From an uncultured Bacteroidota bacterium (GTDB lineage: Bacteria; Bacteroidota; Bacteroidia; B-17B0; Aurantibacillaceae): 64,000 bases of DNA. Where the stretch lies: assembly GCA_937873155.1 (NCBI GenBank), contig CALMVZ010000025.1, forward strand, positions 186,001 to 250,000, read 5' to 3'. Numbering within the stretch: the first letter of the stretch is position 1; each line of letters begins with the position of its first letter. Below, in pieces: positions 1-64,000 of this stretch. The translations under genes were made by a program, and so were the position numbers. A model generated the notes under the pieces. The model was not told the DNA's origin. It saw only the letters and a program-made list of their open reading frames with translations, and did no database searches.

Positions 1-1
1 G

Positions 2-376
2 GATGACTTGAAACAAGCCGTGCAGAACGCTTCATTAGAACAAAAAGATCCTTTAGTAATTTATAAATTAGAATCATTTAATTTATTCCGTGATATGATC
101 GGAAGAACAAGCAAGAATATTGTTTCATTCTTAATGAAAGGCGGATTACCTGTTGAAGACAACAAACAACAAATTCAGCAAGCTAAATTCACGCAAGAAC
201 AACCTAAACAAAAGAAGGAAAAATTAACGGAGACACGTGACGAGAACGAGATCCTGGAGCAAAAAGAGCAGCAGAAAGTAAAACAACAGCCTGTTCGTGT
301 AGAGCAGAAGATCGGACGGAACGATCCATGTCCTTGCGGAAGCGGTAAGAAATACAAGAACTGTCACGGACAGTAA
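2..376 (+). CDS. secA: SecA preprotein translocase ATPase, C-terminal end (5' truncated by window)
   Basis: The reading frame is open from the first bases of the window and ends at TAA 374-376; the TTG at 8 is internal, so the gene begins upstream of the window. SecA is the cytosolic ATPase that drives preproteins through SecYEG. The visible part covers the end of the helical region ([20 protein letters not shown]), a charged glutamine/lysine-rich linker, and the C-terminal zinc-binding SEC-C motif ([18 protein letters not shown]) that contacts SecB and phospholipids. The three Cys and one His zinc ligands are intact. lnt starts 8 bp downstream and is probably co-transcribed. Confidence 0.96.
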
Positions 377-384
377 TTTATAAT

Positions 385-1986
385 ATGCTTAGCAGAGCAT
401 CTGATTTTTTACTTGTTTTATTAAGCGGATTTCTCATTGGAATATCTTGGTTCAGTCCGCTTACACTTTTAATTTTTATAGGATTTGTCCCCTTACTTCT
501 TGCGGTAAATAATATTCATAATTCTGAGTCGCGTAAAAAAGGGTTAAAGATCTGGGGACTGACTTACATCGCATTTTTCGTTTGGAATGTAGTTTCCACC
601 TGGTGGGTTTACAATGCTTCATTGGAAGGGGCAATTCTGGCAATTGTTTGTAATGCCCTTTTACACAGCTGGATGTTCATGATCTGGTACAGAACAGAGA
701 AACGTATTTTCGGCACTTTAAGATTTTGGTTGCTAATTCCAATATGGCTGGCATACGAATATCTGCATCACACCTGGGAATTGACCTGGCCTTGGTTAAC
801 ACTTGGAAATAATTTTGCCTCGACAAGTAATTTTGTGCAGTGGTATGAATTCACCGGAACAGGCGGCGGAAGTTTATGGGTGTTGTTGGTGAATATTCTG
901 TTATTAAAAATTGTTCTGTCAGGGAAGAAAAACTTTAAAACTTATCTCAAACCATTAGCTATAATCATCGTTCCGATTTTAATTTCGTATTTTATCTTAG
1001 CGGTTAGGACCATTACACCTGAAAAAAAAATAAATGTTACCGTCATCCAACCAAATATTGATCCTTACAATGAAAAATTCGACTCACCATTCACACAGCA
1101 ATTGAATAAACTTCATGCTCAATTATTGCAGTTTAAGTTGAATAAGGAAACGCAACTGGTAGTATATCCGGAAACTTTCGTGATTTCGGAGGATGGTTTT
1201 GATGTAGATGAACAGCAAAGTAAGAATTCTCCTGAAGTAAATAATGTTATTACTTTAACAAAAGTTCATTTTCCCAAAGCATCGATATTAACAGGCGCAA
1301 ATACCTCACATGATTTTTCCGCAAATGAAAAAATATCTGTGACAGCAAGAAAGTATAGTAATGCGGATAAATATTTTGATTCATACAATACCGCAATGTA
1401 TATTGATACTGTCAGGAATTTTACGTTCTACCACAAATCAAAATTAGTTCCCGGCGTAGAGCGTATGCCGTATCCCGGTTTTTTCAAATACTTTGAGAAG
1501 TATGCCATTGCTTTAGGAGGAACGAGTGGAAGTCTGGCTACACAAAAAGAAAGAACTGTTTTTGAAGATAAGGTTTACGGAATAAAAGTAGCGCCTTGTA
1601 TTTGTTACGAAAGTGTTTATGGTGATTTTATGACGGAATATATTAGAAAAGGGGCGGAGGTTATTTGCATCACCACAAACGATGGCTGGTGGGGAAATAC
1701 ACCCGGTCACAAGCAACATTTGAATTATGCCAAATTAAGAGCTATAGAGACACGAAAACAAATTATCCGCTGTGCAAATACCGGGATCAGTTGTTTTATT
1801 GACGAGTTCGGAAATATATCTCAGCCTCAACCTTATTGGGAATTTGGTGTTATCAATAGCGAAGTGAATTTAAATTCTGTTAAGACTTTCTTTGTGAGAT
1901 TTGGCGATCTGATCTCTTATATTTCGGTTGGATTGACCTTAATTATTCTGCTCTGGGCGCAGGTGGCAAGATATAAAAAAGCTTAA
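385..1986 (+). CDS. lnt: Apolipoprotein N-acyltransferase
   Basis: Transfers the third acyl chain to the N-terminal Cys of lipoproteins in the inner membrane. It has 533 residues, the normal length. Hydrophobic segments fill about residues 8-210, then a nitrilase-like periplasmic domain carries the catalytic triad: E263 (VVYPETF), K353 (HKSKLVPGVE) and C407 (CICYES). A final TM segment lies near 505-528. Lgt, the first lipoprotein-modifying enzyme, is encoded at 17.4 kb, and several lipobox proteins occur in this window. The stop overlaps that of the convergent nucleotidyltransferase remnant in a shared TTAA. Confidence 0.95.
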   Translation: MLSRASDFLLVLLSGFLIGISWFSPLTLLIFIGFVPLLLAVNNIHNSESRKKGLKIWGLTYIAFFVWNVVSTWWVYNASLEGAILAIVCNALLHSWMFMIWYRTEKRIFGTLRFWLLIPIWLAYEYLHHTWELTWPWLTLGNNFASTSNFVQWYEFTGTGGGSLWVLLVNILLLKIVLSGKKNFKTYLKPLAIIIVPILISYFILAVRTITPEKKINVTVIQPNIDPYNEKFDSPFTQQLNKLHAQLLQFKLNKETQLVVYPETFVISEDGFDVDEQQSKNSPEVNNVITLTKVHFPKASILTGANTSHDFSANEKISVTARKYSNADKYFDSYNTAMYIDTVRNFTFYHKSKLVPGVERMPYPGFFKYFEKYAIALGGTSGSLATQKERTVFEDKVYGIKVAPCICYESVYGDFMTEYIRKGAEVICITTNDGWWGNTPGHKQHLNYAKLRAIETRKQIIRCANTGISCFIDEFGNISQPQPYWEFGVINSEVNLNSVKTFFVRFGDLISYISVGLTLIILLWAQVARYKKA

Positions 1987-2387
1987 TCTGGAAGATTTTC
2001 GAGATCATTTATATCCTTTGCTCTTCCGCTAGCTTTTTTATTTGTTCGGAGGTCTTTAAGATTAATAATTTTTAAAGGAATGCTTTCGAAATTAGCATCA
2101 ATAGCATGAGAATAAACTTCATCAAATGTAATACCGCTTATTTCCTTCAAAATTTCAATAGATACCGGGGCACGGCCAAAAGAAAAAACTGACATTTGAG
2201 CGTTGGCTAAAAAGTTAGCTTCCGTCATCTCAAATACAGGCATTTTAAATCTGTCGAAAGCTTTTTTCAAACATAAATAATTTTCATGACTAACTTCAAC
2301 AAAAATATCAAGGTCACCGGTTGTTCTTGGAAAACCGTGATAAATAACCGAGTAACCTTTCCCATTTATCTGTAAGAATGAAAACTT
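1983..2387 (-). pseudogene. Nucleotidyltransferase remnant lacking its N-terminus
   Basis: The minus frame is open from 2387 (in-frame TAA at 2390-2388) to the stop at 1985-1983. It contains SVIYHGFPRTTGDLDIFVEV, the nucleotidyltransferase-fold core in which the DLD pair would bind metal, followed by a plausible C-terminal region ending ASGRAKDINDLENL. The 20-30 residues normally before this motif (first strand and GGYAV-type loop) are missing. The only in-frame ATG/GTG/TTG is TTG at 2270, after the catalytic motif. The frame overlaps the end of the small upstream ORF by 22 bp. The simplest reading is an antitoxin-like/nucleotidyltransferase pair broken by a deletion at the gene junction; a frameshift or assembly error is the alternative. 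Confidence 0.65.
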
Positions 2388-2554
2388 TTATCCATCCTTG
2401 GCGGAGAATTGAGGTTATAATTATAAGCCACGCTCTGTAAATAGGCAAAAACCTTTAATCTTTCTTCAAGGGTTAAATTGATATAGTTTTTAGATTCAGT
2501 TTGTATCTGCTTGAGATTATATGTTTTATGAACGCTTCTGTCTAACTTAAACAT
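2366..2554 (-). CDS. Small partner protein of the nucleotidyltransferase (antitoxin-like)
   Basis: A 62-residue ORF starting at ATG 2554 (MFKLDRSVHKTYNL) and ending in PPRMDKSFHSYR. Short proteins of this shape, with a D-K/R-S-x-H-K-T start, a helix of aromatic and charged residues and a terminal PPR-D-(K/R) motif, often precede Bacteroidota nucleotidyltransferase genes. The assignment rests on memory of that arrangement and on the position directly upstream of the NTase remnant. It looks full length, so the damage is confined to the downstream partner. Function unknown; an antitoxin or cofactor role is inference. Confidence 0.55.
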   Translation of the reverse strand: MFKLDRSVHKTYNLKQIQTESKNYINLTLEERLKVFAYLQSVAYNYNLNSPPRMDKSFHSYR

Positions 2555-2635
2555 TATCAAATTTAAGAATTATTTTATGAATTGAAAAAGGTTAAATTAT
2601 TAAATGCGTAACTTAGCTGATTATAAAATTCGATT

Positions 2636-4042
2636 ATGGAAAAGTTTGATGTTACAGTTATTGGTTCAGGTCCGGGTGGTTATGTGGCAGCAATACGTTG
2701 CGCGCAATTAGGCATGAAAACAGCGATCATCGAAAGATATGCTACTTTAGGCGGCACGTGCTTAAATGTGGGTTGTATTCCTTCGAAAGCTCTATTGGAT
2801 TCAAGTGAACATTTCCATAACGCTATGCATAATTTTAAAGAGCATGGTATCGATATCAACGAACCGAAAGTGAACATCAAACAAATGATCGAACGTAAAC
2901 GCGGCGTTGTGAAAATGACCTGCGACGGTATCAATTTCTTAATGAAGAAAAATAAGATCACTGTTTTAACCGGACATGGTTCTTTCATCAATAAAAATAC
3001 GATCGAGGTCGATGATGAAGGAAAGAAAACACAGATCGAAACTGCAAAAACAATTATTGCAACCGGATCAAAGCCGTCTTCATTACCGTTCATTCAAATA
3101 GATAAAAAAAGAATTATTACTTCAACAGAAGCGTTAGAATTAACTGAGGTTCCAAAACATTTGATCGTGATCGGCGGTGGTGTTATCGGATTAGAATTAG
3201 GAAGTGTTTACGCACGATTAGGTTCAAAGGTAAGTGTGGTTGAATATATGGATCGCCTGATCCCTGGAATGGATGCATCTCTTGGAAAAGAATTACAACG
3301 CATCCTGAAAAAGAATTTAGGCTTCGAATTCTTCCTGAAACATAAAGTAACAGGTGTGTCTTCTAAAGGAAAAGACGTAACAGTTAATGTTGAAAAAGCT
3401 GATGTTGAAAAAGTAGAAATAAAAGGTGATTACGTTTTAGTTTCTGTTGGTAGACGCCCTTACACCGATAATTTAGGATTGGAAAAAGCAGGAGTTAAAT
3501 TAGAAGACAAAGGTGGAAGAATAGCGGTGAATGATCATTTACAAACGAATGTTGAAGGCATTTACGCGATCGGTGATGTAGTGAAGGGTGCGATGTTAGC
3601 TCATAAAGCTGAAGAGGAAGGTGTATATGTTGCTGAATTAATGGCCGGACAAAAACCGCATATGAATTATAATTTAATTCCTGGTGTAGTTTATACATGG
3701 CCTGAAATCGCAGCTGTTGGTTTAACTGAAGAGCAATTAAAAGAGCAAGGCAAAAAATATAAAACAGGAAATTTCCCTTTCAAAGCAAGTGGCCGTGCCC
3801 GTGCAAGTATGGATACAGATGGTTTCATTAAAGTATTAAGTGATGAAGCAACAGACGAAATTTTAGGCGTACATATGATCGGCCCGCGCGCTGCAGATAT
3901 GATCGCTGAAGCTGTTGTAGCTATGGAATTCCGTGCCAGTGCCGAAGATATTGCACGTATTTGTCACGCCCATCCAACCTTTACCGAAAGCTTTAAAGAA
4001 GCCTGTTTAGACGCCACCGCCAAACGCGCACTCCATATTTAG
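2636..4042 (+). CDS. lpdA: Dihydrolipoyl dehydrogenase (E3)
   Basis: FAD-dependent E3 subunit of 2-oxo-acid dehydrogenase complexes and the glycine cleavage system, reoxidising dihydrolipoamide with NAD+. It has 468 residues, standard for the family. In order: N-terminal FAD dinucleotide fold (VIGSGPGGY), redox-active disulfide GGTCLNVGCIPSKA, NAD-binding GGGVIGLELGSVYARLG, second FAD contact (YAIGDVV), and the C-terminal interface with the His-Glu dyad (HAHPTFTESFKEA). The gene stands alone; the genes for E1 and E2 are not in the window. A palindromic repeat follows 8 bp after the stop. Confidence 0.97.
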   Translation: MEKFDVTVIGSGPGGYVAAIRCAQLGMKTAIIERYATLGGTCLNVGCIPSKALLDSSEHFHNAMHNFKEHGIDINEPKVNIKQMIERKRGVVKMTCDGINFLMKKNKITVLTGHGSFINKNTIEVDDEGKKTQIETAKTIIATGSKPSSLPFIQIDKKRIITSTEALELTEVPKHLIVIGGGVIGLELGSVYARLGSKVSVVEYMDRLIPGMDASLGKELQRILKKNLGFEFFLKHKVTGVSSKGKDVTVNVEKADVEKVEIKGDYVLVSVGRRPYTDNLGLEKAGVKLEDKGGRIAVNDHLQTNVEGIYAIGDVVKGAMLAHKAEEEGVYVAELMAGQKPHMNYNLIPGVVYTWPEIAAVGLTEEQLKEQGKKYKTGNFPFKASGRARASMDTDGFIKVLSDEATDEILGVHMIGPRAADMIAEAVVAMEFRASAEDIARICHAHPTFTESFKEACLDATAKRALHI

Positions 4043-4050
4043 AATGATTT

Positions 4051-4098
4051 CCCTCTCCTCACAGGAGAGGACGGTTCGCTTTGCGAACCGGGTGAGGT
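4051..4098. repeat. Double-hairpin interspersed palindrome, copy A
   Basis: Two perfect hairpins lie back to back: CCTCTCCT/AGGAGAGG (4052-4059 with 4063-4070) and CGGTTCGC/GCGAACCG (4072-4079 with 4083-4090), then GGTGAGGTT. A near-identical copy lies at 32576-32623 with the second loop inverted (TTT to AAA). It sits immediately 3' of lpd and may act as a terminator or mRNA 3' stabiliser. Confidence 0.85.
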
Positions 4099-4221
4099 TT
4101 TCGGAGTAGATTCTCCATAGAAAAAACCTTTTTCACTCAGAATAATCCCCATTTGGCTCATTGAAGCTTGTAAAATACAAGGGACTTAGTTACATTTACT
4201 AGACTAAAAAACATCCACAAA

Positions 4222-4638
4222 ATGAAATCTTTATTTTTCACAATTTGTTTCGTAGCTGCATTTGTTTGTAACGCTCAAAACGAAAAAATGGCAGTTCAGT
4301 TGCAATCAAAAAGCTGGTTCGTTACCGGAACCGTTGGCGATAACAATCCAATGATCTTTAGAACAACGACAGGCAAGATCCCGAGTGAATGGGAAGCAAG
4401 ATTCTCAAGTACAGGAAGAATGTCAAGCTGCGCCGTTACTAAAAAGGATGAAGTGGATATGTTCGGTAATGCGGTTAAATCAGGTACTTTCTGGTGTGAT
4501 TCAATGTATGTTTATAGTGTAAAAAATGACGTGGTGAGCATCATGAAATACGATAAAACGTTCCATTATAAAATGAAGCCATTGCCTGACAGCCAAGGCA
4601 TAGAATTAGCTCCGGCCCCTAAAGACGATTCTAAATAG
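4222..4638 (+). CDS. Secreted lipocalin-sized hypothetical protein
   Basis: 138 residues with a clear signal peptide (MKSLFFTICFVAAFVCNAQ) and a mature part rich in alternating strand-forming residues, two Cys (SSCAV, FWCDS) that could form a disulfide, and a W near the mature start (KSWFVTG). It resembles the next protein (4751-5158): both have a short mature N-terminus followed by a W-containing strand, a central STG(R/K) turn with a following Cys, and a second F(W/H)C strand. This suggests a lipocalin-like barrel. No enzymatic motif is visible. Followed by a strong hairpin terminator. Confidence 0.8.
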   Translation: MKSLFFTICFVAAFVCNAQNEKMAVQLQSKSWFVTGTVGDNNPMIFRTTTGKIPSEWEARFSSTGRMSSCAVTKKDEVDMFGNAVKSGTFWCDSMYVYSVKNDVVSIMKYDKTFHYKMKPLPDSQGIELAPAPKDDSK

Positions 4639-4656
4639 TAGTTATAGTTTTCCAGA

Positions 4657-4701
4657 AACCCCGCCTGTCATCCTGAGCTTGACGAAGGGCGGGGTTTTTT
4701 A
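4657..4701 (+). terminator. Rho-independent terminator with a repeat in its loop
   Basis: AACCCCGCC (4657-4665) pairs with GGCGGGGTT (4688-4696), followed by TTTTATTTT. The 22-nt loop is unusually long and contains TCATCCTGAGCTTGACGAAG, a variant of a widespread interspersed repeat. It terminates the preceding secreted-protein gene. Confidence 0.85.
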
Positions 4702-4750
4702 TTTTGTGACTTTTTGTTGAGCCTGTATTATGCTCTCAAAACTATCCATC

Positions 4751-5158
4751 ATGAAAAAACTATTTATTTTAATTTTTGTAGTGACAGCTTCTGTGATGTT
4801 TTCCCAGGACATTAGGAATACCTTGTTAAGTGGCAAATGGTATGCGGAAGGCTACGTTGCTAAAAAGGAAATCAAATTCACAAGGAAACCTGTAAGTGAC
4901 AAACAAGTTGCGACTGCAGAATTTTTGTCAACCGGAAAAATCAATTATTGTGATATGGCCGAAGAAACTTATTTCGACGCTGATGGCAATGAAAAGACGG
5001 AACCTGCAAAATTTCATTGTAGCACCATCGATGGTTATGAGATAAAAAATAATTTGATCCATATGTATTGGAATAATGTAAAGCATTGGTATTTTAAGAT
5101 CGTGCAGAAAGGTGAAATGATCGACCTTATCCCAATAAAAGCTGAAGATTTCAAGTAA
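4751..5158 (+). CDS. Secreted hypothetical protein, paralog of the preceding gene
   Basis: The ATG at 4751 gives MKKLFILIFVVTASVMFSQ, a proper signal peptide; an in-frame ATG at 4730 would only add MLSKLSI, so 4751 is preferred. The mature part (about 115 residues) follows the same plan as its neighbour: GKWYAEG strand, EFLSTGKINYCDM, then KFHCSTIDGYEI and a terminal hydrophobic strand. The two genes look like an old tandem duplication. No catalytic motif is seen; periplasmic or surface location is inferred from the signal peptide. Confidence 0.8.
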   Translation: MKKLFILIFVVTASVMFSQDIRNTLLSGKWYAEGYVAKKEIKFTRKPVSDKQVATAEFLSTGKINYCDMAEETYFDADGNEKTEPAKFHCSTIDGYEIKNNLIHMYWNNVKHWYFKIVQKGEMIDLIPIKAEDFK

Positions 5159-5192
5159 ATACCGCTCATTTTAAGGGTTAAACCCTGTTAAA

Positions 5193-5228
5193 TTTGTCCG
5201 AAAACAAGTCCTAAAATCCTTATCTTTG
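5193..5228 (+). promoter_or_regulatory. Promoter of clpX (TTTG / TATCTTTG)
   Basis: A Bacteroidota-type -7 box TATCTTTG at 5221-5228, with TTTG at 5193-5196. Only four bases separate the box from the ATG at 5233, so the transcript is expected to start at or almost at the start codon. The 24-nt spacing between elements is longer than the usual 19 or so. Confidence 0.6.
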
Positions 5229-5232
5229 TGCT

Positions 5233-6474
5233 ATGGCAAAAGCAGGACCCATAGTTTGTTCATTTTGTAACCGCGATAAGAAGGATGTAAAGATCCTGAT
5301 CGCAGGTATCAGCGGACATATTTGCGATAATTGTATTTCGCAAGCCTTTAAAATGATCAGCGAAGAAGGTAATTCTGACGCTAAGCAAAAAGTTCAACAG
5401 GCATTAAATCTATTAAAGCCAAATGCGATCAAAACGTACCTGGATGAATATGTGATCGGCCAGAACGAAGCAAAAAAAGTAATGAGCGTTGCCGTGTATA
5501 ATCACTTTAAGCGTATCGCTCATGCCTCGAACGATAAAGAAGAGATTGAGATCGAGAAATCAAACGTAATTTTAGTTGGTGAAACAGGAACCGGAAAAAC
5601 ATTAATGGCGCGATCTATTGCAAAATTATTGAACGTTCCTTTTTGTATAGCTGATGCGACTGTATTAACGGAGGCAGGTTATGTTGGTGAAGACGTTGAA
5701 AGCATCTTAACCCGTTTATTGCAAGCTGCAGATTACGATACTGCTGCTGCTGAAAGAGGAATTGTATTTATTGATGAGATCGATAAGATCGCGCGTAAGA
5801 GCGATAATCCAAGTATCACACGTGATGTGAGCGGTGAAGGTGTTCAGCAGGCGATGTTGAAATTATTGGAAGGGTCAAGTGTGAATGTTCCGCCTCAGGG
5901 AGGAAGAAAACATCCGGATGCAAAAATGATCCAGGTGAACACGAAAAATATTTTATTTATCTGTGGCGGCGCATTCGATGGCATTGAAAAGAAGATCGCG
6001 AACCGTTTAAATACACAAGCTGTTGGTTATTCTGCATCGGTTTCAGGTGATGAGGTTGACAGAAGTAATTTATTGCAATACATTTCTCCACAAGATTTAA
6101 AATCTTTTGGGTTAATCCCGGAGTTAATCGGCCGTTTACCAATTCTCACTTATTTACAACCTTTAGATAAAAAAGCATTGCGTGCGATCTTAACAGACCC
6201 TAAGAATGCTTTGATCAAACAATACAAGCACTTATTTAAAATGGAAGGTATTAAGCTTGAGATCGAAGAAGAAGTGTTAGAATTAATTGTAGATAAAGCG
6301 CTCGAATTTAAATTAGGCGCACGTGGTTTACGCGGCATTTGTGAAGCGATCATGCTGGACCTGATGTTTGATCTGCCAAGCAGCGAAAAAGCCCCAAAAT
6401 CATTCACGATCAATTTAGATTATGCTATAGAAAAATTGAAAACCGCGAAGCTGAGCCATTTAAAGGCGGCCTGA
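5233..6474 (+). CDS. clpX: ATP-dependent Clp protease ATP-binding subunit ClpX
   Basis: Hexameric AAA+ unfoldase that feeds substrates to ClpP. 413 residues, full length. The N-terminal C4 zinc-binding domain (CSFCNRDK and HICDNC) is followed by Walker A GETGTGKT, pore loop GYVGEDVE, Walker [10 protein letters not shown], the RKH loop (GGRKHP), sensor 1 and the sensor 2 region ([15 protein letters not shown]). clpP is not adjacent here, unlike in many bacteria where clpP-clpX are paired. Its own promoter lies immediately upstream and a hairpin terminator follows, so it is probably monocistronic. Confidence 0.97.
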
Positions 6475-6496
6475 TTTATATTGAAATTCTATAAGG

Positions 6497-6526
6497 AAAA
6501 GTTCGTAGAAATACGAACTTTTTTAT
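6497..6526 (+). terminator. Rho-independent terminator after clpX
   Basis: AAAAGTTCGTA (6497-6507) pairs perfectly with TACGAACTTTT (6512-6522) across a GAAA loop, followed by a T-rich run. It lies 22 bp after the clpX stop. Confidence 0.9.
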
Positions 6527-6584
6527 TTTATGCATATTCGCTAACTTCACCTTTAATTCTACGAACAACTAACTATAAATAAAT

Positions 6585-7832
6585 ATGGATTTTAAGAATT
6601 ACAACTTCACTGTAACCGATCGTTTCATCCGTTACGCGAAAATAGATACACAATCAGATGCAGCTTCTCCGACTTGTCCGAGCACAGCAAAACAATTGAA
6701 CCTGAGTAAAATTTTGGTTGAGGAATTAAAAGCAATGGGCATTAATGATGCTGAGTTGGATGCTAATGGTTATGTGTACGGAACCATTCCTGCAACAACT
6801 GCTAAAAAAGTTCCTGTATTATGTTTTTGTTCGCATGTGGATACAGCTCCGGATTGTACAGGCACAAATGTAGATCCGCAAATGCATAAAAATTATGACG
6901 GGAAGGATATTGTTCTGCCAAAAGACAAAACACAAATAATAAAAGTATCTGAGCATCCTGAATTAAAAAATCAAATTGGCAATGACATTATCACAACTGA
7001 TGGAACAACTTTATTAGGGGCTGATGATAAAGCCGGTGTTGCAGAAATTATGGACGCTGCACATTTCTTAATGACACATCCAGAAGTGAAGCATGGGAAA
7101 ATAAGAGTGCTGTTCACGCCTGATGAAGAGATCGGAAGAGGCGCTGATAAAGCAGATATGAGAAAATTAGGTGCTGAATTTGGTTACACATTAGATGGCG
7201 GAACAGCAGGTTCCTTAGAGAATGAAACTTTTAGCGCTGATATGGTTACTATTAAGATCAAAGGATTTCCAACCCATCCCGGTTACGCAAAAGATAAAAT
7301 GCAGCATTCAATGAAGATCGCTGCACAGATCATCAATAAGATCCCAAAAGATAAAACACCTGAAACGACTGAGAAGAAACAGCCGTTCATCCATCCTGTT
7401 TCTGTGAATGGTGGTCTGGAGGCGGTTGAATTAAAATTCATTATCCGTGCTTTTGATTCGCCAACCTTATTGGTTCTCGAAGAAGAGTTAAAAAAGATAA
7501 CTGCTGAAGTTGTTGCGCAATACGACAAAAGTTCATTCGAGTTTTCGGTTATTCAGCAATACAGGAATATGGGAGAAGTATTGGCGAAACATCCGCAAAT
7601 AATTGATAATGCTTTAGAAGCTATAAAACGTACCGGTTTAAAACCAATGTTAGACAGTATCCGTGGTGGTACAGATGGTTCCCGTTTTTCTTTTATGGGA
7701 ATGCCTTGTGCTAATATTTTCGCTGGCGAACATGGAATTCACAGTAAACAAGAATGGGTGAGTGTTCAGGATATGCAAAAAGCAGTTGAGACAATTGTGC
7801 ATCTTGTTTCTATTTGGGAAGAGAAAAGTTAA
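6585..7832 (+). CDS. pepT: Peptidase T (tripeptide aminopeptidase)
   Basis: M20-family zinc aminopeptidase that removes the N-terminal residue from tripeptides in the cytosol. 415 residues, the normal length. Metal and catalytic residues are present in order: SHVDTAPD (His ligand and catalytic Asp), GADDKAGVAEI (bridging Asp), TPDEEIGRG (catalytic and ligand Glu pair), DGGTAG (Asp ligand) and EHGIHSK (C-terminal His). The lid domain (SFEFSVIQQYRNMG) is complete. It follows the clpX terminator and ends 6 bp before the next gene. Confidence 0.95.
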   Translation: MDFKNYNFTVTDRFIRYAKIDTQSDAASPTCPSTAKQLNLSKILVEELKAMGINDAELDANGYVYGTIPATTAKKVPVLCFCSHVDTAPDCTGTNVDPQMHKNYDGKDIVLPKDKTQIIKVSEHPELKNQIGNDIITTDGTTLLGADDKAGVAEIMDAAHFLMTHPEVKHGKIRVLFTPDEEIGRGADKADMRKLGAEFGYTLDGGTAGSLENETFSADMVTIKIKGFPTHPGYAKDKMQHSMKIAAQIINKIPKDKTPETTEKKQPFIHPVSVNGGLEAVELKFIIRAFDSPTLLVLEEELKKITAEVVAQYDKSSFEFSVIQQYRNMGEVLAKHPQIIDNALEAIKRTGLKPMLDSIRGGTDGSRFSFMGMPCANIFAGEHGIHSKQEWVSVQDMQKAVETIVHLVSIWEEKS

Positions 7833-7838
7833 ATTTTA

Positions 7839-8810
7839 ATGGTGGTTTCGACTACGCTCAATCACCGGATTTTTGAAAACGTGGTGACTGAGCGTAGCCG
7901 AAGTCACATTGAAAAGAAAAAATTGATCGGGTATAATCCTATAATTCAAAAGATAAAGCTGGCGGGAACAGAAGTTTTCGTTTTACGTCTTGACCTGATC
8001 CATCCGCTGATCAGCGGCAACAAATGGTTCAAATTAAAATACAATGTAGAGGAAGCCAGGAAACAAGGTTGTGATACCATACTGACTTTCGGTGGCGCAT
8101 TTTCAAATCATATTCTTGCCACAGCGGTTGCTTGCAAAGAATTCGGATTTAAAAGTGTTGGTGTTATAAGAGGAGAAAAGGCATCCGAAACGAATTCAAC
8201 TTTAAGTGAAGCAAAAAAACACGGTATGCAATTGGCGTTTGTTTCACGCGAAGATTATGATCTAAAAGAAAATGAAAATTATATTGAAGGCTTCAGGAAT
8301 TGGTTCGGGAATTTTTATGTAGTTCCTGAAGGAGGAAATAACGAATTGGGAATTAAGGGCTGCGGAGAGGTGCTCCCAAAAGAAAATGATTTCGATATTA
8401 TCTTTTGTGCTAGCGGAACAGGAACAACATTCAAAGGAATTGAAAGATCATTAAAGAAAGATCAAAAACTTTTCGGTATCAGTGTTGTAAAAGGCGTCGG
8501 AGAATTAAATTCACTTCCAAATATGATCTCCGATTATCATTTCAGCGGTTATGCAAAACACACAAAGGTACTTTTGGAATTTAAAAACGAATTTGAGAAA
8601 GAACATAACATCCCTTTGGACTATGTTTACACAGCTAAATTATTTTTCGCGGTAGATGACCTGATCTCAAAAAATAAAATTCCTGACGGTAAAAAAGTAT
8701 TGGTGATCCATAGCGGAGGTTTGCAGGGAAACAAAGGCTACGAAGAGCGTTATCTTCTGATCCCTAACCGCAATGTAAATGACGCCCAGGGAAATGATTG
8801 TTTAGGATGA
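7839..8810 (+). CDS. D-cysteine desulfhydrase / ACC deaminase-family PLP enzyme
   Basis: Fold-type II PLP enzyme that deaminates D-cysteine or 1-aminocyclopropane-1-carboxylate. The PLP lysine lies in ISGNKWFKLKY (K62 counted from ATG 7839), the substrate-binding loop in FGGAFSNH, and the C-terminal HSGGLQGNKGYEERY matches the family. Substrate cannot be decided; D-cysteine is commoner in this phylum. The first ~23 codons (TLNHRIF ... VTERSRSH) are the translation of a dispersed palindromic repeat (7842-7907). The ancestral start may be TTG 7923, or the repeat may now supply part of the protein. The 3' end overlaps the convergent gene by 61 bp. Confidence 0.85.
   Translation: MVVSTTLNHRIFENVVTERSRSHIEKKKLIGYNPIIQKIKLAGTEVFVLRLDLIHPLISGNKWFKLKYNVEEARKQGCDTILTFGGAFSNHILATAVACKEFGFKSVGVIRGEKASETNSTLSEAKKHGMQLAFVSREDYDLKENENYIEGFRNWFGNFYVVPEGGNNELGIKGCGEVLPKENDFDIIFCASGTGTTFKGIERSLKKDQKLFGISVVKGVGELNSLPNMISDYHFSGYAKHTKVLLEFKNEFEKEHNIPLDYVYTAKLFFAVDDLISKNKIPDGKKVLVIHSGGLQGNKGYEERYLLIPNRNVNDAQGNDCLG
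7842..7907. repeat. 25-bp-arm interspersed palindrome inside a coding start
   Basis: The left arm 7842-7866 (..TTCGACTACGCTCA..) and right arm 7883-7907 (..TGAGCGTAGCCGAAG..) are complementary at 22 of 25 positions around a 16-nt loop. TGAGCGTAG(T/C)CGAA is a well-known type of interspersed repeat in Bacteroidota. It directly follows the ATG at 7839 and is in frame with the desulfhydrase. Confidence 0.85.
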
Positions 8811-9562
8811 AATGCACTGCTGAAGGGAGTAGAAATGATCCTTGCAAAACCAAATCCAAACGCAACAGTAGTTGCCATTTTACCTTTCGAATCACATAAT
8901 AAAAATCCTTGCTGGAACTGAACTGTATAAGCAGTGATGTTCGCTAAATTCACATCCGTCCCATATCTGAAACGCGGGCCAAAAAAGAATTTAGTGTGTG
9001 ATTTGGATTCATAATAATAATTCAGATCCAGGCCGGTAATAAATCCAACATTCCGTCTTACTTTTTCACGGGTATTTACAATTGTGTCGTTTGAACTGTT
9101 TGGTATCAAAACCCGGGGATCATAGGTCAGGCTAAATGGAACAGTAACGCCCATTTTTTTATCCATGAATAAATGCTCGTAGGTGAATGTTAATCGTCCC
9201 CATATAATATCTATTGGTTGGAATCCAAAGATGTTATCTTTAAAATCTTTTTCTTTTTCTCGTATCGCTTCTTTTCTCTCTAATTCACGCGTGTATTTGT
9301 TCCTTGGCGGTGATGTTGAACGGTAACTGTCATTTCCGAAAACATACATCTCACCGGTCTTTAATTCGGCCATTAACACATCCGTTTTATCCAGGGTGAA
9401 AAGTGTTGAGGTGCTGTCCTTGTAATCAATAGTTAGAATATTGATGGAGATCACCTTGCATTTTATTTTTGTGCCGTTCTTTAATATCAATTTGTCCTGC
9501 GCAAAAGTATTCACACACACCAGTAGTGTCATTAAAAGCAATATGTGAAGTTTCTTTTTCAT
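8750..9562 (-). CDS. Secreted outer-membrane-type hypothetical protein
   Basis: 270 residues from ATG 9562 (MKKKLHILLLMTLLVCVNTFAQ, a signal peptide). The ATG overlaps the stop of the upstream gene in TAATG, suggesting translational coupling; a longer frame to 9586 would sit inside that gene. The mature N-terminus KLILKNGTKIKCKVISIN followed by a TLDKTDV strand resembles the upstream protein's NGAKVKAVVKELN module. The second half has alternating hydrophobic strands (LTFTYEHLF, FFFGPRFRYG, VAFGFGFA) like a small outer-membrane barrel. The last 61 bp overlap the convergent desulfhydrase gene. Function unknown. Confidence 0.78.
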   Translation of the reverse strand: MKKKLHILLLMTLLVCVNTFAQDKLILKNGTKIKCKVISINILTIDYKDSTSTLFTLDKTDVLMAELKTGEMYVFGNDSYRSTSPPRNKYTRELERKEAIREKEKDFKDNIFGFQPIDIIWGRLTFTYEHLFMDKKMGVTVPFSLTYDPRVLIPNSSNDTIVNTREKVRRNVGFITGLDLNYYYESKSHTKFFFGPRFRYGTDVNLANITAYTVQFQQGFLLCDSKGKMATTVAFGFGFARIISTPFSSAFHPKQSFPWASFTLRLGIRR

Positions 9563-10437
9563 TAGTAGAACCTGTAACCAACGCACATCCCTAAATAAGC
9601 TTTCGGGAACGAACGTGTTCTTTGCGATCCGTTTTCGTTAAGCGCTTTTGAAATATCATCATCTTTATTCGTAAGGCCGAGGCCAAGAAATGCCCTGTAA
9701 GTAAAGAATGGCGTGATCCTGAATTGCAAACCATTAATGAGCAGCCCCGCGACTTGGAAATTATTCATGTTCTCCTGTTTGGTTCTTGTATAAATAATTC
9801 CGTTTAAATTTTCTTCCACTTCGGTTTCCCTGACATATTCGTAATGCATACACTTCACCATCACGCCGACGAAATATTGTGTTTTCCTTTTCGCTTGTGT
9901 GTAATAATTTATGCCAACACCGAGGTCATAATTCTTTTTGGAATTGCTGAGCGCTTGTATATACCGGTTAGTATAGTTGGTCTGGATATTTAAATTATAA
10001 GCACCCAAAAGTACAAGAGACAATCTGCTTTTTGCAATTTCACGGTCGTAGATCACAGCAATATCTGAATTCACCAAAGCGAGCCCGTTCAGGTAAATGC
10101 AATTCTTGTTACTGTAATGAAGTTCATAAGGTCCTTTCGGAATTTCTTTTTTAGGTAAAACAATTTCTTGTCCGGGTGGTAATATGGAAGCAGGTTCTTT
10201 GTTGATGATCTCTATAGTGCCATTCTGATACTCTATAAACAGGATATCTTTTTTATTAGCAACATACATAGGGCCATCCTGGTTATCAAAATTCTTATAT
10301 CTTACAGTAGTAACATTTAACTCTTTAACAACAGCTTTAACTTTTGCGCCGTTGTTCAGGTAAATGATATCCTGGGATCTTACCAGGTGGAATAAGAAAA
10401 CAAAAAACAGGAGCGACAGATATTTACCTCTGAGCAT
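9562..10437 (-). CDS. Secreted hypothetical protein with N-terminal NG-K domain and barrel-like C-terminus
   Basis: 291 residues with a signal peptide (LSLLFFVFLFHLVRSQ). The mature N-terminus DIIYLNNGAKVKAVVKELN...GPMYVANKKDILFIEYQNGT is a small beta domain common in Bacteroidota secreted proteins. It is followed by strand-rich sequence (YYTQAKRKTQYFVGVMV, ITPFFTYRAFLGLGL) ending in GVCVGYRFY-like aromatic residues, typical of outer-membrane barrels. It is the first gene of a two-gene unit with the paralog downstream. No enzymatic motif. Confidence 0.78.
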   Translation of the reverse strand: MLRGKYLSLLFFVFLFHLVRSQDIIYLNNGAKVKAVVKELNVTTVRYKNFDNQDGPMYVANKKDILFIEYQNGTIEIINKEPASILPPGQEIVLPKKEIPKGPYELHYSNKNCIYLNGLALVNSDIAVIYDREIAKSRLSLVLLGAYNLNIQTNYTNRYIQALSNSKKNYDLGVGINYYTQAKRKTQYFVGVMVKCMHYEYVRETEVEENLNGIIYTRTKQENMNNFQVAGLLINGLQFRITPFFTYRAFLGLGLTNKDDDISKALNENGSQRTRSFPKAYLGMCVGYRFY

Positions 10438-10466
10438 TCATTAAAATTACGGAAAATACCTATACT

Positions 10467-10503
10467 AAAAAAGCCTCCTAACAGTATTGTTGGGAAGCTT
10501 TTT
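10467..10503 (-). terminator. Terminator after the sigma/protease operon
   Basis: Read on the minus strand, AAAAAGCTTCCCAACA pairs (with wobbles) with TGTTAGGAGGCTTTTTT, a strong hairpin followed by T residues. It lies 22 bp beyond the stop of the protease gene and separates it from the next minus-strand gene. Confidence 0.8.
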
Positions 10504-10524
10504 AAGAATGAAATGTTAAAGGAA

Positions 10525-11619
10525 TTAATTGGTCTTATACACCATTACGTTAAATACGTAAGGGTTGATACGCTTGATCTGCTCGCTACGCTTTACACTT
10601 TTTAAAGAATTCTTTTTAAGGTTAAGATTGAAAGCTTGTTCCTGATCTTTTAACTGTTTGTTAAAGGCATTGACTGTGCTGATGATCTGTTGTGAACGGA
10701 TAGCAAAACCGGTCGCTTCAGCATTTGTGATCTTACCGCGAACCAAACCGATCACAGCGCCTTGTTCATCCAATAAAGGACCACCGCTATTACCCGGGTT
10801 AACCGGGATTGAGATCTGATACATGGTTGTATCGCTGTGATAGCCGCTTAAAGAACTTAAAGAACCTTCACCATAAACGATGTCTTTACGCGGGAATCCC
10901 AGTGTGAACACTTTTTCTCCAAGATCACAATTACGGTTACTGAATGCAAATGGAACATTCCACGTTTTGTAGACTTCGGTATTTTCAATTTGCAGAACAG
11001 CCACATCAATTTTAGGATCAGAGAAAACTAATTTTGTAGCAGTGCGTCCGGTATTACTGTTCTCAATAAAAACAGAATCCGCACCTTTTATCATGTGCAA
11101 GCTGGTGATGATATAACCTTTGTTATTGATCGCAAAACCTGTGCCTTCAAAATTAGCCGGAGCATATTTTGGTTTTTCAGTTGCATTTGAGATCGCTTCA
11201 ACAATTCCGTCCTGTGTGTATTTTAATTCGCTCACCTCACGTTTCAGGTCAGTGATATCATTGTTTTGTTTAGTAAGAATGTATCCGCCCGTGCTGAATA
11301 AAGCTAAAGCAGAAAGAACCGCGATCAAACCAACACCTGCAGCCATAGCTACATTGCGGCCTAATTTTTTGGTAAAAGTATCCTGTTTAATAGAGATGAT
11401 CTTCGCATCGTTGCCGAATTCTTTTTCATGAATGGCTTTTAATGCTTTACGTAATTCATTTCTCTCAGCGTGTTTGTTCAAAGCATCCACCAAAGTTTTA
11501 TGTTCGTTGAATGCATTCGCAAAAACTTCGTCAGTTTTCAAATTGTTCTCAAACTCACTTTTTTGTCGGGCATTTAATTTCCCCAACAAATAATCATCAA
11601 ATAGATCTGTATTCTTCAT
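10525..11619 (-). CDS. Membrane-anchored trypsin-like serine protease with anti-sigma-like N-terminus
   Basis: 364 residues. Residues 1-50 (LFDDYLLGKLNARQKSEFE...) match the helical N-terminus of zinc-less Bacteroidota anti-sigma factors. One TM helix lies at about 90-112, then a short coiled coil (DITDLKREVSELKY), then a chymotrypsin-fold protease with H175 (TSLHMIKGA), D205 (DPKIDVAVLQI) and S278 (NPGNSGGPLLD), as in DegP/HtrA. No PDZ domain follows. Predicted topology is N-in, protease in the periplasm. Encoded 97 bp downstream of an ECF sigma factor, it may combine sigma binding and envelope proteolysis in one chain; that is inference. Confidence 0.85.
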   Translation of the reverse strand: MKNTDLFDDYLLGKLNARQKSEFENNLKTDEVFANAFNEHKTLVDALNKHAERNELRKALKAIHEKEFGNDAKIISIKQDTFTKKLGRNVAMAAGVGLIAVLSALALFSTGGYILTKQNNDITDLKREVSELKYTQDGIVEAISNATEKPKYAPANFEGTGFAINNKGYIITSLHMIKGADSVFIENSNTGRTATKLVFSDPKIDVAVLQIENTEVYKTWNVPFAFSNRNCDLGEKVFTLGFPRKDIVYGEGSLSSLSGYHSDTTMYQISIPVNPGNSGGPLLDEQGAVIGLVRGKITNAEATGFAIRSQQIISTVNAFNKQLKDQEQAFNLNLKKNSLKSVKRSEQIKRINPYVFNVMVYKTN

Positions 11620-11716
11620 TTTATTTTTCCTTTCTTTATAATAAAGCGTATTTATTCTACTTTATTATTTCTCCTCTTTTATTTTTAATGATCCTGAAGT
11701 GTGCTTTGCTTTAGGA

Positions 11717-12274
11717 TCATTTGTCAAAAAAATTCTTTTTCAATCGCTGCAGGCATTTATACTTCTGAGTTTTCGCGTTGTCTGAATTCGTGTAACCGAA
11801 TTTCTCAGAGATCTCTTCCATGCTTAAATGACTAATGTAAAAATCAGTGATGATTGTTTTGCAGGGTTCTCCCAATTCATCCAGGCTTTTCGTCATTTTC
11901 AGAAGCGCTGCTTCTTTTTGCAAATGTTCGTTTATTTCTTCACTTACATCTACCAGTTCATCTTCATCGCCATTGCTTAATTTGGTTAAGTTGCTGTTAT
12001 TTCTAAGCTGCTTTAACCATAAACGTTTAGCTATTGAATAGATGAACGTTTGCAACTGGCAATTCAGAACGAAATTCGGTTTTTGAGCATTTTCAAAGAG
12101 TACGATGATTGTCTCTTGGTAAATGTCCTGCGCCGCCTCACTGCTGCCACTGTTATTCACAACAATTTTAAGAACGATATTATAGTACTTTTTATACAGT
12201 GCCTTTAAAGCTGCTTCGTTGCCGGTCCTTAGTCCTTCAATAAATTCAGAGTCCGAAAATGCTTTGGCAGCCAT
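11717..12274 (-). CDS. ECF-type RNA polymerase sigma factor
   Basis: 185 residues from ATG 12274 (MAAKAFSDSEFIEGL). A longer frame to 12319 is unlikely because a -7 box lies inside it. Region 2 is visible as ALKALYKKYYNIVLKIV...AAQDIYQETIIVLFENA...LQTFIYSIAKRLWLKQLR, and region 4 as the C-terminal HTH (MEEISEKFGYTNSDNAKTQKYKCLQRL). It sits directly upstream of the membrane protease with the anti-sigma-like N-terminus, the usual arrangement of an ECF sigma factor and its regulator. Target promoters unknown. Confidence 0.9.
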   Translation of the reverse strand: MAAKAFSDSEFIEGLRTGNEAALKALYKKYYNIVLKIVVNNSGSSEAAQDIYQETIIVLFENAQKPNFVLNCQLQTFIYSIAKRLWLKQLRNNSNLTKLSNGDEDELVDVSEEINEHLQKEAALLKMTKSLDELGEPCKTIITDFYISHLSMEEISEKFGYTNSDNAKTQKYKCLQRLKKNFFDK

Positions 12275-12305
12275 AAAGCCTGTATAGATTAATACTGTTA
12301 AAAGG

Positions 12306-12313
12306 CAAAGGTA
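12306..12313 (-). promoter_or_regulatory. -7 promoter box of the ECF sigma operon
   Basis: TACCTTTG read on the minus strand matches TAnnTTTG and lies 31 bp upstream of ATG 12274. It supports the shorter start for the sigma factor. No clear -33 TTTG was seen at the usual distance. Confidence 0.5.
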
Positions 12314-12490
12314 ACCCAAAATTGAAGTAGGAATTACGATTGACGAGGTACGAAAAGGATAAATGTAAAATTTACTTATTGATAATCAATATGTTATGGA
12401 AAATATCCATTTTCTCCCAAATTTTAGGGTTACCAAAAGCTCGTTACGGTATAAATGATCAAATATTATAAACGTTTAAAACCCAATTTC

Positions 12491-12727
12491 ATGAAAAAAG
12501 TATTGTCATTAATCGCTGTAGCTTTAGTAGCTACTTTTGTTGCTTGTGGTCCTTCTGCAGAAGAAAAAGCTAAAGCTGAAGAAGCTGCAAAGCGTACTGC
12601 TGATTCTATCGCGAAAGCTTTAGAAGCTAGCTTAAGTTCTGCTGTTAGCGAAGCTACTGCTCCTGCTGACTCAACTGCTGCTGCAACAACTGAAACTACT
12701 GCTCCGGCTGCTGAAGAAAAGCACTAA
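12491..12727 (+). CDS. Small alanine/glutamate-rich lipoprotein
   Basis: 78 residues from ATG 12491: MKKVLSLIAVALVATFVAC with a lipobox-like cleavage site before Cys19, then GPSAEEKAKAEEAAKRTADSIAK, a charged helix, and a low-complexity Ala/Thr/Ser/Pro tail. An in-frame ATG at 12455 would add MIKYYKRLKPNF and spoil the signal peptide. Its homolog follows at 12846 (CGP-A-E, AKR, DS motifs shared). Likely an abundant lipid-anchored envelope protein of unknown role. A hairpin terminator follows 29 bp after the stop. Confidence 0.85.
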   Translation: MKKVLSLIAVALVATFVACGPSAEEKAKAEEAAKRTADSIAKALEASLSSAVSEATAPADSTAAATTETTAPAAEEKH

Positions 12728-12756
12728 TATTCTGTGTTAGTTAGTTAGAAAGAGAG

Positions 12757-12784
12757 GCCTTACCATAATGGTAGGGCTTTTCTG
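12757..12784 (+). terminator. Rho-independent terminator after the small lipoprotein
   Basis: GCCTTACCA (12757-12765) pairs with TGGTAGGGC (12769-12777) with a TAA loop and one G-T wobble, followed by TTTTCTG. Confidence 0.85.
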
Positions 12785-12845
12785 TTTTTAAGCGTTTTGT
12801 ATCTAATAAATTTCTTTAACTTTAAACCGCAATAAAATCTATATC

Positions 12846-13073
12846 ATGAAAAAGCTTGTTTCCCTGATCTTCATTTCTGCTGTTATTTTAACATCGTGCG
12901 GTCCTGCTGCCGAAGACCGCTTTCAAATGGATAGAATTGCTAAACGTATGTCTGATTCTTTGGGTCGTTTAATAGATAGTTCTTTAGCTGACCCAGGAAG
13001 GAACATCAATTTCACTGCACAGCCCGTAATAGCACCCCAACCTACAGCTGCTGCAACCCCAACTGCCAAGTAA
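12846..13073 (+). CDS. Small lipoprotein, paralog of the preceding one
   Basis: 75 residues: signal peptide MKKLVSLIFISAVILTSC with lipobox LTSC, then GPAAEDRFQMDRIAKRMSDS, aligning with the mature start of the 12491-12727 product, then a Pro/Thr/Ala tail. The pair is a tandem duplication that has diverged in the helix but kept the CGP-AE, AKR and DS positions. Function unknown. Confidence 0.8.
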   Translation: MKKLVSLIFISAVILTSCGPAAEDRFQMDRIAKRMSDSLGRLIDSSLADPGRNINFTAQPVIAPQPTAAATPTAK

Positions 13074-13122
13074 TTTTAGCGTTTTTATCAATGTTTTTAG
13101 GCTTATTCACGAATTAAGTCCC

Positions 13123-13130
13123 TAAATTTG
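13123..13130 (+). promoter_or_regulatory. -7 promoter box of mrp
   Basis: TAAATTTG fits TAnnTTTG and lies 17 bp upstream of the mrp start at 13148. No convincing -33 element was identified. Confidence 0.45.
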
Positions 13131-13147
13131 TACCCTAAATTTTTATC

Positions 13148-14245
13148 ATGAGCGCTACAGTAGAAAAAGTTATTGAAGCTTTAAAATATGTGGATGATCC
13201 GGACCTGAAAAAGGATATCGTGACGCTTGGCATGGTAAAGGATGTTGTTGTTGAAGGGAAGAACATTTCATTTACCGTAGTTTTAACCACACCGGCTTGT
13301 CCGATGAAAGATATGATCCACAATGCCTGCATGAATGCTGTTCTGCATTACGTGGATAAAGAAGCGAAAGTGAAGATCAATATGACCGCTAACGTGACGT
13401 CTAAAAAACCAAAAGACGAAACCACATTACGCGATGTAAAAAATATTATTGCTGTTGCATCAGGTAAAGGTGGGGTAGGGAAGTCGACCGTTGCAGCCAA
13501 TTTAGCACTAGGTTTGGCAAAACAGGGCGCAAAAGTTGGATTAGTTGATGCTGATATTTATGGTCCGTCGCAAACTATAATGTTTGGTGTGGAAGGCGAT
13601 ATGCCCGGTTCTGCTGATTTCGGTGGTAAACCAAAAATGAAACCGGTTGAAAGTTATGGCGTGAAATTAAATTCCGTTGGTTTTATGGCAGGGCCCGGCC
13701 AGGTTATTGCTTTGCGTGGGCCAATGGCATCAAAAGCATTATCACAATTATTTTACGATACAGTTTGGGGTGAGTTGGATTACCTGATCGTTGATCTTCC
13801 TCCCGGCACAGGTGATATTCAAATTTCATTATGTTCGCAAGTTCCATTAACAGGAGCGATCATAGTTTGTACACCGCAGAATGTGGCTTTAGCTGATGCA
13901 AGAAAAGGAATTGCTCTATTTAATCTGCCAACCATCAATGTTCCTATTTTAGGATTAGTAGAGAACATGGCATGGTTCACACCTGCAGAATTGCCGAATA
14001 ACAAGTACTACATTTTTGGTAAGGACGGCGTCAAGAATTTAGCTGAAGAATTAAATGTTCCGTTATTAGCCCAGATCCCATTGGTACAAAGTATCCGTGA
14101 AGGATCAGATGAAGGAAAACCTTCGGTGCTTGATGTGGATTCGGCTACCTCGAAGATCATGACAGAATTGGCACAAAATGCAGCACAGCAAATTGCGATC
14201 AGGAATGCTATGCAAACCACAGAAGTTAATCAGGTAACAATATAA
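13148..14245 (+). CDS. mrp: Mrp/NBP35-family Fe-S carrier ATPase
   Basis: P-loop protein that carries and delivers Fe-S clusters. 365 residues: an N-terminal MIP18/DUF59 domain (about 1-95, with TTPACPMKD), the deviant Walker A GKGGVGKST (about 106-114), a GLVDADIYGPSQ switch and DLPPGTGDIQ. The CxxC motif that bridges a cluster between subunits in many Mrp proteins is absent: the corresponding loop reads ENMAWFTPAELPNNKYYIFG. This variant is, as far as I recall, typical of Bacteroidota. The NifU-like gene follows 14 bp downstream, consistent with a joint role in Fe-S assembly. Confidence 0.93.
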   Translation: MSATVEKVIEALKYVDDPDLKKDIVTLGMVKDVVVEGKNISFTVVLTTPACPMKDMIHNACMNAVLHYVDKEAKVKINMTANVTSKKPKDETTLRDVKNIIAVASGKGGVGKSTVAANLALGLAKQGAKVGLVDADIYGPSQTIMFGVEGDMPGSADFGGKPKMKPVESYGVKLNSVGFMAGPGQVIALRGPMASKALSQLFYDTVWGELDYLIVDLPPGTGDIQISLCSQVPLTGAIIVCTPQNVALADARKGIALFNLPTINVPILGLVENMAWFTPAELPNNKYYIFGKDGVKNLAEELNVPLLAQIPLVQSIREGSDEGKPSVLDVDSATSKIMTELAQNAAQQIAIRNAMQTTEVNQVTI

Positions 14246-14248
14246 TAG

Positions 14249-14256
14249 TATCTTTG
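14249..14256 (+). promoter_or_regulatory. -7 box three bases before the NifU-like start
   Basis: TATCTTTG at 14249-14256 ends three bases before ATG 14260, predicting a leaderless or nearly leaderless transcript in addition to read-through from mrp. The same octamer occurs just before clpX. Confidence 0.5.
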
Positions 14257-14259
14257 ATC

Positions 14260-14496
14260 ATGCACGAATTACACCAACGAGTAGAGGACGCATTACAAAG
14301 CATCCGTCCGTACCTGGAAGCAGATGGCGGCGATGTGGAGATCGTTGAGATCACGGAAGACAATATTGTAAGATTGGAATTAAAAGGAGCTTGTAAAACC
14401 TGTAATATGAGTCATATGACCATGCGTGCCGGAATAGAAGAAACAATTAAAAAATCCGTACCGGAGATCAAAGGCATTGAATCAGTAACAGTTTAA
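14260..14496 (+). CDS. NifU C-terminal-domain Fe-S scaffold protein
   Basis: 78 residues, a single NFU domain with the cluster-binding CxxC in GACKTCNMSHMTMRAGIE and upstream RPYLEADGGDVEIVEI. ATG 14260 (MHELHQRVEDAL) is chosen over TTG 14254, which is the end of the -7 box. It binds a [4Fe-4S] cluster between two monomers and passes it to client enzymes. It lies between mrp and metF on the same strand. Confidence 0.92.
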   Translation: MHELHQRVEDALQSIRPYLEADGGDVEIVEITEDNIVRLELKGACKTCNMSHMTMRAGIEETIKKSVPEIKGIESVTV

Positions 14497-14526
14497 TATC
14501 CCCAAACCCAATTCATATTATTTTTT

Positions 14527-15480
14527 ATGAAACTCGTTGATAAATTATCACAAAGCAAAAAACCACTTTTTTCTATCGAGATCCTTCCGCCCTTAAAGGG
14601 GAAAAGCATTCAAAGCATTTACGATGCGATCGATCCCCTGATGGATTTCAAACCTGCTTTTGTGGATGTAACTTATCACCGTGAAGAATATATTTACAAA
14701 AAACGTGAAGGCGGTTATCTTGAAAAAGTAAGCATCCGTAAACGTCCGGGTACAGTTGGGATTTGCGCGGCGATCATGAATAAATATGATGTGGAGGCGG
14801 TTCCTCATATCATTTGCGGTGGTTTTACAAGAGAAGAAACCGAGAATGCCCTGATCGATCTTCAGTTCTTAGGAATTGATAACGTGTTGGCCTTACGCGG
14901 CGATAGTATCAAAACTGAACCAAGTTTCGTTCCCGAACCGGGAGGACATCATTATGCGTTGGATCTTGTACGCCAAATTTCAGATATGAATAAAGGTAGT
15001 TACCTGGATGAAGAAATGAAAGATGCAGCCCCGACTAATTTCTGTGTTGGGATCGCCGGTTATCCTGAAAAACATTTTGAAGCACCGAACATGAACAGCG
15101 ATATGAAATGGCTGAAAGCAAAAGTGGATGCAGGCGCTGAATATATTGTTACCCAAATGTTCTTCGATAACTCAAAATATTTCGAATTTGTTGAGCTATG
15201 TAAAAAGAGCGGCATCAACGTCCCGATCATTCCGGGATTAAAAATGCTTAGCACTAAAGCACAAATAAAATCTTTACCAAAGATCTTCAAGATCGATATC
15301 CCTCATGATTTTTACGAAGCCCTTGAAAAATGTAAGGACGACAAAGAGGTCAAACAAGTTGGCATCGATTGGTGCATTGCCCAATGTAAAGAATTAGTGA
15401 AAGCTAATGTCCCTTGCCTGCATTTTTACACAATGGGCACCAGCGAAACTACCCGTAGGGTGGCGAAGGAGATCTTTTAA
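14527..15480 (+). CDS. metF: Methylenetetrahydrofolate reductase
   Basis: FAD-dependent TIM-barrel enzyme that reduces 5,10-methylene-THF to 5-methyl-THF for methionine synthesis. 317 residues, the bacterial length. Family features: SIEILPP near the N-terminus (catalytic Glu), FVDVTYHRE, NVLALRGDS for folate/FAD contact, CVGIAGYPEKH, and AEYIVTQMFFDNSKYFEF. The methionine synthase gene is not in the window. A complex palindrome follows before ftsX. Confidence 0.95.
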   Translation: MKLVDKLSQSKKPLFSIEILPPLKGKSIQSIYDAIDPLMDFKPAFVDVTYHREEYIYKKREGGYLEKVSIRKRPGTVGICAAIMNKYDVEAVPHIICGGFTREETENALIDLQFLGIDNVLALRGDSIKTEPSFVPEPGGHHYALDLVRQISDMNKGSYLDEEMKDAAPTNFCVGIAGYPEKHFEAPNMNSDMKWLKAKVDAGAEYIVTQMFFDNSKYFEFVELCKKSGINVPIIPGLKMLSTKAQIKSLPKIFKIDIPHDFYEALEKCKDDKEVKQVGIDWCIAQCKELVKANVPCLHFYTMGTSETTRRVAKEIF

Positions 15481-15514
15481 GTAAAGCTGTCACTTTTTTA
15501 TATCAGGTATTTTT

Positions 15515-15565
15515 CTGCCCTTTTTAAGGGGAGACAGTCTTATTCCGCTTTTGCGGAACAGGCAG
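15515..15565. repeat. Three-stem palindrome between metF and ftsX
   Basis: Outer arms CTGCC (15515-15519) and GGCAG (15561-15565) enclose a CCCTTTTTAAGGG hairpin and TTCCGC/GCGGAA with a TTTT loop (15543-15558). The two inner hairpins side by side recall the copy A and B repeats at 4051 and 32576, but the sequence differs, so it is either a divergent family or a metF terminator. Confidence 0.55.
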
Positions 15566-15646
15566 AAGGTCGGCTTTAACACTACACTGTTAATTTCTAT
15601 GATCTTCTTCCTAAAAACGGACTTATATACAAGGTAACTTAGTATC

Positions 15647-16516
15647 ATGTCAGATACACTTGCCAAACGCCGTTTAAAAACTTCTTCCATCACCGTTGTA
15701 GTGAGTTTAGCATTAGTCCTGTTCATGTTAGGATTATTAGGTCTGGTGGTTCTGAATGCAAGTAAGTTATCGAATCACATCAAAGAAAATATAGGCTTCC
15801 AGGTTATTTTAAAAGATACAGCTACCTCCGCGCAGGTCGATGCATTGCAACAGGAAATTTCGGCATCTGCTTTTGCAAAAAGTGTTACCCATACTACAAA
15901 AGAACAAGCTGCTGAAAAATTAAAAGCTGACTTAGGCGAAGATTTTGTTTCGTTCCTGGGATACAATCCTTTATTATCTTCTCTCGATGTAAAATTAAAT
16001 GCAGATTACGCTAATGCCGATACTTTAATGGGAATAGAAAAAAATCTCCTGCAAAAATCTTATGTGAAAGAAGTTGTGTATCATAAAGACATGATCAAAC
16101 AAGTGAATGAGAATGCGAAAGTAGTAAGTTTGTACATTTTAATTTTCAGCGGACTCTTATTGATGGTTGCGATCGCTTTAATTAATAACACCATTCGTTT
16201 ATCAATATACTCGCAGCGTTTTCTTATCCGTACTATGTATCTGGTGGGTGCAACCAGAACGTTCATCAGCAAACCATTTATTTTTAAAGGCATTCGCCAA
16301 GGCGTAATCGCAGGGATTTTAGCCGGTGCTTTATTGGCAGGATTCTTAGTAGTAAGTACAAATTATATCCCTGATCTCTTGCAACTGCAGGATGAGAACA
16401 TGCTGGCGCTTTTATTCGGCGGTATAGTTCTTTTAGGTATTTTTATTTCGAGTATCAGTGCGATGTTCTCGGTGATGCGCTATCTCCGTCTTAAAACCAG
16501 CGATCTTTACTTCTAA
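15647..16516 (+). CDS. ftsX: Cell division protein FtsX
   Basis: 289 residues. Inner-membrane partner of the ATPase FtsE; the pair activates cell-wall hydrolases at the septum. TM1 at about 20-45, then an extracytoplasmic domain (NIGFQVILKDTATSAQVDALQQEI, LGEDFVSFLGYNPL), then three further TM segments in the C-terminal half (YILIFSGLLLMVAIALINNT, GVIAGILAGALLAGFLVVS, LLFGGIVLLGIFISS) with the family sequence FLIRTMYLVGATRTFI. ftsE is not adjacent, which is common in this phylum. Confidence 0.92.
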   Translation: MSDTLAKRRLKTSSITVVVSLALVLFMLGLLGLVVLNASKLSNHIKENIGFQVILKDTATSAQVDALQQEISASAFAKSVTHTTKEQAAEKLKADLGEDFVSFLGYNPLLSSLDVKLNADYANADTLMGIEKNLLQKSYVKEVVYHKDMIKQVNENAKVVSLYILIFSGLLLMVAIALINNTIRLSIYSQRFLIRTMYLVGATRTFISKPFIFKGIRQGVIAGILAGALLAGFLVVSTNYIPDLLQLQDENMLALLFGGIVLLGIFISSISAMFSVMRYLRLKTSDLYF

Positions 16517-16551
16517 CTACTACTCACTGCCTACTGCCACTGCTCACTGCC
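16517..16551. repeat. ACTGCC-rich interspersed repeat, copy 1
   Basis: Quasi-periodic CTACTCACTGCC / CTACTGCCACTGCTCACTGCC sequence immediately after the ftsX stop. On the minus strand it encodes the last residues and stop of cysQ (SEQWQ). A related stretch lies at 17398-17436. Confidence 0.6.
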
Positions 16552-17376
16552 TTTCCTTCTTGCTATAAAAGAATTATTTCTCAAGTCAGGGCGATTATAT
16601 TTCATCGGCTGATCAGTGTTGAGGTCGATCAACTCGCAGCCTGCGTTTTCTAAGATGGCTTGTCCGGCTGCTGTATCCCATTCCATAGTTGGTCCGTAAC
16701 GCGGGTATTCATCGGCGATGCCTTCTGCTACCCAACACATTTTAATACTGCTTCCGGTATTCACAATGTTTACCTGTCCGTGCTTTACTTTTTTCTCTTC
16801 AATGTAAGTGTAGATCTCTTTGCTGAGGTGCGAACGGCTGGCTACCAGGGTATAAACTTCCGGATACGAATGCGCAGGTAATTTTTTTCCTAATAATATC
16901 AAACGCTCTAAAGTAAAAGTATGCAGGTCATCAAGAACAGGAATCAGATCATGCCTTGTAATTTTAAAGCTACCGGTTCCTTCCGCTGCAAAATACAGAT
17001 CTTTAAATACCGGAGAATATATCACGCCGAGTATTGACCGGTTATTTCTAACCAAAGCAATATTCACTGTAAATTCTCCATTACGTTTCACAAATTCTTT
17101 GGTGCCATCTAGCGGATCAACGATCCATAATTCCTGTAATGGTTTTCTTTTCTCGTAAGTAAAATGTTCGCCTTCCTCAGACAGGACCGGAATATTTGTG
17201 TCACTTAAAAAAGAAACAATCTTATCACTTGCATTTTGATCGGCTTGGGTTAAAGGCGTATCATCCGATTTATACTCAACTTCAAAAGCTGTATCATAAA
17301 TTTTCAGGATCTCTTTACCTGCCTCAACCGATGCAAGAATGGCTTTGAAAAGTAAATTATTTAATGTCTTAGCGAT
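16531..17376 (-). CDS. cysQ: 3'(2'),5'-bisphosphate nucleotidase CysQ with a non-canonical start
   Basis: Inositol-monophosphatase-fold enzyme that hydrolyses PAP from sulfate assimilation. Metal-binding motifs are intact: LSEEGEH (Glu), WIVDPLDGTKEF (Asp pair) and MEWDTAAGQAIL (Asp). The conserved N-terminus (LNNLLFKAILASVEAGKEIL) runs upstream to an in-frame stop at 17400-17398, but no ATG, GTG or TTG precedes it. The first normal start is GTG 17091, inside the domain and after the metal motif. Where the start Met is expected the codon is ATC at 17376 (ATT at 17382 is the alternative). The last residues come from an interspersed repeat. Downstream of lgt on the same strand. Confidence 0.8.
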   Translation of the reverse strand: MAKTLNNLLFKAILASVEAGKEILKIYDTAFEVEYKSDDTPLTQADQNASDKIVSFLSDTNIPVLSEEGEHFTYEKRKPLQELWIVDPLDGTKEFVKRNGEFTVNIALVRNNRSILGVIYSPVFKDLYFAAEGTGSFKITRHDLIPVLDDLHTFTLERLILLGKKLPAHSYPEVYTLVASRSHLSKEIYTYIEEKKVKHGQVNIVNTGSSIKMCWVAEGIADEYPRYGPTMEWDTAAGQAILENAGCELIDLNTDQPMKYNRPDLRNNSFIARRKGSEQWQ

Positions 17377-17397
17377 AAAAATAGTATAAAATAAAAA

Positions 17398-17436
17398 CTA
17401 CTGCCAACTGCTTACTGACTATTGGCTACCTGACTC
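17398..17436. repeat. ACTGCC-rich interspersed repeat, copy 2
   Basis: CTACTGCCAACTGCTTACTGAC and the following bases are related to the copy at 16517-16551. It spans the lgt stop and encodes the final lgt residues (SQVANSQ) on the minus strand. Confidence 0.55.
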
Positions 17437-18212
17437 TTCGCCCGCCACATCATGAATAGTCCTATCAGCACAAATGGAATACTTAAAATTTGCCCCATGT
17501 TCAATAACATATCCGCTTCAAAAGCTTCCTGAACTTCTTTTAAGAATTCGACCAATATCCGTTGTGTAAAGAATAAGACACACATCAGACCAAACATAAA
17601 GCCGGGAGCAAAACGATCACGTTTATTTTTCCATAACCAATACATCAATATAAAAAGGAATAAACAAAAAACAGCTTCGTACAATTGTGAAGGATGACGC
17701 GGAACATTATCAATGGTTGTAAAAATAAATGCCCATGGAACATTGGTAGGTGTACCAATAATTTCAGAGTTCATTAAATTTCCGAAACGGATCAGCATGG
17801 AAGCTAAAGGAACAACAACAACAATTTTATCGAACAACCATAACCAGCTTTCTTTTGTTTTGCGGCAATATAACCACATTGCCATTAAAATACCGATTGC
17901 GCCGCCATGACTTGCTAAACCACCTTCATAAACTTTTAAAATATCGATAGGGTGTGATAAGTAATACTCCGGATCGTAAAATAAACAGTGCCCTAAACGC
18001 GCACCCAGGATCGTTCCTACAATAACATAAAGTGTCAAAGTATCTAATTCTTTTTCAGTACGGCCTTCAGTGCGGTAAATGCGGTTCATTATAAAATGAC
18101 TGCCGATAAAAGCAAGGGCCCACATCAATCCGTACCAGCGGACAGGCCAGTCAATTCCCGGAATTGTAAAAATATCAGGGTCAGGATTCCAATGAATGAA
18201 TTGTGAGAGCAT
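17412..18212 (-). CDS. lgt: Prolipoprotein diacylglyceryl transferase
   Basis: 266 residues, polytopic inner-membrane enzyme that moves diacylglycerol from phosphatidylglycerol to the lipobox Cys. Family features: WYGLMWALAFI near TM1, GARLGHCLFYDPEYY, the essential HGG motif (LASHGGAIGILMAMW), and RFGNLMNSEIIGTP. About seven TM segments. The C-terminus is extended by a few residues encoded in an interspersed repeat. Together with lnt (385-1986) it provides two of the three lipoprotein maturation steps. cysQ follows closely. Confidence 0.95.
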   Translation of the reverse strand: MLSQFIHWNPDPDIFTIPGIDWPVRWYGLMWALAFIGSHFIMNRIYRTEGRTEKELDTLTLYVIVGTILGARLGHCLFYDPEYYLSHPIDILKVYEGGLASHGGAIGILMAMWLYCRKTKESWLWLFDKIVVVVPLASMLIRFGNLMNSEIIGTPTNVPWAFIFTTIDNVPRHPSQLYEAVFCLFLFILMYWLWKNKRDRFAPGFMFGLMCVLFFTQRILVEFLKEVQEAFEADMLLNMGQILSIPFVLIGLFMMWRAKSQVANSQ

Positions 18213-18220
18213 AAAAAGAA

Positions 18221-19009
18221 TTAATTCTTGTCTTTTGTTTTCGGCAGATCTATTTTTGTTTCAATAGAAACAGTTTCTAATTTTTCAGGAGCCGATTCAC
18301 TGAAAGCATTTTTCCACTGCAGGATATTATCCTTTTTACTATCACTCATATAAGTAAAGCCAACCAAACGATCCTCTTTTTTCACGAAAGCAAAAACCCG
18401 TTCCTTTTCTTTTTGATTTTTAAATTCGGCTCCCGTTGCAGATCGTAATGTCGCTAATTGAGGATTCAAGAGGCCGATCTTATCACCCATATACCTGACC
18501 TTATATTTGATCATGATCTCGTGCCCGTCTTTATCGTAACTATCTAATTCCAGTTTAAAATTACCTATAGTTAACTCTTCCTGCGGAGGCAATTGCATAT
18601 CAGGAGCCACATTTATCTCTTCTGTTTTACAGATGTAAAAGCCGTTAACTTTGAAAGTGGTCTTGTCTGTTTTTAAATTATCGCCCTGAATATCGATCAC
18701 TTTTGCTTCCTGTTGATGCGGCGGGATCACCATCCACCTGTCCTTAGAGAAAACTTCTCCGGCCGGCGTTGAAAAACTGCATTCCGTTGGTTTGATCACT
18801 AATGCTTTATCAGTATAATTTGCCACCTTGATCTTTGCCTTGATCAGATCCGCCTCCGAAATAGCGTTGGTCAATGTGATCTTCCCGCTTGGCGTCTCTA
18901 CACTTGCATCTTCAAAGAAAATAGTTCCAACTTTGAGTTTTTCCTGCGAGTAAACCGCTGAAATAAAAGCCAGAGTTATAAACGAAAAAGATAAAAAATG
19001 TTTTTTCAA
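18221..19009 (-). CDS. Secreted hypothetical protein, three-member paralog family (member 1)
   Basis: 262 residues with signal peptide ending AVYSQ. The mature protein has two strand-rich halves: (i) KVANYTDKALVIKPTECSFSTPAGEVFSKDRWMVIPPHQ, (ii) GFYICKTEEI...LTIGNFKLELDSYDKDGHEIMIKYKVRYMGDKIGLLNPQ. It aligns along its length with the next gene upstream and more distantly with the protein at 53812-54627. No catalytic motif; the pattern suggests paired immunoglobulin-like domains. It ends 8 bp upstream of lgt and may be co-transcribed with it. Confidence 0.8.
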   Translation of the reverse strand: MKKHFLSFSFITLAFISAVYSQEKLKVGTIFFEDASVETPSGKITLTNAISEADLIKAKIKVANYTDKALVIKPTECSFSTPAGEVFSKDRWMVIPPHQQEAKVIDIQGDNLKTDKTTFKVNGFYICKTEEINVAPDMQLPPQEELTIGNFKLELDSYDKDGHEIMIKYKVRYMGDKIGLLNPQLATLRSATGAEFKNQKEKERVFAFVKKEDRLVGFTYMSDSKKDNILQWKNAFSESAPEKLETVSIETKIDLPKTKDKN

Positions 19010-19027
19010 AGCAGGTAATTGTAAAAA

Positions 19028-19819
19028 TTAATCTTTATTCTTTGCTTTGGTCTTCTTCTCATCCATTTTTACAAGAAAAGAAACCGCGCCTAATTTCTCA
19101 GGTACACCTTCGCTAAAGGCTTTGTTCCAGACTATGGCAGTTTTAGTCTTGCCGTCATTGGGGAAAACAAAATCTACAGTAATAGTTTCTTTTTTGTTGA
19201 ATGATAAGATCTCGCCATCTGCTTTCTGATTTTTCAATTCCTCACCCGAAGTTCCTTTGATCGTTACCAAAGCCGGATCTAACAAACCAACTTTATCGCC
19301 CACATATTTAACAATGTAACGGATCCTCACTTCAGGCCCGTCTTTTCCCCATTCAACCAATTCTAACTTAAAATTACCCACATAAATTTCTTTTTCCGGG
19401 GGCAGAACTGCATTCGGGGCTACAGCGATCTCCGATGAATTACAAATATAAAAACCGCCGATCTTAAAAACCGTTTCTTTTGTTTTCAGGTTCTCTCCTT
19501 TTATATCAACTGATTTTGCTTCATTATGATGTGGTGCTATCACCATCCATTTATTCTTCGAAAAAACTTCTCCCGTAGCCGTAGTATAACTACACTCGTC
19601 ACGTTTAACTAAAAGTGCTTTGCCTGTTTTGTTCTCGATTTTGAGGGAGCCGGTCATAAGCGCATCTTCCGCGATAGCATCCAAAAAGGAAACTTTGGCA
19701 TTAGGGGTCTCAACGGTATTATCTTCAAAATAAACAGTTTTGTATTTTATCTTTTTTTGCGAAAAAGAAAGAAAACTGCCGAGTACTAAAATGAATGTGA
19801 TAGATCGTTTTGCTTTCAT
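19028..19819 (-). CDS. Secreted hypothetical protein, three-member paralog family (member 2)
   Basis: 263 residues; signal peptide MKAKRSITFILVLGSFLSFS. It is clearly homologous to the adjacent 18221-19009 product: shared VFFED/VYFED-N-VETP near the start, ECS(Y/F)-T-GEVFSK-WMVI-PH, GGFYICN, VGNFKLEL and VGDKVGLLDP. The gene is 18 bp upstream of its paralog, so the pair is a tandem duplication in one operon, leading into lgt-cysQ. Role unknown; periplasmic or surface location inferred. Confidence 0.8.
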   Translation of the reverse strand: MKAKRSITFILVLGSFLSFSQKKIKYKTVYFEDNTVETPNAKVSFLDAIAEDALMTGSLKIENKTGKALLVKRDECSYTTATGEVFSKNKWMVIAPHHNEAKSVDIKGENLKTKETVFKIGGFYICNSSEIAVAPNAVLPPEKEIYVGNFKLELVEWGKDGPEVRIRYIVKYVGDKVGLLDPALVTIKGTSGEELKNQKADGEILSFNKKETITVDFVFPNDGKTKTAIVWNKAFSEGVPEKLGAVSFLVKMDEKKTKAKNKD

Positions 19820-19877
19820 GGCGATTGTTTTGTCAAAAATAAGGTATAATTTTTACAAATAATATCAAGGTTTAAGG

Positions 19878-19885
19878 TATTTTTG
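19878..19885 (+). promoter_or_regulatory. -7 promoter box of purN
   Basis: TATTTTTG matches TAnnTTTG and lies 9 bp upstream of ATG 19895, giving a leader of only a few bases. A TTG start at 19883 would fall inside the box and is rejected. Confidence 0.5.
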
Positions 19886-19894
19886 CCTTTAACA

Positions 19895-20458
19895 ATGATC
19901 AATGCCGCGATATTTGCCTCAGGGGAAGGGACCAATGCAGAAAACATTATTAAGTACTTTACAAACGACCCCCGTATCAGGATAAAGCTGGTCATTACAA
20001 ATAAAGATGATGCAGGAGTGGTAGCAAGGGCAGAAAAATACAGGAAAAACGTCCAGATCATAGGGAAAGAAGCACTTAACAATTACAGCGATAAGATCAT
20101 AGAATTTCTTCGTACAGAGAAGATCGACCTTATCATTTTGGCTGGTTTTTTGTTAAAAATCCCTGAAGCCTTCGTAAAAGCGTTTCCTGACAGGATTGTG
20201 AATATTCATCCGGCTTTACTCCCGAAATACGGCGGAAAAGGGATGTATGGGATGAACGTACATAAGGCAGTGATCGAAAATAAAGATACTGAAAGCGGAA
20301 TTACCATTCATTTTGTAAATGAAGAATACGATAAAGGCAGGATCATTTTACAGGAAAAATGCAAAGTGGACAGTAATGATACAGCCGAAACATTAGCACA
20401 AAAGGTACGGGAGTTAGAACATCAACATTTTCCGAAAGCGATCGAAAAATTGCTTTAG
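19895..20458 (+). CDS. purN: Phosphoribosylglycinamide formyltransferase
   Basis: 187 residues. Transfers a formyl group from 10-formyl-THF to GAR in purine synthesis. Motifs: phosphate-binding FASGEGTNAENI at the N-terminus, catalytic Asn and His in IVNIHPALLPKYGG, and the Asp-containing GITIHFVNEEYDKG. ATG 19895 (MINAAIFASGEG) matches the family start. No other pur gene is adjacent. Confidence 0.93.
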   Translation: MINAAIFASGEGTNAENIIKYFTNDPRIRIKLVITNKDDAGVVARAEKYRKNVQIIGKEALNNYSDKIIEFLRTEKIDLIILAGFLLKIPEAFVKAFPDRIVNIHPALLPKYGGKGMYGMNVHKAVIENKDTESGITIHFVNEEYDKGRIILQEKCKVDSNDTAETLAQKVRELEHQHFPKAIEKLL

Positions 20459-20484
20459 TTTTAATTATTTAATAGTTTAGTTAC

Positions 20485-20862
20485 ATGCAAAAATTAGTTT
20501 TCTTTTTTCTTTTCTGCAGCAGCATAATGTTGGCTCAGCGCGGAACTTGTAAGATCACAAAAACTACACCTGAAGCGAGTGGTAAGACTAAAATTACCTT
20601 CAGGTTCATTGGCCCAAGCGGGAAACCTGCTGCCAGTCATTTGGCTTTTAAAATGGATGGCGACACCATTATTCAGCCGAAAATTGATAAAAAAACAGGC
20701 TTATATGTAATGAATGTAACTCCCGGAAGTCATACTTTTAATTTTTATGTGAAATTCTGGTACGATGTGGATTCAGCTCCTATAACGATTAAACCAAAGA
20801 CCAATACTTTCATCGCAGTGAAATTTGAGGCGAAGGAAATTGGCGGGGAAGCCGTAAAGTAG
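20485..20862 (+). CDS. Small secreted hypothetical protein
   Basis: 125 residues with signal peptide MQKLVFFFLFCSSIMLAQ. The mature part is strand-rich (KITFRFIGPSG, GLYVMNVTPGSHTFNFYVKFWYDV) and resembles a carboxypeptidase-regulatory/transthyretin-like fold by its short G-S/P-G turns; that is only an impression. It lies 26 bp after purN and 42 bp before rnr. Confidence 0.75.
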   Translation: MQKLVFFFLFCSSIMLAQRGTCKITKTTPEASGKTKITFRFIGPSGKPAASHLAFKMDGDTIIQPKIDKKTGLYVMNVTPGSHTFNFYVKFWYDVDSAPITIKPKTNTFIAVKFEAKEIGGEAVK

Positions 20863-20904
20863 TACCAATTATCACCAAATTCCCCTTATCTTTAAGGTTA
20901 CCAT

Positions 20905-23181
20905 ATGGCGAAAAAGAAAAAACAGCAAAAAAGATATTTATTCGAAGAAATTCTTGCATTTCTGCAACATAATTCCGGAAAATCATTTAACTACAAACAA
21001 ATAGGCGCTGCCATGGAACTGAATACTGAAGGTGAGCGCCTGGAGTTAATGGAATCCTTAAGTGCACTTGTAGGAAAGGGTTTGATAAAAGAAGTTGATA
21101 CCGGGAAATTCGAATTCAAAGACACGAAAACACAATTAACAGGAACAATTGATTTCACGCAGCAAGGAACAGCATTTGTGACTGTAATGGGCGAGAATGA
21201 CGATATTTTTATTCCTTTCAAAAAAACAAAGGATGCATTGCAGGGAGATCTTGTAAGAATAATTCTTTTAGGCCGCCGTACCGGGAAACGAAAAGAAGGT
21301 GAAGTAGTGGAAGTAATGAAGCGGATCAAAACTGAATTCGTTGGTACAGTAAAGATCCTTCCGAAATTTGCTTTTGTAGTTCCTGATGGAAATAAAATTC
21401 ATGTTGATTTTTTTGTGCGCCTGGATGATATTGGTGAAGCTGAAGACGGGCAAAAAGTTTTAGTCCGTTACAAAGATTGGAAACAAGGCGATGCAAATCC
21501 CATCGGGGAAATTATAAGTGTATTTGGAAATCCCGGTGAACATAAAACCGAAATGAACGCCATCATGGCTGAATACGGTTTGCCTGAACATTTCCCGGAT
21601 GAGATAGAAGCTGCGGCAAAAAAAGTGCCTACTGAGATCACAGATAAAGAAATTGCAAAGCGCAGGGATTTCAGGAAAGTTCTTACAATGACGATCGATC
21701 CTCACGACGCAAAAGATTTTGATGATGCTTTGTCGTTGCAAAAATTAGATAACGGGTTTTGGGAAGTCGGCGTTCATATTGCCGATGTTTCCCACTACAT
21801 AAAACCACATTCAACTTTAGATAAGGAAGCAGTAAACCGCGCTACTTCAGTTTACTTGGTGGATCGTTGTATCCCGATGCTGCCTGAAGTGTTAAGTAAT
21901 TTTGCCTGCTCACTTCGTCCTAAAGAAGAAAAATATTGTTTTAGTGCAGTGTTCCAGTTGGATGATGATGCAAAGATCCACGATCAGTGGTTTGGAAAAA
22001 CGGTTATTTACAGTGACAAACGTTTTGCTTACGAAGAAGTTCAGAAAATAATTGAAACGGAAGAGGGCGAATTCAAAGATGAGATCATGATTCTTGATCG
22101 TCTTGCAAAAAAATTGCGAGCTGACCGTTTAAGAAAAGGTTCTATTGTATTTGATAAGGCAGAAGTGAAATTCCATTTGGATGAGGAAGGAAACCCAATG
22201 GGCGTTTATTTCAAAACACAACAGGATGCACATAAACTCATTGAAGATTTCATGTTATTGGCCAATAGGAAAGTAGCTGAATTCTTAAGTACACCTGAAG
22301 GAAAGCAAGCGCCGAACCCTAAGAACAAAAAAGAAAGCCCGGTTTGTGTATATCGTATCCACGATGTGCCGAACGAAGAAAAAATGCTGGAGTTCAGTAA
22401 TTTTGTTGCCCGTTTCGGTTACCAGGTAAATACAACGGATAAATCAAAAACTGCTCAATCCATTAATAAATTATTAGTGGACGTAAAGAATAAAAAAGAA
22501 CAAGGCATGATCGAATTGCTCGCAGTTCGAAGTATGCCTAAGGCTGTTTACACCACAAAGAATGTTGGCCACTACGGTTTAGGATTTGATTACTACACAC
22601 ATTTCACTTCACCTATCCGGCGTTACCCCGATGTAATGGTGCACCGTTTGTTAGAGGCGAGATTGAACAGAGTTACTTATTCGAACAGGGAAGATATTGA
22701 ATTGTTATGTAAGCATTCTTCCGAAATGGAACGTGTTGCTGCAGAAGCAGAACGCGCTTCTATTAAATATAAGCAAGTTGAATATATGTCTGATAAGATA
22801 GGTCAAATATTCAAAGGTACGATCAGCGGTGTTACAGAGTGGGGGATCTTTGTTGAGATCATCGAGAATAAATGTGAAGGATTGGTCCGCTCACGTGAGA
22901 TGAATGATGATGTATATATTTTTGATGAAGATAATTACCGCTACGTTGGCAGGCACAAAGGAAAAATTTACGCTTTGGGCGATACTGTTTTTGTGATCGT
23001 GAAAAAAGCGGATCTGCTGAAGAAGCAATTAGATTTCGGTTTCATGGATTCAGAAATTGAGATCGCAAGTGAAGATCAGCCGGGCGCCAGGAAAAAAAAT
23101 AAGCATCACGGACATCACGATCAAAATAAAAATAATCCTCAGCAAAGAGACCGCGGTAAAAAGAAAAAACGCAGAAGATAA
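20905..23181 (+). CDS. rnr: Ribonuclease R
   Basis: 758 residues. 3'-5' exoribonuclease of the RNB family that degrades structured RNA. N-terminal winged helix (about 10-70), cold-shock domains (about 75-230), RNB catalytic domain with TIDPHDAKDFDDALS (metal-binding D265, D268/D271, D273, D274), HFTSPIRRYPDVMVHRLL, then an S1 domain (FKGTISGVTEWGIFVEI) and a lysine/arginine/histidine-rich tail. A -7-like TATCTTTA lies 10 bp upstream of the ATG. The stop is directly followed by the ATG of the PAP2 gene. Confidence 0.96.
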   Translation: MAKKKKQQKRYLFEEILAFLQHNSGKSFNYKQIGAAMELNTEGERLELMESLSALVGKGLIKEVDTGKFEFKDTKTQLTGTIDFTQQGTAFVTVMGENDDIFIPFKKTKDALQGDLVRIILLGRRTGKRKEGEVVEVMKRIKTEFVGTVKILPKFAFVVPDGNKIHVDFFVRLDDIGEAEDGQKVLVRYKDWKQGDANPIGEIISVFGNPGEHKTEMNAIMAEYGLPEHFPDEIEAAAKKVPTEITDKEIAKRRDFRKVLTMTIDPHDAKDFDDALSLQKLDNGFWEVGVHIADVSHYIKPHSTLDKEAVNRATSVYLVDRCIPMLPEVLSNFACSLRPKEEKYCFSAVFQLDDDAKIHDQWFGKTVIYSDKRFAYEEVQKIIETEEGEFKDEIMILDRLAKKLRADRLRKGSIVFDKAEVKFHLDEEGNPMGVYFKTQQDAHKLIEDFMLLANRKVAEFLSTPEGKQAPNPKNKKESPVCVYRIHDVPNEEKMLEFSNFVARFGYQVNTTDKSKTAQSINKLLVDVKNKKEQGMIELLAVRSMPKAVYTTKNVGHYGLGFDYYTHFTSPIRRYPDVMVHRLLEARLNRVTYSNREDIELLCKHSSEMERVAAEAERASIKYKQVEYMSDKIGQIFKGTISGVTEWGIFVEIIENKCEGLVRSREMNDDVYIFDEDNYRYVGRHKGKIYALGDTVFVIVKKADLLKKQLDFGFMDSEIEIASEDQPGARKKNKHHGHHDQNKNNPQQRDRGKKKKRRR

Positions 23182-23763
23182 ATGTTCGAAACCTTAGAGC
23201 ATATCGATAGAACGATCCTTCTTGCCATTAACGGGGCGCACCATCCTGTCCTGGATTCTTTTTTCTGGGCCGCTTCTGCTGAATGGATCTTTGTTCCATT
23301 ATGGCTTTTGGTAATATGGTATATCTATGTGAAAAAAGGAATGAAGTACCTGGCAACTTCAATGGTATGTATAGGGCTCATCATTTTATTTTGCGATCAA
23401 TCTACTAATATCGTAAAGCATTCTGTTAAGCGTTATAGGCCTACGCACAATTTAGAGATAAAAGATAAGATACATGTAGTGAATGATTACCGGGGCGGAC
23501 CATACGGTTTTTTTTCAGGGCATTCTTCTAATAATACTGGTGTTGCAGTATTTTTATTTTTGGTTTTAAGTCAGTTGAAGAACCGTTACCGGTACTGGAT
23601 CTTCATTTTCCCTCCGATCATTGAATACAGCAGGATGTATCTCGGCGTTCATTACCCCAGCGATATTCTGGTGGGTACTTTGGATGGGATTTTGTTCGGC
23701 ATTATTTTTTATAAATTTTTCGAATATTTAACAGTAAAGTGGAAAGTTGAAAAAGCTGTTTAA
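23182..23763 (+). CDS. PAP2-family membrane phosphatase
   Basis: 193 residues, five or six TM helices. The three phosphatase motifs are present: KHSVKRYRP (KxxxxxxRP), FFSGHSSNN (PSGH-type) and SRMYLGVHYPSD (SRxxxxxHxxxD). Candidate substrates are undecaprenyl pyrophosphate or phosphatidic acid; the sequence alone does not decide. It begins directly after the rnr stop and overlaps the next gene by 17 bp. Confidence 0.9.
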   Translation: MFETLEHIDRTILLAINGAHHPVLDSFFWAASAEWIFVPLWLLVIWYIYVKKGMKYLATSMVCIGLIILFCDQSTNIVKHSVKRYRPTHNLEIKDKIHVVNDYRGGPYGFFSGHSSNNTGVAVFLFLVLSQLKNRYRYWIFIFPPIIEYSRMYLGVHYPSDILVGTLDGILFGIIFYKFFEYLTVKWKVEKAV

Positions 23764-24607
23764 TGTCATATTATTTTTTATTGCAGGTATCAGTGCAGCC
23801 CAGCTTCCTGAAACGGACCTTTGGCTTTTTAAATTGAAAGCAGAAAATAAAAAGTTAATTTTGGGAGAAGGAAAGAACATCACCGGTCGCAAAGGCTACG
23901 ACAACCAACCGTTTTTCACGCCTGACGGGAAAAGCATTTTATATGTCAGTATCCGTGAAGATAACCAGGCAGATGTTTACCGTTATGATCTGGGAAAACA
24001 ACAGGCGTCCCGGTTAACTAAAACAAAAGAGAGCGAGTATTCCCCTAATTATACCCCGGATGGGAAAAGTATTTCCTGTGTTGTGGTGGAAGGGGATTCA
24101 ACGCAGCGTTTATGGTTGTATAATTTAGATGGCAGCGTAAAGAAATGTTATAACGAAGGAATTGATTCTATTGGTTATTATTCGTGGCTCACGAATGATA
24201 CCTTGTTGTATTATAAATTAACAGAACCTCATTCTTTACGCATGTATATTGAAACCGGTAAGGCAGATAAATGGTTATGTAATTCACCCGGCAGGGCATT
24301 CAAACATGTAGAAGGGAATAATTTTCTTTATGGAATCAAAGATTCTGTTTCTGTCCAATATAGATATTACGAACCGGTCCTGAGAAAAAGCACTGAGTAC
24401 GCGAATCACAAGAGTAAGAGTGAGGATTTTGTATGGAATAAAACGTACGGCTTGGTAAAATCGGAAGGAGTTCAGATTCTCAGGTTCAATGCACTTGATA
24501 AGAAATGGGAAGTGTTATTCGATTTCACTTCGGCCGGGATAAAAAAGATCACCCGTTTTGCATTTGACCCGAAAAATAAGAACATTGTAATAGTAGATAA
24601 TAATTAA
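23747..24607 (+). CDS. Secreted TolB/PD40-like beta-propeller protein
   Basis: 286 residues. The start is TTG 23747 (MKKLFNVILFFIAGISAAQ, a signal peptide), inside the end of the PAP2 gene. PD40-type repeats occur as NQPFFTPDGKSILYVS and YSPNYTPDGKSISCVV, each the F-T/S-P-DGK-I turn seen in TolB-like propellers. It probably folds as a periplasmic six-bladed propeller. The stop overlaps the next ATG (TAATG). Confidence 0.82.
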   Translation: MKKLFNVILFFIAGISAAQLPETDLWLFKLKAENKKLILGEGKNITGRKGYDNQPFFTPDGKSILYVSIREDNQADVYRYDLGKQQASRLTKTKESEYSPNYTPDGKSISCVVVEGDSTQRLWLYNLDGSVKKCYNEGIDSIGYYSWLTNDTLLYYKLTEPHSLRMYIETGKADKWLCNSPGRAFKHVEGNNFLYGIKDSVSVQYRYYEPVLRKSTEYANHKSKSEDFVWNKTYGLVKSEGVQILRFNALDKKWEVLFDFTSAGIKKITRFAFDPKNKNIVIVDNN

Positions 24608-25053
24608 TGTTATACGAAACTACCATTGATGGTCTGTTGTTCTCCAACAATAAAGAGCTGTTGCAGGTGGATGTTATTTTCAATTATTTGCATCACGAAA
24701 GTTATTGGGCACAGGGAATCCCTCTTGAAGTAGTAAAAGATTCCATAACCGGCAGTGTTTGTTTCGGAGTGTATAAAGACAATAAGCAAATAGCTTACGC
24801 AAGAGTAATTACCGATAACGCTACGTTCGGATATTTAGCTGATGTGTTTGTTCTTGAAGAATACAGGGGAGAAGGTATCTCAAAACAACTCATGGCATTC
24901 ATCATGACTTACCCGCCCTGTAAAAAATTCAGAAGGATGATGCTTGCAACAAAAGATGCACAAGGATTATACGAGAAATTCGGGTTTAAGAATTTAGCTT
25001 TTCCTGAACGCATCATGGAAATCAAAGCTTTCGAAAATTATAAAAAGAAGTGA
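24607..25053 (+). CDS. GNAT-family N-acetyltransferase
   Basis: 148 residues. The acetyl-CoA-binding core is recognisable: VFVLEEYRGEGISKQLMAFIM (motif A, R/Q-x-x-G-x-G/A) and GLYEKFGFKNLAFPERIMEI (motif B), after a strand AYARVITDNATFGYLADVFV. Substrate unknown. ATG 24607 overlaps the upstream stop and its own end overlaps the next GTG, so these genes form one translationally coupled unit. Confidence 0.9.
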   Translation: MLYETTIDGLLFSNNKELLQVDVIFNYLHHESYWAQGIPLEVVKDSITGSVCFGVYKDNKQIAYARVITDNATFGYLADVFVLEEYRGEGISKQLMAFIMTYPPCKKFRRMMLATKDAQGLYEKFGFKNLAFPERIMEIKAFENYKKK

Positions 25054-26567
25054 TCGTATTCAGTCTATACTTTTTAGCGCTGTGTTTTATAATTTACAGA
25101 ACACATTTCTTTGGTATTTTCAAAGATGAGATCCTGAACCGAAAATTTATTCTAACAGCGTTCGTTATCAAGATCTCTTCATTAGCTGCGTTCTATATCG
25201 TGTACATGAGATTGTATGGAACAATTTACTATTCCGATACAGGTAATTTTTTCAGGGATTCGGGTGTGATCAACAGAATAGCTTTCTCAAATTTCGGAGA
25301 GTTTGCAAAATTGATATTCGGTTTTCAACAGGACGGGGAAGGTTCTTATATTTTCAAATTCCTCGAACCAACTACCACTTGGGATAAAGCAACAGATGAA
25401 GTTCTCTATAACGATAATCGTTTGGTGTTACGTTTACATGCGTTGATCCATTTTATTTCTTTCGGAAATTATTTCATTCACGCGCTCTTTAGTTGTTTCC
25501 TTTCGTTTATCGGTATCAATTGGATCTACAAAACTTTCAAAGACAAATTCCAAAGCAAAGAAATCTATTTTTATCTCATTTGGATCTTATTCCCGGGTGT
25601 TTGGTTCTGGACCTCCGGTGTTTTTAAAGAAGGCCCAGCTCTTTTTGTATTGGGAATGCTTTTGATCTCATTGAAAAGAGTTGTCGCCCAAAGGAAATAC
25701 GGCTTTAAAAATCTGTTAATGTTATTCATCGCATTGCAATTAAGCGTTGCATTCAAATCGTATTTAATGTTGCCGGTGTTGATCGCTACCATAGTTTTCT
25801 TTGGTGTCAAGAACAGAACGGATAAAAAGATCGGGCTAAAATATGCCGGCATATTACTGATCGTTTTTCTTATCTTGAATTTAACCATGCAGTTTGTTTT
25901 CAATAAAGATGCAGTTAAGCTTCTGGCAGAACGTCAGCGGAATTTCATGGATGTTTCTCATGGAGGCTTATTCTTAGTGAATGAAGAAAAATTCATCCGT
26001 ACCGAATTTGATTATTCATTAGTGGAAATTGATTCAACACAAAAACCGGTACTTGCAAAACTAAAACCCGGCATTCAGTATATGTATTTTATGCAAACGG
26101 ACATGCTCGATACATTATATGAAAAAAGCAATACAGATACAGCCTGGTATCCTTTGTCGTATGTGATCCCCAAATCAAATACCACATTTCAACCTGCTAT
26201 CCTTGTAAAAGATTGGTTGTCGTTCTTAATTGCAATTCCTTATTCACTTTACATCGCCGCCTTCAAACCGTTTTTCCTTGATGCCCGCGGTACGATTGAT
26301 AGAGTTACTTCAATAGAAAACCTCATTCTTTTGTTATCACTGCTATGGTTTATTTATAACGGAATAAAAAACGGCTTCCGGGATCCTCATTACGTTTATT
26401 TCTTAAGCATTGTTATTATGGTGCTTGTCATCATTGGTATAACTTCCCCTAACCTCGGGGCAATGGAAAGGTACAGGGCCCTTGTAGTGCCTTTTGTATT
26501 GCTAACAGCCCTGTTAAGCAGTACTATAAAAGACCATTCCAGACTCAGCAATTTGTTCAAAAACTGA
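25050..26567 (+). CDS. Polytopic membrane protein of unknown function
   Basis: 505 residues starting at GTG 25050 (overlapping the upstream TGA). About ten hydrophobic segments alternate with a large soluble loop at roughly 300-390 (FMDVSHGGLFLVNEEKF...). The aromatic-rich IYYSDTGNFFRDSG after TM2 and the RLHALIHF segment resemble GT-C/EpsG-type polymerases or mannosyltransferases, but no diagnostic catalytic motif is certain. It is the last gene of the rnr-PAP2-propeller-GNAT run. Confidence 0.78.
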   Translation: MIVFSLYFLALCFIIYRTHFFGIFKDEILNRKFILTAFVIKISSLAAFYIVYMRLYGTIYYSDTGNFFRDSGVINRIAFSNFGEFAKLIFGFQQDGEGSYIFKFLEPTTTWDKATDEVLYNDNRLVLRLHALIHFISFGNYFIHALFSCFLSFIGINWIYKTFKDKFQSKEIYFYLIWILFPGVWFWTSGVFKEGPALFVLGMLLISLKRVVAQRKYGFKNLLMLFIALQLSVAFKSYLMLPVLIATIVFFGVKNRTDKKIGLKYAGILLIVFLILNLTMQFVFNKDAVKLLAERQRNFMDVSHGGLFLVNEEKFIRTEFDYSLVEIDSTQKPVLAKLKPGIQYMYFMQTDMLDTLYEKSNTDTAWYPLSYVIPKSNTTFQPAILVKDWLSFLIAIPYSLYIAAFKPFFLDARGTIDRVTSIENLILLLSLLWFIYNGIKNGFRDPHYVYFLSIVIMVLVIIGITSPNLGAMERYRALVVPFVLLTALLSSTIKDHSRLSNLFKN

Positions 26568-26618
26568 TCGGAATTCAGGAATAAAACTTTATCTTTAAAG
26601 CTTAAGTTTTATTATGAA

Positions 26619-26690
26619 ATGAGCATGGGGGATCTCGAAATTAACAATACTGTTAGAGACGAATTCCATGTGACTTTAAAGAGCTGTTAA
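26619..26690 (+). other. Possible 23-codon leader ORF before the APC permease
   Basis: ATG 26619 to TAA 26688-26690 encodes 23 residues (MSMGDLEINN...KSC), ending 6 bp before the permease ATG. Upstream, AATAAAACTT (26580-26589) and AAGTTTTATT (26604-26613) form a perfect 10-bp stem around a TATCTTTA -7-like box. It could be a leader peptide or chance; there is no direct evidence of translation. Confidence 0.25.
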
Positions 26691-26696
26691 AAACAC

Positions 26697-28331
26697 ATGA
26701 AATTATTCCGTAAGAAACCCGTTGTTGAAATTGGTTTGGATGAATCACCTCACGAATCTTTACATAAAGTTCTGAGTGTGCGCGACCTTACTTTTTTTGG
26801 TATCGCAGCAATTATCGGTGCAGGAAGTTTCAGTAGTATTGGTTCTGCTTGTTTCAGTGGTGGTCCCGGTGTAATTTTTCTTTTTATTATTTGTGCTGTT
26901 GCCTGTGGTTTCACAGCTATGTGTTATGCTGAGTTCGCTTCACGTGTTCCGGCTTCAGGAAGTGCTTATACTTATGCTTACGTTTCTTTCGGTGAAGTTT
27001 TCGCCTGGGTGATAGGTTGGGCTTTATTAATGGAATACTCCATCGGAAACATTTATGTCGCCTTTTCATGGAGTGGTTACTTTACAAATCTCTGCGATGG
27101 ATTTGGTTTGCATCTCCCCGAATGGCTTACGATCAATTATTCGGAAGCAAGAACTGCATTTAAAGACAATGTGGCGGGTGAAGGATTATCTGCATGGTTG
27201 TCTGCACCTGAATTAGGAGGAGTAAAACTTATTTTCGATCTCCCGGCTGTATTCATCAATATCATTGTGACCTGGTTAGTTTACGTTGGAACGAAAGAAT
27301 CCCGTAACGCAAGTAATATCATGGTGATGATAAAACTCGCGATCATTGTTTTAGTAATTGTTGTTGGTGCGTTTTATATTGACATTGATAACTGGTCGCC
27401 TTTCATGCCAAATGGTTTTGGTGGAGTAATGGGCGGAGTAGCAGCAGTATTCTTTGCGTATATCGGATTTGATGCTGTTTCAACTTTAGCTGAAGAGAGT
27501 AAAAACCCGCAACGTGATCTTCCGCGTGGCATGATCTACTCATTAGTGATCTGTACGGTTGTATTCGTTATCCTCGCTTTAGTTCTTACCGGAATGGTTT
27601 CGTATTCCGAATTAAATGTGTCAGATCCTTTAGCAGAAGTATTCTCGAAGAAAGGTGTGAAGTGGATGTTGTTCGTTGTTTCTATAGCCGCTGTTGTAGC
27701 GATGACGAGTGTAATACTTGTTTTTCAAATGGGACAGCCGCGCATCTGGATGAGCATGAGCCGCGATGGTTTGTTGCCAAAAAAATTCGCAAATATTCAT
27801 CCCAAATATAAAACACCGGGCTTTTCAACGATCATGACAGGTTTAGTGGTTGGGATTCCAATATTCTTCACGAACCCGAAATTCGTATTGGATTTCACTA
27901 GTATAGGAACTTTATTTGCTTTTGTCCTGGTTTGCGGAGGTGTTTTAACTTTACCAAGAAAAGAAAAAGAACCGGGGAAATTTCATCTCCCTTTCATAAA
28001 TGGAAAATTCATTGTGCCGGCGATCATCCTGTTAACTTTTATTCTGATCTTTTCATTCAATCCGCATTTCTTAAGCGAGCAATTCAATATTTCCGGCGAT
28101 AACGCAGCGAAAAATATTCCGATGATCGTTTTTCTTTTGTTGTGTATCGTTATGGCGGTCCTTTCGTTCATGAAAAATCTTTCGTTGATACCGGTGTTGG
28201 GATTATTATCCTGCTGTTATTTATTAACCGGCATGGAAGCTTCTAACTGGATCTGGTTCGGCGCATGGTTGCTGATCGGACTGGTTGTGTATTTAGCTTA
28301 CGGTTACAGAAAAAGTCTTTTAAACAATTAA
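26697..28331 (+). CDS. APC-superfamily amino acid permease
   Basis: 544 residues, about 13-14 TM segments. TM1 carries the APC motif GIAAIIGAGSFSSIG with the preceding DLTFFGI; the first cytoplasmic loop has CYAEFASRVPASGSAYTYAYV, and TM6-loop FFAYIGFDAVSTLAEESKNPQRDLPRGM is the strongest signature of basic amino acid/polyamine exchangers (CAT/YhdG-like). The RKKPVVEIGL N-terminus is cytosolic. Substrate not predictable. The SDR gene follows 2 bp downstream. Confidence 0.92.
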   Translation: MKLFRKKPVVEIGLDESPHESLHKVLSVRDLTFFGIAAIIGAGSFSSIGSACFSGGPGVIFLFIICAVACGFTAMCYAEFASRVPASGSAYTYAYVSFGEVFAWVIGWALLMEYSIGNIYVAFSWSGYFTNLCDGFGLHLPEWLTINYSEARTAFKDNVAGEGLSAWLSAPELGGVKLIFDLPAVFINIIVTWLVYVGTKESRNASNIMVMIKLAIIVLVIVVGAFYIDIDNWSPFMPNGFGGVMGGVAAVFFAYIGFDAVSTLAEESKNPQRDLPRGMIYSLVICTVVFVILALVLTGMVSYSELNVSDPLAEVFSKKGVKWMLFVVSIAAVVAMTSVILVFQMGQPRIWMSMSRDGLLPKKFANIHPKYKTPGFSTIMTGLVVGIPIFFTNPKFVLDFTSIGTLFAFVLVCGGVLTLPRKEKEPGKFHLPFINGKFIVPAIILLTFILIFSFNPHFLSEQFNISGDNAAKNIPMIVFLLLCIVMAVLSFMKNLSLIPVLGLLSCCYLLTGMEASNWIWFGAWLLIGLVVYLAYGYRKSLLNN

Positions 28332-28333
28332 TT

Positions 28334-29089
28334 ATGATCGCGCTTGTTACAGGAGCCACTTCAGGTATAGGAAAAAGCACAGCAGAAATTTTTGCTAAGA
28401 ATGGTTATGATGTAATTGTCACTGGTCGCCGTGAAAAGCGTTTGGCTGAACTAAGAAAGCAGCTCGAAGCAAAATATAAAATAAAAGTTCATTCGCTGTG
28501 TTTCGATATCCGTAAATTACCGGAAGTAGAAAAAGCGATCGCTTCTTTAACAAACGAATTTAAAAAGATAGATGTGTTGGTGAATAACGCTGGCTTAGCC
28601 GCAGGTTTATCAGCTATTCAGGATGGAAACATTGATCATTGGGAACGAATGATCGACACGAATATCAAAGGCCTGCTTTACATTACTAGACAAGTGAGTA
28701 AGCTGATGATCGAAAATAAAAAAGGACATATCATCAACGTTGGCTCCATTGCAGGGAAAGAAGCTTACGCGAATGGAAATGTATATTGCGGAACGAAACA
28801 CGCGGTGGATGCTTTGAATAAAGGTATGCGCATAGACCTTTTGCCACACGGCATAAAAGTATCGGCAGTAAATCCGGGAATGGTGGAAACAGAATTCTCT
28901 GTAGTACGTTTTGATGGAGATGAGAGCCGTGCAAAGAAGGTGTATGATGGGTTTCAGCCTTTGACGCCTGATGATGTGGCGGAAACGATTTATTGGATGG
29001 CTTCACGTCCTGCTCATGTCAATATCAATGATGTGATCATCATGCCGTCTGCACAAGCGAATTCAACCACAGTTAAAAGAAACTCATAG
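28334..29089 (+). CDS. Short-chain dehydrogenase/reductase (YdfG-like)
   Basis: 251 residues from ATG 28334 (MIALVTGATSGIGKSTAE). Rossmann motif TGATSGIG, NADP-type basic residues after strand 2 (VTGRREKR), NNAG in LVNNAGLAAGL, catalytic Ser in VGSIAGK and YxxxK in VYCGTKHAV. The C-terminal PGMVETEFSVVRFDGDE is characteristic of the YdfG-type 3-hydroxy acid/serine dehydrogenase subgroup. The upstream frame to 28265 lies inside the permease gene and is rejected. Confidence 0.93.
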   Translation: MIALVTGATSGIGKSTAEIFAKNGYDVIVTGRREKRLAELRKQLEAKYKIKVHSLCFDIRKLPEVEKAIASLTNEFKKIDVLVNNAGLAAGLSAIQDGNIDHWERMIDTNIKGLLYITRQVSKLMIENKKGHIINVGSIAGKEAYANGNVYCGTKHAVDALNKGMRIDLLPHGIKVSAVNPGMVETEFSVVRFDGDESRAKKVYDGFQPLTPDDVAETIYWMASRPAHVNINDVIIMPSAQANSTTVKRNS

Positions 29090-29173
29090 GTGCCGCCGGA
29101 CTTAGATAAAAGATCAATGGAACAAGATATAAATACAATATCTCCGGTTCGTTTATCATTAGGTCTTAGCAGT

Positions 29174-29929
29174 ATGCTTAAAAGCAGGCCCATACTTTTT
29201 ATTTTTCTTTTTCTCCTGGGTGCAATTGGTTTTTCAGAAAATCCGCCTTTGTTTAAATACGCCTCAAAAGCAGGCGAATCCCGTTTAATACGGACGCGCC
29301 TGATGATCGCACCTGTGATCAGTTTCTATAAGATCAATAATAATCATGCAACGACACCAAGACAAAAAATGTCAGGACTAGTTAGCTTGCGCGAAGAGGT
29401 CCGTTTGTCGTGGAAACACAATATGTTCTTTTTATTCGGAGTGGAATATATGGTGCATGGTATGAATTTCGATTCGTATTATTTTAAACCGGACAGTATT
29501 CAATTATACGATGGTGAAATGACCTATCAGTATCACTTGTACATGCATGAAATTGATTTTCCTGTACAAGTAAAATTATGTTTCAATCACGAGAATAATG
29601 CTATCTGGACACCTTATTTCATCGCAGGATATCATTTCAGAACTTTACTCGATGCTAATTTAAAAGTGAAACAAGATGGCGAGACAGTTCACAAAACTTA
29701 CGAAGTTGTCACTTTCAAAAATCAGTTGTTTTCCAAACGCAACAATCCATTTGTAAGTGTAACTTTAGGTTTGCAAAAAAATAATTTAAAGACCTACAAG
29801 AATTGCATCTTCGCTGAGATCACTTACCGTTATGGTTTCTCGCCGTATTTATTGAAAGATTCTTTCACTGCGTCTTCGCTCTTCATTACAGGTAATCACC
29901 TGACAATAGGATTGGGATTTAAATTTTGA
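29174..29929 (+). CDS. Outer-membrane barrel-type hypothetical protein
   Basis: From ATG 29174 the product (251 residues) begins MLKSRPILFIFLFLLGAIGFS, a signal peptide; earlier in-frame starts at GTG 29090 and ATG 29117 would add 28 or 19 residues before it. The remainder alternates charged turns with aromatic strands (RTRLMIAPVISFYKIN, WKHNMFFLFGVEYMVHG, WTPYFIAGYHFRTLL, FAEITYRYGFSPYLL) and ends NHLTIGLGFKF, the aromatic C-terminus of an outer-membrane barrel. Function unknown. Confidence 0.75.
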   Translation: MLKSRPILFIFLFLLGAIGFSENPPLFKYASKAGESRLIRTRLMIAPVISFYKINNNHATTPRQKMSGLVSLREEVRLSWKHNMFFLFGVEYMVHGMNFDSYYFKPDSIQLYDGEMTYQYHLYMHEIDFPVQVKLCFNHENNAIWTPYFIAGYHFRTLLDANLKVKQDGETVHKTYEVVTFKNQLFSKRNNPFVSVTLGLQKNNLKTYKNCIFAEITYRYGFSPYLLKDSFTASSLFITGNHLTIGLGFKF

Positions 29930-29930
29930 T

Positions 29931-29960
29931 CTCCTGAACTTCCCCGTTTCCTTACAGGAG
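29931..29960. repeat. Degenerate palindrome at the left edge of the HipBA island
   Basis: CTCCTG (29931-29936) and CAGGAG (29955-29960) flank CCCCGTTTCCTTA. It resembles the CCTCTCCT/AGGAGAGG hairpin of the repeats at 4051 and 32576, but has lost the second hairpin. It could instead be a weak terminator. Confidence 0.3.
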
Positions 29961-29969
29961 AGATGTCTG

Positions 29970-30302
29970 CTAGTTTTTTGTAGGCATGTCGTTAAGATAT
30001 TTAACAGACCTATTAATTTTACCTGTAGAATCGTAATAATGCCAAACTCCTTGCTTCATATTGTTTTTATATTCACCTGATTCAATTATTAAAGGGGGCT
30101 CGTGTTCTTTTCTATTAATATGATCTCTTACTTCCCAATAGCCTTGTTTAAATCCATTTTTATCTGTTAGGTTAATGGTGTCTTTATTCATTTTTAGTTC
30201 ATATGAAGCTACAAGTTTTAATGGAGGGCTTTTCTCACTACAAGCATAAGTTAAGGTTATTATTAGTATTATCAGGGCTAAAATTGAAGTGAATGTTTTC
30301 AT
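29970..30302 (-). CDS. MORN-repeat-like lipoprotein
   Basis: 110 residues from ATG 30302 (MKTFTSILALIILIITLTYAC, lipobox with Cys). The mature part contains DKNGFKQGYWEVRD and SGEYKNNMKQGVWHYYDSTGKI, two units of the G-Y/F-K-x-G-x-W type found in MORN/YwqK-like proteins. The frame is open to 30443, but the preceding 47 codons lack protein character, so ATG 30302 is preferred. Lipid-anchored envelope protein of unknown role. Confidence 0.75.
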   Translation of the reverse strand: MKTFTSILALIILIITLTYACSEKSPPLKLVASYELKMNKDTINLTDKNGFKQGYWEVRDHINRKEHEPPLIIESGEYKNNMKQGVWHYYDSTGKINRSVKYLNDMPTKN

Positions 30303-30683
30303 AGTCTTTAGTATTGCCTTTAAATATACAGACTTAAAGTAAACACAGAGTTCTTTCGATATTCTGTAACTGACATACATTGGATTCTGATTATTGAGAT
30401 GCCAGAGTGTCTCTTGATAACTTTGTGGCGTGATTGGATTCACTCTGCCTTTTTCATTTAAGAAGCTCTTGTCGGAAACAAAATAGTTCCTTATGTTTTA
30501 AGCTAAACAATTGCAATGCAACCTTTCCTAAGAATCGAGCAGTTTTCTCCTTAGGAAAAAAGGGTGCCGTTTCCACGAACCCTAAAAACAACAGGCCTAA
30601 TTTTCGGGAAGGCCGCTTAGATAAATTCCTTATTCCCTGACATTCAAGCAGATAATTTAATTTTAGTCATATATACGTATTTT
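30303..30683. other. Gene-poor stretch upstream of hipBA
   Basis: No convincing gene. It contains one strong hairpin, TTTCCTAAG (30524-30532) with CTTAGGAAA (30550-30558), and a weaker AGGCC/GGCC pair around 30593-30613. Both strands have short open frames without recognisable motifs. It may be a remnant of the same insertion that brought hipBA. Confidence 0.4.
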
Positions 30684-30717
30684 TGTCGGAAAAAGCCGAC
30701 ATTAATACCTATATTTG
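30682..30717 (+). promoter_or_regulatory. Promoter of hipBA
   Basis: -7 box TATATTTG (30710-30717) with TTTG (30682-30685), spacing 24 as at clpX. The TTTG overlaps operator 1 and the expected transcription start lies next to operator 2, so a repressor bound to the palindromes would block polymerase. Confidence 0.6.
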
Positions 30718-30818
30718 TTTATAATGTCGGAAAAAGCCGACAATTCATGTAAAAACATTTGTCGGAAAAAGCCGACATTAATAGCTAAAAATAACCTTAA
30801 TGTCGGAAAAAACCAACA
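30684..30818 (+). promoter_or_regulatory. Array of four HipB-type operators
   Basis: Four copies of the palindrome TGTCGGAAAAAGCCGACA (6-bp arms TGTCGG/CCGACA, 6-nt spacer): 30684-30701, 30725-30742, 30760-30777 and 30801-30818. The first three are identical; the fourth has one arm change (CCAACA). Start-to-start spacing is 41, 35 and 41 bp. Operator 4 contains all but the first base of the hipB ATG, so its sequence also encodes the first HipB residues (MSEKTN). Autorepression by HipB, helped by HipA, is known for E. coli hipBA and is inferred here. Confidence 0.88.
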
Positions 30819-31144
30819 TAAACAGTTTTACGGACAGCGGATTAATAGAGATGCTGGCCAGCTTCATAAGATATCATCGTATTGACCAGAACAAAACGCA
30901 AGCTCAATTAGCAAATGAAGCGGGAATTAACCGCTCTACACTGGCTGAATTTGAAACTGGAAAGAGAACGAATCTAACATCCTTTATTCAACTCCTACGA
31001 GCCCTTAATTTACTCTATACCTTAGAACAGTTCCAGGTACAAAAACAAATAAGCCCTCTTCAACTTGCAAAGCTGGAACAGGAACAAAGAAAAAGAGCTT
31101 CAAAAACAAAGAAAACTCCACGAAAAAATAAATCTACCTGGTAA
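30800..31144 (+). CDS. hipB: HipB-like XRE-family antitoxin/repressor
   Basis: 114 residues. HTH_3 domain at about 17-75: IRYHRIDQNKTQAQLANEAG, INRSTLAEFETGKRTNLTSF, LLRALNLL. The C-terminal tail is basic (RKRASKTKKTPRKNKSTW). It neutralises HipA and should bind the four upstream palindromes. The ATG at 30800 lies within operator 4. The stop overlaps the hipA ATG (TAATG, 31142-31146), giving coupled translation. Confidence 0.88.
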   Translation: MSEKTNINSFTDSGLIEMLASFIRYHRIDQNKTQAQLANEAGINRSTLAEFETGKRTNLTSFIQLLRALNLLYTLEQFQVQKQISPLQLAKLEQEQRKRASKTKKTPRKNKSTW

Positions 31145-32433
31145 TGATAACAACTGCGTATGTAAATATCTGGAATCAGCGTGTGGGAGCTATCGCTTGG
31201 GATTCTGATACAGGAATTGGCTCTTTTGAATTCGAACCAAATTTCTTGAAGAAACATTTAGACCTTGCTCCAATCAAAATGCCTATAACTAAGGCAGAAA
31301 AAAAGGTGTTTAGGTTCCCGGAGTTGAGAAGCGCAAATACATTTAGCGGCTTGCCTGGCTTAGTGGTTGATGCGCTTCCTGATAAATATGGAAACGCTTT
31401 GATAAATGCCTGGCTCATCAGACAAGAACGTCCAAGTGATAGTTTGAATCCAGTTGAAAAATTGTGCTTCATCGGAAAAAGAGGAATGGGTGCACTGGAA
31501 TTTGAACCTGTGATGCAGAAGACAGCGGATAAAGCAACTAAAATTGAATTAAATAGTTTGATAGAAATTGCTGAACAAATATTAACGGGCCGCAAAAATT
31601 TCAAGACGAAATTATTACCTAATGAGGAAAAAGCTCTATTGGATATTCTGAAAATAGGTACTTCAGCTGGTGGAGCACGAGCAAAAGCAGTTATTGCATT
31701 TAATCCTAAAACAAAAGAAATACGAAGCGGCCAAGCAGATGCTCCTGCTGGATTCTCACATTGGCTCATAAAATTTGATGGGGTTACTGACAAGCAGTTT
31801 GGCGCTTCAAGTGGATATGGAAGAGTCGAAATGGCTTATTATAACATGGCTATTGATGCTGGAATCGAAATGACCGAGAGTCGTCTGTTGGAAGAAAACG
31901 GAAGAGCGCATTTTATGACGAAACGCTTCGACAGAGACAAAGGAAAAAAAATTCACGTTCAAAGTTTCTGCGCCATGCAGCATTATGACTTCAATGAAAT
32001 TAATTTATATAGCTACGAGCAACTTTTTGAAACAATGCGCTTATTAGGTCTACCGTTTACAGCGGCAGAGCAAATGTACAGAAGGATGGTGTTTAATGTC
32101 ATTGGAAGAAACTGTGATGACCACACAAAAAATTTTGCTTTCACAATGAGCCAAAATGGGAAATGGAGTTTGTCACCAGCATACGATGTCTGTCACGCTT
32201 ATCGGCCAGGCAGTGATTGGGTAAGCCAGCACTGTTTAAGTGTTAATAGTAAAAGAAAAGATATTAATCGAAAGGACTTAGTTAAGATTGGCAAGCAGAT
32301 GAATATCAAAAAAGCAGATAAAATTATAGACCAAATATCTTCCGTAATTAGTAACTGGTCTCAATACGCCGCTAAAGTTGACGTGAACCAGAAACTAACA
32401 AGCTCAATTAAAAAAACTTTGTTGGTCTTATAA
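31144..32433 (+). CDS. hipA: HipA-like serine/threonine kinase toxin
   Basis: 429 residues, full length for HipA. N-terminal subdomain AYVNIWNQRVGAIAW and FSGLPGLVVDALPDKYGN; the autophosphorylation loop GTSAGGARAKA (S174); ATP-binding Lys in WLIKFDG (K210); catalytic loop NVIGRNCDDHTKNFAF (D325/D326); and Mg-binding Asp in SPAYDVCHA (D348). In E. coli HipA phosphorylates glutamyl-tRNA synthetase and promotes persistence; the target here is unknown. All catalytic residues are intact, so the toxin is expected to be active. Confidence 0.92.
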   Translation: MITTAYVNIWNQRVGAIAWDSDTGIGSFEFEPNFLKKHLDLAPIKMPITKAEKKVFRFPELRSANTFSGLPGLVVDALPDKYGNALINAWLIRQERPSDSLNPVEKLCFIGKRGMGALEFEPVMQKTADKATKIELNSLIEIAEQILTGRKNFKTKLLPNEEKALLDILKIGTSAGGARAKAVIAFNPKTKEIRSGQADAPAGFSHWLIKFDGVTDKQFGASSGYGRVEMAYYNMAIDAGIEMTESRLLEENGRAHFMTKRFDRDKGKKIHVQSFCAMQHYDFNEINLYSYEQLFETMRLLGLPFTAAEQMYRRMVFNVIGRNCDDHTKNFAFTMSQNGKWSLSPAYDVCHAYRPGSDWVSQHCLSVNSKRKDINRKDLVKIGKQMNIKKADKIIDQISSVISNWSQYAAKVDVNQKLTSSIKKTLLVL

Positions 32434-32434
32434 A

Positions 32435-32575
32435 TCAAAACTTTCGTTTGCTAAATATCTCAGCCAATTTATCCGCATTTTTTTTCTGTTTCACATTATG
32501 AACAAGATACCCCTCAAAATATATTAATTTTAAAGCTCTACGAAATTTAGTGGAATAAACTAATCCATTATTATG
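32435..32575 (-). pseudogene. C-terminal gene remnant, GIY-YIG nuclease-like
   Basis: On the minus strand, 46 codons run from 32575 to TGA 32437-32435: HNNGLVYSTKFRRALKLIYF followed by EGYLVHNVKQ... and a lysine-rich end. The HN-G-x-x-ST-K-R-P/A-x-K-L-I-Y-x-E pattern resembles the second half of GIY-YIG endonuclease domains, with the metal-binding Glu. The frame runs upstream directly into the palindrome at 32576-32623, where similarity is lost, and no start codon is present. Probably the tail of a gene truncated by insertion of that repeat. Low-confidence family assignment. Confidence 0.42.
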
Positions 32576-32623
32576 CCTCTCCTCATAGGAGAGGACGGTT
32601 CGCAAAGCGAACCGGGTAAGGTT
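32576..32623. repeat. Double-hairpin interspersed palindrome, copy B
   Basis: CCTCTCCT cat AGGAGAGG then CGGTTCGC aaa GCGAACCG, GGTAAGGTT: the same element as 4051-4098, differing mainly in the inverted second loop. It lies between the hipA-side remnant and the 3' end of the ferredoxin reductase gene. Confidence 0.85.
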
Positions 32624-32626
32624 AGG

Positions 32627-33688
32627 TTAAGCGTCGTAGTCCACAACAACTTTCTCTGTCAACGGATGCGCCTGACAAGTTAAAATAAAACCTTCAGCAA
32701 CTTCTGCATCGGTCAATGCAAAATTTGCATCCATCTTTATTTCACCTTCAATTAATTTAGCACGGCAAGTACAACATACTGCACCTTTACAACTGAATGG
32801 AGCGTCAACACCGGCATCAATGGCAGCGTCTAAAATACTCGCGCCTTCTGTTTCCAGGTCAAAATTAGTTTCAATTCCGTATTGAAGAATGGTGATCTTG
32901 CTTTTTACGTTCTTACCAAGTCCTTCCGCTTTTGCAACCGCATCGGCAACGGCAGTAAAATATTCGATATGAATTTTTTCTTTGGCAACTTTTAATCCTT
33001 CTAATGTCGTTTTGATATTTTCCATTAAAGGGCCCGGACCACAAATAAAATATTCATCAGCGCCTAACCCGTATTTCTCAATAAGCGCTTTTGCTTTATC
33101 TGTAGTTACAATCCCTTTGTACAGATCAGCTACTTCTGTTTTTGGTGAGTCGTAAACATTTACTAAAGTAAATTTGTCAGTATTGTCAGCAGCTATTTTT
33201 TCTAATTCACTTTTAAAGATGGTTGCAGCTTCATCACGGTTAGCGTAAATTAAAGTCACCTTACTTTGTTTTTCAATATGCAAAATGCTTTTTAAAATAC
33301 TCATCATCGGTGTGATTCCGCTTCCGCCCGCAAACAACACGTAATTCTTTTTATTACTTCCTGATAATACCGAATGGAAATTCCCCATCGGCGTCATAAC
33401 TTCAATCACATCACCAACTTTTAATTTCTGGTTGATATAAGAGGAAGCCCTTCCGTCTTTCACTTCTTTAATGGCAACGCGTAATTCTTTTTCGGTATAA
33501 GGACTGGTGCAAATACTATAAGAACGACGAAGCTCCTCGCCATTGATAATCATTTTTAAAGTAATGTATTGTCCTTGTTTATATTGATAAGGAATTTGAA
33601 GAGTTGCAGGTACATCAAAAGCAACAGAAACGGCATCAGCAGTTTCGCGTTTTATGTCTTTAACCTTTAGGGGATTGAACTTAGCCAT
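32627..33688 (-). CDS. Ferredoxin-NADP-reductase-type oxidoreductase with C-terminal 2Fe-2S domain (PaaE-like)
   Basis: 353 residues from ATG 33688 (MAKFNPLKVKDI). FAD-binding barrel with RRSYSICTSP, NAD(P) domain with FAGGSGITPMMSIL and FICGPGPLMEN, then a plant-type ferredoxin domain with Cys ligands SCKGAVCCTCRAKL and ILTCQAH. This domain order is that of PaaE and related reductases feeding di-iron oxygenases. No paaABCD genes are adjacent, so the partner oxygenase is unknown. A -7 box lies about 20 bp upstream. Confidence 0.9.
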   Translation of the reverse strand: MAKFNPLKVKDIKRETADAVSVAFDVPATLQIPYQYKQGQYITLKMIINGEELRRSYSICTSPYTEKELRVAIKEVKDGRASSYINQKLKVGDVIEVMTPMGNFHSVLSGSNKKNYVLFAGGSGITPMMSILKSILHIEKQSKVTLIYANRDEAATIFKSELEKIAADNTDKFTLVNVYDSPKTEVADLYKGIVTTDKAKALIEKYGLGADEYFICGPGPLMENIKTTLEGLKVAKEKIHIEYFTAVADAVAKAEGLGKNVKSKITILQYGIETNFDLETEGASILDAAIDAGVDAPFSCKGAVCCTCRAKLIEGEIKMDANFALTDAEVAEGFILTCQAHPLTEKVVVDYDA

Positions 33689-33708
33689 TAAAAATTGAAA
33701 ATAAGGCT

Positions 33709-33716
33709 CAAAAATA
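33709..33716 (-). promoter_or_regulatory. -7 promoter box of the ferredoxin reductase gene
   Basis: TATTTTTG on the minus strand, 20 bp upstream of ATG 33688. An upstream in-frame start at 33739 would lie before the box and is therefore unlikely. Confidence 0.5.
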
Positions 33717-33790
33717 CATTTTTTTGTGGTATTTCCCAAGCCTGAAAGGAATGGAAGAGCCTGTGAACCAATGCAATATTTGGGTTTTTT

Positions 33791-34014
33791 ATTTCGGGTT
33801 TAGAGTTTCGGGTTAGTGGGGATGAAAGAGAGAGGGGGAAAAGCAAGGTGATTCGTCAATTTCAAAACGAAGATTCATAGTTACAGAGAGCCCGGAGTTA
33901 TTAATCTTTGCGTTCGTTACGCTTTCATGTGCTCTTTGTGTTAAACCGGGAATTCCATAGATAAATAAAGATTCTTAATTATGAATAAGCAACCCGAAAC
34001 TCTAAACCCGAAAT
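33791..34014. mobile_element. MITE-like element with perfect 24-bp terminal inverted repeats
   Basis: 33791-33814 (ATTTCGGGTTTAGAGTTTCG plus GGTT) is the exact reverse complement of 33991-34014, enclosing 176 bp. The interior has no gene and includes CTTTGCGTTCGTTACGCTTT, which looks like a second dispersed repeat type. No target-site duplication is obvious. It occupies the 422-bp gene-free gap between the divergent ferredoxin reductase and lipoprotein genes. A transcribed copy would fold into one long hairpin. Confidence 0.7.
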
Positions 34015-34110
34015 TCACGTCGGCCAATTAGGGAACGTGGCCTTCCAATTAGTTAAGAATTTGTCGTTTAAGAAAGAATTTCATACCTTAGAGATACTAA
34101 AACTTACATC

Positions 34111-34449
34111 ATGAACTCAACTATCAAACTTTTAAGCGGCTTATTTTTATCAGCGATCATTTTAACTTCTTGTAACCGCGACAAAACCTGCAAAGCTACT
34201 ATTGAATGTAAGGATAAGAATGGCAATGCTGTTCAAAACGCTAAAGTTTATTTATACGCTGAAGTCAAGCATAATATAAAAGGCGATATTAAGGCAGAAG
34301 GTGTAACCGATGATGCCGGCAAAGTGTCTTTTATTTTTAATTTACCTGCTATTTTTGATATAGAAGCAAAAGTGGATTCGAAAGAAGCAAAAGGTATGAT
34401 CAAACTGGAAGAGGGTAAGGAAGTAAGAGAAACTGTTACAGTTCAATAA
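34111..34449 (+). CDS. Small lipoprotein with carboxypeptidase-regulatory-like fold
   Basis: 112 residues. Signal peptide with lipobox LTSC (ILTSCNRDK). The mature domain IECKDKNGNAVQNAKVYLYAEV...EGVTDDAGKVSFIFNLPAIFDIEAKV has the xG-x-AxVxLY ... T-D-x-G-K/Y-x-F pattern of the Ig-like carboxypeptidase-D regulatory or transthyretin-like fold. Lipid-anchored; partner unknown. Confidence 0.8.
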   Translation: MNSTIKLLSGLFLSAIILTSCNRDKTCKATIECKDKNGNAVQNAKVYLYAEVKHNIKGDIKAEGVTDDAGKVSFIFNLPAIFDIEAKVDSKEAKGMIKLEEGKEVRETVTVQ

Positions 34450-34450
34450 C

Positions 34451-35251
34451 CTACTTCGTAGTATTATCAATTGCTCTTATTGAATCAGGATACTGAAGGA
34501 ATAATCTGTCCTTCTCAATTCTCACATTTTTAATTAAAGAATCATTGTACGAAATGCATTTCTCTTCAAATGCTTTAGTGTTGTATGAACAGAATTTCCC
34601 GTCTTTATAAAAATAAATGATGTTCTCACTTACCTGGAATGAGTGAAGGTTTTTTAAAGTGATGATCTTGTTAAAGGTCCCGTACATGTCGAAAACGTAA
34701 ATCCCAATATCAGGACAATTCAGATACAAATAACTATTGTACTCGATCATGAAATTCGGTTTCAGATCAGCTTGTAGTAATTGTTTCAGGTTTCCGGTCT
34801 TAGCAATTTGTTTCGAATTTTCGTTGAAGCGGACCAATTCGACCGTTTGTTTATTGTAGATCCAGAAACTGTTATTGAATGAAGAACACACGAGATCGGT
34901 TTGCTCATACCCTAAACTCTCTAATGAGATCATCTCTCCGTTCTGCGAAAGCTGATTGTCTAAAAAAACAATTTGCTGGAAATCCTTGTAATACAACAAA
35001 ACTTTTAGGGCATTGGTCGCATCAATAGTCGTAATATCTCCGAAGCGTTTGTTACTATACTTTAATAATTGCTTTCCTGATGGATTGTATTTTACAACTT
35101 CTTCACCTTTTACTAAATAACTATTACGGAGATTATCAGTCGTGAATAAATTGAACGGATGCGAAATAGTATAAAGTGTTTGGTTCAGAACGAAAGCTGA
35201 TCCGATAATAAAAACAAAGGCAACTAAAATGTATTTAAAGGAATGTTTCAC
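34451..35251 (-). CDS. Hypothetical secreted or membrane-anchored protein
   Basis: 266 residues beginning at GTG 35251, which overlaps the GH3 stop (GTGA). One N-terminal hydrophobic segment (YILVAFVFIIGSAFVLNQ), then repeated short strands with DNQLSQNGEMISLESLGYEQ and ELVRFNENSKQIAKTGNL, suggesting a beta-propeller. No catalytic motif. The coupling to the GH3 gene suggests a joint function. Confidence 0.75.
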   Translation of the reverse strand: MKHSFKYILVAFVFIIGSAFVLNQTLYTISHPFNLFTTDNLRNSYLVKGEEVVKYNPSGKQLLKYSNKRFGDITTIDATNALKVLLYYKDFQQIVFLDNQLSQNGEMISLESLGYEQTDLVCSSFNNSFWIYNKQTVELVRFNENSKQIAKTGNLKQLLQADLKPNFMIEYNSYLYLNCPDIGIYVFDMYGTFNKIITLKNLHSFQVSENIIYFYKDGKFCSYNTKAFEEKCISYNDSLIKNVRIEKDRLFLQYPDSIRAIDNTTK

Positions 35252-36756
35252 AAAATAGTTTTATTAATGCTGTCAACGTATTCTCTTCCGTTATTCAAAC
35301 GCGGCACTTTAAATTGTCCGCCTAAGCGGTTATGTGATTTCAGCCAATTATAAAAGCTGCCTTTCGGCAATAGTTTTACGATTGGTGATTTCAGAACATA
35401 ATCATTATAACGTTTCGCTTCGTAATCGGAATTCAGTTGTTTTAGAGTTGAATCCAGTTCTTTCACAAAATTATCGAAATTATCCGGTTCTTTTTCAAAC
35501 TCGATCAGCCACTCATGTGATCCGCTCGTTTCATTCATGTAAACAGGGGCAACCGTATAATCAGCAACCATCGCGTGTGTTTTTTCACATGCTTTAAATA
35601 AGGCCTGGTCTGTATTATGAACCATCACTTCTTCCCCGAATGCATTTATATAATGTTTGGTTCTTCCTGAAACAATAAAACGGTACGGTTCCGTTTCCGT
35701 GAACCTGATCGTATCTCCTATCTGGTAACGCCATAACCCGGCATTTGTTGTGATCACGACTGCATAATGCACGTCTGTTTTCACTTCTGATAAATTATAA
35801 ATGCGCGGATCTTCTAAACCGACATCTTCGATAGGGATGAACTCATAAAAAATGCCATAATCGAGCATCATTAACATATCATCGCGCCCCTTAAGATCCT
35901 GTATCCCGAAAAATCCCTCTGATGCGCTGTACATCTGTATATAATTGATCTGATCGTTGTTAAAGATCTGTTTGAATTGTTCTTTATATGGCGTGAAACT
36001 GACACCGCCGTGAAAATACACTTCTAAATTCGGCCACACTTCATGAATGGTCTTTGCATTCTTCAAATGCAGAACTTTTTTAAGCAGTACCAACATCCAG
36101 CTCGGAACGCCCGCAAGACTCGTGACATTTTCATTCATCATTGTCTCTGCCATCTTCTGCAATTTACTTTCCCACTCATCCATTAAGGCAATGTTTACAT
36201 CCGGTGCCCTGAAAAATTCAGCCCACATAGGGAGGTTTTGAATAATAATAGCACTCACATCCCCATGAAATGAATTATGATCGCCAAATACATCGGTCTT
36301 ATAACTTCCGCCAAGCGCTAAATTTTTTCCGGTGAATAATAATGTTTCAGGATTATTGATGCAATGAAGTGTTACCATATCACGGCCTGCGTTATAATGA
36401 CAACCATCCAGCGATTCAGCGCTTACGGGAATGAATTTACTTTTATCAGTTGTACCGCTGCTTTTTGCGAACCATTTTATTTCTCCCGGCCATAATAGAT
36501 TTTGAGCGCCGCGCCTGGTTAATTCAATTGCAGGTTTTAAACTTTCGTAATCCTGTAAAGGAATATTGCGTTTGAATTGCTCGTAGTTTTTTATAGAAGC
36601 AAAATGGTGACGTTTACCAAATTCGGTGTCTTTAGCGTCCAAAACTAATTTGTGCATCCATTCTTCCTGAACATCATGAGGATATTTCATGAACAGTTCG
36701 ATCTGGTGCATTCGTTTTTTCATCAGCCATGAGGCTATGGAGTTTATGATCGGCAT
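35248..36756 (-). CDS. GH3-family acyl-adenylating protein
   Basis: 502 residues, the usual length for bacterial GH3 proteins, which share the plant GH3 acyl-acid-amido synthetase fold. ATP-binding motif 1 is visible as WFAKSSGTTDKSKFIPVS, and the C-terminal hinge as VVITTNAGLWRYQIGDTIRF...YRFIVSGRTKHYINAFGEEV. Its acid and amine substrates in bacteria are unknown. Transcribed before the hypothetical propeller-like gene. Confidence 0.88.
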   Translation of the reverse strand: MPIINSIASWLMKKRMHQIELFMKYPHDVQEEWMHKLVLDAKDTEFGKRHHFASIKNYEQFKRNIPLQDYESLKPAIELTRRGAQNLLWPGEIKWFAKSSGTTDKSKFIPVSAESLDGCHYNAGRDMVTLHCINNPETLLFTGKNLALGGSYKTDVFGDHNSFHGDVSAIIIQNLPMWAEFFRAPDVNIALMDEWESKLQKMAETMMNENVTSLAGVPSWMLVLLKKVLHLKNAKTIHEVWPNLEVYFHGGVSFTPYKEQFKQIFNNDQINYIQMYSASEGFFGIQDLKGRDDMLMMLDYGIFYEFIPIEDVGLEDPRIYNLSEVKTDVHYAVVITTNAGLWRYQIGDTIRFTETEPYRFIVSGRTKHYINAFGEEVMVHNTDQALFKACEKTHAMVADYTVAPVYMNETSGSHEWLIEFEKEPDNFDNFVKELDSTLKQLNSDYEAKRYNDYVLKSPIVKLLPKGSFYNWLKSHNRLGGQFKVPRLNNGREYVDSINKTIL

Positions 36757-36769
36757 AATTTAATGTGGC

Positions 36770-36787
36770 TCCCGATAACTATCGGGA
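36770..36787. repeat. 18-bp palindrome TCCCGATA-CTATCGGGA, copy 1
   Basis: TCCCGATAACTATCGGGA, identical to 54649-54666 except for one central base. It lies 14 bp upstream of the start of the minus-strand GH3 gene. Confidence 0.7.
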
Positions 36788-36900
36788 TCGGCAATTTGCT
36801 AATTCGGCAATGATTTTATGTTACAATTTAATGAGAAATTACTTAAATGTCAAATTACCTTTAAGCATCAGGTAATTGTCGAATCGACTCAATTTTCGAA

Positions 36901-38568
36901 TTATTTGATGCGGCCTCTTCTTGTAATAAAGAAAGCTTCAATTTCCTTAAGGTTCAATGTATTGAAACAGTTCGCTTTATCCAACATTCCTTTTCTTGCA
37001 GAATTTACGCCGTAATGCATATCCTGGTAACCTTCTTTTTGATGGGCATCCGGGTTGATGGAAATTTTCACACCCTTCTCTAAACAATAAGGGATCCATG
37101 TCCAATCAATATCCAACCGGTAAGGATGAGCATTCAATTCTATAATGACACCATTAGCGGCACAGGCATCAATTATTTTTTTATGATCGATCGGATAACC
37201 CGGTCTTGCTAAAAGTAATCGGCCGGTTGGATGACCAAGAATTGTTGTATAGGGATTTTCGATAGCTTTAATTAATCGTTCGTTCGCTTTTTCTTCACTC
37301 ATTTTTAAATTGGAATGAACAGATGCCACAACAAAATCAAATGTTCTTAGAATGTCTTCTGTATAATCTAAACTGCCGTCATTTAAAATATCGCTTTCAA
37401 TGCCTTTGAAGATCTTGAAAGGCGCTAATTGTTTATTCAGTTTTTCAATTTCCTGTTGCTGTATGAGAACCGTTTCCGGTTTTAATCCGTCAGCATAAAA
37501 AGCAGATTGCGAGTGATCGCAAATACCTAAATATTCAAAACCTGAATTCTTGCAATGCACTGCCATTTCTTCCAGCGAATGCATCCCGTCACTATACGTA
37601 CTGTGGTTGTGAAGTGTTCCTTTCAGATCTTTGTATTCGATCAGGTCCGGAATTTTATTTTGTTCAGCTAAAGAAATAATGTTTTGCGATTCCCTTAATT
37701 CAGGTTCCACATATTGAAGATTCAATTCTTCAAATATTGCTTCTTCTGACTCGGGCGCATCCATTTCCACTTCCAAAAAGTCAGCAACAAAATCAGGGGA
37801 GCCCGTAGTCAAAAATAATTCTTTGTAAAAATTTTCAGTTTCACAGAGGTAAATATAAATAGGGCAGGCGGAAGTATTGGAGACAAACGTATTTTCAATT
37901 TCTTCGTCTTCTGTATAACCGGCATTTGCTAAACCTGTTTTTGCCCTGTCAAGATCAGAGACTGAACACAACAATTCTATTTTTGTGATGATGTCATTTT
38001 TTCGTCTTAACTCTCCAGTGAAAGAAACTTCTTCAAAAACACCTTTCACTTTTTTCAATGAGTCAAGTAAACTTGCAGCGATCTTTTCGGCATTCGCATA
38101 ATGCAATTTCCCTGAATTGTTAAGTGCGAACTCTATACTTTGTTTCACACTATTTTGCGTTTTCGTTCCGAAACCTTTCAGATCCACCAAACGGTTTTCG
38201 TTACAAGCATATAATAATTCACCAACACTTTCTACTTTCAATTCATGCCAGAGCTGACGGACTTTTTTAGGCCCCAAGCCTTTCACGTTCATGATCTCAA
38301 TAACACCCTGAGGAGTTTTGTTTTTTAATTCTTCTAATTCGGTTGTTGTTCCTTTTTCTAAGAATTCGACAATTTTTGCTGCGATACCTTTTCCGATCCC
38401 TTCCAGTTGCGCGATCTCGTCTTGTGTTTTTCCTGTAAGGTCAATTCTTGTTTTCGATAATTTGTAAGCGCCGTTGGCAAATGCTTTTACTTTAAAGGGA
38501 TTTTCCTCATGCAGTTCCATGAGTTTCGCAGTTAGCTCTAAGCTATCGGCAATGTCTTCGGTAGTCAT
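36901..38568 (-). CDS. PolX-like protein: HhH, degenerate nucleotidyltransferase and PHP domains
   Basis: 555 residues. Domains: N-terminal helix-hairpin-helix (about 1-145, LEGIGKGIAAKIVEF and LKGFGTKTQNSVKQ), a DNA polymerase beta-type nucleotidyltransferase (about 150-300), and a PHP phosphoesterase (about 315-555) with HNHSTYSDG (H320, H322), CDHSQSAF, ESDIL, SVHSNL, GHPTGR and NPDAH. In the polymerase domain the canonical GSxRR...GDID reads GELRRKNDIITKIELL: the catalytic D-x-D is K196-I-E198. Polymerase activity is therefore probably lost and the PHP nuclease retained. It overlaps ispD by 4 bp (ATGA). Confidence 0.88.
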   Translation of the reverse strand: MTTEDIADSLELTAKLMELHEENPFKVKAFANGAYKLSKTRIDLTGKTQDEIAQLEGIGKGIAAKIVEFLEKGTTTELEELKNKTPQGVIEIMNVKGLGPKKVRQLWHELKVESVGELLYACNENRLVDLKGFGTKTQNSVKQSIEFALNNSGKLHYANAEKIAASLLDSLKKVKGVFEEVSFTGELRRKNDIITKIELLCSVSDLDRAKTGLANAGYTEDEEIENTFVSNTSACPIYIYLCETENFYKELFLTTGSPDFVADFLEVEMDAPESEEAIFEELNLQYVEPELRESQNIISLAEQNKIPDLIEYKDLKGTLHNHSTYSDGMHSLEEMAVHCKNSGFEYLGICDHSQSAFYADGLKPETVLIQQQEIEKLNKQLAPFKIFKGIESDILNDGSLDYTEDILRTFDFVVASVHSNLKMSEEKANERLIKAIENPYTTILGHPTGRLLLARPGYPIDHKKIIDACAANGVIIELNAHPYRLDIDWTWIPYCLEKGVKISINPDAHQKEGYQDMHYGVNSARKGMLDKANCFNTLNLKEIEAFFITRRGRIK

Positions 38569-39236
38569 TTTAAAAGGTGTTGTGCTAAGATCAGGTCTGT
38601 ATCGTGAGTGATCTTTATATTTTCGGTATTTCCTTCTACTAAAAAGATCTTTTCGCCCGTTTTTTCCAATACACTCGCATCATCCGTAAATAAGTTACTG
38701 TAGTCCTGTTCAAATGCTTTTTTAATTAAGCCGGCATTAAAACATTGCGGGGTTTGTATCACTTTATAATTAGCGCGGTTCACAGCCTTGTTGCTGTTGT
38801 TTTCAATAACACGTATGCTTTCACTTACATTTACAACCGGAATTGCATTTCCTTTTTGCGCCGCCGTTTCATAACAACGTTTAATGGTATCAATGCTTAC
38901 CATCGGGCGCGCTGCATCATGAATGCCTACGATTGCTAACGAGGGTTCTATTAAATCCAATCCTTTTTTAACGGAATAAAATCTCGTATCACCGCCAATC
39001 GTTGTATTGATGTATTTATCCGGAAAATATTTTTTCAAGAGGTCGTTTAAGTGTTGCAGGTAATCTTTATGCACCACAATACAAATTTTGATCTCAGGGT
39101 TGTAGGATAAAAATTTTTCGATCGTATAAATGATAAGTGCCTTACCGTTCACTTCAATGAATTGTTTTGGAATGTTACTTTTAATACGCTTCCCGCTTCC
39201 GCCGGCAACAATGATTATGTATTCCTGGACCTGCAC
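38565..39236 (-). CDS. ispD: 2-C-methyl-D-erythritol 4-phosphate cytidylyltransferase
   Basis: 223 residues, starting at GTG 39236. MEP-pathway enzyme that activates MEP with CTP. Motifs: VAGGSGKRIKSNIPKQFIEV (nucleotide-binding loop with catalytic Arg/Lys), VVHKDYL, GGDTRFYSVKKGL, VGIHDAARPMVS, and TDDASVLE. The other isp genes are not adjacent. The stop overlaps the PolX-like start. Confidence 0.93.
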   Translation of the reverse strand: MQVQEYIIIVAGGSGKRIKSNIPKQFIEVNGKALIIYTIEKFLSYNPEIKICIVVHKDYLQHLNDLLKKYFPDKYINTTIGGDTRFYSVKKGLDLIEPSLAIVGIHDAARPMVSIDTIKRCYETAAQKGNAIPVVNVSESIRVIENNSNKAVNRANYKVIQTPQCFNAGLIKKAFEQDYSNLFTDDASVLEKTGEKIFLVEGNTENIKITHDTDLILAQHLLK

Positions 39237-39250
39237 TTATGTAAAGATAT

Positions 39251-39295
39251 AAAAATAAAAAACCCCTGAAGCAGAACAAGTACGCTTCAGGGGTT
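39251..39295 (-). terminator. Terminator T1 (distal copy)
   Basis: Perfect 12-bp stem AACCCCTGAAGC (39261-39272) / GCTTCAGGGGTT (39284-39295); on the minus strand it is followed by TTTTTTATTTTT. It is the second of two terminators after the peptide-binding-protein gene. Confidence 0.9.
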
Positions 39296-39308
39296 AAAAT
39301 GCCACTGT

Positions 39309-39445
39309 TAGCTGAGCAGCCTGTGGGTTTTGGCCTGTGCGTGTCGAAGCTAAAATAAAAAACCCCTCCGCAATACGGAAGGGCTTTTAAAAAACTTATC
39401 GGTAGCTGAGCAGCCTGTGTGGTGGCTTGTGCGTGTCGAAGCTAC
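39309..39445 (-). repeat. Two direct copies of a 42-43-nt structured module
   Basis: TAGCTGAGCAGCCTGTG...TGTGCGTGTCGAAGCTA occurs at 39309-39352 and again at 39403-39444, about 94 bp apart. The ends TAGCT/AGCTA are complementary, so each copy can close as a stem. On the minus strand each module is followed within about 15 nt by a hairpin terminator. The stop codon of the peptide-binding-protein gene lies in the first module. Confidence 0.75.
39351..39388 (-). terminator. Terminator T2 (proximal copy)
   Basis: On the minus strand GCCCTTCCG pairs with CGGAGGGGT (two G-T wobbles) around TATTG, followed by TTTTTTATTTT. It lies between the two direct module copies. Confidence 0.8.
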
Positions 39446-41205
39446 TTCTTCTTCATCTTATCAGCAGGGATAAGATAAGTAGTTGTAAGATCGAAATAGT
39501 TCATCGGGTTCTCAGGTAAATTACGAACGTTCAAATGCTCTAAGCGGAAGTTCTCATCGTAATAGATCGGCATGATAGGAGCATCTTCGATCATTACTTT
39601 TTCAGCTTCAGCTAACATTTGGAAACGTTTCGCTTTGTCGCTCACAAAACGTGCCGCCTGGTAAAGCGAATCGAATTTAGAGCTCTTGTAACGTGAGAAG
39701 TTTGTATACGATTTCTCTTGTAAAGTAGCCGGTACGTTAGCTCCGTAGAACATTGCTAAGAAGGTTTCAGGATCAGGGTAATCTGCGATCCATGCATAAC
39801 GGAAGAAATCAATTTTAGCAGTTTGTACGTTCTCGATATGCTCAGCAAAAGGAACAGTGTTGATCTCAACCTCGATATTTAAATTTTCTTTTAGCATTTT
39901 CTGAACTACTTCAGCAGTTAAGATGTTACGGTCAGCCCCACCCGGGTTGATCTCTAAAGTTAATTTCGGGAAACCTTTTCCGTTCGGGTAACCGGCTTGC
40001 TTCAATAATTCTCTTGCTTTGTCAGGATCGTAATTATAACCGCCGACAGCTTTGTAATCGTAACCTGCTTTTTCAAAAGCTTCGTTGTAAGGTACGATAC
40101 CATAATTAGCAGGATTAACTTCTCCCTGTAAAGTGAAATCAGAGATCTTCTGGCGGTCAATAGCATAGTTGAATGCCTGTCTTACTTCTTTTTTAGAGAA
40201 GGTAGGGCTCATGCAATTGAATCCGTAATAATTGGTATTTAATGCTGTTGAACTTAAAATGTTGAATTCGGATTTACGTTCTTTCGCGTGCTCGAGATCT
40301 CCCATTAATTCATGGAACATCACAACAGGGATACGGTAGATCATATCCAAATTACCGCGCTTGAATTCTAATACTTCAGATTGTTTCTCACGGATGAATG
40401 TCCATTTGATACCATCTAAATAAGGTAATTTATTACCGTGCTCATCAACACCCCAATAATTAGGATTTTTCTTCATGATGATCACTTCACCTTCTTTTAC
40501 AGTTTCAATAGCGAACGGACCTGTACCTACAGTTTTTGTACGCATATCAGTTCCGTATTTTGCAAAAGCTTCCTGTGGATATACATATCCGCAAGGCATT
40601 GCAAGAATATTTAAGAAACTTGGATCAGAGTGAACTAATTTGATAGAGATAGTTGAATCGTTTATTACTTTAACACCTGAACAACCTGTTTTTTTACCTG
40701 ATTTTGACGCTTCAAAAGATTCGTTAGCGCCAACCACACGGTCTTTAAAAGTGTAATCGAAAAGGTTATTTACAGGATCAGAAGTACATAATTTATCTAA
40801 GCAATATTTGAAATCATTAGCAGTTACTGCCCTTCCTTTTCCATCAGGGAAACAAGGGTCATCATGGAACACAACTCCTGAACGTAAATGGAAAGTATAT
40901 TCTGTTTGGTCAGCGCTTACATCCCAACGGGTTGCACCTGCCGGCATTAAACTTAGGTCAACCTGGTTGAATTTTACCAGCCCTTCATAAACTTGAGCCG
41001 CTAAGTGAAAACTCACTTGATCGTTAATTGAAATAGGAAATAAACTTTTGATATTTTCTACTTCGTTCAAGCGGGCAACCCCACCTAAATAAATTCCACC
41101 TTTTGCTTCGGATCCGCCATGATCTTTATTCTCATCGCCACCGCAGGAGCTTAAAAGCCCTAAAGTCAAAACAGGAATTATTAATGCGCCAAAATATTTA
41201 TTCAT
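39442..41205 (-). CDS. Oligopeptide/dipeptide ABC transporter substrate-binding lipoprotein
   Basis: 587 residues from ATG 41205 (MNKYFGALIIPVLTLGLLSSC, lipobox LSSC). SBP_bac_5 family: LHLRSGVVFHDDPCF-type binding motif (TFHLRSGVVFHDD), FTYCLD-like NDFKYCLDKLC, VGTGPFAIETVKEGEVIIMKKNPNYWG, AFNYAIDRQKI, and PDPETFLAMFYG. It delivers peptides to an Opp/Dpp permease, none of which is encoded nearby. The stop lies in a repeat module, followed by two terminators. Confidence 0.92.
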   Translation of the reverse strand: MNKYFGALIIPVLTLGLLSSCGGDENKDHGGSEAKGGIYLGGVARLNEVENIKSLFPISINDQVSFHLAAQVYEGLVKFNQVDLSLMPAGATRWDVSADQTEYTFHLRSGVVFHDDPCFPDGKGRAVTANDFKYCLDKLCTSDPVNNLFDYTFKDRVVGANESFEASKSGKKTGCSGVKVINDSTISIKLVHSDPSFLNILAMPCGYVYPQEAFAKYGTDMRTKTVGTGPFAIETVKEGEVIIMKKNPNYWGVDEHGNKLPYLDGIKWTFIREKQSEVLEFKRGNLDMIYRIPVVMFHELMGDLEHAKERKSEFNILSSTALNTNYYGFNCMSPTFSKKEVRQAFNYAIDRQKISDFTLQGEVNPANYGIVPYNEAFEKAGYDYKAVGGYNYDPDKARELLKQAGYPNGKGFPKLTLEINPGGADRNILTAEVVQKMLKENLNIEVEINTVPFAEHIENVQTAKIDFFRYAWIADYPDPETFLAMFYGANVPATLQEKSYTNFSRYKSSKFDSLYQAARFVSDKAKRFQMLAEAEKVMIEDAPIMPIYYDENFRLEHLNVRNLPENPMNYFDLTTTYLIPADKMKKK

Positions 41206-41312
41206 AGAGCTAAAATAATGTGTTATACCCCACAAAATTAACCTTTTAAGTAAAAAAAACTAATTTTTTAGTTAATAATTTAAGAATTCACCCAATTGGC
41301 GTGAAATCACCC

Positions 41313-42080
41313 CTAAAAATCGATTTCCAGAAGCACCGGACAGTGGTCAGAATGCATAGCATCGGGCAATATCGCGGCGCGTTTCAATTGACTCTCAAGG
41401 TTCTTGGTAACCATGTTATAATCAATGCGCCAACCCAGGTTTTTACCTCTCGATCCGGCCCTGTAACTCCACCAGCTGTAATGGTGCGGGTCTTTATTAA
41501 AATGCCTGAACGTATCAATGAATCCCGATTGAATGAATTGTTCCATCCACTCCCGTTCTTCAGGTAAAAAACCGGATGTTTTTGCGTTGGAAATCGGGTT
41601 ATGAATGTCGATGGCTTTATGGCAAATATTGTAATCGCCGCATACAACAAGTTTGGTCCTTTCTTTCTCTAATTCTTTAATATATTTCTGGAAATCCGAG
41701 AGCCATTTCATCTTGAAGGCCTGGCGTTCATCACCGCTGCTTCCGCTCGGATGATAGACGCTTATGACTGAAATATCACCATAATCTGCCCTTAAAAAAC
41801 GGCCTTCAAAATCATATTCAGGGATGCCGCAACCATAGGTCACATTATCGGGTTTTTGCTTTGAAAAGATCGCAACGCCGCTGTATCCTTTTTTCTGAGC
41901 AGGATGCCAGTAATGGTGATAACCCATTTCCTCAAATTCAAAAACGCCTACCTGTTCCGGTGACGCTTTTATCTCCTGGACACATAAGATATCAGGTTCC
42001 GTAGCCTTCATCCACTCAATTAATCCTTTGCCCATTGCAGCACGGATCCCATTTACGTTATATGTGATTATACGCGGCAT
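41313..42080 (-). CDS. xth: Exodeoxyribonuclease III
   Basis: 255 residues. AP endonuclease / 3'-5' exonuclease for base-excision repair. Motifs: ITYNVNGIRAA (Asn), LCVQEIKA (metal-binding Glu), YHPSGSSGDERQAFK, CGDYNICHKAIDIHNP (Asp/Asn), and the final SDHCPVLLEI (Asp-His pair). Its own promoter region lies upstream of 42080. Confidence 0.95.
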   Translation of the reverse strand: MPRIITYNVNGIRAAMGKGLIEWMKATEPDILCVQEIKASPEQVGVFEFEEMGYHHYWHPAQKKGYSGVAIFSKQKPDNVTYGCGIPEYDFEGRFLRADYGDISVISVYHPSGSSGDERQAFKMKWLSDFQKYIKELEKERTKLVVCGDYNICHKAIDIHNPISNAKTSGFLPEEREWMEQFIQSGFIDTFRHFNKDPHHYSWWSYRAGSRGKNLGWRIDYNMVTKNLESQLKRAAILPDAMHSDHCPVLLEIDF

Positions 42081-42224
42081 ACTTTTATTAAATCGGCTCT
42101 AAATTATGGATTTAAAGCCCGCTTCCAAACACAATTTATAAAGACTTTTTTCCGTTTTACATAATAATATCCGTCCAATCTAAAAGGGTATTTTTTTAAT
42201 ATCTTTAAAAACCTATAATTTCCT

Positions 42225-45200
42225 GTGAAAACTAAACAACGGCTGCTTCTTTTTATTTTCTGTTTTATAACAGGAGCCGCATTTTCACAATTGAACCGCT
42301 CTGAAAAGACAAAATTATTCATTACTTCAAACGATACGATCTACCTCGATTCATTGAGTTTGGTGCCCGGCAGTGTGAATTTAAATGATACAACTCTAAA
42401 ATATAAGATCGATTATAAACGGCACGCTATTATTTTTGAAAAGGGAAGTCCGAGGCCTGATGGAATTGTGATCACTTATAAAACCTTCCCTTATAATTTT
42501 GAGAAGAGTTATTATCACAAAGATCCCGGATTGATCACTAAAGATCTGTCGCGGCCACAAAATCCATTTACTATTTCTTTTAATGATCAGAATAACAACG
42601 GCAGCTTATTCATGAATGATGGATTGAATAAAAATGGAAGTATCAGTCGTGGTATCACGTTTGGCAATAATCAGGATGTGGTGGTGAATTCGAATTTGAA
42701 TTTACAGGTGAGTGGAAAATTAACGCCCGAGATCGATATCATGATGGCGGCCACGGATAATAATATTCCGTTCCAGGCTGATGGAACGACTGCACAATTA
42801 CAGGAATTCGATAAAGTATTCATTCAGCTCTCAAATTATAACACGAAATTAATTGTGGGTGATTATCAATTGTCAAAACCGACGAATTCGTATTTCATGA
42901 ACTTTTATAAGCGGGCGCAGGGAGCATATATTGCTAATGCTTATAAAGACAGCAGCGGAAAAAGACCTGTTATTTTCAGGACACAAGTGGCCGGTGCCGT
43001 TTCAAAAGGAAAATTTGCGAGGAATATTATTATCGGAACAGAAAATAATCAGGGCCCTTATCGTTTAACAGGGGCAAATAACGAACCGTTCATTATTGTT
43101 TTGTCGGGAACTGAAAAGGTTTATTTAGATGGAAAATTATTACAACGCGGACAAGAGAATGATTACATTATTGATTACAATACGGCAGAATTAACTTTCA
43201 CGGCCAAACAAATAATAACAAAGGACAAAAGGATCACCGCAGAATTTCAATACGCAGAAAGAAACTACGGACGATCGCTCGCCTTCTTCGGTGAAGAGGT
43301 TGAGATAGGAAAACTGAAAATATTCGGAAACTTTTATTCGGAACAGGATAACAAGAACAGGTCACTGCAGCAGACATTAACACAAGATCAAAAAAAGATC
43401 ATGTTCGATATTGGAGATACTTTGACCAAAGCCGTTTATTCGGGAGCTGAGTTAGCTTCATTTAACGATTCGGAAGTTTTTTATTGGAAGAAGGATACTA
43501 CTGTCAGCAGTGTATTATATCCGGGGATATTTGTTTACTCCACAAATCCTGATAGTGCAAAATACAGAGTTAGATTTTCAATTGTCGGTGCCCAGAAGGG
43601 AAATTATATCCAGGTAACATCCACTGCCAACGGAAAAGTGTACAAATGGGTAGCGCCTGTTGCGGGAGTGCCGCAAGGAAATTTTGAACCGTTAATTCCG
43701 TTGGTAACGCCAAAACAAAATCAAATGGCAACCGGTGGTTTCGAATATGCTTTTAACAGCAATCATAATTTAGTAATGGAGGGTTCTTATACGAAGAATG
43801 ACATCAATACTTTTAGTCCGTATGATAGCAAGAACGATGAAGGTTACGGTTATAAATTAAAAAGTCTGAATAAAACCGTTCTGCAAAAAGACACGACCGA
43901 TAAATTACCGGTAAAGGCCATTTATAATTTAAATTACGAATACATCCAGCAAAATTTCACGCAAGTTGAACGTTTCCGGTCGATAGAATTCCAGAGAGAT
44001 TGGAACAGGCCTTACGTAGATGTGATAAGAACAGATCAGCATATTGCAGCAGCTGAGGTTGGTGTAGAAAAAACAAACCGTTACCGCCTGATATATGGTT
44101 TCAATACGTTCCAGGAAGGAAGTTTTTTTACGGGCTACAAACAACACTTAGGAGGAAAATTCACTAAAGGAAAATTCATTTCAGATTATAACGGATCTTA
44201 TTTGACCACAAACAATAATCCGATCAATACGGAATTTTACCGTCACAAAAGTTTGATCTCGCAAGGCATTGGCAAAGTCAGATTTGCTTTGACCGACGAA
44301 TTTGAAAATAATATGTTTCGCTCTTCATTGACGAACACATTGCTAGCGCGTTCTTATCAGTTCTGGGATTGGGAAGCGAGTATTTCAAATACGGACTCAA
44401 CAAAAAACAAAATAAAATTATTTTACCGTGAGCGGAAGGACAAACAGGTTTATGGTAAAGAAGTAAAAGACAGCACTTATGCCCAAAACGTTGGATTGCA
44501 ATTAGGGATCTTCAGTATGCGCAATCATCCTATCACATTTTATTTCACTTACCGCGAATTACATTTAGCAAAAAATATTGTTGGCACTTCTTTAAAGCCG
44601 GATAATACTTTACTCAGCCGTTTGGAATATAGCCCGCGTTTAATGAAAGGGTTTATTTCATCTACTTTGTTCTATGAAACAGGTTATGGTCTCGAGAACA
44701 AAAAAGAATTTTATTATATAGAAGTGGCGCCCGGACAAGGCCAATACGCCTGGAATGATTATAACGGAAACGGCATAAAGGAGTTGAATGAGTTTGAAAT
44801 TGCGCAGTTCGCCGATCAATCGAAATTCATCCGTGTTTATACGCCAACCAATCAATATGTAAAAGTGTTGCAGAACCAATTAAGTTTTTCTTTCAATCTA
44901 CGGCCAACTGTTTTTGTGAAAGAAGGAAGCGGTGGTTTCACAAAATTCATTGGACGTTTTGCAACACAATCGGTTTACAGGGTGGATAATAAAACTTACG
45001 ACAACGGACAGTTCTTCAATTATGATTTTTTCAATAGCAGTGTTAGTGATACAGCTCTTTTGTCAACCAATTATGCTTTGAGGCAAAGCTTATTCTTTAA
45101 TCAGTCAGCAACGGTTTTCGGAATGGATTATACATTTTTGAATAATAAAGGGAAGCAATTGTTATTGAATGGTTTTGATTCGCGTGATAATTTTTCCCAT

Positions 45201-45713
45201 GAGGTCCGTATCCGATTGAACTTTCTGAAAGCATGGAGTTTTTTGAGTAATAGTACCGGAGGGTATAAGACGTATGCCTCACAATTTTTCGCAACGCGTA
45301 ATTATAAGATCGAATATTACGATTCGGAAGAGAAATTAAGTTTCCAGCCGAATACAGCTTTCCGTTTAAGCGCGATCTACAAATATTCCCGGAAGCAAAA
45401 CTTAGGCGAAGGCGGATTCCAGAAAGCATTGATCAATGATTATGCTATCGAGATGCGTTATAACCAATCCGAAAAGGGTAGTTTTAATTTACGTGCCGAT
45501 TTCTTAACTATAACATATAATGATATCGAAAGTTCTCCTGTCGCTTATGAAATGCTGAATGCTTTAAAGCCGGGATACAATTATACATGGAACATAAACT
45601 ACCAAAGGAATCTGACAGGAAATATCCAGATCAGTATAAATTATGAAGGAAGAAAATCGCCGAATGCAAAGATCGTGCACATTGGCGGAGCGCAGGTGAG
45701 GGCTTTCTTTTAA
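42225..45713 (+). CDS. Large outer-membrane protein (SprA-like segments)
   Basis: 1162 residues starting at GTG 42225 with signal peptide LLLFIFCFITGAAFSQ. The N-terminal third contains NNGSLFMNDGLNKNGSISRG, the middle GPYRLTGANNEPFIIVLSGT, VYLDGKLLQRGQENDYIIDY and EFQYAERNY, segments that recall the T9SS protein SprA, but the protein is half its size. NDYNGNGIKELNEFE is an EF-hand/dockerin-like calcium loop. The C-terminal third is strand-rich and ends KIVHIGGAQVRAFF, a barrel-type aromatic end. Function unknown; possible translocon-related or adhesion role is inference. Confidence 0.82.
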   Translation: MKTKQRLLLFIFCFITGAAFSQLNRSEKTKLFITSNDTIYLDSLSLVPGSVNLNDTTLKYKIDYKRHAIIFEKGSPRPDGIVITYKTFPYNFEKSYYHKDPGLITKDLSRPQNPFTISFNDQNNNGSLFMNDGLNKNGSISRGITFGNNQDVVVNSNLNLQVSGKLTPEIDIMMAATDNNIPFQADGTTAQLQEFDKVFIQLSNYNTKLIVGDYQLSKPTNSYFMNFYKRAQGAYIANAYKDSSGKRPVIFRTQVAGAVSKGKFARNIIIGTENNQGPYRLTGANNEPFIIVLSGTEKVYLDGKLLQRGQENDYIIDYNTAELTFTAKQIITKDKRITAEFQYAERNYGRSLAFFGEEVEIGKLKIFGNFYSEQDNKNRSLQQTLTQDQKKIMFDIGDTLTKAVYSGAELASFNDSEVFYWKKDTTVSSVLYPGIFVYSTNPDSAKYRVRFSIVGAQKGNYIQVTSTANGKVYKWVAPVAGVPQGNFEPLIPLVTPKQNQMATGGFEYAFNSNHNLVMEGSYTKNDINTFSPYDSKNDEGYGYKLKSLNKTVLQKDTTDKLPVKAIYNLNYEYIQQNFTQVERFRSIEFQRDWNRPYVDVIRTDQHIAAAEVGVEKTNRYRLIYGFNTFQEGSFFTGYKQHLGGKFTKGKFISDYNGSYLTTNNNPINTEFYRHKSLISQGIGKVRFALTDEFENNMFRSSLTNTLLARSYQFWDWEASISNTDSTKNKIKLFYRERKDKQVYGKEVKDSTYAQNVGLQLGIFSMRNHPITFYFTYRELHLAKNIVGTSLKPDNTLLSRLEYSPRLMKGFISSTLFYETGYGLENKKEFYYIEVAPGQGQYAWNDYNGNGIKELNEFEIAQFADQSKFIRVYTPTNQYVKVLQNQLSFSFNLRPTVFVKEGSGGFTKFIGRFATQSVYRVDNKTYDNGQFFNYDFFNSSVSDTALLSTNYALRQSLFFNQSATVFGMDYTFLNNKGKQLLLNGFDSRDNFSHEVRIRLNFLKAWSFLSNSTGGYKTYASQFFATRNYKIEYYDSEEKLSFQPNTAFRLSAIYKYSRKQNLGEGGFQKALINDYAIEMRYNQSEKGSFNLRADFLTITYNDIESSPVAYEMLNALKPGYNYTWNINYQRNLTGNIQISINYEGRKSPNAKIVHIGGAQVRAFF

Positions 45714-46219
45714 TTTATTTTTGTGGCACGGTAATCTATTACCTTTTCCTTATTGGCATAGAACCCGCGCTGAGTTACTTCAATAACCGAATCGCCAATA
45801 ATTTTATATTGCATGATTGAAGGAAAATCACGGAAAGGATTCTCAAAAACATACAGATTATTTTCGCCTTTGGTCAAGGTAAATTCAGCTTCTTTATTTT
45901 GCTTCTGGTCTTTTACATCATAGAATAAAGTGGTCTTTTCTTTTTCATGCATCAATCTCATCTTAATATTTAAAAGCGTATCAATACAATCGCGCGTTAA
46001 AAAATAACCTGTACCTGTATAATTATTATTGTCAACTTTTATCCATTCTTCATAATAGAATCCGGATTGGTCATTCACCACCACATATTTTCCCTGGATC
46101 CAGTTAAAACCTGCAGATGCAGAATCAGTTCCTTTGTTTTCCGGCAAATTCGGTTCACCACCGCCACAAGAACTAAATAGCAAGGCAATGCAGATTAATA
46201 TGAGGGGGATAAACTTCAC
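45710..46219 (-). CDS. Lipoprotein with DUF6265-like domain
   Basis: 169 residues; signal peptide with lipobox FSSC (IALLFSSCGGGE). The mature domain FNWIQGKYVVVNDQSGFYYEEWIKVDNN...GTGYFL resembles the W-x-x-G-x-W lipocalin-like beta domain of the DUF6265 type; ENPFRDFPSIMQY is its typical second motif. The stop overlaps the convergent gene's stop in TTAA. Function unknown. Confidence 0.78.
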   Translation of the reverse strand: MKFIPLILICIALLFSSCGGGEPNLPENKGTDSASAGFNWIQGKYVVVNDQSGFYYEEWIKVDNNNYTGTGYFLTRDCIDTLLNIKMRLMHEKEKTTLFYDVKDQKQNKEAEFTLTKGENNLYVFENPFRDFPSIMQYKIIGDSVIEVTQRGFYANKEKVIDYRATKIN

Positions 46220-46272
46220 AATTAAGACAAATATACCTTAAAATATAATTGATTGTACGTAAATTAGCAGTA

Positions 46273-46866
46273 TTGAAAAATGCGGTTATTATATTTTTAA
46301 CGTTTTGCATTTCCTATTGTTGGGCGCAAAAGGATACTTTGCCTTATAATAAGAAAAAGGAGATCATTTTCGATAATAAAAGGTACCGTGTTTACAACAA
46401 TTATCTGACGTTCGGTGCAGGTAAAGCGTATTCAGATATCCGACGGATCGTTCAAAGTGTTTTAAATGTTGATTTTCAATTTCACTTGCAAAAAGAATAT
46501 TTTCAGCTTGGATTTTTTATGAGTGGCGACGAATTCTTAAGGAATACAGATATTTCCGGTCATGTTTGTTATGGTAAAAGATGGGAGTATAATTATTTTA
46601 ACTGGGCTGTTTTTGTAGGGCCTTCTTATTCTTATTTTGTTACGGGATCAACCGATACTTCAGGGGTTTTCACTGTAAAGTCACATACACCCATAGGCGG
46701 TTATTTGTGTTTGCAAGGGGTATATAAAGTTAAGTACGATGTCGGTTTAGGATTAGAATTATTCGCTGACATAAGCGCCGAGCAAAAAATGGCCGGACTG
46801 CGTGTGATTTGTTATTTTTCCGGTGCGTACCGCGGAGAAAAAAGAGGCTATAAAAAGAAGAAATGA
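46273..46866 (+). CDS. Secreted hypothetical protein (barrel-like)
   Basis: 197 residues if TTG 46273 is used (MKNAVIIFLTFCISYCWAQ, a signal peptide). No ATG lies near the signal peptide; TTG 46249 would add eight residues. Strand-rich, with YNNYLTFGAGKAYSD, VDFQFHLQKEYFQLGFFMSG and FNWAVFVGPSYSYFVTG; the lysine-rich end (EKRGYKKKK) is unusual for a barrel. The next gene begins 16 bp later. Confidence 0.72.
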   Translation: MKNAVIIFLTFCISYCWAQKDTLPYNKKKEIIFDNKRYRVYNNYLTFGAGKAYSDIRRIVQSVLNVDFQFHLQKEYFQLGFFMSGDEFLRNTDISGHVCYGKRWEYNYFNWAVFVGPSYSYFVTGSTDTSGVFTVKSHTPIGGYLCLQGVYKVKYDVGLGLELFADISAEQKMAGLRVICYFSGAYRGEKRGYKKKK

Positions 46867-46882
46867 TCCCCGCGGGAATTTC

Positions 46883-47938
46883 ATGATTAATGTTGATGTT
46901 ATAGTTGTCGGACAAGGCCTTGCCGGAAGTGTTCTGTCGTTAAAATTGAAAGAGCAAGGTTATACTATAGCAGTTATTGATCAGCCTGAATTATCAGCTT
47001 GCTCAAAAGTTGCCGCCGGAATTTGGAATCCTGTAGTTTTTAAACGGCTTACCAAAAGCTGGATGATAGATGAATTGCTGCCTGAACTTTTAAGATTTTA
47101 CCGTCAACAGGAAAAACTGTTTAATGCTTCATTAATTACGGAGCGTGAAATAGTAAAAATATTTTCGGAGCAACAAGAGATTGATCTGTGGAAGAAAAAG
47201 GCCGAAGGGGAATTAAAGAATTATCTCGATGAAGCAATTTACACAGATGAAATTACAGGAATAAAAAAGTCGCCTTTGGGATATTCAAAAGTTTTACGGG
47301 CGGGAAACCTGGATGTAAAATTATTTCTTCAGTTAACACAAGAATATTTGAAAGACGGTTTTATAAATGAAGAATTCAATTATAAGGATCTGAGAATTTC
47401 TGAAACTATCGACTACAAAAATATAAAAGCAAAGCACATTGTATTTGCTGATGGTTACCTGATGAAACACAATCCGTATTTTAATTACGTTCCATTCAAA
47501 CCCGCCAAAGGAGAAGTGCTTACTGTAGGCTCAGAAGATCTGGATATTGGAAGTAACATTATAAATAAAAATGCCTTCCTGATGCAATTGGAAAACGGGA
47601 TCTATAAATTAGGCGCTACCTACAATTGGGATGATTTAAATGAAGCTAAAAGCGAGGTTGCATTGAATGAATTGCAAGATAAGTTTTCAAAACTATCAGA
47701 GGCTCCGTATAAGATAATAGAACATGAAGCAGGAGTAAGGCCATCGGTTATCGACCGTCGTCCTGTAATCGGGTCTCATCCTCAGCATAAAAAGATCTTC
47801 GTATTTAATGGTCTTGGTACAAAAGGAGTTATGCTGGCCCCTTATTTTGCCCAAAAACTTGTGGATCATATAAAGGTTAGCGAACCCTTAAATGACGAAG
47901 TAAATGTTGCAAGATTTAATAAGTTTTTTGTACATTAA
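46883..47938 (+). CDS. DAO-family FAD-dependent oxidoreductase
   Basis: 351 residues from ATG 46883 (MINVDVIVVGQGLAGSVLSL). FAD fold GQGLAGS, then KVAAGIWNPVVFKRLTKSW, a central substrate-binding domain, and the C-terminal FAD signature in AGVRPSVIDRRPVIGSHPQ and FNGLGTKGVMLAPYFAQ. It resembles D-amino-acid oxidase/ThiO-like enzymes; the substrate is unknown. The upstream frame to 46823 lies in the preceding gene's end and is rejected. Confidence 0.88.
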   Translation: MINVDVIVVGQGLAGSVLSLKLKEQGYTIAVIDQPELSACSKVAAGIWNPVVFKRLTKSWMIDELLPELLRFYRQQEKLFNASLITEREIVKIFSEQQEIDLWKKKAEGELKNYLDEAIYTDEITGIKKSPLGYSKVLRAGNLDVKLFLQLTQEYLKDGFINEEFNYKDLRISETIDYKNIKAKHIVFADGYLMKHNPYFNYVPFKPAKGEVLTVGSEDLDIGSNIINKNAFLMQLENGIYKLGATYNWDDLNEAKSEVALNELQDKFSKLSEAPYKIIEHEAGVRPSVIDRRPVIGSHPQHKKIFVFNGLGTKGVMLAPYFAQKLVDHIKVSEPLNDEVNVARFNKFFVH

Positions 47939-47949
47939 CCTTCTCAATA

Positions 47950-48420
47950 ATGAAGAAAAGTAAGAACAGGATCCGTTTGATCGGCCGTAGGGAATTCATT
48001 GATTTTCCTGAGCTGAATATTTTTTCGGTGGAGGCAAAGATAGATACCGGCGCTTATACATCTTCTGTACACTGTTCTGATATCGAAATAAAAAAGATTG
48101 GCGATAAACCTGTTCTCTGTTTTAAATTATTGGATACTTCCCATCCTGAATTCTCAAAGCAAACTCATCAATTCACTGAATTCTATCAAAAGAAGATAAA
48201 GAATTCGTTTGGAGAAATGGAAGAGCGTTACATAGTTAAAACAAAAATTAAACTGGGAAAAAAAGCGATCCTTACAACCTTATCTTTAAGCGACAGGGAG
48301 AATATGAGGTATCCTGTTCTGATCGGCCGGCGTTTGTTAAAAGGCAAGTTCCTGATCGACGTAAATAAAATTCATACAGGCGGAATACGGATCAGCAGAT
48401 CAATTAATGATTATATTTAA
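47950..48420 (+). CDS. ATP-dependent zinc protease-type retropepsin-like protein (RimB family)
   Basis: 156 residues, matching the PF05618-type retropepsin-like fold: [18 protein letters not shown] carries the catalytic D-T-G, and [18 protein letters not shown] the second strand pair. Related proteins are called RimB or 'ATP-dependent zinc protease' and sit next to RimK. Here it is the first gene of a tightly spaced operon with RimK and a desuccinylase. Confidence 0.88.
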
Positions 48421-48434
48421 AGTATTATTTTACT

Positions 48435-49331
48435 ATGAAAATAGCAGTTCTATCACGTAACCGGAATTTGTATTCAACCAGGCGGTTGATCGAAGCAGGT
48501 GAAAAACGCGGGCATGAAATTCTTTTGCTGGATCACATGAAATGTGTTCTTGTTATTGAGCAGGGCCGCCCGCACATTTATTATAACGGTAAAGAAGTAA
48601 CAGGCGTAAATGCTGTTATTCCGCGTATCGGTGCATCAGCAACTTTTTACGGTTCGGCAGTTGTCCGTCAGTTCGAAATGATGAAAATTTTTACAGCGGT
48701 TGAATCGCAGGCACTAGTACGTTCACGTGATAAATTAAGAAGTCTGCAGATCTTAGCTCGTGCCGGACTTGGAATTCCAAAAACAGCATTTGCATCTTCA
48801 CCAAAGGATAAAGATATTGATAGTGTTATTGAAGCAATAGGCGGCGCGCCTTGTGTTATTAAATTATTAGAAGGTACACAAGGTATCGGCGTTATTCTCG
48901 CAGAAAATCAAAAAGCAGCGAAATCTGTTATTGAAGCATTCTTAAAATTGGATGCAAGTATCTTAGTTCAGGAATTCATTAAAGAATCAAAAGGTGCCGA
49001 TATCCGTGTGTTTGTTGTTGATGGTCAGGTGATCGGTGCGATGAAACGCCAGGCTAAGGAAGGTGAATTCAGAAGTAATTTACATAGAGGCGGAAGCGCT
49101 ACGGTGATACAATTAAGTTCGGAGGAAAGAGCAACGGCAATTAAAGCCGCAAAAAAGTTAGGTTTGAATATAGCGGGTGTTGATCTTCTGCAAAGTGACA
49201 GGGGGCCGTTAGTGATGGAAGTGAACTCTTCTCCGGGACTAGAGGGTATTGAAGGTGCGACAGGAATTGATATTGCCGGAAAGATAATTGAGTACGTTGA
49301 GAGAAATGAATTTAATAAGCCCGGAGAATAA
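48435..49331 (+). CDS. rimK: RimK-family ATP-grasp ligase
   Basis: 298 residues. RimK adds glutamate residues to the C-terminus of ribosomal protein S6 in enterobacteria, and related enzymes make other peptides. ATP-grasp features: [41 protein letters not shown] (lid), [32 protein letters not shown], and AGVDLLQ...[14 protein letters not shown] (metal site). Between the protease-like and desuccinylase-like genes, consistent with a conserved RimK-module, though the target protein is not identified. Confidence 0.9.
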
Positions 49332-49334
49332 ATT

Positions 49335-50279
49335 ATGACAGCGATCTCGATCAACGGCCAGGAAATAAAAGCAGGAGAGAACAAAACGGTCATTCTGAAT
49401 TCTTACGAATTGCACACAAAGTCATCCATTAAAATTCCTGTGCATGTGTTCCGTTCAAAAAAATCGGGACCAACTATTTTATTCAGCGCAGGATTGCATG
49501 GTGAAGAAACCAATGGGATCGAGATCATACGGAAATTAGTAGAGCGTGAAGAAGTACAAAATTTGAAATGCGGAAGTATCATCGCTATTCCTGTAATTAA
49601 TATTGTTTCATTTCTATATTCTACAAGAGATCTTCCGGATGGGAGGGATCTTAACCGTTGTTTCCCCGGAACCAAGAATGGTTCATTGGGAAGCAGGATT
49701 GCCTATGACTTAATGAAACACATTATTCCGCTGATAGATTTTGGAGTTGACTTTCATACCGGCGGCGCCAAGATCAATAACTACCCGCAGATCCGTTGTG
49801 TATTTGATTTTCCTGAGAATTTAGAAATTGCAAAGAAATTTTCGGCACCTTTGATCATTGACAGTAATTACCGCGAAGGCACTTTACGCCATGAAGCTGC
49901 AAAAAAGAATAAACCTATTTTGGTGTTTGAAGGAGGTGAAAGTATGCGCTTCGATTATTTATCGATCAATGAAGGTATGAGCGGATGTTTGCGTTTAATG
50001 AAAGCATATGGGATGTTAGATCTTGAGCTTCCTAATAATCCAAGTGTACAAATTAAGGATGACAAATGGATCCGTGCAGCAGAAAGCGGATTGTTCCATA
50101 TGAATGCAAGTAATGGCGCCTACGTTCGTAAGGATGATCTTTTGGGAGTGATCTGCAATCCTTTCGGTAATGTAGAACATAAAATTTTGGCAACTGTGGA
50201 TGGATATATTGTCGGGATAAATAATCAGCCTGTAGTAAATGAGGGCGATGCTTTAATTCATATAGGAATGGATGTGTGA
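49335..50279 (+). CDS. Succinylglutamate desuccinylase/aspartoacylase-family hydrolase
   Basis: 314 residues. Zinc carboxypeptidase-like fold: SAGLHGEETNGIEIIRKL supplies the His and Glu zinc ligands, DLPDGRDLNRCFPG the substrate Arg/Asn motif, VDFHTGGAKINNYPQIR the second His, and VFEGGES the catalytic Glu. C-terminal biotinyl/lipoyl-like strands. Four bp separate it from rimK, and its end is adjacent to the FAD-protein gene, so these act in one pathway; substrate unknown. Confidence 0.88.
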   Translation: MTAISINGQEIKAGENKTVILNSYELHTKSSIKIPVHVFRSKKSGPTILFSAGLHGEETNGIEIIRKLVEREEVQNLKCGSIIAIPVINIVSFLYSTRDLPDGRDLNRCFPGTKNGSLGSRIAYDLMKHIIPLIDFGVDFHTGGAKINNYPQIRCVFDFPENLEIAKKFSAPLIIDSNYREGTLRHEAAKKNKPILVFEGGESMRFDYLSINEGMSGCLRLMKAYGMLDLELPNNPSVQIKDDKWIRAAESGLFHMNASNGAYVRKDDLLGVICNPFGNVEHKILATVDGYIVGINNQPVVNEGDALIHIGMDV

Positions 50280-50280
50280 T

Positions 50281-51615
50281 ATGGAAGTGGATGTAATTAT
50301 AATCGGAGGCGGTCCTGCCGGAAGTTCTATGGGATCATACCTGGCAAAATCCGGAGTGAAATGTATCATTTTTGAAAAAGAAAAATTTCCCCGTCCGCAT
50401 GTTGGAGAATCTTTGGTTCCTTCAAGTACGCGCGTATTTAACGAGTTGAACTTTATTCCGAAAATGGAAAAGGCAGGTTTTCCGAAAAAATTCGGTGCAG
50501 CCTGGACCACTTATAATTCAGATCAGATCTATCATCACGATTTTAAAGACCTGGAAGAAAGCGATGTGGATATCCGTTTCAATGAACGCGAACAACAAGA
50601 CGTTGATCAGCCCTACACTTATCATGTGGATAGAGGTTTGTTTGATAAATTATTATTGGAACATGCTGAAGAATTGGGGGCAGAAGTTCACCAGGAAGCG
50701 GATGTTTTTCATGTAGAATTTGTAAATAAGGATAGAGTAGAGGTTAAGGTCAGATTCCCGGATAAGGAAGAAAAAAAATACGCTTGCAAGATCTTAGTGG
50801 ATGCGAGCGGGCGGAATACTTTTATGGGAAATAAATTAAAGATCAAGATCAAGGATCCTGTTTTTAACCAATGTGCTTTCCATACCTGGTTCACGGATTT
50901 CGATAGGAATTCATTTAAAGATCCTGATTTTATTTATATCCATTTTATTCCGGTTTCCAATACCTGGATGTGGCAAATTCCGATCAATGAAACTACAACT
51001 AGTTTTGGAGTGGTGACCCAAAAAGATAATTTCCCGAATACAAATGAACAACGTGAAGCGTTTTTCTGGGATTGTGTTGCCAAACGTCCGGAATTAGACA
51101 AGCAATTGAAAAAAGCAAAACGCGTTCGTCCTTATACCGTGGAGGGCGATTACAGTTATGCAATGACGGAATTGGTGAAGGATAATTTGATTCTCATTGG
51201 TGATGCAGCACGTTTTGTGGATCCTATATTCTCAAGTGGCGTAAGTGTGGCGTTGAACAGTGCAAGATTTGCATCCAGAGATATTGTTGAAGCCTTGAAA
51301 AAAGGGGATCATACTGCAACGTCATTTGATACCTACAATAAAACCATTCGGGCCGGTGTTAACAATTGGTACAATTTCATTAAGATGTATTATCGATTGA
51401 ATGTACTCTTCACGTATTTTGTTAATCAACCAAAGTATCGTTTAGATATAATTAAATTCCTTCAAGGAGATGTTTACGATGATACCGCTCCAAAATTATT
51501 AAAGGAAATGGAAAAGATCATTTCCCAGGTGGAGAGCAATCCTAAACATCCGCTCCATGCTTTCTTGGGAAACCTGACGTCGAATTCTTTTAATGTGTTT
51601 GAGAAGAAGAATTAA
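50281..51615 (+). CDS. FAD-dependent monooxygenase/halogenase-like protein
   Basis: 444 residues from ATG 50281 (ATG 50272 also in frame). FAD motif IIGGGPAGSSMGSYLAK, FEKEKFPRPHVGESLVP, WMWQIP (229-234, fitting the halogenase WxWxIP), and LIGDAARFVDPIFSSGVSVA containing the F-x-x-P-x-x-S-x-G motif at 312-320. These motifs also occur in geranylgeranyl-reductase-type and tryptophan-halogenase-like proteins of unknown activity. The catalytic halogenase Lys cannot be assigned with confidence (K69/K70 in PKKFGAAW is a candidate). Last gene of the RimK operon. Confidence 0.85.
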   Translation: MEVDVIIIGGGPAGSSMGSYLAKSGVKCIIFEKEKFPRPHVGESLVPSSTRVFNELNFIPKMEKAGFPKKFGAAWTTYNSDQIYHHDFKDLEESDVDIRFNEREQQDVDQPYTYHVDRGLFDKLLLEHAEELGAEVHQEADVFHVEFVNKDRVEVKVRFPDKEEKKYACKILVDASGRNTFMGNKLKIKIKDPVFNQCAFHTWFTDFDRNSFKDPDFIYIHFIPVSNTWMWQIPINETTTSFGVVTQKDNFPNTNEQREAFFWDCVAKRPELDKQLKKAKRVRPYTVEGDYSYAMTELVKDNLILIGDAARFVDPIFSSGVSVALNSARFASRDIVEALKKGDHTATSFDTYNKTIRAGVNNWYNFIKMYYRLNVLFTYFVNQPKYRLDIIKFLQGDVYDDTAPKLLKEMEKIISQVESNPKHPLHAFLGNLTSNSFNVFEKKN

Positions 51616-51635
51616 TCCATTGTCGAATTGCCACA

Positions 51636-52040
51636 TTATTTCTTCTCCTGGCAAAGTTCGACTAAAACTCCGTTAGTACTTTTAGGGTGTAAAAAGCAGA
51701 TGATCTTATTATCAGCGCCGTCTTTTGGTTGCTGGTGGATCAATTCAAAACCTTCTTTTTTCAGGCGGTCCATTTCTGCAACAATATCATCAACTGCATA
51801 AGCAATGTGATGGATGCCTTCTCCTTTTTTCTCTATAAATTTTGCTATGGAACTATCAGGTGTTGTAGAGGCCACTAATTCGATCTTGGTTTCGCCGAGC
51901 ATAAAAAAACTGGTGCTTACGCCTTCACTTTCTACTTTCTCAATTTTGTAATGATCTTTCCCAAAGAGTTTTTTAAACAGCTCATTTGAGCTCTCCAGGC
52001 TCTTCACGGCGATACCAATATGTTCTATTTTTTTAAGCAT
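51636..52040 (-). CDS. mce: Methylmalonyl-CoA epimerase
   Basis: 134 residues from ATG 52040 (MLKKIEHIGIAVKSLESS). Vicinal-oxygen-chelate fold of two beta-alpha-beta-beta-beta modules; metal ligands lie in EHIGIAV (His), ETKIELVAS (Glu), HHIAYAVDDI (His) and VLVELCQ (Glu). It interconverts (S)- and (R)-methylmalonyl-CoA in propionate metabolism. Starts upstream to 52082 would precede the promoter of the divergent gene. Confidence 0.92.
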   Translation of the reverse strand: MLKKIEHIGIAVKSLESSNELFKKLFGKDHYKIEKVESEGVSTSFFMLGETKIELVASTTPDSSIAKFIEKKGEGIHHIAYAVDDIVAEMDRLKKEGFELIHQQPKDGADNKIICFLHPKSTNGVLVELCQEKK

Positions 52041-52082
52041 AAAATTTAACAGAATTAAGCAAAAATAGGTCATTTTCAGCAA

Positions 52083-52113
52083 TTTGCAATACCAGTTAAA
52101 TTTATTAACTTTG
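52083..52113 (+). promoter_or_regulatory. Promoter of tatA, textbook Bacteroidota form
   Basis: TTTG (52083-52086), a 19-bp spacer and TAACTTTG (52106-52113), an exact match to TTTG-N19-TAnnTTTG. ATG 52133 lies 19 bp downstream of the box. Confidence 0.75.
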
Positions 52114-52132
52114 TACCTTAAAATTTAAAGAA

Positions 52133-52318
52133 ATGACAAGTTTGTTCACACTGATCTTAGGTATGGGTCCTTCGGAGATAATCATCATCCTGATTATCGT
52201 ATTATTATTGTTTGGCGGTAAAAAGATACCTGAGTTGATGAAAGGATTAGGGCGCGGAATAAAAGATTTTAAAGACGCTTCAAAAGGAGTTGATTCAACA
52301 GAATCAGATAAAAAATAA
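52133..52318 (+). CDS. tatA: Twin-arginine translocase subunit TatA/E
   Basis: 61 residues: short periplasmic N-terminus, one TM helix ([15 protein letters not shown]), [21 protein letters not shown] hinge and amphipathic helix, and a short polar tail. It forms the pore of the Tat pathway for folded proteins. tatC is not adjacent. A hairpin terminator follows immediately. Confidence 0.95.
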
Positions 52319-52334
52319 GTTTTAATAGTATCTT

Positions 52335-52373
52335 TAAAGCGTCATTCTGAAAAAGAGTGGCGCTTTATTATTT
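52335..52373 (+). terminator. Terminator between tatA and gatA
   Basis: TAAAGCG (52335-52341) pairs with CGCTTTA (52361-52367), extended by TCATTCT/AGAGTGG pairs to 14 bp with G-T wobbles, followed by TTATTT. It ends only 5-10 bp before gatA ATG 52378, so it may also shape the gatA start region. Confidence 0.7.
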
Positions 52374-52377
52374 AAAT

Positions 52378-53811
52378 ATGTACACCTTCACCACCATAAA
52401 GAATTTGCAGGCTGATCTTCAGTCAGGAAAAATTTCTTGTACTTCTGTCCTGAATAAAACTTTAAAAACTATCTCTGAAAAAAAGAACCTGAATGTTTTT
52501 TTAGAAGTGTTTGAAGCTTCGGCTGTGGAACAGGCAAAGAAAGTGGATGAAAAGATCAAGAATAAAACAGCCGGAAAATTAGCAGGTGTTATTGTCGCTT
52601 TAAAAGACAACATCTGCTACAAAGGCCACAAAGTTTCCGCTTCATCAAAAATATTAGAGGGATTTGAGTCGCTTTATTCATCAACGGTGGTTGAACGTTT
52701 ATTGGCGCAGGATGCTATCATTATTGGCAGAACAAATTGTGATGAATTTGCAATGGGAAGCAGTAATGAGAATTCAGCATTTGGAAAAGTGTTGAATCCG
52801 TTGAATGAAAAATATGTTCCCGGCGGTTCATCAGGCGGGGCAGCAGCTTCTGTGGCAGCAGATTTGGCGCATGTAGCTTTAGGTTCCGATACCGGTGGTT
52901 CGATCCGTCAGCCTGCTTCGTTTTGTGGCGTAGTTGGATTTAAACCGACTTACGGAAGAGTGTCGCGTTGGGGATTAATTGCATACGCTTCATCCTTCGA
53001 TCAAATCGGCCCTATTACAAAAACAGTTGAGGATGCTGCTTTAGTTATGGAAATTATTGCAGGCGCTGATGAATATGATAGCACAGCTTCTCAAAAACCG
53101 GTTCCTTCTTATACCAACAAATCAGGGAATAATGGTTCGACAGGCTCACCAACCACCAAATATAAGATAGCATATTTAAAAGATTGTATCGAAGCGAACG
53201 GATTGGATCCTGAAGTAAAAAAAGCAGTGTTAAATAAATTAGAAGAATTCAAAAAGCAAGGCCACGTCGTGGAAGCGGTTGATTTTCCTTACCTTGATTT
53301 CTTAGTTCCTGTATATTATGTTTTAACCACAGCAGAAGCTTCTTCTAATCTTTCACGCTTTGATGGCGTTCATTACGGATACCGTACCACAAAAGCCACT
53401 GATCTTGAAAGTACATATAAAAAATCGCGTAGTGAAGGATTTGGAAAAGAAGTAAAGCGGCGTATCATGCTTGGTACTTTTGTATTAAGTGCGGGTTATT
53501 ATGATGCGTATTATGCAAAAGGACAAAAAGTAAGAAAATTACTTCAGCAAAAAACATTCGACATTCTAAAACAATACGATTTTATAGTAACACCTTCTAC
53601 TCCGGGAACAGCTTTTGAGTTTGGAAAGAACAGTGCAGACCCCATCAAAATGTACCTTGAAGATATTTTCACAGTGCAAGCTAATATTGCAGGTGTTCCT
53701 GCGATCTCAGTTCCGTGTGGTAATCATACCAACGGATTGCCAATGGGTATACAGATCATGGCCAATTATTTCGAAGAGGGAAAATTGTTTGAAATAGCTT
53801 CTAAGGTCTAA
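52378..53811 (+). CDS. gatA: Aspartyl/glutamyl-tRNA(Asn/Gln) amidotransferase subunit A
   Basis: 477 residues from ATG 52378 (MYTFTTIKNLQADL). Amidase-signature catalytic triad K76 (VALKDNICYKG), cis-Ser S151 (PGGSSGGAAAS) and S175 (GSDTGGSIRQPA), numbering close to S. aureus GatA. Releases ammonia for amidation of Glu-tRNA(Gln). C-terminal GLPMGIQIMANYFEEGKL is typical. gatB/gatC are not in the window. Confidence 0.95.
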   Translation: MYTFTTIKNLQADLQSGKISCTSVLNKTLKTISEKKNLNVFLEVFEASAVEQAKKVDEKIKNKTAGKLAGVIVALKDNICYKGHKVSASSKILEGFESLYSSTVVERLLAQDAIIIGRTNCDEFAMGSSNENSAFGKVLNPLNEKYVPGGSSGGAAASVAADLAHVALGSDTGGSIRQPASFCGVVGFKPTYGRVSRWGLIAYASSFDQIGPITKTVEDAALVMEIIAGADEYDSTASQKPVPSYTNKSGNNGSTGSPTTKYKIAYLKDCIEANGLDPEVKKAVLNKLEEFKKQGHVVEAVDFPYLDFLVPVYYVLTTAEASSNLSRFDGVHYGYRTTKATDLESTYKKSRSEGFGKEVKRRIMLGTFVLSAGYYDAYYAKGQKVRKLLQQKTFDILKQYDFIVTPSTPGTAFEFGKNSADPIKMYLEDIFTVQANIAGVPAISVPCGNHTNGLPMGIQIMANYFEEGKLFEIASKV

Positions 53812-54627
53812 CTACTGATTCTTCTCAGATGTTTTTGCTGCATCCAATTCAAAATTAATAGTACCACCTTTAATTGGTTCAAGTTTTGAATCTTTGAATG
53901 TTTCACCCCAGACTAATTTGAATGGATTCTTCTGCATGTCGCCTGCACCTTTCATTTCCCTGAATTCAATTAGGAAATTTTCTCCTTTACCTTTTTCCAA
54001 TAAACACGCTTTGAATTTATCGGCATTAGGATTTTCCTGTCCCTTCGGCATTTTTGCATAGCTTTTTCCGGGTGATAAGATCCCGATACCATCTCCTTCA
54101 TAGATACAGTCGCATTTTAAAATGGATTTATCAGTTTGCAGATCGGCTTTTTTAATGTTGCATTTGAATTTACCGGCAGTTATCTCATTTTTTTTCAACG
54201 GCAGATCCACATCTTCCACTTTGATAGGTTCTACACTCGCCGGGATCTTTTGCATATTCTTTATTTCAACGGTATATTTTTCTTCCTGGAATCCTTTGCC
54301 CTTAATACTGATCACCCGCCAGCCCTCTTCATTCGGCAGAATTAGAATTTGTTTGTCTTTACAGGGAATTTCCTGTTTTCCTATCTTAAAAATCACATCA
54401 TGAGGTTTAAAAATAAGGTAATCGTTGGTTTTATTGAATATCCTGATCTTGAATTTCGCAAGGCCGTCTTCATTCACTGCATCTTCAACATAGATCTTAA
54501 AATCATCTGTGCTAATAGAAGTGTTCTTATAACAGAACATGTATTTAGGATCGATCCCTTTCTTCGATTCCTGGGCATTTGTTAAAAAACAAGCAGCCAG
54601 TAAAGCGGCTAAAAAATACCTTTTCAT
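53812..54627 (-). CDS. Secreted hypothetical protein, three-member paralog family (member 3)
   Basis: 271 residues with signal peptide MKRYFLAALLAACFLTNAQ. Its layout matches the 18221 and 19028 products: an N-terminal IRIFNKTNDYLIFKPHDVIFKIGKQ module with a hydrophobic 'LxFKP' strand, a QILILPNE/WRVISIKGKGFQ central segment, and a C-terminal LPLKKNEITAGKFKCNI...GDGIGILSPG segment aligned with the paralogs' VGNFKLEL...GDKIGLLNP. Similarity is distant but ordered. Function unknown. Confidence 0.72.
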   Translation of the reverse strand: MKRYFLAALLAACFLTNAQESKKGIDPKYMFCYKNTSISTDDFKIYVEDAVNEDGLAKFKIRIFNKTNDYLIFKPHDVIFKIGKQEIPCKDKQILILPNEEGWRVISIKGKGFQEEKYTVEIKNMQKIPASVEPIKVEDVDLPLKKNEITAGKFKCNIKKADLQTDKSILKCDCIYEGDGIGILSPGKSYAKMPKGQENPNADKFKACLLEKGKGENFLIEFREMKGAGDMQKNPFKLVWGETFKDSKLEPIKGGTINFELDAAKTSEKNQ

Positions 54628-54648
54628 ATGTGGATAATTTGTTTTTTA

Positions 54649-54666
54649 TCCCGATAGCTATCGGGA
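54649..54666. repeat. 18-bp perfect palindrome TCCCGATAGCTATCGGGA, copy 2
   Basis: Perfect dyad; the same sequence with one central change occurs at 36770-36787. Here it lies 22 bp upstream of the start of the minus-strand paralog gene, in a 237-bp divergent gap that also holds two TTATTTTTTGATCGG copies (54692-54706, 54791-54805). Confidence 0.75.
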
Positions 54667-54864
54667 GTCATATGGAGTAGCCTGTTTATCTTTATTTTTT
54701 GATCGGGTTCGGTAAACATAGCTATTTCATAATTATTGAATTTATACGCCAAATTAGTAAAAAGATACTCAAAATCCCACTTAAAATACCTTATTTTTTG
54801 ATCGGAAATTAAATGTGGTTTAATATTTAAAAAACATTATATTTAACAAAAAAACAATCTATTT

Positions 54865-56535
54865 ATGAAAGTAAAATTATTTTTTACAGCCATGCTTTTC
54901 TATTGCATGTCTGATTTTGCACAGGTGCAATTGAATAACGGCCCGGAGTTAGATAACGACAGGGATGCGAAAATGAACCGAATGTTAGGTGGTGATGAGA
55001 ATAGCTTTTATTGCTATAGGATCCGCAGTAAAGGAAAAGGAACCTCATTTATCGTTGAGAAATACAATAAAAAAACATTAAAACCGGAGTTCTCTAAAGA
55101 AGTTAATTTAACTGAAGAAGGACAAACCAGGATTGAAGACGTTGAATACGCAGCAGGAAATGTTTTCATTTTCCGCCGTGAATACGACAAGAAAGCAGAT
55201 AAGATGTCTTTATTTTTTCAAACAGTTTCTTCATCCGGAGCTGTGGCAAATGACCTTAAAGAGATCTGCGTGATCAGTGCCGATCATTATGAATTCGTAG
55301 ACTTCGATATTTTCCCGAACCCGAGTCAAACTAAATTCGTTATAAAAGCTTCTCATAAGGCAAATAAAGAAGATACTTATAAAACCGATTTCATTTTAAT
55401 GGATGCGGTGAGTATGAAAAAAGTTTGGACCAAAACTGTTGCTATGAAATTACACAGTAACGGTATCAACTTCGGAGCAGCAGCTTTAGGTGCTTTATTC
55501 GGTGGCGGTGTTCGCGGTGAAGCCGAAGGTGTTGGTTTCCTGGGTCTTTATCTTGATGATAAGGATAATATCTATTGGGGTTATAACGCGCTTGCAAAAA
55601 CAGCTACAGAGAAAGAAAAACGTTACCGTTTAAATCTTTATACTTTAAACGCAGCTGATCAGAAAGAAAAACAATTAGAGTGTTTATTTGACGATGATTA
55701 TTTGGTGAGTGATATTGAGTTCTCAAAAACTTCAGAGAACGAGGTTGTAATGGGTGGATTCCTTAAAGATGTGATCGAAAGAAAAGGCCGCGACCTTGTG
55801 AAATGCGGTATCTTCAGCTTTAAGATCAACGTAGCGAATAATACGGTTGCTGCAAAAACATTTAAATTCTTTGATGACGCTATGTTAACTGCGTTAGAAT
55901 CGAATGCAAAGCGTTCAAGATGGTTCAGATATAAATTGGACTATATCATTCCTGTTGGTGATGCTACTTATTATGTTGGTGAGCAATACAAAGAATACTG
56001 GGTCCAAAATTCGAACAGTGGTTATGGCGGAATGGGAGGAAATAACGGATATTGGGCATATGAATATATGGATGTGATAATTGGTAAATTGAATTCAAAA
56101 GGTGAATTCGAGTGGATCAAGAATGCACCATTACGTAACGAAATGCAATTGAACAATGGTGCGCCATCGCATGTATTCAAACAATACATTGCTTTCGCAA
56201 CCAATAAGAATCTTTATATTTTAAATGACGATCATCCTAAGAATATTGAGCGTTACCAAAAAGCTGATTTCGAACCAAGCGATCTTAAATCAGTAAGAGG
56301 TATACATGGTTCTAACTTCGTTTGTAATGTTGTTAGTTTAGGTGACGGAAAAGTGACCAACCGGGTTGTATTGATGAAGAACGAAGATTATTGCTTTGCT
56401 CCGATCCAGGAAAGAAATCCTCAATTCATTCCGCCTAGTGATTGTGAGATCTTTGTGCCGGGTAAAAATAACGAGATTTACATTTACACAGAAGACAGAG
56501 GCAGAGACCGTTTCGCTACTATTAAATTCGAATAA
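54865..56535 (+). CDS. Secreted hypothetical protein
   Basis: 556 residues; signal peptide MKVKLFFTAMLFYCMSDFAQ. The sequence has repeated strand/loop units (DEILVISADHYEF-type, RYRLNLYTLNAADQKEKQ, KIDFNVANN...) and a glycine-rich GYGGMGGNNGYWAYEYMDV loop. Its size and repeats suggest a beta-propeller. No motif was recognised. Followed by a strong terminator, so it is monocistronic. Confidence 0.75.
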   Translation: MKVKLFFTAMLFYCMSDFAQVQLNNGPELDNDRDAKMNRMLGGDENSFYCYRIRSKGKGTSFIVEKYNKKTLKPEFSKEVNLTEEGQTRIEDVEYAAGNVFIFRREYDKKADKMSLFFQTVSSSGAVANDLKEICVISADHYEFVDFDIFPNPSQTKFVIKASHKANKEDTYKTDFILMDAVSMKKVWTKTVAMKLHSNGINFGAAALGALFGGGVRGEAEGVGFLGLYLDDKDNIYWGYNALAKTATEKEKRYRLNLYTLNAADQKEKQLECLFDDDYLVSDIEFSKTSENEVVMGGFLKDVIERKGRDLVKCGIFSFKINVANNTVAAKTFKFFDDAMLTALESNAKRSRWFRYKLDYIIPVGDATYYVGEQYKEYWVQNSNSGYGGMGGNNGYWAYEYMDVIIGKLNSKGEFEWIKNAPLRNEMQLNNGAPSHVFKQYIAFATNKNLYILNDDHPKNIERYQKADFEPSDLKSVRGIHGSNFVCNVVSLGDGKVTNRVVLMKNEDYCFAPIQERNPQFIPPSDCEIFVPGKNNEIYIYTEDRGRDRFATIKFE

Positions 56536-56546
56536 TATTATAACAT

Positions 56547-56583
56547 AAAAAAACTCCTGCATGAATATGCAGGAGTTTTTTCT
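56547..56583 (+). terminator. Rho-independent terminator
   Basis: AAAAAAACTCCTGCAT pairs with ATGCAGGAGTTTTTT around GAAT; the stem CTCCTGCAT/ATGCAGGAG is perfect (56554-56562, 56567-56575). It lies between the 556-aa gene and the M48 gene. Confidence 0.92.
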
Positions 56584-56595
56584 TTACGTCCATAA

Positions 56596-58755
56596 ATGAA
56601 CTATTCAAGAATATTTGCAGCACTTGTCTTCTGCTTTATTGTCGGAGATGTCCTTTCCCAACAAAATCTGAAAGAGAACTTTACACCTTTGAAATCGGAA
56701 GGTGTGTTACCCGAAATATTTACTCAGAATATCCGTAATGTTATTAAAGCGGATATTACCGATCTGAATAAGAGTAAGGAAAAGGACAAGATGATCAAAA
56801 CTGTTTATTTAACAGAAGCGAATTACGAAATTGAAAAGATCGTAAAAAGCGGAAATACTCTTATCAACGATGAGATCACAAAGTACCTTAACAAATTAAA
56901 AGACATCGTCCTGAGTAATAATGCCGAACTTAAAGCCAAGCTGAATATTTTTACACTGAAATCAACTGTAGTTAATGCATATAGTTATGATAAAGGTTAT
57001 ATTTTCTTTGACGTAGGTTTGATCGCTCAGGCAGAAAGTGAAGCTCAATTAGCTTATATCTTATGTCATGAGATCTCGCATTATACAAAACGACATAACA
57101 TACAAGGTTACGTAAAGAACCGTCAGTTGGAGAAAGAAGTGTATGAGGGAAAAAGTACCGACGATATTATAATCGAAAAATGCCAGTATTCAAAAGAGAA
57201 CGAAAGTGAAGCCGATATGGAAGGCTTCAAATTATTTGAAGGTACCAATTACAATTTTATACAGGCACAAAAGGCATTTGATGTATTACAATACGCGCAT
57301 CTGCCATTTGAGTTGATCGAATTCAAAAAGAGTTTTTTAGAAACAGAGAACCTTAAGTTGCCGGCCGGTTATTTTCTGAAAGAGGTTTCATCAATAAGAA
57401 ATAATGGTTCTGATGACGACACAAAAAGCACTCACCCTAACACGGTAAAAAGAAAAGCTGCTATTGAAGATCTGATCAAAGCACGCGCAAATGAAGGGCG
57501 TGTAAACAATATAGCAGGTGAGGAATTATTTAAATACATTAGGGATCTTGCGAGGTTTGAATGCTGCAGGTTATATTTAAAGAACCGTGATTATCCCAAT
57601 GCATTATATGCAGCATATATTTTACGTGAAAAATATCCGGACAACAAATATCTGACGCAAGTCATCTCGAAGTGTTTGTATGCCATCACACTTTATAAAA
57701 AGGGAGATCTGCGGTATGGCAGTGATTCTTACCTGGAGAATGGCATCAGTAGTTACGACAAAGTGGAAAGTTTCCCGCAACAGATCTATCACCTGATAGA
57801 AAAAATGCCGGAGAATGAATGGACGATCGTTTCTCTCAACTACACTTACAGAGCCCATAAAAAATTCGAGTCAGATTCGCTTTTAAGCCGGTTATCAGAC
57901 AGTTTATTCGGTCTCATTGGTAGAACTAACTGGGGAATTGTAGATTTTGTGCGTACGAACAGAAAAGAAGTAAAGACTGAACCTGTTAAAGATACAACAA
58001 GCCCGAAATCGAAGACCGAATTGATAGCGAATCTCCAGAAAGAAAATAATTTCAAGAATTATGACACAGCGTATTATAAAGATGCATTTGTTGATCTGTT
58101 CATGACCGATAAAGAATTCGCAAGAAAATTCCCGACATCCGGGCCAACTGTTTCATCAAGTTCAGGTTTTAGTGATTATAAACCCCGCTCTTATTCCACA
58201 AGTAAGAAAGCAATGAAAAAAGGGAATCGCTATAAAGAAATGGAAAAGGTCAGCAAGGTGATCACGCTTGAACCATTCTATGTCATTATCAATACAAATG
58301 AAAAAATTTCTGAAAGTGTTGAAGCTGACGAAAAACAAGAGATCCTCATCAATACCATTAACACTTGTGCGGGTAAGCAAAACTTTGAACTGGTTACATT
58401 GGATCCGGGATTGATCACCGCAACTGATGTGAGTAAAATGAATGATTATTCTGTGATCAATGATTGGATCTATGAGCGCTTTGATGCTTACGAGAATTCT
58501 AAAAGTTCGGTACCTATTTTAGGTACAGATGAGATCAGGGACATTACAAAAAAGTACGGCACTACGCACATTCTTAAAACAGGAATCGGCTATGTGAAAG
58601 GCAAGAAAAAATATACAGTGTTCTATGCGGCCATTTACGATATGAGAACCAACAAAATGGTTTACCTGAAGCAGGAAGTTTTCAAAGGCAAACCAAACAA
58701 GGATCTTATAAATGCCAAGATGTATCAATTGTTTTACGAACTAAAGAACGGCTAG
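56596..58755 (+). CDS. M48-family zinc metalloprotease with long C-terminal extension
   Basis: 719 residues, signal peptide MNYSRIFAALVFCFIVGDVL. Zinc motif HExxH (H158-E159-xx-H162 in LCHEISHYTKRHN) and the downstream Glu ligand in ENESEADMEGF (about 205); VNAYSYDKGYIFFDVGL is the M48 start strand. Residues after about 330 form a region with no recognised domain (EKYPDNKYLTQVISKCLYA, GTDEIRDITKKYGTTHILKTG), including helical repeats and a small alpha/beta end. Probably a periplasmic quality-control protease; the extension may bind a partner encoded by the next gene. Confidence 0.85.
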   Translation: MNYSRIFAALVFCFIVGDVLSQQNLKENFTPLKSEGVLPEIFTQNIRNVIKADITDLNKSKEKDKMIKTVYLTEANYEIEKIVKSGNTLINDEITKYLNKLKDIVLSNNAELKAKLNIFTLKSTVVNAYSYDKGYIFFDVGLIAQAESEAQLAYILCHEISHYTKRHNIQGYVKNRQLEKEVYEGKSTDDIIIEKCQYSKENESEADMEGFKLFEGTNYNFIQAQKAFDVLQYAHLPFELIEFKKSFLETENLKLPAGYFLKEVSSIRNNGSDDDTKSTHPNTVKRKAAIEDLIKARANEGRVNNIAGEELFKYIRDLARFECCRLYLKNRDYPNALYAAYILREKYPDNKYLTQVISKCLYAITLYKKGDLRYGSDSYLENGISSYDKVESFPQQIYHLIEKMPENEWTIVSLNYTYRAHKKFESDSLLSRLSDSLFGLIGRTNWGIVDFVRTNRKEVKTEPVKDTTSPKSKTELIANLQKENNFKNYDTAYYKDAFVDLFMTDKEFARKFPTSGPTVSSSSGFSDYKPRSYSTSKKAMKKGNRYKEMEKVSKVITLEPFYVIINTNEKISESVEADEKQEILINTINTCAGKQNFELVTLDPGLITATDVSKMNDYSVINDWIYERFDAYENSKSSVPILGTDEIRDITKKYGTTHILKTGIGYVKGKKKYTVFYAAIYDMRTNKMVYLKQEVFKGKPNKDLINAKMYQLFYELKNG

Positions 58756-58757
58756 AC

Positions 58758-59588
58758 ATGAAAAGGATATTTTTTTATTTTCTGTTTTTAGTATTTGCAT
58801 CAAGTGTAGTTGCACAAATTGGCCCCGGGTATCTTGGTAAGCGTTTTATGCTTGGTTACGGTTTTCATTTTAGCCCTGCTATCTTAGGTTCTAACGGATC
58901 AGAAGGTTCTATTATAGGAAGAGGTCCGCATTCGTTAGGCGGAGATCCTGCTTTTAATTCTACTCATGACGGCTTTCTTGAATTTGCATTCAAGAACAGG
59001 ACGAGTGTAGGGCTTTCCTGCAGATATTATAATTCAACTTTCGATAATTCTACAAGCGTATATGGTTATACTTTTACACCAAACGGACAACAATATATTC
59101 TTAGCGGCGAGCCGGGTGGTTTTTACCAGATCAAAGGACTCAATTATGCTTTGTATTTTAAATTCTATAATAAGCGTTATGTAGCTCCCTGGGGTCGTTA
59201 TTTCCTGCTCGGACCTGTTGTGAACACATATAGATCTTTTTATGATCCAGGTATTATGAAGCTTGAAACAACAGATGGTTCAGGAGGCGCTAAGATCCGT
59301 ATAGATAATTTTGGGGCACAAGGTGAGTTATATGCCAGGGGCGATCTTTTATTCGGATGGGGAAGGAACCGCATGATCGGGAATCGCGTGACGATTGATT
59401 ATGGGGTTAATTTCCAGTTAGTAGCTTTAGGCTTTATTTTATGGGATGCAATCGGTGAATCCCCTTTCGACATCTTCTCAGAGGTGCAGACCACTAATTA
59501 TAATTATATAGAAAAAACTTCGAAGCGCAGGGTACGCGAGGTGAACAAACTAAATGTATTTGTAAAAGTTGGTGTGCTGCTTTTTTAG
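58758..59588 (+). CDS. Secreted outer-membrane-type hypothetical protein
   Basis: 276 residues; signal peptide MKRIFFYFLFLVFASSVVAQ. Gly- and aromatic-rich strands (GKRFMLGYGFHFSPAI, KNRTSVGLSCRYYNSTF, LYFKFYNKRYVAPWGRYFLLG, DYGVNFQLVALGF) suggest a small barrel. It begins 2 bp after the M48 stop, so the two are probably translated from one mRNA. Its stop overlaps the convergent gene's stop (TTAG). Confidence 0.78.
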   Translation: MKRIFFYFLFLVFASSVVAQIGPGYLGKRFMLGYGFHFSPAILGSNGSEGSIIGRGPHSLGGDPAFNSTHDGFLEFAFKNRTSVGLSCRYYNSTFDNSTSVYGYTFTPNGQQYILSGEPGGFYQIKGLNYALYFKFYNKRYVAPWGRYFLLGPVVNTYRSFYDPGIMKLETTDGSGGAKIRIDNFGAQGELYARGDLLFGWGRNRMIGNRVTIDYGVNFQLVALGFILWDAIGESPFDIFSEVQTTNYNYIEKTSKRRVREVNKLNVFVKVGVLLF

Positions 59589-60772
59589 CTCTTTAAATTG
59601 AGTTTATTCTCTAAAGGATAGGAGTACATTTTGATAAGTATTCCTTTGAGCATTTCTGCTTCTCCTTTTTGTGGTTCCGTGATCTTATTAAGGTATGAGA
59701 TAAAATCTTCTTTTTCTTTAGAAGTATGATTGTTTTCGAATACGTTGGTTTGCCGGTTAAGATCGTAAGCAATGTAATTTACGGGATTTAATTTATAATC
59801 AGTATAAATGCGTTTGTCGATAAGTGCGGCTAATTGTTTGATCTTTTCGTTATCGTTATTAAATTTATTTATTTCAACTAATTCTTCCTGAATTGGTTTC
59901 CCAAATGCAAGATGTATTTTACCTTTCGGTTGTTTTATTCCTGTAATAATGCTGTTCAGGTCTTCTCCCTGGGCTTTTACATATTTACTGTGCAAGTCTG
60001 ACAGATATAATTCCTGGGCCTTTAAAATATCACAAGGTTCATATTCGTAACTGATCGTTAATGGAACAATATTCAATTCCGAAAAATTCTGCAGGAAATC
60101 TTTCCCGCCGCTCATGCCAAGCATTTTTAAAAGGCCGGTCTGTGTTTGATCGTTCCCATCCTTAGTGCGGCCGTTTCTTTGTGCGATCCACACACTTGTT
60201 TTTTTGTCAATTAAGGTATGACGGATATAAGCACTTAATTCTTTTGAGATATCATATAGTTCTTTGGCATTTCCTTCCCGTTTTACAGTGAACATCCGGT
60301 TCATCCGTCCGAAATCAGTTATAAAACCCTGGTCCATTAAATTACTTCCAAATGTGATCTCGGAAGTCTCAAACGATTCTTTCTCTAAAATAATTTGTAG
60401 AAGCGCACTATCCAATAAAATATCGCGGTGATTGGCGATAAATAAATAAGACTTGTTACGGTCTAAATTCTCAATACCGCTCCAGGTTAATCCTGCTGAA
60501 CTCATTTTTACAATGCTCCATATTGCGTGCGACATGTAGCCTGTCTGGAAATCGTAAATATTCTTTGTGTTGTGTGCTTTAGCTAAAGCTTCATCTTTGG
60601 TAATGCCGGGCCACAGGTAAGATACTAATTGAAAATACAAAGGGTCGCCTGACATGCGATGCATAACCTGGGTGGCTTCACTATCATAGAATGGACGAAG
60701 CGCATCGAAATTGAATTCCTTTGCGAAATCTGATATGTGTGACGGTTTTTCAACCGTGAATTTTTTCATCAT
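59585..60772 (-). CDS. 1-acyl-glycerol-phosphate acyltransferase-like protein (PlsC fold)
   Basis: 395 residues. Acyltransferase motif NHRDILLDS (HxxxxD block) in YLFIANHRDILLDSAL and FGRMNRMFTVKREGNAKELYD, then IAQRNGRTKDGND and the block IVPLTISYEYEP. Together with the two upstream genes it is encoded on the minus strand with 2-bp gaps. PlsC-like acyltransferases occur in flexirubin/aryl-polyene clusters and in lipid synthesis; context favours the former, by inference. Confidence 0.85.
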   Translation of the reverse strand: MMKKFTVEKPSHISDFAKEFNFDALRPFYDSEATQVMHRMSGDPLYFQLVSYLWPGITKDEALAKAHNTKNIYDFQTGYMSHAIWSIVKMSSAGLTWSGIENLDRNKSYLFIANHRDILLDSALLQIILEKESFETSEITFGSNLMDQGFITDFGRMNRMFTVKREGNAKELYDISKELSAYIRHTLIDKKTSVWIAQRNGRTKDGNDQTQTGLLKMLGMSGGKDFLQNFSELNIVPLTISYEYEPCDILKAQELYLSDLHSKYVKAQGEDLNSIITGIKQPKGKIHLAFGKPIQEELVEINKFNNDNEKIKQLAALIDKRIYTDYKLNPVNYIAYDLNRQTNVFENNHTSKEKEDFISYLNKITEPQKGEAEMLKGILIKMYSYPLENKLNLKS

Positions 60773-60774
60773 AA

Positions 60775-62073
60775 TTATTGCTTCTTTCTTTTGTCAAAAA
60801 ATGTAATGGGTTTGCGGCTCATTTCAGGAAACTGGACCTTAGTGATATTTTCCGGTGTTTCTGTTTTGATGTTTGGAGCAACGCGCAATTTCGCACGGAA
60901 GTGATCTTTCAATTCCTTTTCAAAATTCTGAGGAGGATCAATAACGCCAACGGTTATGCTGATCTCATCCGTTTCTATATCATTGGTATAAACTTCAATA
61001 AAATAATTTTTTATATACGGGACATGATTTAAAATATCATAAAGCGACGGCGGATACAAACTTGTTCCTTTGAATTTTATCATTTGTTGTTTGCGGCCTA
61101 ATATCGGGCTCAAACGCATAGTTGATCTTCCGCAACTACAAGGTTCGGTATGCGCTATGCAAACGTCTCCGGTTTTAAAGCGGAGTAGTGGCATTCCTTC
61201 TACACCTAATGTGGTTACTGTTAATTCACCGGGCTCACCGTTCTTTACAGGTTTGTTCGCCTCGTCCAATAATTCAATTATTAATAATTCAGGATGGTGA
61301 TGTCCGCCTTTCCCGGCTTTACATTCTGTGAATGCAGCGCCCATTTCTGTTGAAGCATAGGTGCTGAACAATTCAACATCCCATTTTTCTTTAATCCGTT
61401 TGCCTAAAGTGTTCAATGAAAAATCTTCATTGCGTATGCTCTCTCCAATGCAAACTATTTTTTTGACCGAACAATTCTTATAATCGATATTATTTTGTTC
61501 AGCGAACTCAATTAACTTTAAAACGAATGACGGAACGGCAATGGCAATAGTCGGATTTAATCTTTTGATCGTGTCCCATTGAAATTCCGGCATACCATTA
61601 CCTACACGTATAACCCCAGCGCCCATTTGTTTGATGCCTAAAAAATAAGCAAGCCCTGCCATGAAACGGCGATCAAGAGTTGTCATTAATTGAAATACAT
61701 CATCACTCGTTGCTCCTGTACACGCTAAAGAAATATTCTCGTTGTAAGCTAAACGTTCAAGGTCATTATTAGTTAATGCAAAAGTTAAAGGATCACCCAA
61801 CGTGCCGCTTGTAGTTACGTAATCAATGATCTTGTTCGGTGCAACACAGATAAAATCTTTATTGAATTTGTAAAGATCATCTTTTGTGGTGACAGGAATT
61901 TTAGTCAGATCATCGATCGTGTTTATCGAACCGGCATTTATAGTATTAGCTTTAAACAGATTTTTATAATAAGTAGAATAGGAAATAGTATACGCGATCA
62001 GGTCTTTCAGTTTTTTCTCCTGGAAGGACTTTATTTCCTGCACGGTTCCTTTTTCTATTGCTGGGATGGACAT
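60775..62073 (-). CDS. Phenylacetate-CoA-ligase-like AMP-forming enzyme
   Basis: 432 residues. PaaK-type adenylation motifs: YVTTSGTLGDPLTFALT (P-loop), STYASTEMGAAFTECKAG (ATP/substrate site), GELTVTTLGVEGMPLLRFKTGD and CSCGRSTMRLSPILGRKQQMIKFKG, with the CxCG zinc-like pair. It activates an aryl or acyl acid. It follows a non-coding gap of 59 bp after the C45 hydrolase and precedes the acyltransferase by 2 bp. The substrate is not known. Confidence 0.88.
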   Translation of the reverse strand: MSIPAIEKGTVQEIKSFQEKKLKDLIAYTISYSTYYKNLFKANTINAGSINTIDDLTKIPVTTKDDLYKFNKDFICVAPNKIIDYVTTSGTLGDPLTFALTNNDLERLAYNENISLACTGATSDDVFQLMTTLDRRFMAGLAYFLGIKQMGAGVIRVGNGMPEFQWDTIKRLNPTIAIAVPSFVLKLIEFAEQNNIDYKNCSVKKIVCIGESIRNEDFSLNTLGKRIKEKWDVELFSTYASTEMGAAFTECKAGKGGHHHPELLIIELLDEANKPVKNGEPGELTVTTLGVEGMPLLRFKTGDVCIAHTEPCSCGRSTMRLSPILGRKQQMIKFKGTSLYPPSLYDILNHVPYIKNYFIEVYTNDIETDEISITVGVIDPPQNFEKELKDHFRAKLRVAPNIKTETPENITKVQFPEMSRKPITFFDKRKKQ

Positions 62074-62092
62074 TCTTAGGTACTGAATTCTA

Positions 62093-62108
62093 CCGCCAAA
62101 TTAGTAAA
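62093..62108. repeat. 16-bp sequence also present at 54747-54762
   Basis: CGCCAAATTAGTAAAA occurs here, 20 bp upstream of the PaaK-like start, and at 54747-54762, 120 bp upstream of the minus gene ending at 53812. A shared regulatory site is possible; chance is not excluded. Confidence 0.35.
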
Positions 62109-62132
62109 ATATACGCCAATACAAAACAATAA

Positions 62133-63836
62133 TTAAAAGCGGGGTTTTAGATGTTTAAAGCAGATCATCATGTCTTTTTTGATCTGGTTTTCTTCTTTTA
62201 CTGAGGCGATTTCTTTGGTCAGCGCCATTTTGTAATAATTGAAAGCTGTTTCGTAATTGTACACCGATCTGTAATAATCACCCAGGACCTGGTAAGTGTA
62301 ATAGCTTTGAGGATTACTCTCAAGGAAGGCAGCTTCAAATTTACCATCCAGGAAAATATAGCCTGGCGCTTTGGTTAAGAATTGTATGTAGTTCTTTAAA
62401 TTCTTGAATTGAACGAATTGACGATAGGCTTCTGTTTTCAAAAAATCATCAGCCGGAATAGTGAGAGAATCTGTTGTGATCTCTTCCTCTTCTTCCAATG
62501 AAGAATAGTTCTTAAATACCTTATTCAGATCATAACAAACAAATTTACCGCACTGGTAAGGATTGGCTGACACCCACATTAAACCTTGTTTGGGTTTGAA
62601 GATCACTCCGTGATGCGCGATCAATTGGTTCATAGCTTTTTCATTTCCCAACCCAATATTTTTATCATTGATACCCCTTTGATCCCTTAGGATCTTAGCG
62701 GCCGACAAATGATCTATTTTGTTTTTTTGAGATAACAATTGTTTTAATCTGATCTTACGGTAGAGAGAAGAGCTTTCGTTTAAATTTTTCAGATTAGAAA
62801 GTTCATTAGAGAATTCTTTTCCCTGGTAATGATTAGAACAGAGGATTTCATTACTCTTAGCATCATAAACATCCATAGCGGTTGGAGTTTTTTCGACGAT
62901 AATGGCATTATTATCCGCCGCACTTCCGATCAAAATACTTTCTGAAACAAACACATTCCGCTTTTTACAAATAGCAACAGCTTCGTAAATATTCCTGGCA
63001 TATTGTAAAATTTCCCTTGCTAAAAGCGCAATAGGCGTTGCGGCATCTGTGGGAATTTGACTTTTAGCAGCGTTGATAGTAACCGTAATTCCTTTTTCAT
63101 TCATTCCGCTCGCAGCGCCAATAAACCCGGCCCAGGTTATTGTTGCAAATTTATAACCTTGTTTTGGATGTGTGAATTGAACGATCTTGTTGATGGCAAA
63201 TTCATCACCGCTGAAAAAATCAAAATTCCTTGCAATTAATAATTCACCGTCAGCACTCCTGTCATTCCAGACACCAAACGATGTACAACCAACGGTCATA
63301 TTCTTATCCTGCAAAGCATGTCCGATATCATGAGCGCCATGATAATTTAAAATGCGGTGGTATTTGGGCCCGACAAAATCATATTTATCCGAGGCAAAAC
63401 GAGAGATGCCGTAAATTTCTTCTTTGTATTCATCCGTAATGTTATCAGGTAAGTGCCTGTTAAAATAGGCGACAAAGAATTTTAAGAATTTCAAATAATT
63501 CAGGTCAGGAATTAAAACCTGTATCTGATGAATAAAAGCATCTTCCTGGAATTGCGCCAACTCTTTTGTTAAATGTCCGTTCGCAGCGCCTCTTTCAAAA
63601 CCATTTCCTGAAACATATAATTCCCATAAGCCGCTTTCACTTTGCTTTAACCAGCCATTGCTAACAGTATAAAATGTTTCCGAATGCTGAACACGTTCCT
63701 GCTTTATAATGGAGTTGTCTGCAATTTTAGGTTCCGGAATTTGAATGGCGATAATAAAATAAACAGCAAAGCCAAGTATCAGAACAAGAAATACCAAAAA
63801 ACTTCTGAAGACTATCCTGAAAATTTTCTTGAGCAT
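62133..63836 (-). CDS. C45-family peptidase / acyl-transferase-type Ntn hydrolase, membrane anchored
   Basis: 567 residues. One N-terminal TM helix (about 10-32), then an Ntn-hydrolase core with nucleophile C184 in MTVGCTSFGVWNDR, ARNFDFFSGDE, and GMNEKGITVTINAAK, as in acyl-CoA:isopenicillin N acyltransferases. A C-terminal TPR-like end (YTYQVLGDYYRSVYNYETAFNYYKMAL) follows. Such C45 proteins are a regular member of flexirubin-type pigment clusters. It lies between the phytoene-desaturase-like and the PaaK-like genes. Confidence 0.85.
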   Translation of the reverse strand: MLKKIFRIVFRSFLVFLVLILGFAVYFIIAIQIPEPKIADNSIIKQERVQHSETFYTVSNGWLKQSESGLWELYVSGNGFERGAANGHLTKELAQFQEDAFIHQIQVLIPDLNYLKFLKFFVAYFNRHLPDNITDEYKEEIYGISRFASDKYDFVGPKYHRILNYHGAHDIGHALQDKNMTVGCTSFGVWNDRSADGELLIARNFDFFSGDEFAINKIVQFTHPKQGYKFATITWAGFIGAASGMNEKGITVTINAAKSQIPTDAATPIALLAREILQYARNIYEAVAICKKRNVFVSESILIGSAADNNAIIVEKTPTAMDVYDAKSNEILCSNHYQGKEFSNELSNLKNLNESSSLYRKIRLKQLLSQKNKIDHLSAAKILRDQRGINDKNIGLGNEKAMNQLIAHHGVIFKPKQGLMWVSANPYQCGKFVCYDLNKVFKNYSSLEEEEEITTDSLTIPADDFLKTEAYRQFVQFKNLKNYIQFLTKAPGYIFLDGKFEAAFLESNPQSYYTYQVLGDYYRSVYNYETAFNYYKMALTKEIASVKEENQIKKDMMICFKHLKPRF

Positions 63837-63873
63837 GTTCTGCTAATTTACGAATAATAAAGGTTGGGGCAGC

Positions 63874-64000
63874 TTAAACTTTAGGCTGAGTACTGAATTT
63901 TTTCTTCGCTGCTTTGCAGATCACTTTGGTAACATCACGTCCCGTTTTAATGGCAATTGGTAATCCGCCACCGGGCTGGTTCCAGTGACTGCTGAAGTAG
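63874..64000 (-). CDS. Phytoene-desaturase/carotenoid-isomerase-like FAD oxidoreductase, C-terminal end (cut by window)
   Basis: On the minus strand the frame runs from the window edge to TAA 63876-63874 and reads YFSSHWNQPGGGLPIAIKTG then RDVTKVICKAAKKKF. The W-x-x-PGGG-LPxAxxxGR sequence is the C-terminal FAD-binding signature of phytoene-desaturase/CrtISO-like oxidases. The next gene (C45 hydrolase) starts 37 bp away on the same strand, so the operon continues beyond the window. Confidence 0.75.
   Translation of the reverse strand, partial: YFSSHWNQPGGGLPIAIKTGRDVTKVICKAAKKKFSTQPKV

Follow-up and report, generated by a model that had tools for sequence, protein, structure and literature searches.

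A predicted anti-sigma factor and HtrA-fold protease joined in one chain beside an ECF sigma factor gene in Bacteroidota

Can a single protein hold an ECF sigma factor inactive and also carry the protease that begins its release? The question is raised by two adjoining genes on the minus strand of a 64,000-nucleotide stretch of DNA (hereafter the window) from an uncultured Bacteroidota bacterium. The upstream gene (11717..12274) encodes an ECF sigma factor of 185 aa that matched NCBIfam sigma70-ECF (E 3.5e-19) and Pfam Sigma70_r2 (E 2.7e-8). The downstream gene (10525..11619) encodes a protein of 364 aa, called here the fusion, which was delimited from its open reading frame, Pfam, alignment and AlphaFold. 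The original prediction read the fusion as one chain containing an anti-sigma-like segment, a TM helix and an HtrA-like protease with an intact triad, and this reading was supported, together with the adjoining sigma gene. The start that had been given to the sigma gene, a TTG extension at 12319, is probably wrong. The ATG at 12274 is more likely, because close orthologues begin there in the alignment and because a conserved promoter at 12289-12316 would otherwise fall within the gene. On balance, we favour the view that the two genes form an autoregulated circuit for envelope stress in Bacteroidota, with the anti-sigma factor and the site-1 protease as parts of one chain.

The original prediction had proposed looking for orthologous gene pairs, and 64 distinct sigma and fusion pairs were found. 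The sigma gene was directly upstream of the fusion in 64/64, often with a 4-bp overlap, and conservation of the pair at this many loci rules out a chance adjacency or a gene-prediction artefact. Within the source family, 36 other genomes were searched and 33 had the fusion, one of them as a C-terminal fragment only; the same whole-genome search also found it in two genomes of other families. In G005, a source-family genome in which the fusion is missing, the sigma gene's start and its promoter lie at a contig end, so that the absence is explained by an assembly gap. Wider searches brought the number of families with a full-length fusion to at least seven, all in one Bacteroidota class. In an eighth family (G384), about 37 positions at the start of the model are missing from the frame. 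When the phylum was sampled evenly, 21 of 296 genomes contained the fusion. In the window, the gap between the two genes (11620-11716) is 97 bp long, and in most relatives it is about 20 bp or the genes overlap. A strong hairpin (-16.2 kcal/mol, z -5.1) and a further stem can form in the RNA of this gap, which may represent an attenuator or an inserted repeat. Downstream of the fusion, at 8750-10437, are genes for two outer-membrane-like proteins that gave no hit in Pfam. As they neighbour the pair in this genus alone, they were rejected as part of the system. Further along the window, at 30800-32433, a helix-turn-helix regulator is followed by a HipA-like protein, and the two look like a HipBA pair by sequence.

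The AlphaFold model of the fusion, built with 39 homologues, contains helices at residues 2-11, 17-29 and 31-68, a TM helix at about 87-109, a coiled coil at 115-140 (low confidence), a confidently modelled protease fold at 157-322 and, towards the C-terminus, a helix and a strand at 344-361. The protease domain (residues 157-322; 10654..11151, minus strand) has a trypsin/HtrA fold, as judged by Pfam, Foldseek and alignment. Pfam Trypsin_2 matched residues 159-292 (E 1.8e-21), and the best Foldseek match was DegS-deltaPDZ (E 1.4e-12). The triad residues H175, D205 and S278 are those named in the original prediction. Across the alignment of 65 rows, which represent 63 distinct proteins with identities as low as about 30%, none of the three varies, nor do G276 and G279; a degenerate pseudoprotease is thereby ruled out. 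By this pattern of conservation, the protease is under selection for activity. No PDZ domain was found in a Pfam scan of the window's fusion or among the 25 commonest families of the 39 members, and only about 40 residues follow the protease fold. The label "HtrA-type" given at first is therefore kept for the protease fold, where the triad is intact, and dropped for the PDZ domain, which is absent. The best NCBIfam match of the protease part was MarP/Rv3671c (E 2.3e-26), with a score of 92.7 bits against a family cut-off of 250 bits. MarP has several TM helices and is not known to carry an anti-sigma module. At the end of the fusion lies a strongly conserved tail of about 22 residues (LKSVKRSEQIKRINPYVFNVMVYK; residues 341-362; 10534..10599, minus strand), defined from the alignment and modelled as a helix (344-354) and a strand (355-361). 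Protease relatives without the N-terminal module also have this tail, so it is part of the protease subfamily; possibly it is a regulatory element replacing the PDZ domain. The fusion thus offers a minimal system for learning how a PDZ-less protease is switched by an envelope signal.

The N-terminal part (residues 2-68; 11416..11616, minus strand) is a three-helix anti-sigma-like module, according to AlphaFold, VIA and NCBIfam. Modelled alone, it reached a pLDDT of 90.7. Its top three entries in VIA-align were RsiW (Z 5.8), RskA (Z 5.2) and RslA (Z 4.8), all with Z below 8, and the next entry was an unrelated repeat protein at Z 2.0. Since Z values of 4.8-5.8 are too low to settle a small helical fold, we take them as support only. 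Foldseek gave 16 matches, all weak (E above 2), five of them to anti-sigma domains, and an NCBIfam anti-sigma model gave a sub-threshold match in 27 of the 39 fusion members. No Pfam anti-sigma family matched in the window's fusion or among the 25 commonest families of the 39 members. An unrelated fold at the N-terminus, which would have spoken against the original prediction, was thus looked for: the nearest structures are anti-sigma domains, but their scores are modest.

The distribution of the module is also informative. When it is joined to C-termini other than a protease, an ECF sigma gene lies directly upstream in 13 of the 18 loci examined, and one genome (G047) has both the protease version and a 766-aa version with the same module. 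In the source genome, a search with the module alone found no second clear copy. As a swappable cytoplasmic module of sigma operons, it has the character of an anti-sigma domain, and a class I-like domain of that kind is the explanation that suits it best. We also considered that the fusion might be a membrane-anchored HtrA-like quality-control protease with an unrelated helical N-terminus, merely carried in a sigma operon whose real anti-sigma factor lies elsewhere. The absence of a Pfam anti-sigma match and the ease with which small helical bundles resemble each other in fold would fit this reading. We nevertheless find it improbable: the pair is never apart in the 64 loci, the module stands again behind sigma genes when it has other C-termini, and anti-sigma domains are clearly ahead among the closest solved structures. 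FecR-like proteins are membrane regulators of ECF sigmas and are needed for their activity. By this precedent, the module could tether the sigma factor at the membrane without simple inhibition, acting as a co-activator or localisation factor; since fold and architecture are like those of plain class I anti-sigmas such as RskA, we give this reading even less credit. The module follows ECF sigma genes while its C-terminal partner varies widely (L050 and L171-L192); on the anti-sigma reading, it therefore marks a wider anti-sigma class of Bacteroidota that Pfam does not recognise. Only 6% of Bacteroidetes ECFs adjoin a recognised class I anti-sigma domain (PMC7406223). ECF regulation in this phylum is poorly explained, and the fusion family and the wider module point to anti-sigmas that have been missed.

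The module is followed by a TM helix region (about residues 90-113; 11281..11352, minus strand), placed by AlphaFold and alignment. Mean charges of +3.0 before and +1.0 after the one hydrophobic helix (65 rows) predict a single TM helix with the N-terminus inside. In 65/65 rows, residues 93-94 (11338-11343) are Ala-Ala; the residue before them, 92, is V, I or M in 60/65. In RseA, cleavage by RseP exposes an end that is recognised by ClpXP, at VAA. Cleavage of RsgI anti-sigmas by RseP in the TM helix likewise exposes an XAA end recognised by ClpXP (PMC12203970). By analogy, the invariant Ala-Ala of the fusion resembles an XAA degron recognised by ClpXP after site-2 cleavage. Genes for M50 site-2 proteases are present in the source genome, and a clpX-like gene, judged from its sequence, lies in the window at 5233-6474. 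An invariant XAA-type motif in the TM helix, M50 genes and a clpX-like gene together fit regulated intramembrane proteolysis. The small residues could instead be kept for packing of the TM helix.

We propose the following sequence of events. The three-helix module, given its architecture and fold, would inhibit the ECF sigma factor in the cytoplasm, and the extracytoplasmic HtrA-fold protease would serve as a built-in site-1 protease. On an envelope signal, the protease would cut the linker between itself and the TM helix, in cis or between subunits. An M50 site-2 protease would then cut in the TM helix and leave a [VIM]AA end, and ClpXP would degrade the stub and free the sigma factor. From the promoter motif, the freed sigma factor is predicted to act at GGTTACY-N14-GWATWAA promoters, driving transcription of its own operon and of envelope lipoproteins. 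In its full form, the proposal is of a single-chain switch that is widespread in Bacteroidota, cuts its anti-sigma part with its own HtrA-fold protease and controls an autoregulated small-lipoprotein regulon; we regard it as evenly poised. The site-1 region is probably formed by the coiled-coil linker (residues 115-140; 11200..11277, minus strand), which AlphaFold models as a helix of low pLDDT, with residues 141-154. No obvious conserved cleavage site was found in the fusion linker. There is a precedent in HtrAw of Brevibacillus WF146, an HtrA-like protease that removes its own N-terminal membrane anchor, intermolecularly and when substrate is present (PMC5359297), which makes a self-cleaving anti-sigma factor of the kind proposed here plausible. 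HtrAw differs in having a PDZ domain and an anchor that is not known to bind a sigma factor.

The main rival is a sensor/effector role without self-cleavage. There, the module would restrain the sigma factor, the protease would act on envelope substrates, perhaps lipoproteins, and not be its own site-1 protease, and release would be triggered by substrate occupancy or by another protease. Some protease relatives share the C-terminal tail but lack the anti-sigma module, so the protease domain has functions of its own, and the module is also joined to C-termini that are not proteases. Autoregulation would moreover increase protease output, as sigmaE raises DegP. We hold this role to be unlikely, though it deserves more weight than the other alternatives: a fused protease beside a TM helix whose XAA motif is invariant fits self-cleavage more economically, and HtrA-like anchors can be autoprocessed.

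Several known systems come close to the pair. Like the E. coli sigmaE-RseA-DegS-RseP-ClpXP system, the pair has an ECF sigma factor, a predicted single-TM anti-sigma factor, an extracytoplasmic HtrA-fold protease and XAA in the TM helix, and autoregulation and envelope targets are predicted. Unlike RseA and DegS, which are two proteins, the predicted anti-sigma factor and the protease are here one chain without PDZ, and the predicted regulon consists of small lipoproteins and DUF4349 proteins. A parallel to the proposed first step is RsgI of Clostridium thermocellum, an anti-sigma chain that supplies its own first cleavage before RseP and then ClpXP act at XAA, as the fusion may do; RsgI uses a special autocleavage domain and not a serine protease fold, and its partner is a SigI factor (PMC12203970). 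Each part of the fusion is of a known kind; having both in a single chain makes it a variant on RseA/DegS. We found no description of an anti-sigma/HtrA-protease fusion in the open-access papers searched, which does not by itself prove that none exists.

Autoregulation is predicted from a motif shared by the upstream regions. In an upstream alignment of 15 source-family members, GGTTACC-N14-GTATTAA was found shortly before the sigma start, and the motif also lies upstream of sigma in other families. With at most 1 mismatch, GGTTACY-N14-GWATWAA occurred within 160 bp upstream of sigma in 49/64 pairs, and in several of the remaining pairs the motif spacing differs by one. Reversed-motif controls upstream of sigma always had at least 3 mismatches. 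When random 180-bp stretches were taken from these loci, only 0.03% reached a match this good (at most 1 mismatch). A search of the source family gave 30 matches against 4 for reversed controls. In the window, the conserved motif predicts a sigma-dependent promoter of the sigma-fusion operon (GGTTACCTTTGCCTTTTAACAGTATTAA; 12289..12316, minus strand), and a second promoter of the same type (GGTTACCAAAAGCTCGTTACGGTATAAA; 12428..12455, plus strand) is divergent from it, an arrangement that recurs in three other genomes (G004, G032 and G432). At five further loci (L055, L056, L063, L064 and L086), a motif copy points the other way and is separated from the sigma promoter, on its upstream side, by a few tens of bp. 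With such a second copy, seen in several families, the two promoters face apart and their -35 elements lie close together. A search of papers for the motif gave no match.

Across the 4.85 Mb of the source genome, GGTTACY-N14-GWATWAA occurred three times and the reversed control 0 times. The three sites lie before the sigma gene, before the divergent gene of a small lipoprotein of 78 aa (MKKVLSLIAVALVATFVAC...; 12491..12727, plus strand), a predicted member of the sigma regulon by the motif upstream of it, and before a DUF4349 lipoprotein (Pfam E 2.9e-51). Among the one-mismatch sites of this genome, 7/8 are within long open frames and look like chance; the DUF4349 site alone looks real. In other genomes, small low-complexity lipoproteins follow the motif in several families, and DUF4349 proteins do so in three families. 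Its targets are thus predicted to be mostly lipoproteins, which suggests that the sigma-fusion pair controls small envelope lipoproteins and makes an envelope role of the pair likely. With a predicted promoter and a regulon of three sites in the source genome, the circuit can be tested directly. The motif was also seen, in two genera belonging to one family, before a 96-aa protein that matches AMPK1_CBM and is not a lipoprotein (L137 and L154).
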